Positions 1 to 64,000 of a stretch of DNA of 64,000 nucleotides are shown here, in pieces. Each line of letters begins with the position of its first letter. Position 1 is the first letter of the stretch. Source of the stretch: Ophiura sarsii (lineage: Eukaryota; Echinodermata; Ophiuroidea; Amphilepidida; Ophiuridae); assembly GCA_035610835.1 (NCBI GenBank), contig CM069448.1, positions 744,001-808,000 on the forward strand, read 5' to 3'. The notes below the pieces were generated by a model. The model had not been told where the DNA came from. It did not search any database and worked only from the letters and a program-made list of their open reading frames with translations. A program made the translations under genes and the position numbers.

Positions 1-40
1 CATGTTGACTGCAAGGTAGCAACCTGTGACTGCCATCACT

Positions 41-361
41 GATCATTATGAAGGTGGCTGTGTCCACCATTGATCATTATGAAGGTGGCTGTGTCCACCA
101 TTGATCATTATGAAGGTGGCTGTGTCCACCATTGATCATTATGAAGGTGGCTGTGTCCACCATTGATCATTATGAAGGTGGCTGTGTCCACCATTGATCA
201 TTATGAAGGTGGCTGTGTCCACCATTGATCATTATGAAGGTGGCTGTGTCCACCATTGATCATTATGATGGTGGCTGTGTCCACAATTGATCAATATGAA
301 GATGGCTGTGACCATCCTAGATCATTACAATATGAAGATGGCTGTGACCATCCCCAATTAT
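41..361. repeat. 31-bp minisatellite
   Basis: About ten head-to-tail copies of a 31-bp unit start at 41, 72, 103, 134, 165, 196, 227, 258, 289 and 320. Each begins GATCATTATGAAGGTGGCTG and ends in TCCACCATT. The first seven are nearly identical and the last three drift, with AAGATGG replacing AAGGTGG. No coding role is visible. Confidence 0.95.
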
Positions 362-3100
362 TATGAATAAGCTGTGAAACCCAACTAGCGTTAGATAACC
401 TGCATGAAAGCTCAATAATCTTCTGATCAATTTCAAGATAATTGAAATCTACAGAATCTGTGCAGCTAGGTTACAGATTAGATTTACTGTGAGCTATGAT
501 GGAAATGATTTAAATTTTCCAGCCACATGTCAGCTCGCATACATGTTTATGTAATGGAAACTGTGCTGCCATTATGAAAAATGGTGTTTCCAGCTGTTTG
601 GAATACAAAGTCCAACATCATGTGAAAAAAAATGTACTTGTGTGACACTCTATTGGTTTTTGCCTATTGTCAGAATTAGGTTTGCAAAATTGCCAAATTT
701 GTTTCTCTGTGCCCAGCGAGGCACTCTTTTGGTTTGTGTTTTTCACATTTCGTGGTTAGTTCACATAATTATCATACCAATTTTGAGTCATATCAGTATG
801 TTGTTTTTTAAATACATTGCCGGCATACATGTACATCGTTTGTGGAAAAATCTACAGAACACTACAGCTTAGATAAAGAGCTGAACTTTAATGTTTATTC
901 AAAGCAAGAAAAATAGACAATAACATTAATCAGTTACAGGCAGTAAGCCTCTGCCAGTGCTATTAAAGCACTATTATTGACAATTATTGTTTACAAAGTA
1001 TAGCAGATATGTTTGGATATTTAGAAACAGTTTCCTGCTAATTTTCTGACCATTGATAATGTTGTGATGCATAATTCATTCTACAGGATGTAAAATGAGT
1101 ACAAGTTGATTCTCACTACATGCTCTTAGTGTGATTTAGTATAAAGTCTTGTCATGTTTTTATGCAAAATTCATGGAGTCAAAAATTGTGTGCATAGTGC
1201 ACTGGTTTTGTTTTTAGTCAGTCCTTTAGTGTTTAGGATTTTCAGCATAGACTAACTGAGTCACACCCTAGAGTATTTCTGTTTAGATGATAAGTGTTAT
1301 AGGCCTTACAGCTTCTATAGAGAGATTTGTCAAGGTTTGACATTTCAATGTTTCATATCTAAGGGACATGTTGCCTCACCATGTGATTTGGTACTCTTCG
1401 GGCCTTTTGTTGCCCTGTCAATTGTTTCATCCAAATTCAGTGCCCATTGCACTTTCCTTTTTTTTGGTGATAAATTTTTAGATTCATACCAAATCACCAT
1501 GTGAACTTGATGCCTGTTTATAAGAACATAATATTATGATTAGTGACTTGTTTTAGAACAGCTCTTGATGCATGCACACTTCACTTTAGGTGGTTGTCAT
1601 TGCTCTTTGCGTATTTGACAGTGAGGTTTGCATTCTCTTGGGTTTTGACATGTTTTAGGTAATTGCATGTTTGAACATAGGGCAATTAAGGGGCCGGAAT
1701 GTTGGTTCCTGTGTCCCCCACCCTATTGTAGAAAGCTTGTTTGCGGTGAGTCTGTCTAGCGCCCTCTTTTAGTTTCTATCAGATTGGAGGAACGGAGGAT
1801 TCTGTTTATTGACACGGAAAGATAGATTTTGGACGACAGATAGACCCGCTGTGATACAGTTTTTCTACCACTTTGTATCGTATTTTGACCGTCTTATGAT
1901 TGTTAGATTCACCCTTTCTTCAATGAGAGTTATATAGAAACCAGTGTCATCATTAAAGACCTACGAACATATAACAAGTGTCCAGTGATCATTGGTAAAA
2001 GTAGCTTTTAAGATAGTCAATTTATGTCAATGTGCGTTTCGGAAAAGAGTTCTCAGCGTTCTGACGTCGCCGTAGGATATAGACTTTAGAAATCCTACAA
2101 TTCAGTTACAAGAGTGCAAACCCCACTTTTGAACAAGAAAATGACTTTCAACTGAAAAAACTGCCTTTGTGATTAAGATGATGATTTTAGGATATGTCAA
2201 TGTATTGATTAAAATACCATCTAAAATTCAAATAATTTATGGTATGTCATGGATAATATGGATGAAAATATGTTTTTCTGTTTAATTCAACTAACTATCA
2301 ACATATAGTAGGTATATTATTATTGATTTTATTGAATATGTTCAATGACACACTGAATGACGATTCTAATAAAAGAGACCTCTTCACATGAAAAGTGGCC
2401 AAAGCTGAATTTGAAGATGTTCGAGTAAATTTGCCATAATATGATAATGGAAGCTCCAAAATGAACAGGTAAAAATCTTATAGCACATTAAGGATTGCTG
2501 AACATGATTAATAGTATTTCGTGAACAACTTTTATATTTTGTATTGCCAAATGAAAAATAGACAAACGCCAACATACGTTTGAAGCTCTTCAAGCGTACT
2601 ACCCATGTACCAACATCATCATAGCTCATCTCATCTATCCACAAACATTAATTTGCATATTTTATGCACACATATAATTAGACATAATTAGGAAATTACT
2701 TGGCAAATGGAATTGAAGAAAAAAAAGAAAAAAAAAGAAAGAAAGTTGTTGCCATAGAAGTTTTTTGTTGCCCCTTTGACCTAATATATCTCGACAACTG
2801 AATGTCCGATTGAAATACAATTTTCGGCAAACTAAGGGCTAAAACATATTCGATTTTAAAGAAAATATAAATTTTTGACTCAGCCAATAGAGCGCCACCT
2901 TTTTATATAGAGTAGAGTCCTCTACTATGAAAATATTATAATCATTGAAAATTGTAATTGCTATCATAAATAAAGCTAAATAAATGGAACTTTCTAGCAT
3001 TTATATTACTGTTTTTGAATATAGCGCTTAAAATTGTCATAATTCGTTTGCCAAAAAATGCTGCTCATTCTGACCCTCTAGCGGACAACTATTGTAGTGT
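362..3100. other. Non-coding stretch, no gene seen
   Basis: AT-rich sequence without a convincing exon on either strand. The short open frames show no domain, no cysteine pattern and no matched splice sites. It is probably intron or 3' flank of the CCP gene to its right. Confidence 0.5.
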
Positions 3101-3107
3101 GTTTTAC

Positions 3108-3290
3108 CTCTGCAAGCAAATCTCAAGCCATCACCACTCCATCGTCGATTTGCCAGACAACTCTTCCTGTTATCTCCATCTGGTACAAAGCCAAGATCAC
3201 ATGTAATTTGGACCTCTGTTTCAAAGGTGTATCTATCCTCAGGTTCCATCATTCCGTTGGCTGGTGGGTACAGCTTTGGACATTCAATAC
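3108..3290 (-). CDS. CCP/sushi exon, last in window
   Basis: This 183-bp phase 1-1 exon encodes one complement control protein (sushi) module, an extracellular beta-sandwich that usually binds proteins. Its start follows an acceptor AG on the minus strand and it ends at the donor GTAAAAC. Visible features are IECPKLYPPANG at the start, the central ITCDLGFVPDG, the second half CLANRRWSGDG, and a final Cys, giving the four conserved cysteines and the tryptophan. It is the most downstream exon in the window; the gene continues past the left edge. The phase matches the other CCP and WAP-like exons at 5.7, 8.6/10.4, 17.7, 19.0 and 20.5 kb, so I place them in one gene. Confidence 0.82.
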
Positions 3291-3589
3291 CTATGAAGTA
3301 ATGTATACCAATGAATTATTTGATTAGAATTGTTACTTTTTGTCTAGACATAGCAAGGTGTTAGGCGACAAAAACCTGGTTCTATCCTCATGATCGGGCT
3401 GCCGTTGCACAAACCCGCAAAGGGGAATCAAGCTAGAATCCCGGACAATATTGTTGGGACACTTTTAAACCTGTGTTTAAAAACTCCCCCTCTCCCCTTG
3501 GATCAATGTTGAAACATCATTGTTTGGTTACGGGATACTGGAAGGGGTCAACATTCATCCCCGTAAGACACTTTTGCCCAAGGGGGGGC

Positions 3590-3930
3590 GTTTTCACCTA
3601 ACATTTTCGTAAAAGGTTGCCCCAAATTTTTTCCAAGTCAGTCACCTCATGAATTTCACGTAAGTGCGGGGGGGGGGGGGGGGGGGGGGTAGAAGTCAAA
3701 AAATTTCGCACGTCAACAAATTTCGCACGGACAAAAAATTTCGCAGTCCAAAAAGCACTGTAGTCAATGTTTTATGAGTAGTTTTACTATCATTGATATT
3801 TGAAACTAAGAAAAACGAAATTTTTACCTTTAAAAAAAAAATTAAAAAAAAAGGTTTCAAATGGGGGGGGGGGGGGGGGCGTTCGCAACCGTCGCCCCCC
3901 CCCCCCCCCCCCCCCATCTGACGGGCCTGA
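3590..3930. repeat. hAT-MITE-related fragment with poly-G/poly-C runs
   Basis: The stretch around 3594-3680 is the reverse complement, with differences, of 19390-19460 inside the hAT-type MITE at 19216-19530. Shared words include TTTTCGTAAAAGGTTGCCCC and the phrase around GAATTTCACG. It also holds a G run at about 3670-3690, a second at about 3864-3879 and a C run at about 3894-3915. I could not define both termini. Confidence 0.5.
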
Positions 3931-5170
3931 CATTGCCCAGTGGGTTAGGGGAGTTATTCGTGTTGAGAAAAGGTTTCAAGCTTTCCGTCAAAGACAGCAA
4001 TGATTCAATAGTGTAAATTTTGCGGAAACAGGAGCATGTTAAAGTATAATTATTATCAGGGTGTCCCAACTAATTATGAGCGCGATTGTAGGAAAACAAG
4101 TGTATGCATGTGCAGAATGTGGCACACGTAGCAAGTGCAGTGCATCAGAGTGAATTCTGGGTAATTTATCGTCAAAAGGGGGACATGAAACCTAGATGAC
4201 TGATCATGACAAAGGGCAGACAGACCTCTGATGTGTAAGGGTGGCATGTTTTGGCTTTGTATTCTTTTACATCTCTTGTATCCTTCCTAATAAAGTCTAA
4301 AAGTAAAGTTGAAGTTAAATAATTAGGCTAATTATTATAACACTTCTAAAACATGTATTGCCCAAAGGTCTTGTAATACAGAATGAGTTTATTTAGGCGT
4401 AAAAAGATTCTTTCAGGGACGACTATATTCTTTATTTTAGACGGTTTTAGACTAGGGCTAAATTTAGACCAGGTTTAAGTTTTTGTGTGCATACAGACCT
4501 TATACTACGGGTTGCCATGCTGCTGTTTACTGTATAAAGATTGATTGCACTTGTATCAATACATACATTATGATGCATTGAATCAGCATGATTTAACTGC
4601 TGGTGATTATTGTTTATACAGGGTGTCCCACAAGTTTCGATACCTTTCATTTTAAATCTTTGTATCTCTGGTAAAATAATTTGCAGTATAAAACTAAAAC
4701 ATATACGGAAAGAGAAGACTGATAGAATTATTTTGATACCAAACATCTCTTTGTATTGTCAAAGAACAGAAGAGAGTTTTCAGAACAGTGCAATTGCCTT
4801 TTCATATAAATGCATAGTATAGCAAAGGGATGAGAGAGAAAGAGAATTAGAGTAGAAATAAAACAGGTTTGAATTTCAGACAGAAATAATCCGTATCATG
4901 AGCATTATTAATGTTGTGTGCAAAATGTGATAAAGCCTTTTTGCAAAAATCCACATGAATGGAATGTGATGAAGAACATAGAGCATGTGACAACAGCGAC
5001 ATACACCTGCCGTCCTAATTACTTAAACAATTGTATGGTCTATTGTGAGTTATGTGACCAAAATTTTCAGATTGTGTTTACATTAAGGGGCGTCAGAAAA
5101 GGGAACAAGTTCGGTATAAAAATAATTCTACAAGTTCTCTCTATCCAAATAGGTCTTCAGTTTGGTACTG
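3931..5170. other. Non-coding stretch, no gene seen
   Basis: No exon is supported. Two copies of CAGGGTGTCCCA, at about 4057 and 4619, resemble ends of mariner-type elements, but they are in the same orientation and no matching right end was found. Confidence 0.4.
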
Positions 5171-5178
5171 CAAAGTAT

Positions 5179-5554
5179 TATAAAGGTATATGTTCCGATC
5201 ACTTTTTTGGGGCTATGATTTTTTTTTTTACGTCAAGATATTTTGACATCAGAAGAATCCCCATATTGTTCTCATTATGTCTGTAAAATCTTAGGGGCCA
5301 GAAATGTTCCATTTAGAAATTATAGGCTAAAATGTGGTGAATTATACTGCTAAAATTGGTTAACCAACAGACAGTTTGTGTACTACTCAATGGGCAAAAT
5401 TATTATGACCTTGTGATTAAAAAAAAAAGAACTATTGCAGTTATGCAACTCAAACTTTGGAATGTGACAATTTTAAGGATGACCTAGCTTCCATATAAAA
5501 TAGAAAACATTAAGTTGAAAATCGGGCCAGCATTCAGAACATCTACCTTTAAGA
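5179..5554 (+). mobile_element. MITE family A, copy 1
   Basis: One of three copies of a roughly 330-375 bp repeat; the others are at 10765-11091 and, reversed, at 21320-21681. Shared internal words are ATTATGTCTGTAAAATCTTA, ACTACTCAATGGGCAAA and GTTATGCAACTCAAACTTTG. The right end reads ATCTACCTTTAA, matching the inverted terminus of copy 3. There is no coding capacity. Confidence 0.7.
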
Positions 5555-5677
5555 GAGAAGCAAAGTTTTATAAAGGTATCAACACTTTTGGGAAACCGTG
5601 TATTATATTAATCAAGTCTGAACTTCTGGGACAACAAAAAAAGGGTTACCTTTCAATTAAAATAAACTTGCACTTAC

Positions 5678-5854
5678 GTATACAGCTGGGGTCAAATCCA
5701 CTCCAGGTTTGGTCACCTTGGCAAGTTCTATATGGAAGTCCTGACAGTCGATATCCGGGATTACAATAGGTCTTTATTGTGGTGCCATAACTATTATAGA
5801 CGGCACCATCTATAGCGCCATTCTGTGGGATCGGTGGGAGTCCACAACTTTTAG
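5678..5854 (-). CDS. CCP/sushi exon
   Basis: This 177-bp phase 1-1 exon encodes a single sushi module. It is bounded by the acceptor TTTGTAG and the donor GTAAGTG on the minus strand. The protein runs from SCGLPPIPQNGAIDG through TYCNPGYRLSG to CQGDQTWSGFDPSC, with all four cysteines, the central Gly-Tyr and the tryptophan. It precedes the exon at 3108-3290 in the transcript and follows the split CCP of 8648-8778. It is the most canonical CCP of the set. Ligand and parent protein are unknown. Confidence 0.88.
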
Positions 5855-6286
5855 CTACAAATAAAAACAAAGATTAAATAACAATACTGCTGTATTCTTT
5901 GTTTCCCTATTGTGACTCGATGCTTAGTGAGTTGGATTTTAGGAAGATTTCACTTGACTCAAGTCATATCAATCTTTGATATAACTTGATTTGTGACTCA
6001 ATGTTTAGTGACCTTTAATTTGGGCCAGTGGCTGAAAACCTATGTGCTGTGCTGTGCTTTTTTTCTTCTTTTAAAAAAAAGAAGAGGTATGTCCTATGCG
6101 ATTTTTTCAAATATCAAACTTGCGTTGTAGTGATTTTAAGAAATACATGTGTCACCTCTCATTAAAATCAAAATAATATAGTCAATAGTTTTGCGATACT
6201 TCGCTGATTCCAAATTTCACATTTATAATAAAAGTTGCCCAGTATCGCCGAAACAAACTAGTTTAAAAAATAAAAAATACACGATC

Positions 6287-6624
6287 TTTTCCAGGGGGCG
6301 CCGTCTATCCTTGATTTTTTTTTGAAAGCAGATTTTCTTGCAGATTTAAATTTCTGTCATAAATTTCTGATCATAAATCATAAATATATTCTGTGTTACA
6401 GAGCGATACAATTCTTAATTACTTCAAAATCATGGTTTAAAGAGTAAAACTAAACTGTCCTGATAGCATGACACTATAAATTCCGCTCTAAAACCATGAT
6501 TTTGAAGTAAATAGGAATCGTATCGCACGTAACTCAGAATATATTCATTTTTGATCAGAAATGTAAATCTGCAAGAAAATCTGCTTTCAAAAAAAATTCA
6601 AGGATAGAGGGCGTCCCCTGGAAA
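6287..6624. mobile_element. Palindromic MITE
   Basis: An inverted repeat of about 338 bp. The left arm TTTTCCAGGGGGCGCCGTCT returns as AGGGCGTCCCCTGGAAAA on the right. The arms continue inward through GAAAGCAGATTTTCTTGCAG and CTGCAAGAAAATCTGCTTTC to TCAAAATCATGGTTTA and TAAAACCATGATTTTGA. No open frame is present. Confidence 0.85.
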
Positions 6625-6751
6625 AAAATTGCATAATATGCCTTTAAATAAAAAATGAAGACATACAACTATGAAATTGCATTTTATGTGTAGGCCTATT
6701 TGTTATCGTCTTACAATTATTCATTAGTCTATACCATACAAGCCAGAGAGT

Positions 6752-7167
6752 AAGGCCCAAAAAAGAAGAAGTTGTGTTGCCCTCAGCTACCGATCCTAAA
6801 ATCGTAAAAACTAGGGTCGCATTTTTTTAAATTATTATTTTTTATTATTTATTTTTATTTTTTTTAGACTTTTTTTAAAATTTGATTAAAGTGTCTAAAA
6901 TAAATGTTACTATTTCTTGCTTGAAATGAATAAGTAGGCCAAAATAAATGTTCTTAGACTATTGTCACACTAGTAATATTACTAGTTTAATTGACATATG
7001 GGCCTATACCAATATTGTCTAGACATAAACCATATATTTTTCAGCCCCCCCCAAAAAAAATTGAAAACAAATTTTGAAAGAAAAAAAAAGGGAAAAAAAA
7101 TTCCGACTGACCGACCTGATTTTAAATTTTTGGCACTCGAGGGCAACACAACATGTTTTTTTGGCCT
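6752..7167. mobile_element. Short-TIR MITE
   Basis: GTTGTGTTGCCCTC at 6771 is mirrored by GAGGGCAACACAAC ending at 7152. The inverted similarity extends outward through AAGGCC and poly-A on the left and TTTTTTTGGCC on the right. The interior is extremely T- and A-rich and non-coding. Confidence 0.65.
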
Positions 7168-7270
7168 AAGTAAAATAATGGTAACCAATAAAGTGAGTAA
7201 GCATACTAAAGACCTCAACAAAAGAAAGTCAATCACTTTGTGTATATCCTATAAAGTGACTTCTGATTAA

Positions 7271-7350
7271 TTGTTGACCAAACAGGCTAGATAGATAGTT
7301 GGATGAATCTTTGTTGACCAAACAGGCTAGATAGACATTTGGATGAATCT
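7271..7350. repeat. 40-bp tandem duplication
   Basis: Two adjacent copies start at 7271 and 7311. Each carries TTGTTGACCAAACAGGCTAG and ends near GGATGAATCT. They differ at a few positions. Confidence 0.9.
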
Positions 7351-7612
7351 TTTTGGCGCAATTTAGTAACACATTTGCCACTAAACAACAAACATAAGCC
7401 ATGATTAACACCATTTAATGAAAATCTGTGCCATTTCCAAATTCACATTTTTTAATTGTCTAGATATTACTATTAAATCATCTTTATTCAGTCAAATAAC
7501 AACATAAAAAATAGAACATTAAAAACCAAGACAACTGGGGCCTATACTGACCACCAGGCAAGCACAATTGCACAACAATCAATATAAAAAACACATTTAA
7601 AAAGGGAGGTGA

Positions 7613-8215
7613 GCAGGTCGTGACAGACCTGCTGCTGAGGACCTATATAAAGGTGGTAACATTCCAATCTTGTTCGTGTCTTGATTGGAAAATTCGATCA
7701 GCCTACGCTTTGGGTGAAAGCGGTGAACGCTCGGGGGTCGGGCCAATGCTGAAGTTGAATTCAGGTCAACTTTGTAGCGTTGACGCTGTCCACGGACCAA
7801 TCAGCAAGCAGGACACTTTGCCGGACTTTTGACGTCACATATGTTTTCTTGAGCTCCCATTCATGAAAATACAGCCGAAATAGGCAAATCCCAGGCAAAT
7901 CAGGCTATTTTTGCTGATGGAATGATATTGTGTATGTCAAGGTATGTTTATACAGTAGGCCTAAGCAAGTTTGTTGCGATGTTGATGCCTGTGATGTGCT
8001 AGAAATACAATTTTACTGCGTTTTGTGAGGTAGTTTGGTCGTCTGTTCCCCAGAACACCATAGGCCCCGCCCACAGCGTTGACGCATTTGCTGATTTGGT
8101 CGAGCGTTGACCAACGCTAGCGTTCGGCGTAGATTTCCGATGAGCGGCAGAGCGTTGGTACATTTTGTGACAAGCGTAGCATGACAACGCTTGCGCTCAG
8201 CATTGCAGCGTTGGT
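7613..8215. repeat. GC-richer stretch with repeated AGCGTTG motif
   Basis: GC content rises relative to the surroundings. The word AGCGTTG or its complement CAACGCT recurs, mainly at 7760-7800 and 8080-8215. The left part (GCGTTGACGCTG then ACCAATCAGCAA) resembles the reverse complement of 8060-8105, so this may be a decayed inverted-repeat element. No gene is visible. Confidence 0.4.
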
Positions 8216-8272
8216 GGAGTATGGTCAGGCCTTAAGCCTTTAGATGTATTTCTAGTGCCTCGATACCAATTG

Positions 8273-8345
8273 TTCTCGATAGCTCAGTTGGTAGATCACC
8301 TGCCTGGAGTTCAAAACCAGCCCAGGTTCAAATCACGGTCGAGAA
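8273..8345 (+). tRNA. tRNA-like sequence, probable SINE head
   Basis: The segment is exactly 73 nt with a perfect 7-bp acceptor stem (TTCTCGA with TCGAGAA), a canonical A box (TAGCTCAGTTGG) and a B-box-like GGTTCAAATCA. The anticodon arm does not pair well, so I read it as a tRNA-derived SINE head or tRNA pseudogene. The following 60-80 bp (CACCACAAGGGAAAGG...) would be the SINE body. Confidence 0.6.
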
Positions 8346-8647
8346 ATGGATTTTTTCATTTCTAGACCACCACAAGGGAAAGGTTGATTATTATCATCAC
8401 CGTAACCTTATGAACAAAGTAACTTTGATTTCAACTCTATAGTTTTAGTCGTTTTGGAGAATAAGCTTATTTTTGCAGTAATATAAGCTTAATTTAAGAG
8501 TGGGTGATTAATTAATTCTTTCATACCTTTAGAATCAATTGAAATCTTCTGAGCAGGCTCTTATAAAGGAATGGCATGGGTCCTCAATAGGGGTGAAATA
8601 ATAAAAGTGTATCTGTGATTCAATGAGTTGTTTACACAATTACTTAC

Positions 8648-8778
8648 ATATTTTAATACAGTTCAAGTCTTCACCCCTCCATAACCCGTCTCCTTCACAG
8701 ATACCACTCCATGTAGGATTACCTGATTGACGTGTGTAACCTACCTCACATTCAAATGTGGCTACTGTTCCAAAAATT
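8648..8778 (-). CDS. CCP/sushi module, second half exon
   Basis: This 131-bp exon begins after the acceptor TTTTACAG and ends at the donor GTAAGTA on the minus strand. It encodes IFGTVATFECEVGYTRQSG, then CEGDGLWRGEDLNC: the third and fourth strands of a sushi module with a Trp and the last cysteines. The first cysteine lies in the exon at 10442-10511, and joining them in phase gives one complete CCP. An intron inside a CCP is a known variant in complement genes. The exon ends in phase 1 like its neighbours. Confidence 0.82.
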
Positions 8779-8799
8779 CTGTAAAACAGAAAATGTTGA

Positions 8800-9870
8800 T
8801 CAAGGAAATGTCACTAAAATGTCTGAAAATCTAACTATAGATACGTTTGTAGATAGCTTGTCATAGTCATGTGTCAATTCATAGATTGCTACAGACAGTT
8901 TGATCAGTTCCAAATTGACCCCAAGCCTCATAATGGCATCGAATGAATACAGAAGGACGCCGGTGCGCATGAAGGCAACAAGCGCACTGTGCATATCATA
9001 CATGTGACGCAAGCATGCAGCCCAAACTGTGCGTATGTGGCCATAATCAAGCGTGTAAGCTTGGATTTACATGAGTAAATGAGGCGGAATGCAGCAGTAG
9101 CTAATTTGATTTAAGAGCACAAATGTGGGACAAGGTCAAAATAAGTCAAATTCAGAACAAGTCATATTTCTGATCTTTGATACATCTTGTATATATAACC
9201 AATGACTCAAATTCATTTTTAAAAAAAGAGTTAAAATACATTTTGGAGGTATTCAATTTTCAATTACTATATTGATTTGTTAACAAAACCAAAACTTAAA
9301 TTGCCCATAACTTGACAATTTGTATTTTATGTTTTGAGAAAAAGTGATTTTCAAACATCTATAACTTTGGTTAGGAATGTGATATGACAAAGCTGACTTT
9401 GGTACCAAAATTTCACTTAACATATACATATTATCATGATATCTAAACCTCAATATTCATATTTCCCTCATTGTGCCTCATTTATTCATGTTGGGGCACA
9501 ATTTTGCGCGCGGAGAAATAATAACGGACTATTTCTCATCAATTTGGAACGGATTATACTATAGTTTCTATACTGTCTGGCCAGTTACACACATTCTTTG
9601 TATATTATATTGTATAATATACAGAAATTGGTATAGGTATGTTTGCCCTTAGACGCCCCTTATTCACCTCCTCTTTGAGTTTCTGTAAATTGATGAAACA
9701 AAAAAGTTTGAATGTGCAAAAGAAATGAAAAGTTGATGTTTTTAATGTTTTTGTTGGGGGTGGCAGTTCCTTTAAACAAATTGAACATTCACAATTTTAA
9801 AAATGTATGTTTTGCTTGGAATTTTCATACACTTTACATCATTTTTAAGACAAGAAACAAGTAACGAACA
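8800..9870. other. Intronic sequence, no gene seen
   Basis: Intron of the split CCP. AT-rich, with no exon signal. A phrase near 9480-9550 (GAGAAATAATAACGG... CAATTTGGAAC) recurs loosely near 11910-11950, so part of it is probably decayed repeat. Confidence 0.4.
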
Positions 9871-9880
9871 ATTTATTTAT

Positions 9881-9935
9881 ACAGGCCTCACATGGAAGTG
9901 TGATTGTAAGTAGTCTGCAAATGATTGATATTTAG
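9881..9935 (-). pseudogene. Relic duplicate of CCP half-exon
   Basis: ACAGGCCTCACATGGAAGTG and the following TAAGTAGTCTGCAAATGATTG closely match 10432-10485, which contains the donor end of the real exon 10442-10511. The upstream A/T-rich tail ending in ACAGGCCT is also shared. The reading frame and donor are not preserved. It is a partial tandem duplication about 550 bp downstream of the working exon in transcript order. Confidence 0.65.
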
Positions 9936-9994
9936 AGAATAAAGGTATTGTTTTTAGACCGCTCCCGTGTTATATTGTCTGACATAAATGCGGA

Positions 9995-10065
9995 CGATAG
10001 TATTATTTTAAGTAGAACAACGACGCCGCAGGCGGAGTTGTTCCACGCAAAAAATAATACTATCG
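9995..10065. repeat. Short hairpin element
   Basis: CGATAGTATTATTTT is mirrored by AAAATAATACTATCG. A second inner pair is GAACAAC/GTTGTTC around a GCCGCAGGC centre. It is probably a tiny MITE remnant. Confidence 0.6.
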
Positions 10066-10441
10066 AACGTTCTTAAACAATCATTCTTTAGACATTTATC
10101 TAAATGCAAAAGGTACATTTTATATTGTCCATATTTGACAACTTTTACCCCTGCTAGGATCGAATAACCCACAAACATTCCATCCAATAACATGCGATGA
10201 GTAAACCATGCGTAAGCGTCGCGGCGCCGGCATAAACGCAGGAAAAGCGCTAAAGACGCACTGCAGAAGTGCGCGTTATGGAGCAAATCCACGCATTGTG
10301 AAGGTCAGGCGCACTGTTAAAACGTAGGCCCCCACCTCCCCGTGTTAAGTTGTCTCATCTAGATGTCGCCGATTTTTCTGAGAACCAATGAGATTGCTTA
10401 AAGTTTCTTAGCTGTTTAAGAATTATTTTTACAGGCCTTAC

Positions 10442-10511
10442 CTGGACGGGCGATCATAAGTAGTCTGCACATGATCAATTTCAGGTATCGCCTCACAGTA
10501 GTCCACTTGAG
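10442..10511 (-). CDS. CCP/sushi module, first half exon
   Basis: This 70-bp exon lies between the acceptor TTTTGCAG and the donor GTAAGG on the minus strand. It encodes QVDYCEAIPEIDHVQTTYDR and ends in phase 2 with AG. The next exon (8648-8778) starts with A, completing an Arg codon and joining cleanly into IFGTVATFEC. It supplies the first cysteine of the split sushi module. It is the least canonical part of the CCP series, supported by phase, splice sites and the duplicated relic nearby. Confidence 0.75.
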
Positions 10512-10764
10512 CTGCAAAATAAATTAAATTGTTTACAAATTAATAAGGATGATGTTTGTGCTTAGGAACATCAGCTTATTTCAAATTAAAAATGGTTACA
10601 AAAGCAACCATCATTTTCAAGAGAATTTTAAAAAGACAGCAAAAATGCTAGATCTGAGCGGTCTAAAAAAATCTAAACAAATTGTGGGTCAGTCTAAGCA
10701 TGTAGAAAAGAGTTTATTTTCCCTTTGTCTATAACAGTGCATTCATGTAATAAACATTATACTT

Positions 10765-11091
10765 GTTCCGATCACTTTAGCTGCTTTTTCACATCAAAAT
10801 ATTTTGATATCAGAAGAAACCCTATATTTTTCTCATTATGTCTGTAAAATCTTAGGCGCAAAATATGTTCCATTTAGACGTTATAGGCCAAAATACAGTG
10901 AATTACTGCCAAAGGTGGTTTACTACCTGGCCAGTTTGCTAACTACTCAATGGGCAAATTTTAGAAAATAAGAACCATTACGAGTTATGCAACTCAACTT
11001 TGGAATATGACTATTTTAAGGATGCCCCTTCATGTAGAATAGAAAACATCAAGTTGAAAATTGGGCCAGAAATTAGAACACCTACCTTTAA
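10765..11091 (+). mobile_element. MITE family A, copy 2
   Basis: Similar to 5179-5554 through nearly all its length: TTCCGATCACTT, ATTTTGATATCAGAAGAAAC, CTCATTATGTCTGTAAAATC, ACTACTCAATGGGCAAA. The right end ACCTACCTTTAA matches the family terminus. The left end is shorter than the canonical AAAGGTAGATG start. Confidence 0.72.
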
Positions 11092-11159
11092 GAGAGACCG
11101 ATAACTTTGAATCTGATAATCAATTCATCATATCATACTATACTTGATATACACCTATA

Positions 11160-11741
11160 CAGGGTGAGTCAAAACACTGCAATAGTGGAAAGAAGCAATG
11201 TTGCAAGAATGACATATTTGTTCTTAACTTTGTGTGAAAAATGAAGTCGATTGCATTTTAAGTTTGGCTTTGGTGACCCTCTTTGCTGCACAACCCAATT
11301 GCACACATTGCATTTTCATATTTGAATATCCCGCCAACAAAAATTTGGAAAATGTCAGATTTTATTCAAATTTAGAACATTATAAGCAATTCATAGCATG
11401 GGTGGGGTGACTTGAATATGTTAACTCACATGTAAACATGATAGGATGCATTACATTCCAGTTACATCACAAATGTACTCAAGTTTCCAAATTTGAATGA
11501 GAGACACACTTTGCGATCTTATGCATTATTTGGGTATCTCGTGGACAAACGTGTGAAATGGGTGCACGGGTAAAAGGTTCACCAAATGCAAACGGAAAAT
11601 GATATTGACTTCATTTTTTCACACAAATATAGTAACAATTAAAAAGGTATCCTTTTAACGTTTAAAACATTTCAAACTTCAACTAGGTTTCAAAAACAAG
11701 ATGGCTTCTTTCCACTATTGCAGTTTTTTTGATTCACCATG
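11160..11741. mobile_element. Mariner-type MITE with TA target site
   Basis: A 582-bp element. Its left end CAGGGTGAGTCAAAAC and the adjoining ACTGCAATAGTGGAAAGAAG are mirrored on the right by CTTCTTTCCACTATTGCAGT and GATTCACCATG. A TA dinucleotide flanks each side (11158-11159, 11742-11743), as expected for Tc1/mariner target duplication. There is no transposase. Confidence 0.85.
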
Positions 11742-12083
11742 TAGTTCAGTCCAAATTGGCGAACCTGTTTACAGCAGCCGAATGAATTCATGAGTGTGGG
11801 CACGCAAAAGGTTGTGTGACGCAACATGGCACACTGTGAATTATGTGTGTGATGCTTGCGTAATGCGTATGCCAAACTAATGCACATACACTTGGATTAC
11901 TTTTGTGCATGGAGAGATAAAAAACATATTTCTCACCAATTCGGAACTGATAAGACTATTATACTATAGCTACATTTTGATACCACATTTGCTACCAAAG
12001 ATTGTAAATTGTGCAACATTTATGACGTCTTTTAAGAATCATGCAAGTCTCAAATCACAATGTTACGCATGCTTGAATGCATG

Positions 12084-15010
12084 TGGCTCATTCCATGAAG
12101 TTGGGGCATATTATGTGACATCCAAGTGAAATTTTCAAAATGGATATTTTCCAACTCTTTCTTCTTTTTTAGGTTCTACATTTACCAAAGTCCAATGTAG
12201 AACTTTTTTTTTTAATGTAACATTTGGTGTAAAATAACCGCACATGTTCAACAGTTGGATGACATTTCCAAAAATCCTGATGCTACATGGACACCATTTC
12301 ACATTTCCATATCATTTTCTAATAAATTAGCTTAAGATGTGGGCCAAGTTTCTATACCTCAATTAACTACTTGCAACCACAAATACATGAAAAGAAACCA
12401 GATTTGTCTAGGTTGAACATAACTTAATGAACAAGACATCGTAGATTAACTGTTTTATGTAAAAACTCATTGAAAAGTGACTCTTTATTTTGCAATTTGT
12501 ATAATGAATTTAAATAAAGTACATATCAATATATGTTTGATGTAAAGTACTCTATAAACCATGCACATTGATTACATTATAGTCATAAAGTAAGTATATA
12601 AAGTATTATTTACCTGTATAATGTTATAAAATGCACTACCGATGCTACATGGACACCGCGTCTTGTAACATTGTTAATAATAAGACTATTCATACTGTTA
12701 CAATTATAATTACAAGTGTGAATGGTTTGTCTACTTGTTCATCATATCAAGTAGATACACAGAGTGAATTGCTTGAAATTTATCTAAACACTGTTCATGT
12801 AAAATTTACCTTTTCTGTGTACTATAAGTATTACGATGCTACATGGACACCGTGCCCTAAAATATTTGGAACAGCTTGAACAGGTGCATCTTTTTCAGAT
12901 CAATAGAGAGGATGTACTATGATGTTAACTTTTTATGTTATAAGCACACGATAAAATTAATAACATGGATTGTAAAACTACAAATTACACAAAAAGATAA
13001 CCTGCCATGAAGCATAAAACATAATTACCTATGATACACATACACCATTTCTTTCAATTACACAATAACAATACACCATTGATCAAAGAAACTTAAGATG
13101 TCCACTGAAACAAACTTCATGCAGTGTTGGTCTTAAAGTACCCTTTGTGATCTTAGTCTCTTTGCTCATTTCTGATTGAATCATCCTCTATTATTGATAA
13201 AGATGATTGAAAAGTTTGATCACTTAAAAAGTCAGTTTGCAAAAAAATAATTTAATTGCCATGATGGATTTCTTTGGAAAGGTACTAGTTTTTGAAAATG
13301 ATGGGTTCCTTGTCTTCATCTCCATAAATTCCAGGACGATAGAACTGTCTTCTGAATTAATGTCAAGAACCTGCAAAGCAAAACAAAATAAACCCTATGG
13401 CTTAGTATCTTCATGGAACATTGTGTATTGATATTGGAGTAGATTATTTATTCATGTTGCACTTTTTGTGTTGCAGGAAAATATTTATATTAAAATCATG
13501 CTGGAGTATTTTATTTATTATTCATTTAACATGAAAAAGAATAGCAAAGGATAGAGAACTTAAATGATTTACAATTATTTGTTTTATTTATAGTAAATAA
13601 AACTAAAATAAGGGAATGTTTATTGTGAATTCAGTGAAATGCTAATGGAAATGGTGTCCATGTAGCATTGTGTATTAATATATTTCATTAGATATACATC
13701 TCTCATAATATGCCTTTTTTTCTGTAAAGTGTAGTAAAATATAGGCAATGTTTTGAATGTTTTGGGTGATGGATAATTTCGAATGGGGTAATTGTTTTAG
13801 TCTAATTAGGCAAATTTTATGAAATGCTACATGGACATGGTGTCCATGTAGCATCGTATTGGTAAGCTATATTATTAGCATTAAAAGAGCAAAAACTAAT
13901 TCATTATTAACTTCAAAGTTTATTAATGATGTGATTCTACAAAAAAATTACAATTTCAATGAACTATAACGATACTCAATGCAAAATATTGCCCATGATA
14001 TGCCCGATGCTACATGGACGCCAAATTATTATGGCGTCTGTGACTCAAAATTAATATCATAACATAAAAAGAAATTCTGATTCAGTGTTTCCCTTTCAAT
14101 AAAAATGCATTAATAAATACAGACATACAAGCAACATTAAGAAATAATTACAATCGCACTTACCATTCACAAAACTATCCAATGTTTACATTTTGATGCT
14201 ACGTAAAAGTCCCGATGCTACAACGGGACATCAGCGACTGAAACCTTGATAAAACTAGCCCACATGTGGCAAATTCCAAACAAACCTGATAGCTATTGAC
14301 CTCTATCCTTACAAAAAGAAATATGGAATGTTTTATTTATCTCCAGGGGGGGATTCCCACAAATTGCATAGGATGTTTATCACGATGCTACATTTTATGG
14401 TTAGGACACCATGCACACGGCACGGTATACTTTTTCATGAATATATGGAATGGTCTTCATGAAATTTATTCTCATTTGCAATAGTTTTCAATTGATAAAT
14501 GCTCCTAATTTTGGAAAATAATTTAAAAATGTATGATAGAGAACTACCCCCATTCAGCAATGAAAACTCCCGATGCTACACGTGTATATTTTGTGGACAC
14601 TGTGCGTAGCATCGGAAAGGCAATTTTCATGTTGCTTGGGGGAAAAATCAGTCCAGCGTGACGAGGTGTTTTGGTCAGTAAACTATGAATACATGTATCT
14701 TTTATTAATCAAATCGATTTCCAAGCAATTCTATGATAGTTTTGCTTACATAAAACTCATATTAATTGTTGTGTTTTCCATGTCACGTTTTTTAGCAAAA
14801 ATGGTCTTGGACACCACCTCATTTTTTATTTATTTTTCTTCAAGGAAGGGTCGATTTTTTTTTTTTTTTCATGGCTCAATACTATAACCTAGTACTGTTT
14901 TTGGACACTAAAAAAATTTGATATACACATAGAGTAAAACTGTTTATAAGCTGCCTAAAGTACCAAATTCTGCTATTTTAACAAATGCCCCAACTTCATG
15001 GAATGAGCCA
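12084..15010. mobile_element. Candidate non-autonomous DNA element, about 2.9 kb
   Basis: A 25-bp perfect inverted repeat beginning TGGCTCATTCCATGAAGTTG lies at 12084-12108 and, reversed, at 14986-15010. The interior is very AT-rich, lacks significant coding frames and is studded with the GATGCTACATGGACACC motif in both orientations. This fits a non-autonomous cut-and-paste element whose internal motifs bind a transposase supplied elsewhere. No clear target duplication was found. Superfamily is unassigned. Confidence 0.65.
12279..14615. repeat. Dispersed GATGCTACATGGACACC motif array
   Basis: Plus-strand copies begin at 12279, 12641, 12835, 14006, 14195 (diverged), 14213 (short), 14383 (short) and 14572 (short). 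Minus-strand copies end near 13669 and 14615. At 13824-13854 two copies meet head to head as a perfect palindrome with a 3-nt centre. Spacing is irregular, unlike a satellite. Confidence 0.85.
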
Positions 15011-15099
15011 TGTGTCTTGAGTTTTGCATTGAATATTCCTCCTAAACATGTCCCATGCATACAGGCAACAGAGCTCTGATCATTATCTTTGTGTATGCA

Positions 15100-17200
15100 A
15101 TGCATAACATAACATAACATAACATAACAATGAGCATTTATATAGCGCTCTTACACATTATACAATGGTACCACAGCGCTTAACAAAATTAAAACATAAA
15201 ATTAAAAATAACAGTGTTAAACATCACTCGCACTATGACGGTGAAATAAGTGAGTTTTTAACATCTTCTTAAATTGAGTCAGTGATGAGGCATGCCTGAT
15301 TGTGATGCGGTAAATTATTCCACAAAAATGGGCCGGAGGCATAAAATCCTTTTTTGGAGATAGTGAGACGAGTTTTAGGTACAGTGAGAATCCGAGTGTC
15401 AGAGGCAGAACGAAGACCACTTCTTTTAGGTACATAAGTACTAGTAAGGTTCTTAAGATAACAAGGCGCGCCATCATTGAAACATTTATATACAATAGTC
15501 AGGATCTTGAACTCAATGCGCGTTTTAACAGGCAGCCAATGTAACTTGTGGAGAAGAGGAGTTGCATGATCACGTCTTTTAGCATTATAAATTAATATCT
15601 TTCACAGAAGATCCCTGTAAGAGAGAGTTGGAATAGTCGAGCCGCGATGTAACAAGTGCGCGTATGGCATGATGACATGTTGTTTCATCAATAAACATCC
15701 GAATACGAGAAAGATTCCTAAGGTGAAAATTCAAACTGCGACAAATGTTAGTAACATGATGAGACATGTTTAAATGGCAGTCAAATTCAACACCAAGATT
15801 GCGTACATGGGGGGACGGTCTGATCTCAATATCACCAACACGAAGTGAGATGTTGCATAGTGACTTTAAGGCTCTTGGGTTGGCTGCAATGAAAAATTCT
15901 GTTTTATCACTATTCAAGCAAAGCATATTTTGCGACATCCAAGAATTGATATCCTCAATGCACGCAGATAACATAACAAGAGCATGGTCAGCATCCCCTG
16001 ACTTATTTGGGTCAAATGAGATGTACAGTTGTGTATCGTCAGCGTAAAAATGGAACTTTATGTGTTTGTAACGTTTGATTATATCAGCAATCGGATGTGT
16101 GTAGAAAGAGAACATTTGTGGGCCAACACAAGATCCTTGAGGCAAACCGAAGTTGAGAACATGGGAGTCAGAAAACTCATTGGCAATTTTAACCTTGCAT
16201 GTGCGTCGATAGAGATACGAACGAAACCAGCTCACAACATTTCCTCTAATTCCAAAATCATTTGACAATCTGTTAGTTAGGATATCATGATCAATCGTGT
16301 CAAAAGCTGCTGAAAGGTCTAACAATACAAGAAAAATAGCACGCCGGTTGTCAATTTCGCACACAATATCACTTTTCACTTTTAATAATGCTGTCTCCGT
16401 GCTGTGCTTGGGCCTATACGCTGACTGCATCTTCTGGCGTAGATCATTCTCACTAACATGAATATTTACACGTGACAAAGCAGCTTTTTCAATAATTTTG
16501 CTTAAAAATGCTGTGTTGGATACTGGACGGTAGTTCTTAAGCATGTTCTTGTCTAATGATGGTTTCTTTAAGAGTGGTGTGACAATGGCATCCTTAATTG
16601 CCGTAGGAAAAGTGCCTATGGATAGTGAGGTATTAATAATGGAAACAAATGCCGGAAGAAGAGTTTGAATATTATCTTTAAGGAGCCAGGTAGGGATTGG
16701 ATCAAGTCCACAAGATTTGTTCGGGGATCTTTTAATGAGCGTCAAGATTTCATCCTCATGGGCTGGAGTAAACTCATTCATTTCCGCAACAAGCGTGTTA
16801 ATCGTGGGTAATGAAGCAGGTTGGCGGGGTAACTGTGAGTCATTAACACCTTTGATCTTATGCCTTATCTTTACAATTTTCTCACTGAAGAATCTACTGA
16901 AGTTATCACTCAGGGTTTTCATAGATTCAGCATAGGGAAGTGATGTTGTATTCCGGTTGAGAAGGGTGTTGATGGTTCTGAAGATTGTTTTTGTGTCAGC
17001 TGTAGCAAGCTTATCCGTGTAGTACTTAGCCTTTTCTGATCTGCACATTTTAGAGAAAGAGTGAACGTAATCCAGATAAAATTTATGATCATTCGGATCA
17101 CCTGATCTCCTCCACTTACGCTCTAGTTTCCGACGCTGTCTGCGGGCTCTATGGATTTCATCAGTGTACCATTTGGGTACACTGATTGCATTCAGTGTTA
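15100..17200 (-). mobile_element. 5'-truncated CR1/L2-type LINE
   Basis: On the minus strand this is a reverse-transcriptase ORF, a C-terminal domain in shifted frames, a short 3' UTR with GCGCTATATAAATG, and a terminal microsatellite of TGTTA units (15101-15127). The GCGCTATATAAATG-plus-microsatellite tail is typical of L2/CR1-like elements and recurs at 56655-56712. The endonuclease is missing, so the insertion is 5' truncated near 17200. Confidence 0.88.
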
Positions 17201-17210
17201 TCATAAACAA
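15217..17210 (-). pseudogene. LINE reverse transcriptase, broken
   Basis: A 541-codon frame from 17210 to 15585 encodes a non-LTR reverse transcriptase. It shows the pre-finger motif NKSCGLDPIPTWLLK, NYRPVSNTAFLSKIIEK, the catalytic LLDLSAAFDTIDH, GLPQGSCVGPQMF and the YADD box. It stops after SSVKDINL. The C-terminal domain resumes in another frame (RDHATPLLHKLHWLPVKTRI onward), and the expected linker is missing, so the break is a deletion. A further frame change near 15290 leads to SLTQFKKMLKTHLF, and the last stop is at 15217. The segment upstream of SVPKWYTDEIH does not look like LINE protein. It is inactive as it stands. Confidence 0.88.
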
Positions 17211-17410
17211 ATTGTGACATTTTGAAGTACAAAATTTGGCAATATCATGTTTGCTGCACCATTAACGAAATAAATGCATACATTTCTTCCGTATGCGTGT
17301 ATGTGTTACGGGCAGAGAACACAATACTGCCCATGTTTTGAGGTGTCCAGGTGTGGATAATATTGGATCCAAAACATAATAATGATAATTTGATTATTTA
17401 CGTCCAATTT

Positions 17411-17470
17411 GTATTGGTCTCACTATGAGTTTTTAAATATTTTTAAAAAAACTCATAGCTTGACCAATAC
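17411..17470. repeat. Short hairpin
   Basis: GTATTGGTCTCACTATGAGT is mirrored by ACTCATAGCTTGACCAATAC around an A/T-rich loop. It is probably a miniature inverted-repeat remnant. Confidence 0.65.
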
Positions 17471-17652
17471 ATATGGGACAATCGATCCAATTTCATACCA
17501 TCATTGGTCATAAACGAGGTATCAAAATGTAGCTAACAAATTTCTCCAAAGATCGATATAAATCATCTCATTACAAAATGACCAGATGCAAAATTAAAAC
17601 CACTCAAATAATTATGGACTTAATTGTTTTGCATTGTTTAACATCAACTCAC

Positions 17653-17787
17653 TGTTTGGAATGCATGTAAATCCACAAATATCATCACATAGGCATCTCT
17701 GATTCGCAGCACAGTCAGTATCATTGATGCATGTTTCCATGCATAATCTGCCAGTGTCGGTGATCTCAGCTTCTTTTATTGGGCAAT
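17653..17787 (-). CDS. WAP-like eight-cysteine exon 2
   Basis: This 135-bp phase 1-1 exon is bounded by the acceptor TTTGTGAAG and the donor GTGAGTTG on the minus strand. It encodes CPIKEAEITDTGRLCMETC, then a DTDCAANQRCLCDD stretch, then ICGFTCIP. The spacing matches the whey acidic protein (four-disulfide core) fold, including the Asp-Cys and Cys-Gly signatures, but the canonical adjacent CC is CLC. The exon at 20416-20580 shows the same variation, so it is a family trait rather than an error. WAP domains are extracellular and often inhibit proteases; function here is unknown. Confidence 0.78.
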
Positions 17788-18379
17788 CTTCACAAATAAA
17801 AACAAGTAGACAAAAATAAATTATATGAATCCTAAACATAAGTGACACGATCTAGAAGAAAGAATTGGATGTCGGGAATTTGAGTTCTTAGTTATAGCCC
17901 ACAATACATCAGATTCCTTTTGTTACTCCTTATTTGTTTTTTCAGAACATAATTGCACATAAGTTGCAATAAAAGGTCGTATATACATAAGGATTTCGGT
18001 AATTGGCCAGGCCTGAGATACGCCTCATTCTTTTTGATCATGTCATATATGTTCACTATTAATCCTGGCCTTAGGCTGAATCCTTTGTTTTCAAAATTTA
18101 CACACGACCCATGTATGGCTCAATGTAAAGACAGAAAAACAAACAGTGTGCGCTGATAAACTCATGATTAAACATGAGCTTATTCACGCAACATCATGCC
18201 ACCCTGCGCCGGTAATTTCACACAGTTACAGCGCTTGAAGCGATTGGGCATGCTGATGATTCAAAATATAAAATTTAGTAAAGTAGTAAAGACCAATTGA
18301 ATACGAAAAGCTAAGGATCCGGAGGGCACAACAAGCATGAATTGTGACGAGGAGGCATATAACATGGAACCAATTTGTA

Positions 18380-18580
18380 TGATCTTGTTGGGCAAAAAGC
18401 CAAAAACTAGATCAATTTTTCTCAAATCATGTAAAATCAGCCGTTTTTCACATTTTATTTTTAAAAATTCCCAATTTTTGCAGATTTTGGTGACATTTTA
18501 GGTTAAAAATATATATTTAAAAATACTCGCCTGACCGACCCTACTTGACATGTCCGTCTGCCCATAAAACAGGGTGGCCT
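18380..18580. repeat. Repeat family S, copy
   Basis: Ends in the phrase AATACTCGCCTGACCGACCC, followed by CGTCTGCCCATAAAACAGGG. Related phrases occur at about 35690-35960, about 21170-21205 and, in the other orientation, near 20990. The family and its termini are not defined. Confidence 0.45.
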
Positions 18581-18729
18581 AAGGGATTTGTTTGTATTTG
18601 GCACTTTGTAATTTTCAAATATGCCTACCTTTAACGCTAACCACCCCTCAGTGCCACAAATGCCCACGGTGCAGTCCGTCTGTGTAAGCACTTTTTTGAT
18701 GAACTGAGTATACTTGGCCAAGTATGGTT

Positions 18730-18800
18730 GACCCTGTGGCGAACTGGTAGGGCGTTCATCTCTCAACCGAGAGGTTGTGGGTTCAAGCCCCGGGGCGTGG
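18730..18800 (+). tRNA. tRNA-like sequence, probable SINE head
   Basis: An A-box-like TGGCGAACTGG and a B-box GGTTCAAGCCC lie 38 nt apart. An anticodon-arm-like CTCTCAACCGAGAG hairpin lies between them. The acceptor ends do not pair well. It lies in the intron just downstream of the CCP exon 18890-19081. Confidence 0.55.
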
Positions 18801-18889
18801 CCTATCTTTTTGTCCGCACTTTTTGTAGTTGAAAAAAATGTCCTTGCAAAATGTGGGTAGGAGGTTAGGGTTAAGATTATATTTCCTAC

Positions 18890-19081
18890 CTGGTATTGCA
18901 CAGTTGGGAGGAAGTCCACTCCATGTCCTATCCCCTCTGCACCTCCTGATCAAATCCCCACTCAACAACTCATATCCAGGATCACACAAGTATCTGGCAA
19001 TGGTGCCATAACTCTTTGACTCTTGGGATATCAGCTGGCTGCCAGCAAGGCGGTCAAGAGATGGACAATAGTTTTGTTTCA
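18890..19081 (-). CDS. CCP/sushi exon
   Basis: This 192-bp phase 1-1 exon lies between the acceptor TCTTATAG and the donor GTAGGAAA on the minus strand. The protein is KQNYCPSLDRLAGSQLISQE, ARYLCDPGYELLSG, then RRCRGDRTWSGLPPNC: a complete sushi module with four cysteines, the central Gly-Tyr and the tryptophan. It sits between the two WAP-like exons (20416-20580 upstream, 17653-17787 downstream), giving an alternating WAP-CCP-WAP-CCP order. Confidence 0.88.
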
Positions 19082-19215
19082 CTATAAGACAAAAACATTG
19101 GAGATAGTTAATAAAGACATGGCCTACTCATAAAACCCAGATATGTCCCTATTCAAGATGATATTTTTGTCAGGTATTCCAATTAATAATGCCTGTGTAG
19201 CAAATGAGATTGGAT

Positions 19216-19530
19216 CAGTAGCGTAGCCAGTGGGGTGGGGGGGGGGGGGGGGGGGGGGGGGGCAGGGGGGCAGACTGCCCCCCCCCCCCCAAAATTGTTC
19301 ATGTAGTACATTTACTGTGCGTTTTTTTTTTGACTGTGCGATTTTTTTTGTACTGTGCAAAAAAAAATTACCTCACCACCCCCCCACCCCCCCCCCCCCC
19401 CCTTACGTGAAATTCACGAGGTAAGTGACTAGAAAAAAAATTGGGGCAACCTTTTACGAAAATGCTTACAAATACGGACGATATTGATGTTTGCCCCCCC
19501 CGGAATGACAATGCTGGCTATACGCGCCTG
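19216..19530. mobile_element. hAT-type MITE with 8-bp target duplication
   Basis: A 315-bp element starting CAGTAGCGTAGCCAG and ending CTGGCTATACGCGCCTG. It is flanked by a perfect 8-bp direct duplication GATTGGAT (19208-19215 and 19531-19538). The CAG...CTG ends and the 8-bp duplication are the hallmark of hAT elements. The interior holds a long G run, a C run and no coding frame. It lies in the intron between the first WAP-like exon and the following CCP exon. Confidence 0.9.
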
Positions 19531-19604
19531 GATTGGATCAAAGACTATGCTTTTCTCAACTCTGAAGCCGGATAGCAAAATCGTTAACTTTATTTGTTGC
19601 ACGT

Positions 19605-19750
19605 GGCTCTTTTTACTTCATTCTGTCTTCCATCTTTTCTTATTTTAATATAAGCTTTTTAAGCCTAGCCCGAGCTAATTTTCTCGAGTCTGGTCCCTTC
19701 AGGACGTAAGCGTGTGTCCGTACAGACCGACCGTGTAAACAAACAAATAA
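19605..19750 (+). repeat. Repeat family R, copy 1
   Basis: Shares TTTTTACTTCATTCT, CTTCCATCTTTTCT, TTTTTAAGCCT, CTGGTCCCTTCAGGAC, AAGCGTGTG and the tail GTAAACAAACAAA with 52585-52760. A partial copy is at 21840-21900. It is an interspersed repeat, perhaps a SINE or LINE 3' end. No coding sequence is visible. Confidence 0.65.
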
Positions 19751-19860
19751 TACATACACAAGACTTTCTGCTACCTCTTTAGCAGGTGACAAATCTATTA
19801 CTACTACAAAGGTCTGACAAAATCTCTTTTTAATAGTGTTTTGAATTCATGTGAAATCCT

Positions 19861-20000
19861 AAACCTACAGTGCAATTTTCCAATATCTGAGGATCTAAAT
19901 CAAAACTGATAGCAGGGCAATTGGAGGGATAAACCTACAGTGCAATTTTCCAATATCTGAGGATCTAAATTAAAACTGATAGCAGGGCAATTGGAGGGAT
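19861..20000. repeat. 70-bp tandem duplication
   Basis: Two copies, 19861-19930 and 19931-20000, differ at one visible base. Each starts AAACCTACAGTGCAATTTTC and ends GCAATTGGAGGGAT. Confidence 0.97.
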
Positions 20001-20194
20001 ATATTATGGTCACAATAGAAATGTTAAACAAGGTTAGAATTTCTTCACATTTGTTCAATGCCTTTTGTCAAGGTTGTTATTTCCCAAATATTTTGATGCT
20101 GAATTAAAAATGTAAGAAAATAAACTCCTTTGAGAGTTTGAGCAATAGTTTTGATCAATTCTAGAGCTACAATGGGAAGCCATTTGGTATCCCC

Positions 20195-20380
20195 CAGTGG
20201 AGCCCCCCCCCCCCCCCCCCCCAAATATTTGGGTTGTATAGGTCGAGATATTGGCACTGTCAGTTATCAAGAGCTCGATTTTTAATGCCGGTTTGGAAGA
20301 ATGCATGTCATCAAGTCCTTGTTAGGTTCACTTTCATTTTTTGCCCCCTGATCCCCATGAAAAACCTAGCTACGCTACTG
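20195..20380. mobile_element. Possible hAT-MITE remnant with poly-C
   Basis: The right end CTAGCTACGCTACTG is the mirror of the CAGTAGCGTAGC terminus of the MITE at 19216. The proposed left end CAGTGGAGCC precedes a C run (20203-20222). No target duplication is convincing. Confidence 0.4.
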
Positions 20381-20415
20381 TGTCCCCCCCCCTTGATGAC
20401 ATCATAACACCTTAC

Positions 20416-20580
20416 CAGTATTGACACAACTTAATCCACATACTCCATCACATACGCATTCCCTAGGACCATTACAGTCGGAGTCGCTGGGACTTCGGCA
20501 CGCATCCTTACACAACACACGTCCAGCACTCTGTACCTCGCTTTGTTGACGAGCAGAACATGGTTCATCTTGACCTTCAG
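20416..20580 (-). CDS. WAP-like eight-cysteine exon 1
   Basis: This 165-bp phase 1-1 exon is bounded by the acceptor TTCTTTCAG and the donor GTAAGGTG on the minus strand. It encodes EGQDEPCSARQQSEV, then GRVLCKDACRSPSDSDCNG, then ECVCDGVCGLSCVN. The eight cysteines follow the WAP four-disulfide spacing with CVC where canonical WAP has CC, the same variation as the exon at 17653-17787. It is the first recognised exon of this gene. Any signal-peptide exon must lie further right and was not found. Confidence 0.8.
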
Positions 20581-20599
20581 CTGAAAGAAAATGGAACAA

Positions 20600-21300
20600 T
20601 CAGCAAGGTTTAAAAATTGGAACTTTTAAATCAATCAGCAAACAGGTGTGTAAAATATGTAAAATATTTCCAACAAGATGGCATTAATTTTCCTCTAAAT
20701 AAGAGAAAGCTTCCCTTTAATACTTACCAATAAGGCTATATTAAACAAATCTTTTGTCTCAAAGCTCTTCAGTTTTTCAAAATCTAATGCGGAATGCGGG
20801 TTTTTTTAAAGGTTTTTTTTGTTTGTTTTTTAAATATAAAATATTTAAATCCTTGTAAAAGTGACCTTTTGTATTTAAAATGATGTGATCAATGAAAATC
20901 TGAAAAATCGGTGATTTTTTTTTTAATATAGCCTAACCATGTGTTTCTCTTTTTTTTTTAAATAAAATTTTCCTCTAATCTAAGGCGACAAAAAAAAGAA
21001 ACCCTGTTCTACGGGCCCAACTGACCCATTATTTTGAGAAATCGGTGAATAAAATGTTCATGTGCAAATGAATACCAAAATAATGGTCAAAATATGGCAC
21101 TATTTTTACAGATTTGTTTGATTTTTACGATCATTTTCAAGGGGTAAAAAGGTTTTTTTATTTTTAAATCGCCCAATCGACCGACCCATCCTGAGAGGTC
21201 CGTTTGCCTGTTTACCTATTATCATTATTATTATTAACACTATTATGCAATATTTTACCATTTTTCAAATTAAAAAAAAATCTAAAATGGATTTATGGTA
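20600..21300. other. Intronic A/T-rich stretch, no gene seen
   Basis: Long T runs and family-S-like phrases (GACCGACCCATCC near 21178). No exon. Confidence 0.4.
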
Positions 21301-21319
21301 ATACCAAACAGCATCCTTT

Positions 21320-21681
21320 TAAAGGTAGATGACCCGATCACATTCCGATTTTAAACTTGAAGTTTACTATTCTACATGAAAGGTCATCCTTAAAAAAGTC
21401 GTATTCCAAAGTTTGAGTTGCATAACTCTAATGGTTCTTATTTTAGACGCAAAAGATGCCGTGAAATGTACACATTGAGTTGTACACAAACGATATTGGT
21501 GGTTACCACCTTTCGCGGTAATTCGACGTTATTTCATCGATTTCTCCGTAATTATACCGATTTAGGCCGTCAAATTTCAGTATGATGATGAGAAAAATAC
21601 GAGCTTTCATATGATATGAAAATCTCCGTATGTTTGAAATAATTCTGTGTTACGAAAATGTGATCGGGTCATCTACCTTTA
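21320..21681 (-). mobile_element. MITE family A, copy 3 (complete)
   Basis: TAAAGGTAGATGACCCGATC at the left is the mirror of GATCGGGTCATCTACCTTTA at the right. The interior matches the reverse complement of 5179-5554 and 10765-11091 (GAGTTGCATAACTC, CATGAAAGGTCATCCTTAAA). This copy defines the family termini. Confidence 0.85.
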
Positions 21682-21904
21682 ATAAAAAGTATTCTTGTGT
21701 ATCTTCTGTGGTTCCTGATAGCCTTTTAAATCCATCTTGTTTCCCTTTGTGCAACAAATCCCTGGCAAATTATTCTTTCATGTCCACAGGAAAGTATTTC
21801 CAACTGTCACTTCCATATATATAATTATTTTCAGGGTCTTATAGCCTGGTCCAAGAAACTTGCTTGATCTGGTCCCATCAGGACCAAAGCGTGTGTCCTT
21901 ATTA

Positions 21905-22230
21905 TACGGACCCGGGGGAGGGAGAGGTACTCGGATATTATTTTGGTAGGGATATGCCGCCAGCAAAAATGTTTGGAAAATGGACCCATATGTTTACCAG
22001 AGACCAATCATTTTCCTACATATTTGACACATTTTGCTAACATTTCTGTGAAAAACAGCAAATTTAAGGATTTCAGACCCATAAATTTACCAAAAATGGT
22101 TATGAAAAGGGGTCATTCATTTACCAAAGGGGTGAAAAATGGGACCCTATTTGGCAGCACATCCTGTGACCTAATATCCACTAAATAAAAATAAGTACCG
22201 CCCCCCCCCCCCCCCCCCCCCCCGGGTATA
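21905..22230 (+). repeat. Repeat family P with poly-C end, copy 1
   Basis: About 300 bp matching the reverse complement of 34655-34965. Shared words are TTTTCCTACATATTTGACC/A, GACCCATAAATTTAC, GTGAAAAATGGGACCCTA and GATATCCACTAA, and both copies end in a long C (or G) run next to CCCGGG. The preceding 21840-21900 matches repeat family R. Confidence 0.75.
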
Positions 22231-22540
22231 CAGACAGCCCATGTCAACAACCCCCCCCCCCCTCCCCACAAACAAACAAACAACCAACCCAGGGTAACAG
22301 TGATGTACTTTCGTAAAAAATGTAGCAAATTGTTGTCAAACTCCAATTAAAAATGATAAACAGTTACATTTAAATGCACTTTTAAGATTGTATAGCAAAT
22401 TCTGGAGCATTTTGCCATGGTAAATGAGAAACACTTTGCAATCTTATATTATTATATCAACTGGTAAAAGGGTAGTGGATAGTGGAGCGGATGTGTGGAG
22501 AAGATGTTTACTTCTGGCAGAAACCAACTAAAATTGAAAT

Positions 22541-22760
22541 GTGATTTTCTTGATCATGCTGCTACTGAAAACCATCTAATAAATTGGGACGATACAAACA
22601 TTCTCGCGAGAGACGACACTAGAAACACCAGATGGATGAGAGAATCCAGTTAGATCCGTCGCAAAGCCAACAAAGATATAAACCTCACCTCATGAATGGA
22701 GACGAGGGGGCCTACCAATTTAGTCACTTGTACGATCAATTGATCCAGAATACGTCATCA
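22541..22760 (+). pseudogene. Penelope-like element fragment
   Basis: The plus-strand frame reads FLDHAATENHLINWDDT, LARDDTRNTRWMRESS, a stop, IRRKANKDINLTS, a stop, then in a shifted frame MNGDEGAYQFSHLYDQLI. The pattern DHA-x-ENH-x-I-x-W, TRW-x-x-E, NxDEGAYxxSHxxDxL is one I associate with the C-terminal GIY-YIG region of Penelope-like and related retroelement ORFs. It is interrupted by stops and a frameshift and has no reverse transcriptase nearby. It is a dead fragment. Confidence 0.55.
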
Positions 22761-22934
22761 AATACAACCTGTGATGTCACCAGAAAGTCAGCTCTTCTGG
22801 CAACCCTGGATCAACGGTCATACAACATTGAGAAAGACATCCGATCGGACGTCGAAACTGTCTGGAACATTAAGTTCAATCTTCTTATTTTGTTTAGGGT
22901 CTATTTTCAGAGGGCATACGTGAGCATGGCATGA

Positions 22935-24340
22935 TATCCACCTATATCGCTAAATGTCACGTCTTCCATTTCCGAATGCATTCCTGAAACTCATGGGTTG
23001 GGACTGATACTTTTTGGGAGGGGTGTTTTACTAAATAAATAGTGGGTGGACTTTTAATGTGACTTTCAAATAACTTGCAATATTAAATCTGAGTGCAATA
23101 ATTTGAGTAACACAAATAATCCATTTTAGTCCATATTCCAATTCTATGTGGAATACACATGCCATTGTAATGAGGATGAGTTTGAAGTTTAGGCTAAATT
23201 AAATTTAATGTTTTGTTACACTTGATAATTGATATGAATATGTTGCCATGTTTCCCTTCTCTTTGTCATTTTCTTGGTTACTTAAATTACGATAGAAGTC
23301 TTTCCATCTTTGGACGAGCACGATCTCACCCTCTGGTAGTTGTTGTCCTTAGTCGAGGTTTCCTATCCGCTCAGGCTTAACATCTTGGAAGCCATCGTAC
23401 CTCTACTGGGAATAGCAACTGCCAGTTGGATCTTGCATGTAAAATCTTGCACACCCCGGTCCATTGGAAGCTCCTGGGTAGGGATGTTCATATCATTGAC
23501 TACAGAGGGCGACATTTTTTTGAACATTTGTTGCCAAAATATGTAGAAAACTCCATGTTTACCTCATTTAAATCCAGCGAAAAAGGAAGACACAATCTGG
23601 GATGTATTCACTGATGTCTTACTTACCACACACAAGCAACTGGACATCATGATTTGAAAGCCCTACCAAGCTAAAATAGTTTAAAATTTGCATGACTTGA
23701 CCAATTTTAGCAATACAAGGCAAACTACTTTTGGTTATAACTTTGTGATTATTCACCCTGCTGACATGGTTGAACCACCAGTTTTTATTGTAAAGTACTT
23801 CGTTTCCATGTATTCCATTTTCAAAGAGATATTCTTATTTTCAAAATTTTATGAACATGCCTATCCTGGGTTTTAATTTTGGCATTTTCTCACAATGCCT
23901 ATGCACCTACTAATTAAAACAATGATCCCTATTAATACTATAGGTAACATGACTGAGTAAAATCCAAACAGAAAGTGAGCACATTTAAATAATGAACTAA
24001 GCAACATACACACAGGGCTGGACTTAGTACCCGCCCGCACGCCCGTGGCGGGTAACTTTTGCGTCGGGCGGGTAACTTTTCAAATATACACGCCCGGCTG
24101 TTGGTAAATGAAGATTTGTTTGGCTGGTAAGTTTACAGTCGGGCTGGTAACTTTTACATGCTACCAGCCCGGCTGGCTGGTTGGAGAAAAAATGAAGGTA
24201 CACCCCTGAACATAAACATCCATATCAGACATTGCCCCTGGATCATTGTGGATTCTGCAAGCTCCTGGTTTTTAGGCATTCTGAAGCAGTAATTGTGAGA
24301 TTTTCTCACATGCCTACTTAAAAAACAAAGATTCCTACAT
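22935..24340. other. Intergenic or intronic, no gene supported
   Basis: No exon with matched splice sites and a domain was found. 24000-24185 contains repeats of GGCGGGTAACTTTT and related words, likely a decayed element. Confidence 0.4.
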
Positions 24341-24460
24341 ACGATAGATACCCTTACCGAAATAGAGACCTTCATCAGGCAGTCGCACAAGCAGTCATTT
24401 TAGGCGGTCAAATTAGGCAGTCAAATTGAATATCTTCCTATTTCTCAAATGTATGATTTT

Positions 24461-24784
24461 AGGCCTTCGAAGGCCTATAGGCAGTCGCTAAGCCTTCCCA
24501 CAGCAAAGTTAATATGCAAATGAGCTAGCGACCGCCTATTTATGAAGGGCTATTTAGGCAGTCGTCTAGTCGACTGCCTATTTCTGAAGGCTTAATTAAG
24601 CGGTCGACCGCCTAGCAGGTATAGGCCTTCGAAGGCCTATAGGCAGTCGCTAAGCCTTCCCACAGCAAAGTTAATATGCAAATGAGCTAGCGACCACCTA
24701 TTTATGAAGGGCTATTTAGGCAGTCCTCTAGTCGACTGCCTATTTATGAAGGCCTAATTAAGCGGTCGACCTGTTTTAGGAAGA
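24461..24784. repeat. 162-bp tandem duplication with nested palindromes
   Basis: Two nearly identical units, 24461-24622 and 24623-24784. Each begins AGGCCTTCGAAGGCCTATAG (itself palindromic) and contains AATATGCAAATGAGCTAGCG and TAGTCGACTGCCTATTT. The second unit differs by a few bases. Confidence 0.95.
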
Positions 24785-24853
24785 TCTCAAATTATTAAAA
24801 GCTGCAGTGTGTGGTAAATGTGTGGATCAGGAAAATCTGAAGATCTTGCAAGC

Positions 24854-24925
24854 TGCCTCCGTAGCTCAGAGGTACCAGACTGCTATGAAGGTGTTGACAC
24901 AAGTTCTATCCCCTGATCGATTTAT
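24854..24925 (+). tRNA. Weak tRNA-like sequence
   Basis: GTAGCTCAGAGG resembles an A box and AGTTCTATCCC a poor B box about 40 nt on. Stems are weak. It could be a decayed SINE head. Confidence 0.25.
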
Positions 24926-25984
24926 TTAACCCAAATGAAATTCTAATAGTGCTTCAAAAATACTAGACCCATTGGAGTTTGCCACTCAATGACCCCATGG
25001 GGGGATGGCACCGATGTTGGAAAGGGTACACCGAAACTTCAGACACAGCCCCCTGCTTGTGGCATTGTAGGGGTGAGGGGGGGGGGGGGGGTTCCCTGTT
25101 GCATAGAAACTTATGGGAGCTCTCTATACCTCATATCAATCAGAAACTGAACAACTGACCAACAAATACAATTTCCATTTTCACACCAAATTAGACTCTT
25201 TACTAAATTTAAAAATGCCTTGATCTGATACTCGATGGCAACCAAGACTTTGTTACCACCTCCCTAAATGGTTCTGCCACTACCTGATACTAATATACCT
25301 AAGGTATAGTCTCAGGCCACTACTAGTTATGGTTTACATTTCCATAAATATGGGATATTGACTTATGTTAAGCACCTAACAAGATATCAACATGAATAAA
25401 AAAATTGGGAAGGCTTTTACAAAAAGACGTTTCCTTCAATAGCTCCGAACTACCAAAATGCCAATTTGGTCCTTATATGCCGTAGTAGGGCAGTATAGGT
25501 ATGTGCTGCCTAGCTGAAGACCCCATTTTCACCCTCTTCTGCTAGATTGTAAGACCCCACTTTTGAGCCTGCATCAGCTTTTAAGACCCCCATTTTATTG
25601 AAAATTCAAAAAAGCAAACATTTTCATTCCAAAGCCCCAATTTTTTGAAAAATTTGCGTTCTAAATGCCATTTTCTTCGGAAAGGGTCGAGTTTCAAATA
25701 ATTTATGTCAATGGCCATTGTTAGTTTTTTATAACCCCCTTATATATAGCAACATTTTTATTTTATGGAATCTGAATTACTTATAATATTGATCAATTTT
25801 AGGTTTTATAATTTTGTGACCCCCCCCCCCCCCCCCACCTCCAATTTGAGTGGGTCAAAAAATTATAACCCCTCCCCCATTAATTGTGACCCACCCCCTT
25901 TCAAAGAAAATGACAGCCCCCTAAAACCAACATTTTCCAAAAAAATGCGTTCTGCCCAATCAAATTTGGGAAAACACAGTTCTT

Positions 25985-26374
25985 AAAGGGGCATTGAGAG
26001 ATGTATCGATATACTAAATGAGCAAATAACGTAAAGATAATCATTAACGTAGCCCAAATCCAAAATGTCATACAATTCCGACATCGCCTTCATGCTAAAA
26101 TAAGCAAAATAACGGCTCTTCCGGGTTGAGATTTACTGCAAAAGTCTGTGAGTAAAATGATGCATAACTACCGAATTCAGCACTTGAGTTTCGATATGAT
26201 CATATCGAAACTAAGAAAATCATGACATTTTATATAATACATGTAAACAGTGAATGCTGGTAAACTGTTTTAGATGGTAGTTAGTATATGCCTAAGTATT
26301 ACTTTGATGCAAACAAAACCAATTTCCATGATAATTGAGGGCGCACTCCCATACGTATCTCTCAATGCCCCTTT
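25985..26374. mobile_element. 390-bp MITE
   Basis: AAAGGGGCATTGAGAGAT at the left is the exact mirror of ATCTCTCAATGCCCCTTT at the right. The interior is non-coding and contains a second small palindrome (GATATGATCATATC near 26194). It is inserted inside the larger element 24351-27261. Confidence 0.88.
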
Positions 26375-26470
26375 GAGACTCTAATTTTCATCATTAAATT
26401 CTCTCAGTTCAGAAGTACCCCATATTTTGAAGCCCTGAGCGGCACTCCCCAATAAAATAAAGTTGAGAGC

Positions 26471-26512
<42 letters not shown>
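26471..26512. repeat. 42-base poly-C run
   Basis: An uninterrupted C tract, the longest homopolymer in the window. Confidence 0.98.
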
Positions 26513-26513
<1 letters not shown>

Positions 26514-27263
26514 CCACACAACACTTCCCTCCTCCCACCAACCATAATCCCCATGCCTGAACATTCACATGTTACTTCACCCATCCCCCATTAGAGCCCA
26601 ACTCATATTTCTGGGTAAGAAACTGTTTAAATATGATGTGATTCAAAGGTTGGCAAACAATTGTTCTATCCATAAGCTTACTAAATAAGCTTATGGAAAG
26701 CTTATAATATATTACTAATCTAACTATATTTCACAGATTTCAGCTATTTAAATGCATTGCAATTCTAAAGTGACATCCACATACCTGCTCTGCAGACAAT
26801 AGTGATTCAAAATTCACATAGATATATATCAAAACCTCTCAAAGAAACCAAAATATCATCCACAAAGACCACAACCCAACTGCCATGTTATCCCAGCAAG
26901 AGCAATCAGCAAGGTCAACAATTTGAACTGGTGGCCTTGGTGATCATGTGACATGTATGCAAATTAGCTCTTGACTGCCTATTTTGACTTCAAAACAAAA
27001 TAGTCCTTCATTGAAAAATATTTAAGTATTAAGCCTTCATTTGGTTCATCAATTTTTTCTAAGTATTAGGCCTTCAATTCCACCGACTGCCTAATGTCAA
27101 ATGACATAGGCAGTCGCCTGCAAGGACTGCCTATTTGTCAAATGACATTAGTCAGTCGTCTGCCAGGACTGCCTAATTTAGGTGGTCAGTTGTCTTGACT
27201 GACTAATGCTTGTCTTCGACTGCCTACCGACCGCCTAATAGGCAGTCATCTTTGGTAAGGGTA

Positions 27264-27677
27264 GTGTAACGAGAATGGGCCTCGGTTCTGAAAATCCTTA
27301 GTGCAAATTTTAGACTTCGTGTGTTAATGCACGGCGAGTCTGCCGAATTTGGATCTCAAACTTCTGGATCTGGATCTGGATTTGTTTATACTCCAATAAG
27401 GTAGTACGTAGTAGTAGTTGTGAAATCCCGCCTTTAAATAGGCGCACCCCTGCTATTAAACAGGGTAGGGTATGGGGGCAATTTGGTTAAAAAACATCAA
27501 AATCTATCTAAAAGTCTACATCTAAAACTATCTAACACGACGAAACGTAGAGTCACTCGGAATATGACATCCAACAAAGTTCGTAAAACATCGCCAACGC
27601 GAAAAAGTTAATCATGCATCATTATGCTGTCTCAGAGACTGCCGTGATAAAGGTCCATCATCATTAGATTGACTCAA
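27264..27677 (-). other. Probable LINE 3' UTR
   Basis: Non-coding sequence between the ORF2 stop (27678-27680) and the TA-flanked element ending at 27261. It has no recognised tail. Confidence 0.45.
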
Positions 27678-30600
27678 TCAATCCATTGCTGCTAATAAAT
27701 TCTTTCTTACTCGGTGAAGTGCATAACAAAGTCTTCTGGAAGTACTTTCTATAGCATCCAGTGTGTGCCCTTCCGGGGGATATGGGAATAATCCCACAGC
27801 GGTGCAGTCTAGTATCAGTTGGTGAAGAGAAGTATTTCCACCTTGTAGAGTTTCCCAACTGAATTCAGGATATCCTTCCTTTACTGCCTGCTTAAGATGT
27901 TGTAGGTGGTATTCCCTTGTAGGTTCCAGGGTTTCACACTGAGTGAGGAAGTGCTGCAGATTCTCTGCATCTTTCTTGCATAATAGACAAGTGCTGTCTG
28001 TTCCTGGATAATACTTGGCCTTGCTTGCTTGGAGGGTGTAAGTCCCTGTCAGGAGGCGTGCCTTCACACCGGCCCTCTGGACATCCCTGGTATTTGAAGT
28101 GACAGTGGACCATAAGTTGTGTGGTTTCATACCCTGCATGCATTCCCAATTTATAAGTTTCAGAGTGGTCTTTGATCGTGCTCCTTCTCTGAGTCTGGAG
28201 TTCCAGTACTCGTTAACAGCATTGGAAACAGTGTCCTTCCATGCATTCTTAGTGGGAGGAAAGGCAAGTATGGTGTGTCCATCTGGGAGACCATATTTGG
28301 ACAGGTCTGCATTAACCTGGATAAACCAGCTATTAGATGTGTTGTCTTTTACCGCCAGTTGCCTGTATGCCAAATCTCTCTCAATGCAATCGTGCCTTGC
28401 TATTGCTCCAAACATTGTGAGGCGCCGCTTATCCAAAATCCCCATCATTGGAAGTTGACCAATCAAAAGGTATACAGCTTCATCAGCAACTCTGTCTGGA
28501 AGGTGTTGCACTCTTTTCAGCATCTTCTTGTGGTATTTTTCAAGCTTGTTAAGGTCAGATAGTTTGATCATCACAGTCTCCAGGCCATGTACATATCTAG
28601 GGATGATGAAAGTAGTGATCAGTTTTGCTGAGACTAAGGGGTTAACACCACTATTGCCATGTAAGCCAGCACCCATCAATGCATAGGTTGTTCTTCTTGC
28701 AAGTTTAATACGCTCTTCAACAAGTTGTGTATGACCTTTCTCTGTAGAACGTAGAATTCCAAGATGTGTACAATCTTCCGTGATCTTTAGTGTTTCTTCA
28801 CCAAGCATGAATGGCTGAGCATCTTTCCAGACTTGGATAGGTGTCTTGGAGTTGTAGATAAGGACGTTGCTCTTTTCTGAGTTAATGATATAACGATGTT
28901 CAGCTGCATAGTTTGCTACTACTTGAAGCATGAATTGCAGGTCTGTCATGGATTCTGCTGCCACTATCACATCATCTGCACATGTTGGGCGCCCACATAG
29001 ACATTGCCGATAGTAACTCCCACGCCGGATCTTTTTAGCATTCTGAGGAGGTCATTGATGAATATTTTGTAGCAATCCGTAGAAAGCACACTCCCCTGCC
29101 TTACTCCTTGCTTGAGGTTGAACGATCTTGATGTTTCTCCAATCCATTTCACTTTACTTGTAGCATTCTGGTACATTTCCTGCACCAACATCCATAGCGT
29201 TGGATCCAAACCTGAGTAGTACAACTTGTGTAGCATTGCGTTTTGGTAAACCACATCAAAGGCCTTCCTGGCGTCAAGAGATGCCACAAAAAGCTCACTT
29301 CTTGTGTCCTGAGCTTCTGCTAAGTTAAATTAATAGTGCAGCAAAAGTTGATGATGTGCCACTTGTGAATCCTCTCTGGAGTTTACTTTGCCCTTGTTGT
29401 AGTTGTGTTCGCAGGCGTTTTTGTACGACGTGCTCAAGGATTTTCCCAATAATGGAGGTTAGTGTTATACCACGATAGTTGTTAGGGATTTTAGCGTCTT
29501 TGCCCTTCTTAGGGATTGGAATCACCCGACCTTCTTTGAAAGTAGATGGGATATATGTGAGACCAAGAATGACGTTGAAGAGATCCGTCAGGTAAGGGGC
29601 TAATGTTACTCCACCGTGCATAATGTGCTCTGCGGATATGCCCTCATGATCAGCTGTTTTCCTTTTGTTGAGCTTTAAGATTGCCTTAGTGACTTCCTCT
29701 AAAGAGATTTGTGTAGGCTGAAGACCTTCCATAGATTTGATGAGGCTTTGGATAGTCTGAACACCTTCGTCAATTATGTCTTTGAATTTCTCGTCAAAAC
29801 CTTCATGAGCCTGAGGAGTTGCAAGACCCTCAAAGTGGTCGGCCCATGCCGCTCTAATGTCCTCCGTCTCGACCAGGTGCACACCGTGTACAACTAGCTC
29901 TGCTTGGGATACCTTTGAAGTTTTTGAATGCTTCCTTATCATAGAAAAGAAGAGTTGAGTGTCTCCTGTCGATGACTGCATGATTTTGTTATAATCGTCA
30001 ATTCTATCTAGGGCATGTTGATTTCTTTGAGCACAGCGCAGTTTATTCTTGGCAGTCTTAATATCATCCTTCAGTCTAGACTTGGTAGGCTCTGACGAGG
30101 TCTGCTTATACTGCCAGTGTATTTCTTTGCTTTCCTTAGCTAGCTTAGTGATCAAAGGACTCCATAATTTGTGTTTGTGACCATTCTGTTTCAGCGTCTT
30201 GGTGGGAATACTTGCAGCTGAAGCTTTCTTAATAGCGTCAGTGATGCATGATAGCATATCATCAGGAGAGTTCATAATTTGCCCCTCTTGATACACGTCT
30301 GTTCCTTCAGTGAGTTTCTGTTGCAGGACTCTGTTATATTTTGCTGCATCAATGTTTTCCCATATATGTTTGGAAACAGTCGGATTCCCGTGGGGCTCCT
30401 TTGGCGGTGGTGTGTAAAAATTTGTTGTAATCGCCACGATGGGTGCATGGTCAGATGTATTGGATGGGTAGTTCTTCATCAAGTAGACCTTCTGTATCAT
30501 GTCTTTTTGCCATTCAAGTCGCATTATATGATCAATCATAGACTCCCCCATACCTCCTCGGTGAACGAAAGAATTTCCATGGTAGTATATCGCAGGCACT

Positions 30601-31143
30601 TTTAAGCCTCTGTCTTCACAGAAGCTGATGAGGGTACGATCACGTGAGTCTCGTGGTGTAACAGGACATGCGTTGAGATCTCCACAAACTATGATGGTGA
30701 AGTTATCGCAATATCTGCCAATGATGATCCAGAGGGTCTCTAGGTAGTGTAGATATTCGGCACTGGAGTGTTTCTGTCCTCGGCACGGCATGTAGACTGT
30801 TATGATGCAGATATTTTCTTCATTTCCCTTAATGGTTATCACTGCAAATCGCCAGTCGCCATCGTCGCACTTGCTGACTTTACTGCTCCATACTTTAGGC
30901 CAGAAGATAGCCACACCTCCGTGCCCTCTTGGACGTCTCGTTGGGTTGATAGGGTCACCATCGTCCACACATCTGACAAAGCAATCATGGGAAGGAGACA
31001 AGTCGTGCAATAATGAAACCTCAAATCTGTAGAGCCAGTGTTCTTGAAGACAGACTATTTCATGATTCTTAAGAAGCTCAAGCAGGCAGACCATATTTGT
31101 TTTGGCATTACTGATATTTAAGGTGATGATCTTCGTTTGGCTC
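27678..31143 (-). pseudogene. LINE ORF2: AP endonuclease plus reverse transcriptase
   Basis: The endonuclease shows LNISNAKTN (catalytic Asn), VCLQEHW (Glu), CGDLNA and TSDHAPIV. The reverse transcriptase follows with NNYRGITLTSIIGKILEHVV, SLDARKAFDVVYQNAMLHKL, GVRQGSVLSTDCYKIFINDL and CADDVIVAAES. The C-terminus ends in a CLLCKKDAENLQHFLTQC zinc-knuckle-like motif. The frame is broken twice: one extra base near 29325 (ATTTAAC) stops the first frame at ALLI, and one lost base in a C run near 28990 shifts back just before CADD. The two cancel. The first ATG (31094) lies downstream of the catalytic LNISNAKTN, so translation must enter earlier, overlapping the ORF1 end. Confidence 0.9.
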
Positions 31144-33469
31144 TTACTTAGACCGACTTTGGCGTGCTCCCTGTTGTTTCCAATCTTTCCATCTGTCTGC
31201 GAGGAGGCTTGTCGACTCTAAAAAAGACCGCTCGGTGTGGATCTCTGGCTTCATTGGTGTAACAACTCCGTCTGAGTCAGACACAATACTTTCATCATGG
31301 TCAATATATATGACATTAATACTTGAGTCAATAACCTCTGCGTCTGTATGTGTTAAGTTATTGCTCTGCATTTTACAGCCCTTTATCTGGTCATTTGCTG
31401 TATGTTGCCTGTCATCAAGTAATGTAGTTGTAGATAGATTTGGCTTGCTCCCTCTGTTATGGCTAGGTGAGTTACTGCTGTGCATTTTACAGTCATTCTT
31501 TAGGTCACTTGCTAGAGGTTGTCTCTGAATATGCTTCTGGATGTCAGGTTGGCTACCGTCAGAAAATGGTGTTGCAGATTGATTTTGCTCACTCCCTATG
31601 CTATGGTTGGGTGAGTTATTGCTCTGCATTTTACAGTCATTTACCTCGTCATTTGTAGTACGTTGTTTGTGAATGATTTTCTGATTGTTGCGTTGGTTGT
31701 CATCAGACATTGGTGTTACAGATTGACTTTGCACACTCCCTCTGTTATGGATTGAAGAGTTGGTATTCTGCATATTACAGCCATTTTCCCATCTGCGTTG
31801 CTTTCTATTAGACCGGCAGTTTTGGATTGAAAATTGTGGGAATGGCGGCATGGCAGAGTTATGCATAGGCATGTTGCGTGTACCAAGATGACTATTCCAA
31901 GGTCCATATCCAGGCATCACATGTGGTTGGAATGGCATGTTCACTGGCATGTTGTTGTTTGGGAACATCCCCTGACTGCTCATATGATGAAGAGGAAGAC
32001 CACTATACTGGTTGTACACCTGTGGGCTCTGGTATGGATAAAAGTGCATTTGCGGTTGCCCTATGTTTAGTGAGTTTTGATGGGGACTCGTATGAAATTG
32101 AGGATGAACTGGGTTACCTGTCTGACTATTACATGTAGCTTTAAACTGCTCGAATTTCATCTCAAGGATAGACATTCTGCTTTCGGACATTTGTCGCTCC
32201 ATCGCATTCAAGCGCTCTTGCAGCTCCAGAATGGGTTTAATTCCAAGGGCAGTGGTTGAGACTGCGTCATTGTTGCTCCTTATTTCTGTGATTTCTGTTT
32301 CATTAGGTCTACTCACGTGTGACTTTAGAGTCTTGTTTTCGGCATCGTACCTTCTGATTTGTTCTTCCATTTTTGCAATTTGGGCCTTTGCAGTTGCAGT
32401 CTGGTTTCCTTTCAGCGCAACTTCCTTTTCCCTGGCAGTAAGGTTTTTCTCCCATTGTTTTAATTGTTTTTCTTTGTCTTTAGTGATTTGTTCCTTAGAT
32501 TGGATTTTTGTGAGCACGTCGAGGTTGCTGGATGACACTTTTTTATCAGCGTAGCCATATCTCACCTGGGGTGCACGCAAGTTCACTGGTGCATTCAAGC
32601 CAGTCATAACAATAGGCACAGCTGTCTGTTTTTGTTTTACCTTATCTGTAGTAGCTGCAGCTAGATTGGAGGACCTAGTAACACATTCTCTTGAGTTCTG
32701 CTTCACCTCCAAAGCGGCTAGATCTGTAGGTGAGATCTGAGGCAGCGTTGAAAGCTTCACAACGGAAAAATCATGTATTTTCATGTTTACCTGGGAATCG
32801 TTGATGGTTGTAACCACTGCTTCACTGCCTGCAGATTCCTTATCAGCCAGGACACTCTTCTCAGATTCACGTGGAGTTGAACACAAGATTTGCAGCTGGT
32901 TTGATTTGGGAGCTCCATCAGATTCATTACCTGCAGTTGTATTGTCTGACCATGTGATTTCCCGCCCTGGCATGGATGTTGTATGCTTCACATCGTTACG
33001 GTTTTGAATATACATATTTACTTGGGTGTCATTGGGGGGTGAACTGTCAGCTTTATTACCTGCAGTAGCTTCGCCTGACCTCAGAATTTCTCGCCCCGGC
33101 ATGGATGTTACGTGCTGGGAAAGCTGGCCCTGTGTAGACGATGTCGGGTGCTTCATGAACTTGGTATTCTGGTCCACTTTCTTTGGTCTTTGGTTACTAT
33201 CGATAGCGTTGATTGCATCTGCAATGGTGCTCTTCAGGTTGTCGCTTGTGTCTGGATTAAGGGAAGTAAGACTGCTACGAGCAATATCAGAAATGTGATT
33301 AAAGACTTTGTTTTGAAAGCCAGTTTTGTTTGGCCCATTGACCAGCATTCGTGACGTGGTTGGATACAAGTTTAAGGCATACATGAGCCTACCTTTGCTG
33401 CCATTGCCTTTACGATGGAATATCTGGAGGGTTTGAGTTATGCTAATGCCATCTTTTTCTTGTATGTTG
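31144..33469 (-). CDS. LINE ORF1, 3' part
   Basis: The larger part of ORF1, about 775 codons after the insertion scar. From the N-terminus it has a conserved-looking block (IFHRKGNGSKGRLMYALNLY), a long Ser/Thr/Asn-rich region, a predicted coiled coil (about 32150-32500; LTAREKEVALKGNQTATAKA, then LELQERLNAMERQMSESRM), a Pro/Met/His-rich stretch, and four degenerate repeats starting CNMQ/CKMQ/CKMH (31360-31800). It probably binds RNA in the retrotransposition particle, as coiled-coil ORF1 proteins do. The open frame extends to 33534 only because it reads into the end of the inserted transposon. Confidence 0.8.
31358..31800 (-). repeat. In-frame repeat array in LINE ORF1
   Basis: Four degenerate units of about 118-148 bp carry TGCATTTTACAG(T/C)C on the plus strand (CKMQ on the protein) at about 31370, 31485, 31625 and 31775, followed by NNSP-HNRGS-QNQSxTxxSD-like text. 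Expansion is in frame. Confidence 0.8.
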
Positions 33470-33478
33470 TTGGTTTCA
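33470..33478. other. Target-site duplication, left copy
   Basis: TTGGTTTCA lies immediately outside the left end of the three-gene transposon. It is identical to 42324-42332. Confidence 0.93.
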
Positions 33479-33567
33479 TTCCTAGCAGGTGGCCGAATTC
33501 CCCAGCCCTGGCAAGTTTGCCAGTGTACTGGCAAATATGGCCGCTAAGTGGCCATATTTGCCAGTAT
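33479..33567. repeat. Left terminal inverted repeat and subterminal palindrome
   Basis: The terminal repeat occupies the first 22 bp or so. It is followed by a perfect palindrome at 33529-33567: ACTGGCAAATATGGCC, a 7-nt loop, GGCCATATTTGCCAGT. The right end has a single GGCAAACATGGCC at the matching place, so this motif may be the transposase-binding site. Confidence 0.85.
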
Positions 33568-33569
33568 CT

Positions 33570-34120
33570 ACAGTTAATCCAAAGTTAGCGCTTCCACACA
33601 AAAAATGGCATGTTCTACCTTTCATATATCAATTGTTTAACTCAATACCTAAATATTTCGTGTCGCTTCAAAAAAATTCTTGGTTGCGTTTTGCCAGAAA
33701 AATGATGACATTTCAGTCATTTTGTGGCAAATACACATTTTTCCTGTATTTACAGTTAATCCAAAAGTAGCGCTCTCACACACAAAATGGCATCTAATAT
33801 CCTTCCTATATCGATATCTGAACTCCATACCAAAATATTTAGTGTCGCTTGAAAAAAATTGGGTTGCATTTTACCAGAAAAATGAGGCCATTTCAGTCAT
33901 TTTTGGCCAAAATATTTGTAATGTTTGTAATATCATTTTCAAACTTTCATTGAAAGTGCTCTAACATTAACAAAAGGGAAATCCTCAATACCTAAACATT
34001 TTGTGAAACTTCCAAAAAGTATTGTATGTTGGAAAATAAATTAAATGTCAGTCATTTTGGGCCTCCAAAAATCAAGATTTCATTGAAAGTTTATTTTAAA
34101 AATTTGATAGAAATGGGACT
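33570..34120. repeat. Three diverged 182-bp subterminal repeats
   Basis: Copies begin at 33570, 33752 and about 33935. Shared words are ACAGTTAATCCAAA, CACAAAATGGCAT, ATACC(T)AAATATTT, GTGTCGCTT and TTTCAGTCATTTT. They occupy only the left end of the transposon. The third is much degraded. Confidence 0.8.
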
Positions 34121-34422
34121 TACATACACACATAAAAGCATGTTATTATGCTGTTACAACAGCAAAAAATTAAAAACATAAATACTTGGATTATCATAGT
34201 GATTTTGTAATATCAGAGAAAAATATAAAAGCATCAAAGTGTATTACTCCTGCAATGTATGGTCATTATACTACATACATGTATAATTTGCAGCTGAGAA
34301 TGATTCAATGTATAGATATGCAAATTCTTGATTGACCAGTATGTCAAGAATGTATTACCATGTGAATACAATGTTCAGCATCTAATGTGTTGCACAGTAG
34401 AAATAGCCAGTGTGTTTTAAAC

Positions 34423-34587
34423 ATGGACACTGTCAACAAGAACTACTATGAGGCTCTGTCTCAAAGCATATCAACGACAAGGAGAGCAAATAAACGCCTA
34501 GGAGACAAAAGAAGAGTCAAATACATCAAAGACCCAAAAGAAAGGAACAGAACGTTCCATAGAAGATGTCAAAACCTCATTATATCA
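34423..34587 (+). CDS. MADS/PHD-like protein, exon 1
   Basis: The first 55 codons start at an ATG in good context (AACATGG) and end in phase 0 at the donor GTAAGT. They encode a basic N-terminus and the first half of a MADS-box-like domain: KRRVKYIKDPKERNRTFHRR then CQNLI. The I-K-x-I, R-x-x-TF-x-x-R and L spacing matches SRF-type DNA-binding helices. The domain is completed in exon 2 (35125-35562). The total product is 200 aa. It is the left-most gene of the transposon and convergent with the transposase gene. I infer that it binds element DNA or regulates transcription; this is untested. Confidence 0.75.
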
Positions 34588-35124
34588 GTAAGTTTTAGTA
34601 TTGTATCCATTCTTATTAATAATTAATGGTAAAAATACTGTAAGAGTCCCAATACCCGGGGTGGGGTGGGGGGGGGGGGGCTTAGTGGATATCAGGTCAC
34701 AGGGATGTGCCGCCAAGTAGGGTCCCATTTTTCACATGGCTGGTAAATGAGTGACACTTTTTCATAGCCATTTTTAGTAAATGTATGGGTCTAAAATCCT
34801 TAAATTTTCAGTCTTTCACAGATTATCTAGTAGACTAGTAAAATAGGTCAAATATGTAGGAAAATGATGGGTCATTGGTAAATATGATGGGTCTATTTTC
34901 CTCCAGCACATCCCTACAAAAAAGTAGAGTGACCCCATCCCCTGGTCCGGATATCTACTATTATTAACAAATGTATCAAACCAATTGGAATTAAATCAAA
35001 ATCAAGGTTGTAAGAAATCAGACAAGGGTTAGTCATTGATTTAACTTTCAGTTGCACTTATCATTTTAACACTACTGTTAACTACTTGCCTAAATGATGT
35101 GTCTCTTTCTATTTTATCTTGAAG
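34588..35124 (+). other. Intron containing repeat family P, copy 2
   Basis: Begins GTAAGT and ends CTTGAAG. Its 34655-34965 segment is the reverse complement of the family P repeat at 21905-22230, including a G run at 34668-34680. The host repeat therefore inserted into the transposon intron, or the transposon spread it. Confidence 0.75.
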
Positions 35125-35562
35125 GCTATGGAACTCGAGGTTCAGACCCATTGCAAGGCCGACATCAAGATGATACCAAATCATCCATCAGCCAAACCTG
35201 AGCAGTATGAATCAAAAAACACACAGCCTCAGGAGCCGAGTACAAGTGAGGAAACTGCTGAAGAGGTGGACAATCATGTCAATGGACCACCACCACCGCC
35301 TCCAATATCCCCGGAAAGGCGTCGTCGGGTTCCCAAGACTGCTGTCCACAACACAAGAAAACAAAAGAACATGTGCCGTGTCTGTGGAGACCATGAGGAA
35401 ACCTCCTTTTGGATTGGATGCTCGTATAAAACCCCCAAAGGGAAGAAACAGACCTGCCAATATTGGGTGCATCAAAAATGCATTGGCCTATGTTTCAGCT
35501 CTGAGGACCAATTGAAAACGGTTCCTTACTTCTGCCCAAAGCATATTGTGGGACATAAATAA
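35125..35562 (+). CDS. MADS/PHD-like protein, exon 2
   Basis: Starts in phase 0 after the acceptor TTGAAG with AMELEVQTHCKADIKMI, the second half of the MADS-like domain (A-x-EL ... A-x-I-x-x-I). After a Pro-rich linker (GPPPPPPISPERRRR) comes a PHD-like zinc finger at residues 138-196: MCRVC, then SFWIGC, QTCQYWVHQKCIG and YFCPKHI, giving a C4-H-C3-type arrangement with a Trp before the His. It ends at a TAA after GHK. A MADS-type DNA-binding fold fused to a PHD-like finger is unusual; MADS is otherwise known from SRF/MEF2 and plant factors. The exon pair is intact with no frameshift. Confidence 0.78.
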   Translation, partial: AMELEVQTHCKADIKMIPNHPSAKPEQYESKNTQPQEPSTSEETAEEVDNHVNGPPPPPPISPERRRRVPKTAVHNTRKQKNMCRVCGDHEETSFWIGCSYKTPKGKKQTCQYWVHQKCIGLCFSSEDQLKTVPYFCPKHIVGHK

Positions 35563-36753
35563 CATTGAAAAAACCAAAACCAAATCATCACGAACACTAA
35601 AAACTTCAAAGGTTAAAGAAATCAGCTGTTACTGAATGTATTTCAAAAGAACTTACACTTGATAAAATAAAAAGTATTTTAAAGTGACAAAGACATAACA
35701 AAAACCTGTGCAAAGGGCCCAGCCACCACATTTTAAAAAAAAAATGTTTCAAATTTATTTCTGGATCATTTTAGAGACGTTTACAAATTTCCAATTTTAA
35801 ATTTCAAACAAAATCAAAATCAAAATTTCTAAAGTTGTTAAAAATTCCACAAATATTCAGGAAAATGTGACAGTGTGAAAACAATTTAAAAAATAAAAAA
35901 TACTGACTAACCAACCGTACCCAAGAGGTTGGTGTGTCCATAGAACAGGGTTTTTTATGCCTTTCTCTACAATGATCATGGTTGGATATTGACATTACAA
36001 AACTCACCTTCTTTATATTAGGATACTTAATGTGTAATCACGGCAAAAGGGTTCACTTGTCGGCAAAAGGGTTCAGTTGTCAGTAAAATGTATTTTTAGA
36101 TATTGATGGATTTGGCATGGAAGAACAAAGAAAATATAGACAATCACAATTTACAGTATTTTTTCTTCATAAAAGCAACAAGCAGTATCCAAAACAAACA
36201 GAAATGTGTCATTTTGAGCTTTCAAAAAGCTCCTTTTGGTTGAGAGAAAGACAACTGGACCATTTCGCCGTCACAGTACACAAATACAAAATGATTCATC
36301 ACATGTAGTTTGACTGTTTATGATATTAAAAAAGATGCACAATGCTTTGTCAATGATGAGATGAAGCATTTGATAGTTTATTCCAATTAAAATTGATCTA
36401 AAGTGTTCATTATTCAAGATGTTGAGTATTTTTGTACAAAGAATATAATTTATTCAATTTAATCCCAGAACAAAAGACCAAAAACAATTTTTTGATTGTC
36501 CTCTTCTGACTGACCTTAATTTGTGAAAACTGATAAAAATAAAATTACTGACCCTAATTTATTTTTTTAAATCTTCTTGGTACAGAATGTTGCCTTTCAG
36601 AAATACACTAAAATAGTGTGGTCATGTTTTAAAACATGAATGACTTCCTTTAATCAAAGTTTTGGTTGGGATCTAAGGACAATCAATCAATTGTTGCCAA
36701 GTGGTGTTGCTTTATTGAAGTTTTACAAATACTCACCAATGTTGCACAATGGT
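35563..36753. other. Convergent 3' intergenic region in the transposon
   Basis: AT-rich and non-coding, between the stops of the MADS/PHD-like gene (+) and the transposase gene (-). 35690-35960 resembles repeat family S (see 18380-18580). Confidence 0.5.
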
Positions 36754-39648
36754 TTATTCGTCATCAGAGTCTTCAATTTCGATATCTTGATCTTCTTCCA
36801 AGCTAAGAAGGCTCTCAACTGTTTCTAAATATTGTAAATATGTTGCTCTTGAAGCACCTTTGAGTTCAATAGAAGCATTTTCTTGTAACATGCGGCCAGT
36901 TGACTCATCCTGAAAATCCTGGCATAGGGCATTTATTTTTTGTCCAATATCCTTAATTGTGAAGTTCTTCGCTTTCCTCTCATCACTGAGGAATACATGA
37001 TATTTATCCAGAGAATTATCCCCTTCTTTGTACTTTTGATAATTGTTACATGCTGTCATGTGAAAGTTGACAAGATCTGGATGCAATGGTTCTTTTGTTA
37101 TAGAACACAGAGGCCTCTCCTCACATGGTTCCCTCAACATGCCTGATGAGCGTATTACCCGTCTCACCATTTGAATTTCAAGTTCAAACTTGAATGGTGA
37201 TTTTGTGTCTTCGTTTGGATCTTTAAGTCCAATTCTGTTAAAAACAGCATCCCTGTTTTGTTTCAGTACCTTGGTACATCGGCTTGACCTTTGCCACTTG
37301 GAAAAAGATGGTATACCCCCAGGCAAGTTAGACTTTAAGTGTCTGTTTTCTTTTTCAGTAACATAGTCACCACCTTCGCCACATGTGGGGTCACCAGAAG
37401 TAGAGAAGGCCTCATTTTGTTTGATGTATTCTTGTATTGGAGTTGGGGCAATTGCCCTTATAAGGCTGTCCTTGAATAACAATTTCTGATAGATAAAATG
37501 CTTTCCATCATACATAATGGGCACTACTTTTTGACGGCCAGCTAAAGCATATTCTGAATTATTATGTCGTATCCCACCTCTAAAACACTGCAACCCAAGG
37601 AAGTAATTGAACACTAAATCATATATCAAATTGTAGTTTGGGTTTATAACCTGCTGTTCCTTCCAGCTTAGAAAGTTTTCAGTTGACTCTGGTGAAGATC
37701 CCTCTTTCACACAGTGCTCCAAATAGACATGCATAAGTTCAAGGGCAAATGCATTGGTAAATATACAGAATATTTGCCAGCTGATGTGATGGTTACTGCA
37801 CTTTATAATAAAGTCTTGTGCTCTTTTGCTTTTAAATCCAAGAGCTATTGCAATGTGGCGTAGAAAAATATGATCACACAACGAAAAAATTGCACGGAGC
37901 AAATTGATTTCAATGTGTCCATTGCCAGGCACTAGTAAAATTGAATCAAACAATCGTGTGTAAGTCACTTCATCAACAAATGGGTGATTAGTGCTAACAT
38001 GCAAATCAAATGGAGTTGCCTTCAAATCAATTTCTTGTTTACATACAGAGCATATAACAGTGTTATTGATGATAGTATCAGCCAGATTATATGGAACCCC
38101 ATCAAATCCTATCCTTACCCAGTCTCGGGTTACTCCAATCCCAGCTTGTTGGATAATGTTGGAAAGTACTTCTTTCACAGAAGCTTTAGAATTAGGATTT
38201 ACACCGACAATTTCACCCATTTTCACCGATGGGGGCTCAGGAGGGTGCTGGCTGGGAATATCTCCATATAATCCATTACGGTCTCGTTGGGATGATGGAT
38301 TATTCCCACATGACGGACATTTACATTCAAGTTTTACGTATGCAGAACAACATTTGGGGCACATGATCTTTTCCGGGCTTGCGACTTTCAGACCAGCACT
38401 ATAATACACATGATCTTTTAGAGACCCTGATACAGAGTCAATATCAGTTTCATCAATGACTTGTTCCATCAATTGTTGTTGATATTGAAATCGGTAAGGC
38501 CGGAAAATGTCAGCATTCAAATCTTGCTCCAGTTTCCCAACTTTGTGTGATGTAATGCAATTTGCAATGTTATTGTTATCAGGCAACCAATTAGATGGTT
38601 TTAAATCTGGTTGGTTTTGAATATTTGTTGGAGGATTGCTCTGTATAAATACAACATTTGTTGCGACATTCACTGGTGTCGTGCCCCCCTCTCGTACTCT
38701 CGTTGTTTTGCCCACTTTTTGTGTATTGTCTGCAAATATATCTACATCATTGTCATAGCAGTAATTGAAGATACTTGAAGGTTTTTTTAATGCTTCTGAA
38801 TAAGTGATTTTACTTCCACTATATGTGGACGCCCCATCTATAGATACAGCTGTCGAACTACCAGTAATTGAATATTTCAGAAGTCCCTGACTGAATGAAA
38901 AAGGTCCAACAAATTTTTCATTGCGAACAAAATAAAGCTGCTCAAATAATATACAAAAAGAGTTCAACTTTTTCTTGGTTATTGATCCATCACTCAAACT
39001 TGTAGATGTGGCACCTTCTAAGAATGCAACTAATGTAGGGGGTCTATTCTTTACAAATGCTAAGCAGTCAAGCTGAGAAAGATGTTCCAAATCTTTGTGT
39101 TCACTGTTTAACTTTTGAGCATCTTGATATATCTCTTTGTTAAGTGTATGCCCAAGAGTCCATGCTAATTTGTTCAGCTCATCTAACGAAAGCTCTCCAG
39201 TTTCAATTGACTTTATTACATCTTGAACTTTACTTGTATTTTCCTTGTCATTACATGGACATGATGAACATGTACTATCAATTCCATCATTACCATCATT
39301 ATGGGGTTCTGATTTACTACACTGTTCGACCTCCTCATCAATTGTCACAACTTTTTCCGATCTTTTATTTGTCTTGTTGCCGTCTATATTAGATTTGGCA
39401 TAATTAATACACTGATTGCATACCCATAAAGCTCGTAATTTCATATAGTTCTTTTCTTGGAGCCACTGTAAGTGTCTTTTTTTGAAGACTTTACCACTTG
39501 TCCTATACAATCTTGGGGGATCCACTGAGCATATAGATTCATGAATCTTACATGAACATTGTCGAGGCTGGGCTGGTTGGCCTACCTTGCCCCTTCCTGA
39601 ATTGCTCCTCAAGTTATGCTTGGGTGTTACACACTTCGTTTTTGCCAT
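36754..39648 (-). CDS. Candidate transposase, 964 aa, intact
   Basis: A single uninterrupted frame. The N-terminus is cysteine-rich (CSCKIHESIC ... VCNQC). A zinc ribbon CPKC-x13-CPSC lies near residues 430-450, and a C2H2-like CSVC ... H ... H near 533-555. Three conserved-looking acidic sites follow: IGFDGVPYN (D516), VPGNGHIEINL (H578, E580) and GGDYVTEKENRHLKSN (E765/E767), an arrangement compatible with an RNase-H-like transposase core. The C-terminus is acidic (EEDQDIEIEDSDDE). I recall similar long proteins as uncharacterised repeats in cnidarian, mollusc and deuterostome genomes (compare DUF6589-type proteins), but cannot verify this here. It is divergent from the HIRAN-like gene and shares a spacer of about 490 bp. 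Confidence 0.8.
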   Translation of the reverse strand: MAKTKCVTPKHNLRSNSGRGKVGQPAQPRQCSCKIHESICSVDPPRLYRTSGKVFKKRHLQWLQEKNYMKLRALWVCNQCINYAKSNIDGNKTNKRSEKVVTIDEEVEQCSKSEPHNDGNDGIDSTCSSCPCNDKENTSKVQDVIKSIETGELSLDELNKLAWTLGHTLNKEIYQDAQKLNSEHKDLEHLSQLDCLAFVKNRPPTLVAFLEGATSTSLSDGSITKKKLNSFCILFEQLYFVRNEKFVGPFSFSQGLLKYSITGSSTAVSIDGASTYSGSKITYSEALKKPSSIFNYCYDNDVDIFADNTQKVGKTTRVREGGTTPVNVATNVVFIQSNPPTNIQNQPDLKPSNWLPDNNNIANCITSHKVGKLEQDLNADIFRPYRFQYQQQLMEQVIDETDIDSVSGSLKDHVYYSAGLKVASPEKIMCPKCCSAYVKLECKCPSCGNNPSSQRDRNGLYGDIPSQHPPEPPSVKMGEIVGVNPNSKASVKEVLSNIIQQAGIGVTRDWVRIGFDGVPYNLADTIINNTVICSVCKQEIDLKATPFDLHVSTNHPFVDEVTYTRLFDSILLVPGNGHIEINLLRAIFSLCDHIFLRHIAIALGFKSKRAQDFIIKCSNHHISWQIFCIFTNAFALELMHVYLEHCVKEGSSPESTENFLSWKEQQVINPNYNLIYDLVFNYFLGLQCFRGGIRHNNSEYALAGRQKVVPIMYDGKHFIYQKLLFKDSLIRAIAPTPIQEYIKQNEAFSTSGDPTCGEGGDYVTEKENRHLKSNLPGGIPSFSKWQRSSRCTKVLKQNRDAVFNRIGLKDPNEDTKSPFKFELEIQMVRRVIRSSGMLREPCEERPLCSITKEPLHPDLVNFHMTACNNYQKYKEGDNSLDKYHVFLSDERKAKNFTIKDIGQKINALCQDFQDESTGRMLQENASIELKGASRATYLQYLETVESLLSLEEDQDIEIEDSDDE

Positions 39649-40135
39649 TTGAATACACTATCAGTAAATAGTGTGGCTAGTCCTGTTATGACCCAGCTGA
39701 TCAAGGCCACTAGCTATTGCATCATACAAACATATTAGTACATGTACATGTACTGATGACCAGGCCTTTGATTCAAGAAAGGTACATGTACCTATATTCA
39801 ATGAACATTCATGAACAATAGCAACTTTAAAATACCGGTGAACTGAACTAGTAAGATTTCCTATCTATACCATCTAAACAAGATACCTGATAAAAAAGCC
39901 CATGCATTGAATTATAATTTGCATAATAAAAGCATAACCATGCCAGGTGTATGGGATTAGCAAGATTGCCCAATAGTTACATACATAAATGCCACATGGC
40001 CAGTCAGTTGGTAACCTTGTATGACACTGCACACATCAATGCTCCAATCTGCACAGTGCACACACTGATCCAACATCTTCTACCATCACATTTTGACTAC
40101 ATTCAAATATAATTTTTAAAGCGTTGCATCTCAGT
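39649..40135. promoter_or_regulatory. Divergent promoter region of the transposon
   Basis: The only spacer between the start codons of the candidate transposase (-) and the HIRAN-like gene (+), so both promoters must lie here. It contains palindromic TACATGTACATGTAC near 39742. No clear TATA box was identified. Confidence 0.5.
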
Positions 40136-40239
40136 ATGGCTTCAAACATGGTTGGTGTAGATATGGTAAAAGAATTCCAGCAGAGAAATGGGTGGGGTGC
40201 AGAATCTGTTCCCCTCTCATTTTATTCTACCATCAAAGG
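40136..40239 (+). CDS. HIRAN-like protein, exon 1
   Basis: Starts at ATGGCTTCAAAC and ends in phase 2 (AAAGG) at the donor GTATGT. It encodes MASNMVGVDMVKEFQQRNGW then FYSTIKG. The last Gly codon is completed by exon 2. A second in-frame ATG lies four codons on. Confidence 0.65.
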
Positions 40240-40243
40240 GTAT

Positions 40244-40400
40244 GTATACAGCAATATCCTCAAATAGGTCTTACAGACTTACACACGGAATAAAGAATAA
40301 GGCAGCTATCATTTTTACACTGTAAAACAACTGCAAAACAATTGCTGCCTTGTGCTTTATTCCGTATGTAAGACCTATATGAGGATATTGCCATGTATAC
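40244..40400. mobile_element. Palindromic MITE in the HIRAN-gene intron
   Basis: GTATACAGCAATATCCTC is mirrored by GAGGATATTGCCATGTATAC, with inner arms GGTCTTACAGACTTACACACGG / CCGTATGTAAGACC. It begins within five bases of the 5' splice donor. It is a hairpin of about 157 bp inside an intron of a gene that itself sits in a transposon. Confidence 0.85.
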
Positions 40401-40496
40401 TACATCTACATGTAGGTGAGATAATGTTGGTTCATAACCAAAAGCTAAGGAGATGATTTAATTTTAACTAATCACAATTTTTTGGTTTACATACAG

Positions 40497-40905
40497 GTAC
40501 CACATTTACCACCAGCGACCCCTTGTAGGAAGCCAATTCATTATGAAGCTTATTCCTGAACCAACAAACCCAGTGGATCGGTACGCAGTCAAAGTTGTAG
40601 CCCCTGAACTTCATGAACTACACCGGGACACATGGAATATCATCACCGCTTACGATCAACGAGTACGAGACGTAGCAGGGCAGATGCTTGGACATGTACC
40701 AAGGGGTCTTTGCAGCGTTCTTTCAATGGGCATACAATCAGGAGATTTTTTAAAAGCTATAGGGATCTACACAGGGGGGTTTACACATGGAGATGGCCCA
40801 GCGTTGAACTGTATTTACCACATAGAACTGAAGAACAACATTCCAGTGCAGCAGTATTCGGATCTCATTCGTCCATTTGTTCATGATGAAGACATTTTCT
40901 TGTAA
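40497..40905 (+). CDS. HIRAN-like protein, exon 2
   Basis: Joined in phase to 40136-40239 (total 170 aa) after the acceptor ACATACAG. The protein continues GYHIYHQRPLVGSQF, KLIPEPTNPVDRYAVKVV, MLGHVPRGLCSVLSMGIQSG and FLKAIGIYTGG. The pattern G-x2-L-x2-EP-x-NP-x-D-x2-A-x-V followed by LG(H)VPR matches the HIRAN domain, which binds single-stranded DNA 3' ends in HLTF/Rad5 helicases and also occurs alone. A stand-alone HIRAN protein in a transposon could recognise cleaved transposon or target ends; this is inference. The ORF is intact. Confidence 0.78.
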
Positions 40906-41740
40906 CTACTAAAGACCAATTTTAACACAAAAAATAACAATAACCCTAACACACATCACCCACCACCAAACAAACATCCCCTCCACAAGTTATGAAATGA
41001 ATCATATTAGAAGCTGTTCCCTGCACCCAATATCCAGAAAATGAGCAAAAAACCAAATACAGTACGCCCCCCCCCCCCCCCTTTGAGAAAAAACAACAAA
41101 GAATAAAATAAAGATGTTTCTCAGCACCCATTATCCAGAACAGAAAACAGGACCCCCACCCCCCCCCCCCCCCCCCCCCGGATAAAGACAATACCCCCTA
41201 CCCGAAAAAACAAACAGCCCACCCACACCTAAAGAAAAAGACAATCCCCACAGCCCACCCCAATAAAAACAACAGAAAAACAAACAACAAAAAGAAACAA
41301 ACAAGCCAAGAAGCACAACATTGTCCCAAAATCTACTAGAATACCCACAAGACCCCACCCCCATGACACTTAAAACAATCAAAGAAAAGAAAAACATTGA
41401 TAAATAAACAAGTAAATGTTTAAAAAATAAGTCACCAAACAGTAAATACATAAATAAATGAATGAATAAATAAATAAAGTTAATATAGACAAAACTAAAA
41501 AATACACAAACTGAACCAGAAAACAACAATAAAACACCTTAAAAAACCCCATTAAAACAACATAATCACACCCAAAACAAAAATATATCAACACAAAAAC
41601 ACCCCCAAAAACAAAAATCCACACTCATTACAATAAATATATCAAAGTAATTCTTCAAAAATCCCAAAAATCCCAAAAAGAAAAAGAAAAAGAGAGAGAA
41701 CAAATAAAAGTTAGCCCATCACTATTTTAGGATATCCACA
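40906..41740. repeat. A/C-rich, G/T-poor tract with poly-C runs
   Basis: Over some 800 bp the plus strand is made almost entirely of A and C, with C runs at about 41067-41082 and 41159-41179. Several long minus-strand frames here (for example 41131-41529) are artefacts of the missing stop codons in G/T-rich sequence. It forms the non-coding right part of the three-gene transposon. Confidence 0.85.
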
Positions 41741-42323
41741 AACTTTTTTCCTCAAAGCTGATTGGTTGTCCCTGACCCCTGCATAACTGGTTGTCATGAA
41801 ACCCAGCATATCATTGGCCACATACTCCCCTTAATAAACATCAATATTCATACACAGTTCAATAGGGATGAGAGTATACACTACACCTATTTCTATCACA
41901 AAAATCATTATGGTACCGTTGTGCCCATCACTACTAAAACTTTTTTACAATAGACAAAACTTTTGCTTGATGCTGAGTGGATGTCTCGGACACACCCCTC
42001 ACACACCCCTTGTATTTAATTGGCTACAAGTACCTATGACATCATTTTGGCTAGTGCCCCAGATATAGTGCTGGGAGATATCAAGCTTCCCAACACCAAA
42101 ATCACCAACTGCCCTTCATCTCTCATTGTCTCTTCAACAAACATCATAATTTGCTTAATTCAAACAGGAAATCAAACTTAAACCTTTCCCCAGCAGATTT
42201 TTATTCCATTGGAACAATTATTTTGGGTTTCAAACATGAAAAATAGTGAATTTATTACGTATTTTTTCTTGGTGGCCATGTTTGCCCACTATCTCAGGGG
42301 CCGAATTTGGCCACCTGATAGGA
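41741..42323. other. Right subterminal region and TIR of the transposon
   Basis: Non-coding. The terminal inverted repeat occupies about 42265-42323 (GGCCATGTTTGCCC ... GGCCACCTGATAGGA). Nothing matching the left 182-bp repeats is present. Confidence 0.75.
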
Positions 42324-42332
42324 TTGGTTTCA
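42324..42332. other. Target-site duplication, right copy
   Basis: TTGGTTTCA, identical to 33470-33478. It encodes part of ETN in the interrupted ORF1 on the minus strand. Confidence 0.93.
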
Positions 42333-42679
42333 AGAAAAACCTTATTTTGTTCTTCTTCATGTCTGAAGTATTCGAACACAGCCGTCCTGAAGGCTTCATA
42401 GTATAGGGTGTTGAATTCGTAGACCAGGTTGTTACCTTTAGTAAAGCATTTCACATTAAGCCTATCACATGCATTGTATTTATTAACGAGAGCTTTTTCA
42501 CGGTCGAGAGCAAATCCTCTCCTCAGCTGAGTGTTAGGTTTGTCATTTTCACCTTGCTCATAGTTGTGAGCATTATTTAAAGTGTTAAGGTTACGCTCAT
42601 TTATGTCATACTCAGGGGTTTCATCATAGTTGCACAGTTGTATACTGCTACTTGATGCAGGTGCTTTCCTCTTCGTCAT
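42324..42679 (-). CDS. LINE ORF1, 5' part
   Basis: From the likely start MTKRKAPASSSS (ATG at 42679; an open frame runs up to 42796) through VKCFTKGNNLVYEFNTLYYE and KVFLET to the insertion point, about 118 codons. Beyond 42324 the frame runs into transposon sequence and is meaningless. With the 3' part (33469-31144) it gives an ORF1 of about 893 aa. The uninterrupted frame on both sides of the scar shows that the LINE copy was intact in ORF1 when the DNA transposon landed. Confidence 0.85.
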
Positions 42680-42840
42680 GATGGTATCAAGTAGGGTGAA
42701 CTCAGTCTTAGAAATAAGGGTAAGATAACTTACAGTTTTTGGCTGCAGAAACAGCTTTTTGTCTTTACGTAGAAGCTCAATTACTTGTGTCTTCACGGAG
42801 TTGGAGAACAGGTCAGGATGCTGACCACGTCAGGCGCCTG
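42680..42840 (-). other. Possible LINE 5' UTR
   Basis: Sequence upstream of ORF1. The true 5' end of the retrotransposon was not recognised. Confidence 0.35.
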
Positions 42841-45340
42841 ACACTCTATTGTTCGAATATACAATGAATACTCATATCAATGAATATACGTCATTTGTGA
42901 CGTCGAAAATGAAAAGTACCAGACCATAGTGGACACGAACGGCCGTAATCTTTGAATCTCCGTTGATTTCAATGTTATGTCGGAGTGTTTTACCTAATTT
43001 CATACTGACACGACCTGAGTGATAATCAAACGGTCCCCGAACGATGCCCTGGCGCTGTTGAAGTCAGAAATATCATCGTTCCCTACAGGCCGAGCGTTCC
43101 CACATCGAATTTCACCTAGAATATTCGTCACACGAACCTATGTCCGCCATCGTCTGAATATCGAAAAGGCCCTCTGGAGAGTCAAGGGGACGACATTTTT
43201 TTCTACGCATGCGTCCGATCGCTTTGGATTTGTCCACTAAAATGTTGGACAAATGCCTAATGAGTATGTGCTGCATGGCAAGTGACACAACTTCTTGTAA
43301 TGCGCTAATCAACCGTAGATCTAACCCCCCCGGGCTCCGGCCAGTTTGGGGTGGAAAAGCCCAATCAGGAAAAGTTCACGGAAAAGATTCAGGCGTTGAC
43401 GGTTCAATGGTATATCACAGATAGGCAAAGTGGGTATATCCAGTGACAGTTGTATATCCCCTTGGTATATAATATTCAATTTTGACTAAAGCAGCCGACA
43501 ATGCATTGATTGATGATAACATCCAGAAGTTAAGTGGTTTGATGTGATAATAATGCCGCCATGAGGATCGAGCCGTGTAGCGAGGGGCCACGCCGAACTA
43601 TGATCGAGAGTGACCAATAACGCGCCGCAATGCGGACCACTGGCGCGCGGCGGGACGGCACATCCAACATGCGCGAATCAGTGGCATAGCCAGCTTTAAA
43701 CAGGGCCATAGGGAGGGGGAGGGGGTGGACTTATCAGACAGTAAAAAGTCCGAGTTGTATACCGACGAAAGGCATGATGTACAGTCAATAAAATGTGGTA
43801 GTGCCCACATGTTGTGGCGAATATAGGGCCTACACTTACTTGCAACAGAGTGACGTGGAATCCGGGGGCCGACTACAACCGTAACAGAGCGACAGTAGAA
43901 TCCGGTGTTTAATTTTTTTTAAATTGAGTGAGGTATAAATAATAAATAGCTAGAAAATAAATACAAACAACAAAATCTCCCAGAATTTGGGAACATTTTC
44001 ATCTTCTTAATGACGAATAAAGATAAAGAAGTCCGAGAAACACAGTTATTTCCCTGCTTTGTTTATATAATCAGCGGCCAATGTTTTTAAATATACACGC
44101 TCGTTTACAAACAACCTGTATGCCTAACACGAAGTGCACGACATTTTCCCGACCAAGACTAGTATTAATGAACGGCCGCCAAATAATACTAGTTTTGCGC
44201 AACCCAAGCCATAGTAGTTTTGAGAAAGATATTAGTTTTGCGCAACCAAAAGTAGTATCTTTCGCAAAACTACTAGTTTTGGGTGGTATTTTTCGCCAAA
44301 AAAATAGTAGTTTTGCGAAAGATACTACTTTTGGGCGCAGCACCGGTTCTGAGCACTTCTCTAGCCCCCGCTCTAGCCCGCCCGGCCTGTGGGCCTAAAT
44401 GAGACACCGTGCAGCATAAAGTATTATGAGAAAATGTGTACATATCTCCTAAGATTCTGGAGATTCGGAGTCTACCATCGGACCGGGCTTTCAGTTGACC
44501 TACGCATAGGAGCATCGTCGAAGCGAGAATGTCCCCTGTAACCTTTTTCAAGATCTTTGGCACTGAAATTAAAATGTTGGTTCATTATAGAGGGAATCCA
44601 CTTTACTCATATACGTGCCCGTAATCACCCTTCAAAGGTACAAGACTTGATCGCGTCTATCAATAGTTGTCTGATTGCCTTTCCACATAATATATTTCGA
44701 CATGAATATTGCGTCTCCCAATTCGTTTATTAAAGCTAGCTAAATTTGGTAAGCTTTGGTACAAGAACTAACTTTCTTGAAATGAAGTTGTACCAAAGAT
44801 TTTCTAGAAATTCATCGGTTGTACAGATTTAAAAAAATGGTAATCATGGTAGATTAAACATTGGTATAAACGGTCTCCTTTCTCATGTTGTACGATTGTC
44901 TATGGCCTGTTTTGGAAATGTGTTTGCTTTGTGTATCCAAATAGCTTACAGTTGTATATTAGCCTAGCTATCAAGCTATAAAAATGACATCTCTGAATGT
45001 ATTTTAAACAAAGTGTGCAAAGGAGAAATGGTTGGGCACACTGGTAAAATGGTTTTACAACAAGTGTTGCTATCATTATCAAAGTGAACTCAACTTCAAT
45101 CACTTATTTATCGAGCAATAATATATTGTTTTACGCATTTTAATTTGTTTAGATTATAAAGTTAAATAAATCCAGAGATAAATGATAGATAGAAAAATAG
45201 ATTAAAAAAGAATAGAAAAAACTATTAAAGCATTGGCGGCCTTTATAAATTATAAAAATTGACATAAAAATGATGTTACATACATCCACAATCAAGTTTA
45301 ATTTGTTTTTTTAAAAAACAAAAAAATAGAAAACAACAAC
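42841..45340. other. Intergenic, no gene supported
   Basis: Mixed composition, with a GC-richer patch at 43560-43690. No exon or family resemblance was found apart from the hairpin cluster at 44140-44340. Confidence 0.4.
44140..44340. repeat. TAGTTTTGCG hairpin cluster
   Basis: CCAAAAGTAGTATCTTTCGC (from 44248) and its mirror GCGAAAGATACTACTTTTGG (ending about 44334) form a long hairpin. Further copies of TAGTTTTGCG(C/A)AA occur at 44188, 44236 and nearby. It is probably a small foldback MITE. Confidence 0.75.
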
Positions 45341-45345
45341 GAACA

Positions 45346-45420
45346 CACGGAGATTCGAACCCGTGATTGCCGATTGCAAACGATATGGCCAACGTATGCA
45401 CGCCACAGAGATCGACGAGT
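45346..45420 (-). tRNA. tRNA-like sequence, minus strand
   Basis: On the minus strand GGGTTCGAATCTCCGTG is a good B box with T-arm-like pairing, and TGGCGTGCATACGTTGG resembles an A box about 35-40 nt upstream. The anticodon arm is poor. It is a tRNA pseudogene or SINE head. Confidence 0.4.
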
Positions 45421-46043
45421 GTAATTGTGTCAGTTTTATTATTTAACCATTGATTCTTTTATTTATAACGAACGGATTTTTATCGTGCCATTTTTGACAT
45501 TTTAAACCATATTTATATGTTACTCTCGCACAAAATGTGTTTGTAATGTGATTATACTCCTTATTTTGGAAAGAATGGTAAAAACGTTGAAATTTCGAAC
45601 ACAATAAATGGCATCTTGTATACTGTTTATACGGTCGCTCGACTGAACGTTGTGTGACCTGTTGCATTGCATTATTCATGTTACGATCTGTTTATGTATG
45701 CTTTTGTTATACTTCTCAATCGCTCATCGCCAACTCTGTACAAGAAACTTCATGCGCTGTCCCAACGCTGTCGTTAGAGAACAATAGAAAAGTCCCTTCG
45801 ACTCTCCAGAGGGCGTTATCTGCGACCTTTGACTGGGTTCACGGGGTTAATCATATTAATGAGCAAATATGCAAATGAGCTAAGTGTCCCCTCCTATTAT
45901 ATATACTCCTTGACCACGTCCACAGCCACGATGCAATCGGTGACAGTAGTTAGTGTTGTCCCTGCTGCGCCGTTCAGACTTCTTGACACTTGAATGTGTT
46001 GCAGGCTGACTGTAGCGTAGGTAAAGAAAACTACAGGGTACTA

Positions 46044-48320
46044 CGTGTATATAACCGGACAATCGTTTTTCGTTATTTCGTTTTCAACACGGTAAGCAAA
46101 AAACACAAATAGGTTCATTTTCCGTTTGACTGTCAGAGTAGAAAAAACAAACAAGAGAAAAACTAGAATTTTTAATGTTCGTTTTTATTACTCTATTTTC
46201 AACTAAGGAAAACTAAAAAGATCAACCACATTCGTTTTTCTTTCTCTAAATAAAGTGTAAAAATCAATCAGAAGAAAAATAAATAAATACAAATATTCGT
46301 TTTTCTTATCCATTTTCATATAAGAAAACGAAATAAACAAGTGTATTCGTTTTTCATTCTTCAACCAGAATTGTAACCAAAGGGCAATAGAAAAACCTAA
46401 TTTGATCTTGTTTCAAACATTCGTTTTTCTTAATACAAAAAACACACAGTAGAAAAATGTAAGTTTGACACATTCGTTTTTATAACTTCATTTGCAAACA
46501 AGAAAAACAATATCAGTCAACTACGTTCGTTTTTTGTTTCTTAAAAACTTGTATGGTAAGTAAGCAAGAGAAAAACCTAAATTTTAAGATTTAGTTTTTC
46601 TCACTTTATTTTCAAAACAAGAAAAACAAAAAGATTACTGCATTCGTTTTTCTTTTAATTCGATCAAGAACAAAATAACAAACATTATAAAAATTGTTTT
46701 GGGACTTTAATACAATCAGGCGTTTTTCTCAACCCATTTTCAATCAAGAAAAACGAAAAGGTCATTTAAACTTTGTTTTTCATATTTCATTTTACATCTA
46801 GGTAAATCAGAATATGATATGTGTGGTCATTTTTCTATTTTCCGACTCTAATTTCTCAAAGGTTTATAATGAAAACAATTTATTTGATTATTTGTTTGTT
46901 TGTAACATTCGAATTTATCCCTTAACGTAGAACAACTCAAAATATCAACCTTATTCGTCTTTCTTCTCTCCAGCAAAAGTGGAAAAATCAGTCAATCTTT
47001 TTTGATATATTCATTTTTCTTAATACGTGCAATCGTTTTTCGTTCTACAATGATTTGATATATTCGTTTTTCTTAATACGTACAATCGTTTTTCGTTCTA
47101 CAATGATTTGATATTCGTTTTTCTTAATACATACAATCGTTTTACATTCTACAATGATTTGATATATTCGTTTTTCTTAATACGTACAATCGTTTTTCGT
47201 TCTACAATGATTTGATATTCGTTTTTCTTAATACGTACAATCGTTTTACATTCTACAATGATTTGATATATTCGTTTTTTCTTAATACGTACAATATCAA
47301 ATTATTGTAGAACGAAAAACGATTGTACGTATTAAGATAAACGAATATATCAACTTTTTGACTGATTTTCCCACTTTTGCTGGAGAGAAGAAAAACGAAT
47401 AAGGTTGATATTTTGAGTTATTCTAAGTTGAAAATGAAGGGATAAATACGAATGTTACAAAAACAAAATTAATCAAATAAATTGTTTTCATTATAAACCT
47501 TTGAGAAATTAGAGTCGATAAAAAAGAAAAATTACCACACATATCCTGTTCTGATTTTACCTAGATGCAAAATGAAATATGAAAAACAAAGTTTAAATGA
47601 CCTTTTCATTTTTCTTGATTGAAAATGGGTTGAGAAAAACGCCTGATTGTATTAAAGTCCCAAAACATTTTTTGTAGTGTTTGTTATTTTGTTCTTGATC
47701 GAATTAGAAGAAAAACGAATGCAGTAATCTTTTTGTTTTTCTTGTTTTGAAAATAAAGTTAGAAAAACTAACTCTTAAAATTTAGGTTTTTCTCTTGCTA
47801 TACTTACCATACAAGTGTTTAAGAAACGAAAAACGAACGTAGTTGACTCATATTGTTTTTCTTGTTGGCAAATGAAGTTATAAAAACGAATGTGTCAAAC
47901 TTACATTTTTCTACTGTTTGTTTTTTGTATTAAGAAAACCGAATGTTTGAAACAAGATCAAATTAGGTTTTTCTATTGCCCTTTGGTTACAATTCTGGTT
48001 GAAGAATGAAAAACGAATACACTTGTTTATTTCGTTTTTCTTATATGAAAATGGATAAGAAAAACGAATATTTGTATTTATTTATTTTTCTTCTGATTGA
48101 TTTTTACACTTTATTTAGAGAAAGAAAAACGAATGTGGTTGATCTTTTTAGTTTTCCTTAGTTGAAAATAGAGTAATAAAAACGAACATTAAAAATTCTA
48201 GTTTTTCTCTTGTTTGTTTTTTCTACTCTGACAGTCAAACGGAAAATGAACCTATTTGTGTTTTTTGCTTACCGTGTTGAAAACGAAATAACGAAAAACG
48301 ATTGTCCGGTTATATACACG
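46044..48320. mobile_element. Foldback element of 2.28 kb
   Basis: A near-complete palindrome. CGTGTATATAACCGGACAAT at the left is mirrored by ATTGTCCGGTTATATACACG at the right, and the arms (about 980 bp each) match throughout. Both arms are built of short diverged units around TTCGTTTTTCTT or its complement AAGAAAAACGAA, spaced roughly every 50-80 bp. GTACTA lies at 46038-46043 and 48325-48330 and may be the target duplication. It has no coding capacity. The structure resembles foldback/TU-type elements. Confidence 0.88.
47003..47295. repeat. 51-53 bp tandem array at the foldback centre
   Basis: About six units alternating 51 and 53 bp, each with TTCGTTTTTCTTAATACGTA and CGTTCTACAATGATTTGATA. 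It belongs to the left arm; the right arm has one counterpart (about 47296-47350), so the expansion is one-sided. Confidence 0.9.
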
Positions 48321-48330
48321 GACCGTACTA

Positions 48331-49090
48331 GGTCAAATATTGAACGATCCGGTATTTAGTAGATATTTATTGCACAACTTAATAACTTGCACAGAGAGCA
48401 GGATCACCTTTCCTGCACAGTATACTACACAGCTTGCACGTAGAAAGTATTTAGCAGATAAGCACTAGGTCAAATATTGCACAACTTGCACGGAGATAGT
48501 AATCAGTAGATAGGCAATATATCATGGATGAGAATGAAAGCTCGTCCAGAAGAGATTTGAGATTAAATTAGATCAATAAATTCAAGATGGCGTCATCAAA
48601 ATGGCGGATGTCACGGTAGACAAGTAAAAAGTATAATACAGTACATGCACGAATTTCACAATCACAGTGATGTTTTAAAAGTCTGCAAGAGACGTAAAAG
48701 TTATTAAAAACGAGTGTCTAAAAGTGAAGACTGAGTATATAAAAAGTATTGCACTTAGCGGTATCCGTAGCAAGAGCTGGAAGATGCGTCCAAAATGGCG
48801 TCGTCATCAATTCCATGGACGTGTCACGAGTGAAGCTTTAGCGGCGAATACGAATACGAAAAACAGCAGTCAGTCACGTATAAAAAACCAGTCAAAATAC
48901 CACTTCCTCAGCGGCAGAATTCCACTTTTCCAGCGGAAAGAATACACAGCACATAGACAGTACGATGAGACAGATAAGTTAAACATATTTGTTTTTAAAA
49001 TAACTAAAATAAAAGCTAAAAAGCTACGGGGGGACGGAGCGGGCAGAAAATGCGTCTTCACTCGTCGAAATCAAACACATGTCCCTTAGG
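48331..49090. other. No gene supported
   Basis: A 121-codon frame at 48724-49089 lacks any recognisable domain and its composition resembles the flanks. CAAGATGGCGTCATCAAAAT and similar words recur (48584, 48790). Confidence 0.35.
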
Positions 49091-49099
49091 TTACTGCAT

Positions 49100-49265
49100 C
49101 GCATTAGAGTTGAGGTGACTTGACTTACTTGGTGACTGGGTTGTGAGTGGGTTGTGGTTGTGTTGACAATGTCCATGTTGGTACCACAAAGGTATTTGTT
49201 GAGTTCCGATTTGAAGGACGTGAGTTTATTGCAGTCTAAAATGTTGTGAGGTAGGTTGTTCCTAG
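49100..49265 (-). pseudogene. LINE ORF2 C-terminal fragment
   Basis: The minus strand reads RARNNLPHNILDCNKLTSFK then SELNKYLCGTNM. This matches the C-terminal signature of CR1/L2 ORF2 proteins (W/R-N-x-LP ... SLxxFKxxLxxYL). No reverse transcriptase core is adjacent. It is a short, dead 3' fragment. Confidence 0.5.
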
Positions 49266-49516
49266 CTCTGTTTCATAGCTCTCATACGTCGTGATACGAC
49301 TCAGTATGAAATATTAATGATATAAAATCGGCCCTAATCACAGCGAAATGAAGAACTCGTCAGCGAAAAGATGAAGTCAATTCGCGGTAATTTACGATTG
49401 GTTCCGAATAGTTTCTATAGTCTCGTTCCACGTTTTACTCCTCATGGGTGTACGCGTGTGTGTAAACATAGTAAATCACTAGGCGGACAACCAATACTAT
49501 GAATGCGATCAACTGT

Positions 49517-49560
49517 TAACAACAGCCTGGTTCCAAATTGTTGGCACCAGGCTGCTGTTA
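49517..49560. repeat. Short hairpin
   Basis: TAACAACAGCCTGGT faces ACCAGGCTGCTGTTA with one mismatch across a 14-nt loop. Confidence 0.75.
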
Positions 49561-49939
49561 GTGAGATTCCGAAGAACGCACGTGACCTGTTTTCCGAAGA
49601 TTTCTGATCTCAATTTTAAATGGTCTATTACCAAACTATACAATGTTCTAACATATTTGACATTTAAAACCACCCAATAAGTCAAATTATGTACAATTAG
49701 GGTCCTGGGTATGCAGTTTTCATTTACGTAAATACTAGACAGGGAATTTTAATTCAAAATGCACAGCGCATTAAAATGCGCTGTGCAAACGGAAGAACTC
49801 TATTTGATATGAACTCTCCGCATCGACCCTAGACTACATCCCCAAGTCTTCAATATTTATTACCGTACGGCAGCTAAAGCTGTACAAATACAGCTTGAAG
49901 ATAGCGACGTAGGAGGGCGACTGAGAGTTAGTCTAATCG

Positions 49940-50065
49940 AATATGAGTCAACTCGACGTTCGGTCAAGTCGACCGTTACGTACTCGACGGTCGGACCAAC
50001 TCGACGTACGAACAAAGTCGACGGTTGACCGACTCGACTCTCCTATACCTACTCGACGGATGGTT
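49940..50065. repeat. CTCGACG motif cluster
   Basis: ACTCGACG or GTCGAC-type words recur about every 15-30 bp over some 120 bp (ACTCGACGTTCGG, AAGTCGACCG, ACTCGACGGTCGG, ACTCGACGTACG, AAGTCGACGG, ACTCGACTC, ACTCGACGG). Confidence 0.85.
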
Positions 50066-50099
50066 GAATGATCGCGACGTGAGGACTGATGGGTGAATG

Positions 50100-50385
50100 A
50101 GCATAGGGTGTCAGCGGGGAATCCCGGGTAACATAGCTTCATGGGTGAATGCATTCCTCGCAATACATGCAATAGGACCGATAGGGGGTGGATGCCCGGG
50201 TATTGAATGATATGATGCTCGATCGTGACACGGTGTAGGACCGGGCGTGCAAAATGGGTGAATGGGGTGACAGCAGCCTAGGGAATCCCGGGGTACCCAT
50301 CATGTGCACAGTGCATGGAGGATGGTTGAATGCTCGCGGCACCGTGTAGGACCGGGCTTGCAAAAATGGATGACTTGGCACGGGT
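50100..50385. repeat. Diverged repeats with GTGTAGGACCGGGC
   Basis: GTGTAGGACCGGGCGTGCAAAATGG (50235) returns as GTGTAGGACCGGGCTTGCAAAA (50342). GGGAATCCCGGG(G)TA occurs at 50117 and 50280. A tandem of roughly 110-160 bp, partly scrambled. Confidence 0.75.
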
Positions 50386-50519
50386 TGACCGTCAGCACCC
50401 GGGTGAAATAACTCCATATATCGGCCGTATTGAAGTTCATTGAATGGCACGCGAAACGGGGAATAGTCCTAGTTTTATACGGCACTCAATGGGCTATTCC
50501 AGATAAATCATGCCCTCCC

Positions 50520-51000
50520 CCCATAGAGGATCGCGGATTTCCGAACTTTTCCAACATAATTTTGGTCAGGATTTCCGGAAAATTCACACCAGGGACAGGA
50601 TTTCCGGAAAAAAATCATAGAGGAATATCAGGAAATCCATGTTTTTTTCCCCATCGGAGACAGGATTTCCGGAAAAAAATTCAGTCAATGTTACAATTAC
50701 CAACCATTGACCCCATAGAGGAATCAGGAAATCCAGGTTTTTTTTATCACCGGGGACAGGATTTCCGAATTTTTTTCATAGAGGAATCAGGAAATCCATG
50801 TTTTTTTTTCCACCGGAGACAGGATTTCCGGAAACATTTTCAGTCACTTTTACAATTTCCAACAATTGACCCCATAGAGGAATCAGGAAATCCAGGTTTT
50901 TTATCACCGGGGACAGGATTTCCGATTTTTTCATAGAGGAATAAGGAAATCCATGTTTTTTTTCCACCGGAGACAGGATTTCCGGCAAAATTTTCAGTCA
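50520..51000. repeat. Higher-order tandem repeat, about 158-bp period
   Basis: CATAGAGGAATCAGGAAATC starts at about 50617, 50714, 50778, 50872 and 50931, and ACAGGATTTCCG(G)A alternates with it. Units of about 60 and 95 bp pair into a period near 158 bp (50714 to 50872; 50778 to about 50931). CAATTTCCAACAATTGACC marks the longer subunit. Confidence 0.88.
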
Positions 51001-51667
51001 TTTTTACAATTAAAAAAGTGGGGTGACGGGGATGAGACGCAAGCTGAAATCTAATATCCAGAATTCATGAGATACTATTAAGAGATTACTAACACAACAA
51101 TCAGTTGTTGAAAGATATCAACGTGTCATAGACGGGAGCCACTGTAACAACTATCAATATTGTTCAGTTATAAAAGTATAGAGTGTCATGCTGGGGTTGA
51201 GTAAGGGGCTACAATGAATGGGTGTGGGGAAGTGTGGGGGAAGGGTGTTACAGAACCGCAGGCCCGGAGGCAAACAAATCTTTAATTTACATAGGCCATA
51301 ACCAAACCCGGGAATTGAGCAATAACCCGGGCAATAACCTATCCCAACTGGATGGTGGCAGTGTGTTACGTGCGCCGAACTTCACGTGGTCCAGTTCAGC
51401 GCACGCTCTGTGCCTACATGTACATGTATACATTTCAACAGACATGACAGAGCCGTAACTTTTGTTGTGATTTGGAGACATTCTGGAGTTGTTTGAATTA
51501 CCTTGTGATTGATGTGAATAAAATATGGATTTGTTCGCCTCTTTATTGGATCATTTTATGATATGCAGGGATGGCTGAGATGACAAGAAAATGGTAAAAA
51601 ATAAATCGCCCGATGATGTTTAGTTTGATTGATTGAAAACAATACAAAACGTATAATGCAATACAAT

Positions 51668-51767
51668 NNNNNNNNNNNNNNNNNNNNNNNNNNNNNNNNN
51701 NNNNNNNNNNNNNNNNNNNNNNNNNNNNNNNNNNNNNNNNNNNNNNNNNNNNNNNNNNNNNNNNNNN
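51668..51767. other. Assembly gap
   Basis: 100 consecutive N. The true size is unknown. Confidence 1.
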
Positions 51768-52008
51768 CCCCACTTTCAAGATTGGATCTGCGCCCTTGCT
51801 ACCTGTCATACCCTCCCCCGTGTTAAAATGTGAAAATGAAATTGTGACTTTACCTTACATTTTGGATTGTCACCTCTTCAATATTCAACTGATCCTAACG
51901 TACAATATTTCATATTAAAGAAGATAAATTTCTCAACAACTTTATGATTTAATATTTTTAGGTAGGATATACATTTTTAGAGTTAAAGGTCAATTTATAC
52001 CTGTATAT

Positions 52009-52316
52009 CACACAGAAAAAAGATTACATAAGTTTACACAAGCTATGTTAATATAGAACTCCATCATTATTATGTAAACCTTTCACACAGTATTTGTGTA
52101 CCAAATACACAAGTTATGTAAACATAACTTGTGTATAATAATATGCCTATTATTTCTATATAACTTGTGTATTTTGTACACAATTTAGTTGTGTACAATA
52201 TACACAAGTTATGTTTACATAACTTGTGTATTTTGTACAAAATAGTGTGTGAAAGGTTTACATAATAATTATGGAGTCCTGCATTTAACATAATTATGTA
52301 AACATTTTTCTGTGTG
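52009..52316. mobile_element. Nested palindromic MITE
   Basis: CACACAGAAAAA at the left and TTTTTCTGTGTG at the right. The interior is palindromic throughout: CATAATTATGTAAAC-type arms, ACACAAGTTATGTAAACATA and its mirror, and ACACTATT/AATACTGTGT-like words. It splits the left arm of element 51880-52585. Confidence 0.9.
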
Positions 52317-52352
52317 AGTTACTTTTTTGATGACTGTATATTACAGGAAATA

Positions 52353-52425
52353 GTGTAACGGGTTCGCCGTCGGACAAGTTTAAAACAGCCAGTTTTAAAC
52401 TTATCCGACGGCGACCCCGTTACAC
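52353..52425. repeat. Strong central hairpin
   Basis: GTGTAACGGGTTCGCCGTCG with GACAAGTTTAAAAC is mirrored by GTTTTAAACTTATCCGACGG ending in CCCCGTTACAC around a 4-nt loop. Arms are about 34 bp with very few mismatches. Confidence 0.95.
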
Positions 52426-52585
52426 TCTTAACCTACAGTCATCAAAACACTTAAGTGACCAGGTAATAAATATGCGTTTAACTCCAAAACTATAGCGCTA
52501 TAAAAATATTAAATTATACATTTGTAAGGACATTTCTTCTCTTTAATTTGAGATATTACACGTGAAGGTTGACTATTGATACAGC

Positions 52586-52760
52586 ATTTTTACTTCATTC
52601 TTTTCTTCCATCTTTTCTAACTTTCATTTCATTCGGCCAGCCAGCATGCTTATATTTATAGGCTTTTTAAGCCTGGTCCGAGCATTTTGCTAGAGCCTGG
52701 TCCCTTCAGGACACAAGCGTGTGGTCCGAACGGACCGACCGGGTAAACAAACAAACAAAT
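52586..52760 (+). repeat. Repeat family R, copy 2
   Basis: Matches 19605-19750: TTTTTACTTCATTCTTTTC, CTTCCATCTTTTCTAA, GGCTTTTTAAGCCTGGTCC, CTGGTCCCTTCAGGAC, GACCGACCGGGTAAACAAAC. Confidence 0.7.
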
Positions 52761-52889
52761 GTGTCTAAAACCAAAACCAAGTCCGTTTTTCATTTTAAAC
52801 ATACCGGGCACACTGTCCTGCCTGTTCAAAACCCAAGTGCGAAAATAAAAACTGCACTTTGGTTCATTCTTTTCGGTGCAGAGTTCTTA

Positions 52890-53045
52890 ATTGTTAACTG
52901 ATCTTCACGAACAAGGTCTCTAACTGACGACGGGAAATTTGACCACAGTTTTGTAATTTGATATTTTTAAATAGGAACCATATTTTTAGAGCTATGAACG
53001 TATTTATTACCTGGTCAGTTACTCTTTTTGAAGACTGTATATTAT
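52890..53045 (-). repeat. Repeat family T fragment
   Basis: TTATTACCTGGTCAGTTACT and the preceding TTTTTAGAGCTATGAACG match the reverse complement of 56355-56410 and 52450-52500. Confidence 0.6.
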
Positions 53046-53113
53046 GAATACCCGTCATAAAAATATCTCACAATATATCCCATCGTCTTTTGTGGCATTC
53101 TAATATGGCGCGT

Positions 53114-53862
53114 CAGGCGCGGATCCAGGGGGGGGGGGGGGGGGGCGGAGGGGGCGCGCGCCCCCCGGTAAAAAATCGACCCAAAAAAAAAAAAAAGGGA
53201 AAAGAGAGAGGGAGAGGAAAGGGGGGAAGGGGGAGAGAAAGGGAGAAAGAGCCTTTAATTGAGTGACTGATTGGTGAATAAAATAACGTTGTATGTCGTG
53301 ATATACACGTAGGCCTATATAGGCGCGTCGCAACCGGGGCGGTCGCCCACTTTTTTGTAAAGAAAGAAAAAAAGAAGAAGGGGAAAAAAGAGAAGAAACG
53401 GAGGAAAGGGATTGCTTTTCATAAAATATTGGTCAAAAGTATACACCAGATCGCAGCAAATGAGCTCGAAAATTGAAAATGTTTCTTCTGAGCCCAGACT
53501 CCCCTGTTCGAGCTTTTAAACCATGTATATTTAAATCAAGAATATATATCAGTTATGCTCAACTTCTTTCGTGTATTGATAAAAAACAAAATATTTATTG
53601 GAAATGAAGAGGTGGCTTTTCAATAATTTGTTTGTCAAAAGTATACACCAGATCGCACCAAATGAGTTCGAAAATTGAAAATGTTTCTACTTCTGAGGGG
53701 GGATTCTGAGGGGGGCACACCCCTCCTCAGACTCCCCCCTGTCCCAGCGGAGCTCGGAGGGCGGTGCTGCGCACCGCATTGGATAGTCCACCACCACAAA
53801 ATTCAAGATTTTTCATCTTCTTTTCAGCCCCCCGGTACACTCAATCTCTGGCTCCGCCCCTG
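53114..53862. mobile_element. hAT-like element, 749 bp
   Basis: CAGGCGCGGATCCAGG at the left mirrors CTCTGGCTCCGCCCCTG at the right, with the CAG...CTG ends typical of hAT. It contains G and C runs, a purine-rich stretch at 53178-53250 and an internal direct repeat. No 8-bp target duplication was clear, so the assignment rests on the termini. Confidence 0.6.
53430..53705. repeat. Direct repeat inside the hAT-like element
   Basis: GTCAAAAGTATACACCAGAT...GAAAATTGAAAATGTTTCT occurs at 53433-53510 and 53635-53695 with few differences. Confidence 0.85.
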
Positions 53863-56340
53863 CGCGTGGTACCGAATTGCCATGTAATCACATCGCCAGC
53901 GAATTCAATTCATTTCATTGTCACATTTTTGTTTGTTTTTGTATTTCCCCCTATACCTATTAATTTGCGTTATAAATCACCGTATGTAATAATATTATAA
54001 TAATATTTTATTTCGTAATGTGTACATCATCAGTATACAGTATAAATGTCCATGCCTCTGACGACATTCATCCAAATTTGTTAAGTTTAAATGATTTATA
54101 AAGGGTGGCCAAATATATTTGCGAGCTCTGCACTGATTTTGGTCAGCCCACCAGTGTACATGTAATTTACTTAAAATTATAGACGTTATTCATAATTGGC
54201 GATTTCAGGCTAAAGAGGGAGACATACTCGATGTGACGTCACTAAGCATAACGAAAGCGAGGCCAACCGTCTATGGCCTATTGTTTATGTATTGTTAGTA
54301 AATAAAACTGAAACTGATAACGTCCAGATAAGTACGGAACTTGGCGCTTGTTTAACGGTGTTAGTAATTAATAATGATCTTTGGATGGTGGATGTTACGC
54401 AAGCCATATAACTTTTGTTTATCAATAAATAACAGGATATGGTGTATGTATTAACGCAAGCCGAAGTACTTTTGTTTATTAATAAAATGACAATATCAAC
54501 AAAATAACCATTTCTTTGGAATGAGTTCTTGAGTTTCACCAGGGAGCTTATATAATGGGAAAGGTCACTCCTCCGACAAAATCTCGCCTAATAAAACCAA
54601 ATTCACGGGTGAAGGATTTGTAGGGGGCGCACTATCATGGTCGTTGCGAACCAGACACCTAAGACGTGGTTGATTTTATCGGCTCAAAACATGATTTGTG
54701 GCACAAAAATAGTACATCAATGGTAAAAAAAGCTGATTGTGATTTAGAGTAGAACTGATTTGCTTTGATGATGGCAGAATTTAGTTCTTATATGACACGA
54801 AACATTCAGAATTTGTTATTTGAAATTAATTTACGTAGAACAAAATACGAATTTTAAATTGTGGATGGCTTCGTCTGGCAGTGACAGAGGAGGGGCGCGG
54901 CGTTATTTGCATTTTATGAATATTGTAATCAGATCAGTTGGGAATGACGCGTGACGCCGGATCGCGACGATCACATCGTGTGAGATCATGAATAGTCATA
55001 ACTGAATATTCATTCACAACGAATGATTGACAGTTTACGCTGTAACTTCCGGGTGAAGGATTGATAGAGTGCGCTATACTGAACCAGTGGCACCGGCCCG
55101 ATTGAACCAAATCTAAACAATAGGCAGATAAGAGAGACATACACCTGGTTTCACGTACATACGTTATGTGATAAAGCAAAATGAGTCGGGAGTCGGGAAT
55201 ATTGATTTTGATATATAGCCAAACAAAGGATAGAAAAAATGTATTGGAAAATCCTTGAATCGCTTAATCATATGGTCATGTGTTTTACCTTTCGCGTTAC
55301 ACACGGATGTTGGCTTTCGCGACATGATTTTAACTTTACATATTTATATTTGCTTGTATACCCCCCTGAGGTAGTAAAAGTATACATTTTCTGAAGGGAA
55401 ATTGCATGAGGAAACCAATATGCCATTAAAATTATAGTACGACCAAGAACTAAAATGGTATGATCGGAAATGTTCGGGAAAATATCAGAGTTTTTTATTT
55501 TCAATTTGAAATCCATATATTTTTTTATACCTACCCCTATCATTATTTACTTTACATATTGAATTCCTTATGAAATTACACATTAGATTATATATAATTG
55601 TCAAAGTTACTAAGTCGGTATGGTAATTATACGGCTAGTGAATATCTCCAATTTTTATTTTATATATTTTTAGAATTTTCAGAAATATTTGTTTAATGAT
55701 GAACCCTTCCCTGATATAACCTGCATTTCTGAATTCCTCTAGTAACAAGCTTTCCAAAAATGTACACTTTTGCTATCATAGGTTGAAAACATTTTCTGTT
55801 ATAGTCATTTTTATAAATCCGGTAAATTGAGGCTGATTATTCATGTTGACCGTGTAGCGAATAGGAAGAAAGCTGATGATCATGGTCTTATCCATAATTA
55901 ATTAGTTGTTACAAATAGTTGACAAGTCTGTTGAACCACATACTTAAGGACTACTAAATATCCTTTAAAATGGGACTAAAATGGTGTTTGTAACATTAGG
56001 GGATGACTAGTTATTGTAAAAAGAACAAAGCATGGGATTATCCCCATTGAGTTTGTACAGGCGGCACCCCTTCCGGCGGCACCCCTTCCAGCACCACCCC
56101 TGGTCCCCAAACATCAAACAGCTGTATCTCCCTTTCTGTATTAGCTATACCAATGCCAATTTGCAGGCAGATAGCTTGTTATTAGGGCTTTAAAATGATA
56201 CCAAATTTGTTGAGATAGCTTTTGTGGTTTTAAAAATATATGAGTAAAATGACAGCATGAAACTCAAAATGTAACGGCACCACCCTATTTGGAGGCGAGT
56301 ACATAACGCGTGACCATATTTAGAGTCAACTTTCCATTTA
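53863..56340. other. Intergenic, no gene supported
   Basis: No exon was recognised. 54382-54490 holds an imperfect duplication around TTACGCAAGCC...CTTTTGTTTAT(C/T)AATAAA. 56058-56102 has short GGCGGCACCCCTTCC repeats. Confidence 0.4.
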
Positions 56341-56343
56341 TAA

Positions 56344-56500
56344 CATATACAGTCATCACAATAAGTAACTGACCAGGTAATAAATGTGCTGATAGCTCTA
56401 AAAGTATAACTCCTACATGAACATATCAAATTATAAACATGTTGAGAAATTTCTCTTCTTGAATTTGAGATATTACACGCTAAGAATGGCTGATTATTAA
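56344..56500 (+). repeat. Repeat family T, copy
   Basis: TACAGTCATCACAATAAGTA, CTGACCAGGTAATAAAT, AGCTCTAAAAGTATA and TTGAATTTGAGATATTACACG match 52434-52570. Confidence 0.7.
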
Positions 56501-56589
56501 GGAAGTTACAATCCCAAATGTACTGTCAAGTCTGATTTTCATTTTCACATTTTCATTTTCAACACGGGGACTCAGACCGGCAAATTGAT

Positions 56590-56665
56590 GATTACTGGTA
56601 GTGGTAGTGCCAATTCACCCGTCGATGGCCTGGTTGTCTAGATAGATAGATGGCGCATATAAATG

Positions 56666-56713
<48 letters not shown>
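56590..56713 (+). mobile_element. LINE 3' tail with ATT microsatellite
   Basis: GGTCTGGTTGTCTAGATAG... then GGCGCATATAAATGC followed by an (ATT)n tract at about 56668-56712. This matches the GCGCTATATAAATG-plus-microsatellite 3' end of the LINE at 15.1-17.2 kb. It is a severely 5'-truncated insertion in plus orientation. Confidence 0.6.
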
Positions 56714-56714
<1 letters not shown>

Positions 56715-57142
56715 TGACGCATATAATAACTAATTCCACGTGGCGCCATGTCATCGGAATGTTTGATTTCAACTTGCGGTTTCTATTTACAACTGGTAAA
56801 TGCTGTATCGATGATCGATCCCTCTTACCTCACTGCAAGAGGTATTATGTTTATACAAATTATTAAATGAGAAATTCCACATTCTGACTTCCACATATTG
56901 CGCGCTTCTTTCGATTCAACCTCCCCTCCCGGCCCCCAACTCAACACAAAAGTTGGTAACCATGACTTTTCTAAAAATCGCGGAAAGAGGGGTATATTTT
57001 CGATTGTCAGCGCGGACAGTGAAATCATGAAAATAGGGGGTATTTCATAATTAGTCTCCGCGAAATTCGAAAAGGTATTTTACGAAGAGGAAAAAGCAAA
57101 AAACATCACAGTATGGATTTAATAAATTGATTAGAACATGGT

Positions 57143-59014
57143 ACCGTAAAACGGGTGAATAGGGACATGGGGGTGAATAGGGCCAAAAATGGGAAAGTTT
57201 TTGATATGTCAATTTTTTGTATTTGATGTATGCTATTTATTTTATTTTTTCCAAATGTTTAAAGAGCAATATAATAGTGTTCAGGAAATGGTTCAATTGA
57301 TGTGAAAGAACAAATGTGGAGCCCAGGGTATCGAAAATAGAGGTGTCCGAAAAAACACTAAAAAAATGGTGTGGTCAAAACTTTCCTGCTCCTAACTGCA
57401 TAATTTGAGCAAATGAGCTGGAAATGCACCAGGACCTAGCTTTAAAGGTTCTTCAAAATACTCTTTGACATTGGTAAGAAATTCTGAAAGGATTTCACAA
57501 TGTAAGTTTTTTTGCATTTTTTCCGTAAAATTTGTAAAATCTGGGGTCAATAGGGACACCAACGTTTTTAATGAAAATATTATATCCACTCCATACATTT
57601 GATTTTTTGAAAGAGCAGTTTAAAGGCTTATTATGTGGACATAATATCATCTCAAAAGGTTGACTCATTTGGGTACAAGAAAACAATTATGGTCTGGATA
57701 AGTGTATATATGTCCCTATTGACCCAGTTCTATGAACGCTTGATTGAAAGCTTCAATTTTGAGCTGTTATTTTGCCATTGTTGACCAGAAATGTTCATAT
57801 TTCTTGTTAAAACTGATACTATGACTTTAATATGTCATAAACCAACTCCAAACGTGTGCCAGATATAATACTTCATGCTAATATTCCAAGAGATGAGGGT
57901 GCTATTTTGTTCACTAGTATTTTTCACATTTAATGACACATAATATTTATCTCCATATTTGTAGAATAGATGAACATTTGATACTGAATTGTTACATATC
58001 AATTAGAATATAAAACTCAATTCAAAGAATAACATAATGTTATGATCTTCAAGCACCTAAATAACTCTTTACTTAGGGGAGACGTCAAAACTCGACCGCC
58101 CGTTGACCGCCGGTTACGTACGGTTCCGCCCGGTTCCGCCCGGTTCTTTCAGGTCAAATGTTTTACTGGTATATGAATATTCACGCATGCAACACTGAAC
58201 AACTGCCGGTTGACTTAATGCTGTAACCGGACCAATTTACACTATCAATCTGTTACTTTGCGGTCATAATAGCTCTCTCTATAATCGTTCTATAAAAATA
58301 ACCATTCATAGACTTTCGGTATTGATTTAAAAAGTTAATTGAGCTATAAACAGATTGAAAAAGCCAACCCCAGCGAAAATCAATAGCTGCATTGTACTGG
58401 TTGTCAACTGAGACTTTTATTGCTCACGCGTGTGACGACGAGGCACTTTCAACCGGTCGTGTTCACCAGAGTGTAACTATTTGACCTCATTATGTGTGTA
58501 TATTATAACAGACGACACGTTTTGTGAGAACCGGGCGGAACCGGCCGTAACCGGCGGTCAACGGGTAGTCGAGTTTTGACGTGATCCCTTAAATCAGTCA
58601 AGTATTTATTCCCTTGTTCACTGACACGTCTAAGAAATATTGTTAAAAAATAACTTTGAATAGTTATAATGGTAAAAACTAATTAAAAGTGATTGTTTTG
58701 GTTTTTCAAAACTCACTCATTATCCATATTCACCCATATGTAGAATAAAACAGGTAAAAACTCTTCAAATCTAGTGATTTCCCTACCCAGAATAATGCTG
58801 TCCCTATTAACCCCGACGTTGGGGTGAATAGGGACACCGACCTTTGTGAGAAAAAAATATATACCCATCACATATTTTTAATTATTTATAGTGGCAGTTC
58901 AAAGACATTATAGGTGGACATAATATGTGCTAAAAAGTTTGGGTCATGAGGCTACCTGAAAAATCTACAATCTAGAGAGTGCTGAAACTGTCCCTATTCA
59001 CCCCGTTTTACGGT
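57143..59014. mobile_element. DNA element with ACCGTAAAACGG termini
   Basis: TACCGTAAAACGGGTGAATA at the left mirrors TATTCACCCCGTTTTACGGTA at the right. The first and last dinucleotide is TA, compatible with a mariner-type target. GGGGT(C/G)AATAGGGACACC or its complement recurs at about 57542, 57711, 58798 and 58821 as internal direct repeats linked to GTGGACATAATAT (57640 and 58916). No transposase frame was seen. Confidence 0.78.
58073..58591. mobile_element. Nested inverted-repeat MITE
   Basis: TTAGGGGAGACGTCAAAACT at the left mirrors AGTTTTGACGTGATCCCTTA at the right, and the arms continue through CCGTTGACCGCCGGTTACG / CGTAACCGGCGGTCAACGG and GGTTCCGCCCGGTTC / GAACCGGGCGGAACC. It is 519 bp and lies inside element 57143-59014. 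The GC-rich arms contrast with the AT-rich host. Confidence 0.9.
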
Positions 59015-59892
59015 AACAACCCAAATACACCGTTTGGGGTACACCAGTTTATAACACAGGACCATAAACGCTATTTTTCACCCCCAATTTTGTCCTTGTT
59101 TTTGCCAAAAAAGGAGGTTGAAATTGTTGAAAAATCCTTGCAAAGGGGTACTTTGAAAAAATGAAGAACAGTCATGGTTACCAACTTTTGTGTTGATTTG
59201 GGGGTCGGGCCTCCCCTATCTGCCTATCGGAAAAGGGTCCAGGTTTCACCACATGACGTCGTCGACGCCTTTCTGAAAAAGGAGTACTTTTTAGGGGGCA
59301 TCGCACTTTAGGGTATCCATGACAGCATCGACGTTTAGGGGCACTAATTGCCCGGACTAATTGTTGTATGTACTGCACCTTTCCTCATAATGTAACGGAC
59401 CTTGTAAGCCAAGTAGTATTATAGAGGGCAATATTTAGGTTTGACAGTATGGGCAACGAGCTGCGATAAGTCAAATACGACCCGCTCGCTATATCGTTGT
59501 TGATGTTTTCCGATGATTGTTCCACCTTCGATGCTGATAAATGATTGAGTATGATTATAATGACCACAATAACAATAACAAAGCATAATGAAGATAACAA
59601 ATCACTACCAATGAACCTAGATTACTGCTGTACACAACTGGTATTTATTAACTTAAGTGGCAATCCATAGGAACGCCGCGGAAAGTGCGTTATAATGGGG
59701 TACATACAGTAGCCCCGGACTCGCCCGTACAGTAATGTGAAAAGAATATAATGTTAGTATGCATGAAAAATATATATACTTGCTAATTTTATGCATTGCC
59801 ACAAGTGTGAACATAATATTTGCATGCATATCACATGCATCTGTATGAATGTCACATGATTATGAATTAAAATTATTTTGAGCATTACTATA

Positions 59893-60010
59893 TTACGCCA
59901 TTTAGGGTGCATTATTGAGTGTTGGTAACGCCGTTTAGGGTAGGGTTTGTATGTGTTTACGCCATTTAGGGGTATCAAAATAGTGTTCTGGTTTACGCCA
60001 TTTAGGGTCC
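59893..60010. repeat. TACGCCATTTAGGG repeats
   Basis: Four copies at about 59893, 59926, 59960 and 59995, spaced 33-36 bp. Related words lie at 59328 and 59305. They precede the C run at 60061-60089. Confidence 0.85.
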
Positions 60011-60060
60011 ATTTCAGAAGTGCTTGGACGCGCATGTGTACCCGATTGGTATGTTCACTA

Positions 60061-60089
<29 letters not shown>
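60061..60089. repeat. Poly-C run
   Basis: 29 consecutive C, about 80 bp beyond the stop of the protease gene. Confidence 0.98.
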
Positions 60090-60092
<3 letters not shown>

Positions 60093-60170
60093 CGGGCGCA
60101 CCCCGCCCACCAGGGCCCTCTTCCCACTTTGATGCACCCGTTTCTAACTTCATATCATATTTACTGATCC

Positions 60171-60613
60171 ATTTTCTCATTCCACGCATGAAATTGCTCG
60201 ACATCGGTATAATACCCATACTGTCCCGGGCGAGCACAACTGTACCCCCCAGCTTACAATACCAATCTGGTAATATGTCACACTTCCGTCGTCTGCTGTC
60301 CTTTGACGCACCAAGGGTCCGCCTGAGTCGCCACCACATGCATCCATTCGATCGCTGATTTTAAAGACCCCTCCGCTTTCTGTGCGATCTCCTACATTGT
60401 ACCCCGCACATCTCATTCGTTCGGAGAAGTCCCTGACGTCTTTCTCTAGATCTATAATGCTCTGCACGCAGGTTCGTCTACCTTTCAATGGAATAGCCAA
60501 TTGCTGCATAATCTCGGCAGTAACAGAGTTGTGTGTACTAGTTGTACCCCAACCTGTTACATACGGGAATGGTTGATCGGCTTCTTTTTCGCCAAGCTCA
60601 TATAAGTCATCAT
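60171..60613 (-). pseudogene. Trypsin-like serine protease, last exon, frameshifted
   Basis: The exon starts after the acceptor TTTATAG and encodes DDLYELGEKEADQPFPYVTG, WGTTSTHNSV, a RRTCVQSI block, MRCAGY, and the active-site DACGGDSGGPLV. Asp six residues before the catalytic Ser predicts cleavage after Arg/Lys. It then reads IGIVSWGVQ. One extra base at about 60237-60239 shifts the frame. In the next frame the expected end follows, CARPGQYGYYTDVEQFHAW, to a TAA at 60171. Without the shift the frame ends early in unrelated sequence. Either the gene is dead, the C-terminus is altered, or the base is an assembly error. It is an extracellular protease of the complement/clotting type by resemblance. 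Confidence 0.85.
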
Positions 60614-60909
60614 CTATAAATTGGAATTATGATTAGAAAGTAATACTTAATGTAAAATTCAAATGCTACTGGCTCAAAAGGATCTATGCTCAAATCAAAT
60701 CAGGGTAGCGAATAATTACGATTTACATTTTTAAAATACCGTTAAACTTCATCTATAAGCACCCATTGACTAATAGTTAATAAGCAGAGAATAGATAAAA
60801 AGGTATGAGCGCCCTCTTTTGATCTAGAGAAATTAGCACGAATTTGTTTAGTGTATTCAATATTCAATACTATAAAGTTGTATTACTCTCTAAATAATTT
60901 CATGGACAG

Positions 60910-60995
60910 ACGAATTGCTCAATTGGTAAAGCGCCCGGCAAAGCGTCAACTTCAGTATCACGAGGTTGGTGGATCAATTCTCAACTACACCTTTT
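60910..60995 (+). tRNA. tRNA-like sequence in foldback arm
   Basis: TTGCTCAATTGGTAAAGCGC resembles an A box. A B-box-like TGGTGGATCAATTCTC follows. A mirrored copy is in the right arm (about 63105-63190). Confidence 0.35.
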
Positions 60996-61481
60996 GCAAT
61001 TTCTTTTGAAATCCAAGTGATATAGAAATTAATGCAAACTTGAATGTAAAATGATTACTCAATTATACTAGCTTTATTGTTATTTTTCAAAAAACAAGCG
61101 CACAATTAATTTGATTGTATAAAGTAATGATCTTTAATAGTCCAACCTTTTTATAAGCTAAAACACATTTATACTACAAATTAACCACAGCAAAATGTAT
61201 TCATTGGCTTATTTTAAATGTTTCACACAGTAATCTTAAACGTTTCCTTCATCATGATTTAAGGGCAAATTATGATGATGCATATTAGGTTGGTAGATCA
61301 AGTTAAGCAACAAAATGAAAGTAACTATGCAAACCACTATAATCCTGGTCTCACAATGAATGAATAGGTGAATGAATGGATGGCTATTAAATCAATTTAT
61401 TTCCAATAAGATAGAGGGCCGTCCATTTATACCGACCCATCAATCATACATGTAGTTATAAAACAGTATCTGACACAGCAG

Positions 61482-61576
61482 TCTCGTTTAGATCAATTGG
61501 TTAAGCCGGCAGTTAGGGCAATTGTGATCGCGGGTTCCAGATGACAATTCCTGGTTCGAATCTCACTTCAAGACTT
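61482..61576 (+). tRNA. tRNA-like sequence with long variable region, in foldback arm
   Basis: TAGATCAATTGGTTAAG (A-box-like) is followed about 55 nt later by CCTGGTTCGAATCTC, a good B box. The ends GTCTCG and CAAGAC pair imperfectly. The mirrored copy is at about 62545-62640. It is probably a tRNA-derived segment captured in the element. Confidence 0.5.
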
Positions 61577-63359
61577 CTTCTTTTGGAAAGGTCATAATTT
61601 TCAAATTCTTGACAGTGTTTTATTTTTATCATGAATGAACAAGGAATCTATCTTTTTCGTTGGTTTTTTATTTTATTTTTTAAATGAAATCAAATTTAAT
61701 CAAACTGGACACGCAAGCCATGGCCAGTCAATAACGTTTTGACTGTTTGTCTGTTGTGCTCATTGATTCGAATATTACACGTTTGTGCCATACCTATTCT
61801 TGGAGAAACACAAAGCACAAAACAAATAAAACAAAACTGAGTGGAAATAATAAAAGAAATCACGCGAAGGACTTATTTACGGCACCATCCATCTTTTTAA
61901 GTCTGTTTAAGTTTTTCGGAACTATAATACACACGTTTGACGGATTGCCTTTAAATTGCACGCCTAATGAACATGTCATAGTTTGAGCAGCTCACGTGGT
62001 ATTGAAGGTCATGCATTACATTCATGTAAATGGTAGTATAGTGGCCACGTGTTATTGATTTATAACGGATTCGTTTTAGAATTACGAAACTGTGTCTATA
62101 TCACTAAAGAAGTCATCTGCCCCAAATTCGATAGACATGCTACATGCTTGTATCGATCAACTGTGAACCATATACATGTACATGTACATGTATGTGTCTC
62201 TATAAACTCAATCAGGAATTGTCATCTAGAACCAACAATGGCCAAAACCATAAGTAGCAGAACTGAAAAGCAGTGAATTGTAATCAACGTATTGTCTCAT
62301 TGTACTCCATCCATGCATGTCTTCACAAAAATACTAAGTCGTTGAGGTTGATTTAAATGTTTGTACTATTTATAAACGATTGTGATAACATTAAAATTAA
62401 AATTAAAAATAGTAGAAAGAGAGGAAGAAAAAAAGGGAAAACCCACATTAAAGACAAAGATAGATTCACTATTTATTCATGGTAAAAACAAAGTTAAGAA
62501 TTTGATATACACCGTAAATATTTATAAACTTTCCAAAAGAAGAAGTCTTGAAGTGAGATTCGAACCAGGAATTGTCATCTGGAACCAGCGATCACTTTGC
62601 CCTAACTGCCGGCTTAACCAATTGATCTAAACGAGACTGCTGTGTCAGATACTGTTTTATAACTACATGTATGATTGATGGGTCGGTATAAATGGACGGC
62701 CTTCTATCTTATTGGAAATAAATTGATTTAATAGCCATCCATTCATTCACCTATTCATTCATTGTGAGACCAGGATTATAGTGGTTTGCATAGTTACTTT
62801 CATTTTGTTGCTTAACTTGATCTACCAACCTAATATGCATCATCATAATTTGACGTTTAAGATTACTGTGTGAAACATTTAAAATAAGCCAATGAATACA
62901 TTTTGCTGTGGTTAATTTGTAGTATAAATGTGTTTTAGCTTATAAAAAGGTTGGACTATTAAAGATCATTACTTTATACAATCAAATTAATTATGCGCTT
63001 GTTTTTTGAAAAATAACAATAAAGCTAGTATAATTGAGTAATCATTTTACATTCAAGTTTGCATTAATTTCTATATCACTTGGATTTCAAAAGAAATTGC
63101 AAAAGTTGTAGTTGAGAATTGATCCACCAACCTCGTGATACTGAAGTTGACGCTTTACCGGGCGCTTTACCAATTGAGCAATTCGTCTGTCCATGAAATT
63201 ATTTAGAGAGTAATACAACTTTATAGTATTGAATATCGAATACACTAAACAAATTCGTGCTAATTACTCTAGATCAAAAGAGGGCGCTCATACCTTTTTA
63301 TCTATTCTCTGCTTATTAACTATTAGTCAATGGGTGCTTATAGATGAAGTTTAACGGTA

Positions 63360-63720
63360 GCTTGTAAGTGTATTTCTTTCTTTTGGAATAAGTATATTTT
63401 GATTTTGATTGACATTAAAACGTTGTACCATGCTTTTTTGAAGCATTGGTAACGGCTTATATCTATATTTTATTCTATTCAATTTCAGTGACATTAAATT
63501 TCTTTTTTCCATTGGGGGATGAGGCTCGTGAAAAAGTAGCAGCCTTATTCACAAGATAGCTTATATTGTACAAACGCGCATGAAGCGCTCGAAAACAATT
63601 GCAGTCTAGAACCTAAATTTGTCAAATACCGTGATATGTATTTTCAAATCGTTTGAGGGCAATTATTTTTGATCTAGAAAAACTGCTAATCAATTATACT
63701 TTCCAATTTTGAATGGTTAA
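63360..63720. other. Intron of protease gene, nothing else seen
   Basis: AT-rich sequence between the foldback element and the donor of the exon at 63728. Confidence 0.5.
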
Positions 63721-63727
63721 CACTTAC

Positions 63728-63817
63728 TCTCAGTGGCAGGGTCAGGAAGGCAAATTGTCCGTACATTCCGTGATAACACTACTCTATCTTCAGAACTCAC
63801 ACCACCAAATGGTTCCC
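63728..63817 (-). CDS. Serine protease exon, partial domain
   Basis: A 90-bp exon between an acceptor CGCATAG and the donor GTAAGTG on the minus strand. It encodes EPFGGVSSEDRVVLSRNVRT and ICLPDPATE, ending in phase 1. RNVRTICLP is the typical segment just after the catalytic Asp (DIAL) of trypsin-fold proteases. The Asp and His would be in exons beyond the right edge. The join to 60613 in phase gives PATEN-DDLYELGEKE. The acceptor position is less certain than the donor. Confidence 0.75.
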
Positions 63818-64000
63818 CTATGCGTTTACATGTAAAATGGTAGTTACAAAAAGCCCATTTTCTCGCTTATAAAGCGACTGGAATTTTCAATTTGACATTT
63901 TCCTTAAATTTCATGATATATTTGATCATTTAATCAAAACAAATATATATGGTATCCCCGAAAGTTCTGAGAAATAAGACCCCAAAGTTGGACAATTGAT

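Follow-up and report, generated by a model that had tools for sequence, protein, structure and literature searches.

Positions 33477 to 42326 of the window, a stretch of 64,000 nucleotides of Ophiura sarsii, hold a transposon of 8,850 bp whose ends are CA...TG inverted repeats, with a target-site duplication (TSD) of 4 bp on either side. We consider it rather probable that this element is moved by cut-and-paste through its 964-aa predicted DDE transposase, presumably with the aid of a conserved partner protein combining MADS-like and PHD parts (MADS-PHD), and that it constitutes a superfamily of its own within the DDE transposons, its sequence being too distant from all families covered by the library searches to be placed in one of them. 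The ends, the duplication, the recurrence of transposase and MADS-PHD genes in three delimited families and the presence of near-identical deletion derivatives at many places are direct observations, whereas the cut-and-paste DDE mode of action is suggested by the anatomy of the element. The original prediction of an autonomous-looking cut-and-paste element belonging to no nameable family is supported.

The termini were fixed from 21 copies, namely that of the window and 20 others, taken in list order from the top-scoring end of 39 further near-full-length matches to the left terminus. The flanks are identical over exactly 4 bp in 21/21 copies and over 5 bp or more in none of them, while the left flank of one copy and the right flank of another agreed over 4 bp in 10 of 420 control comparisons. 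The duplication reads GTTT in the window (33473..33476 and 42327..42330). The left terminal inverted repeat, CATTCCTAGCAGGTGGCC (33477..33494, plus strand), agrees at 16 of 18 positions with the right one, CAATCCTATCAGGTGGCC on the minus strand (42309..42326), so that inverted termini are present at both ends as predicted. All 21 copies have CA outermost on the left and ATTG outermost on the right, which assigns these bases to the element itself; CATTCCTAG forms the start of 20 of them, the remaining one (L022) being one base short just inside. Two direct repeats with 82% identity follow in the subterminal region (33557..33731 and 33739..33910, plus strand). Terminal inverted repeats with a TSD of fixed length, a hallmark of DDE cut-and-paste transposons, are thus found in the window family and also in the two related families described below. 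Base counts at the 21 insertion sites lean to T..ANNT..A: the first TSD base is A in 16 copies and the fourth is T in 14, with T three bases ahead of the TSD in 15 and A three bases past it in 11.

These copies displace the ends first proposed, 33479 and 42323, and replace the 9-bp duplication that came with them. The 9-mer TTGGTTTCA, which does occur on both sides of the insert in the window, consists of the right-end TTG, GTTT and the left-end CA, the far-flank bases agreeing by chance. Mutator elements have TSDs of 8 to 11 bp, mostly 9 bp, and the 9-mer had accordingly hinted at a Mutator-like element; in 0/21 copies do the flanks agree beyond 4 bp, so that this reading is refuted and retains practically no probability.

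The element interrupts ORF1 of a host LINE, whose downstream part (31144..33472) and upstream part (42331..42829) lie on the minus strand, with ORF2 pieces matching endonuclease and reverse transcriptase below ORF1. Without 33477-42330, that is the insert and one duplication, the joined flanks form an open frame of 943 codons across the junction, which bears out the frame reading through that had been described and confirms a precise insertion. The restored frame had also been taken as proof of the exact ends, but the 9-bp and 4-bp readings remove the same 8,854 bp and the frame test cannot separate them.

The 964-aa protein is encoded in one uninterrupted frame on the minus strand (36754..39648), as are the codons given hereafter. 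Its predicted catalytic residues are D307 (38728..38730), located in strand 303-309 of the models, D516 (38101..38103), both invariant, and E765 (37354..37356), placed past a helical domain and invariant in the alignment, of whose 14 rows 12 were retained. The fold leads us to prefer E765 to the alternative E580 as third residue, with a model confidence nearby of about 50-73. D307, D516 and E765/E580 are conserved and the strand order in the models matches an RNase H-like core. The zinc-ribbon cysteines C430-C447 (38308..38361) are invariant. In the 12 retained rows C533xxC536 and H550xxxxH555 are invariant too, and in the model these four residues form a compact 23-residue finger ahead of the helical domain. 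The predicted architecture is an RNase H-like core with D307, D516 and E765 as catalytic residues, accompanied by the zinc ribbon and by a finger of C2H2 type; its helical insertion domain would resemble the ones known from P, hAT, Transib and RAG1. The core model (pLDDT 82, pTM 0.84) gave DDE transposases in all of the first eight rows of the fold comparison (P element 10.1 and 10.0, Hermes 7.5-8.0, ISCth4 7.5), in keeping with its proposed role as candidate transposase. Sequence searches returned no significant Pfam match for the protein (best 0.048), nothing beyond scattered zinc-ribbon matches for 14 aligned members (best 0.004) and, for the core against the PDB, no match to RAG1. Homologues numbered 13 of 6,498 candidates with the single sequence as query, including one from Patiria miniata with 44% identity, and 22 of 7,990 with the alignment as query.

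Two spliced genes on the plus strand flank the transposase frame, and the three genes are all intact, as originally noted. The MADS-PHD gene comprises exon 1 (34423..34587, with donor GTAAGT at 34588) and exon 2 (35125..35562), its MADS-like part spanning the exon junction and its PHD finger lying in exon 2; the 200-aa product matches SRF-TF/MADS at 4.6e-4 and PHD at 1.9e-4. The HIRAN gene (exons 40136..40239 and 40497..40905) encodes a 170-aa product matching HIRAN at 1.1e-4. The MADS/PHD-like and HIRAN-like labels first given thus hold in Pfam, all three matches being below the curated cut-offs. Among 15 candidates, two proved to be homologues of the MADS-PHD protein (36-38% identity), from Mytilus edulis and M. 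galloprovincialis, the first showing MADS (1.8e-5) and PHD (3e-4) and the second PHD alone, likewise below the Pfam cut-offs. The domains suggest a partner that would bind DNA through its MADS part and histone tails through its PHD finger.

Two further, distantly related families with delimited ends are present in the genome. Family 2 is represented by two copies (L030+L033 and L031+L034) of 7,434 and 7,437 bp, 99.6% identical, whose ends, CAGTCGGGACCAACCGCTC / CAGTCGGGACCAACC, were set by comparing both copies and which are flanked by the TSDs TCCT/TCCT and CTGG/CTGG. It has a transposase frame of 1,062 codons (29% identity over 841 columns) and, divergent from it on the opposite strand, a MADS-PHD-like gene (tblastn E 5e-12), for which Pfam gave nothing significant. 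Family 3 (L032, 496-7378) has the ends CAGTTCGGCGGA and the TSD GTAT/GTAT; in a scan requiring a 4-bp TSD this end pair agrees at 16/18 positions and the runner-up at 13, whereas 40 pairs reach 15/18 without the TSD rule, many of them shifts of the same repeat and some unrelated. Its transposase is broken and its MADS-PHD gene is present (tblastn E 3e-18), convergent as in the window and spliced at the same intron position (MADS 1.4e-4, PHD 0.043). No HIRAN match was obtained at E <= 1 in family 2 or at E <= 0.01 in family 3. The proposed three-gene unit consequently shrinks to two: transposase and MADS-PHD occur together in 3/3 delimited families and HIRAN in the window family only (1/3). Ends elsewhere and relatives without one flanking gene had been named beforehand as counting against the original prediction; both were found and its core idea survives.

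The fold matches and the 4-bp TSD invite comparison with several known superfamilies. P and hAT come nearest in the modelled fold, and the element could be an extreme member of the P/hAT/Kolobok/MuDR group with an altered TSD length, to which we give only a small chance. The P element of Drosophila (PDB 6pe2/6p5a) and Hermes provide the best fold matches, the former at 10% identity, and the conserved H578 occupies the place of the C/DxxH motif that the available excerpts describe for these families, but the motif reads GxxH in the 12 retained rows, which sets the element apart from hAT (Hermes). The TSD is 4 bp instead of the roughly 8 bp given for P and hAT in the consulted portions of the literature, no Pfam model of the group matches, and neither the protein nor its aligned members gave a P-family or THAP match. 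Kolobok, as far as the accessible part of PMC9587614 describes it, resembles the element in its 4-bp TSD, in having zinc fingers close to the DDE core and, in some lineages, in carrying accessory genes, there extra nuclease genes; it inserts at TTAA, which is found in 0/24 TSDs of the window family and families 2 and 3.

A divergent Chapaev (CMC) transposon is a still less probable reading. It would account for the 4-bp TSD, the ends starting with CA and the C(2)C...H(4)H pair past the second D, invariant across the 12 retained rows: the part of PMC4079192 available gives Chapaev a 3-4-bp TSD and a signature ending in LH and H(4)H, the likeness to C533/C536 and H550/H555 being one of spacing. 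The same part describes 5'-CAC...GTG-3' termini as invariable, while ours are CAT/CAA in the window family and CAG in both family 2 and family 3, and in the model C533, C536, H550 and H555 form the compact finger before the helical domain. Transib, ProtoRAG and RAG1-RAG2 differ by a 5-bp TSD, as stated in the excerpts consulted for Transib/RAG, and the partner found here has a MADS-like part. Dada, described in the sections available as inserting into small RNA genes with a 6- to 7-bp TSD, was rejected given the 4-bp TSD, the insertion into a LINE and the lack of any Rfam match in the window. The element is therefore not filed in Mutator, P, hAT, Kolobok, Dada, Transib or Chapaev, as it departs from each of them in one or more of the hallmarks examined; for Sola, Academ, Ginger, Novosib, Zator, IS3EU and Zisupton the comparison extended to Pfam, where no significant match was obtained.

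TSDs measure 3-4 bp in Academ and 4 bp in Sola, and we know of no partner gene in P elements. Membership in a superfamily that Repbase already lists, be it Academ, Sola or a different one having TSDs of 4 bp, would agree with these lengths and is in our opinion fairly improbable. The visible part of the Repbase superfamily table includes several superfamilies with proteins outside the comparison made here; weakly against such a membership stand the lack of a Pfam name for the 964-aa protein, the absence of "HIRAN domain" from the best-listed open-licence papers on MADS-box/HIRAN domain/transposon, and the absence of open-licence papers pairing DUF6589, touched on below, with a transposon.

The copies document recent movement. 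The left 222 bases gave at least 40 near-full-length matches in the 1.57-Gb genome, window included, and the true copy number is probably higher because 40 of 1,088 first-look candidates were scored. A translated search with the 964-aa protein gave at least 48 matches (47 of 209 candidates scored): the intact copy of the window, a decayed copy on C14 (L029, four pieces at 87-97%) in which transposase and MADS-PHD occur together (E 4e-81), two near-identical loci at 31%, one locus at 38-49%, and fragments, with weaker relatives on C3, C9, C11, C12, C14 and C1. Thirty of these matches span residues 1-40 only and fit deletion derivatives. Among the 20 comparison copies, 16 deletion derivatives (four copies longer than 3.4 kb being excluded) are mutually 98.8-99.97% identical and each has its own TSD, which marks recent movement; the derivatives themselves likely spread recently. 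In 6/6 derivatives tested the beginning of the transposase frame and that of the HIRAN gene (exon 1) are retained, which makes a sister element carrying both genes their likely source.

A distant relic, L035, may relate this group to RAG1. It contains two core pieces in different frames (transposase profile E 3e-37 and 7e-56, three pieces searched) and, directly upstream on the same strand, a piece matching RAG1_imp_bd at 5.4e-12 and RAG1 in the PDB at 0.0043, with no match to the transposase profile. Apart from one stop and a 370-bp insert bearing inverted ends, this piece is in frame with the core, and the two likely formed one gene at this single broken locus; neither ends nor MADS-PHD were found over its 9 kb. 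L035 also shows a weak resemblance, below cut-off, to DUF6589 (Pfam PF20231, E 0.008) over a conserved GDGHxEMN stretch; the window protein has no such match, and Pfam lists the function of DUF6589 as unknown. In the part of the review PMC8355894 available, the RAG1 N-terminal domain is known only as a stand-alone element, N-RAG-TP. It is possible, though we hold it only tentatively, that the element belongs to a separate two-gene animal superfamily (DDE transposase and MADS-PHD chromatin partner), resembling RAG1-RAG2 and of independent make, and that its branch with a RAG1-type N-terminal domain was the source of the RAG1 N-terminus.

HIRAN handles 3' ends of DNA, as in HLTF. The transposase would pair both ends, make a 4-bp staggered insertion at the mildly palindromic target T..ANNT..A and serve the short copies in trans. 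By binding DNA and histone tails, the MADS-PHD protein may guide integration or control the expression of the element, and the HIRAN protein, seen only in the window family, may handle free 3' ends. Being young and having open genes, the element can be put to direct trial. Animal DNA transposons seldom yield a new superfamily, and a dedicated MADS-PHD partner, if true, would be a second, independent pairing of a transposase with a histone reader beside RAG1-RAG2. L035 would set a RAG1 N-terminal domain on a transposase core of the group to which the window element belongs, and the origin of the RAG1 N-terminus is therefore testable through genome comparison.

The window holds two LINE reverse transcriptases, both on the minus strand (15588-17204 and 27681-31094), and in the LINE hosting the element, ORF2 is broken into two parts between positions 28949 and 29325. 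Within the element, the HIRAN gene has in its intron a roughly 140-bp inverted repeat (window 40251-40391) resembling a small transposon. The deletion derivatives, short near-identical copies likely stemming from a sister element, share with the window the donor site and a later stretch of this intron; the inverted repeat is absent from them in the same comparison.

The decayed close copy on C14 (L029) contains an interrupting stretch (L029:5712-7678) with reading frames that resemble those of a LINE reverse transcriptase. Just outside the L031 copy of family 2, a distantly related transposon family, adjoining plus-strand frames with many zinc-finger-like cysteines (L031:8169-9996) may be part of another mobile element.

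The distant relic L035 (L035:3459-6250, minus strand; G000:C10:61742958-61745749) is a damaged locus related to the transposase core, and upstream of that core, in the same frame, lies a RAG1 N-terminal (RAG1_imp_bd) domain. A weak match to DUF6589, a Pfam family of unknown function, was observed at L035:3459-4304 on the minus strand (E 0.008), and the members of this family may be related transposases. The relic points to a possible source of the RAG1 N-terminus.
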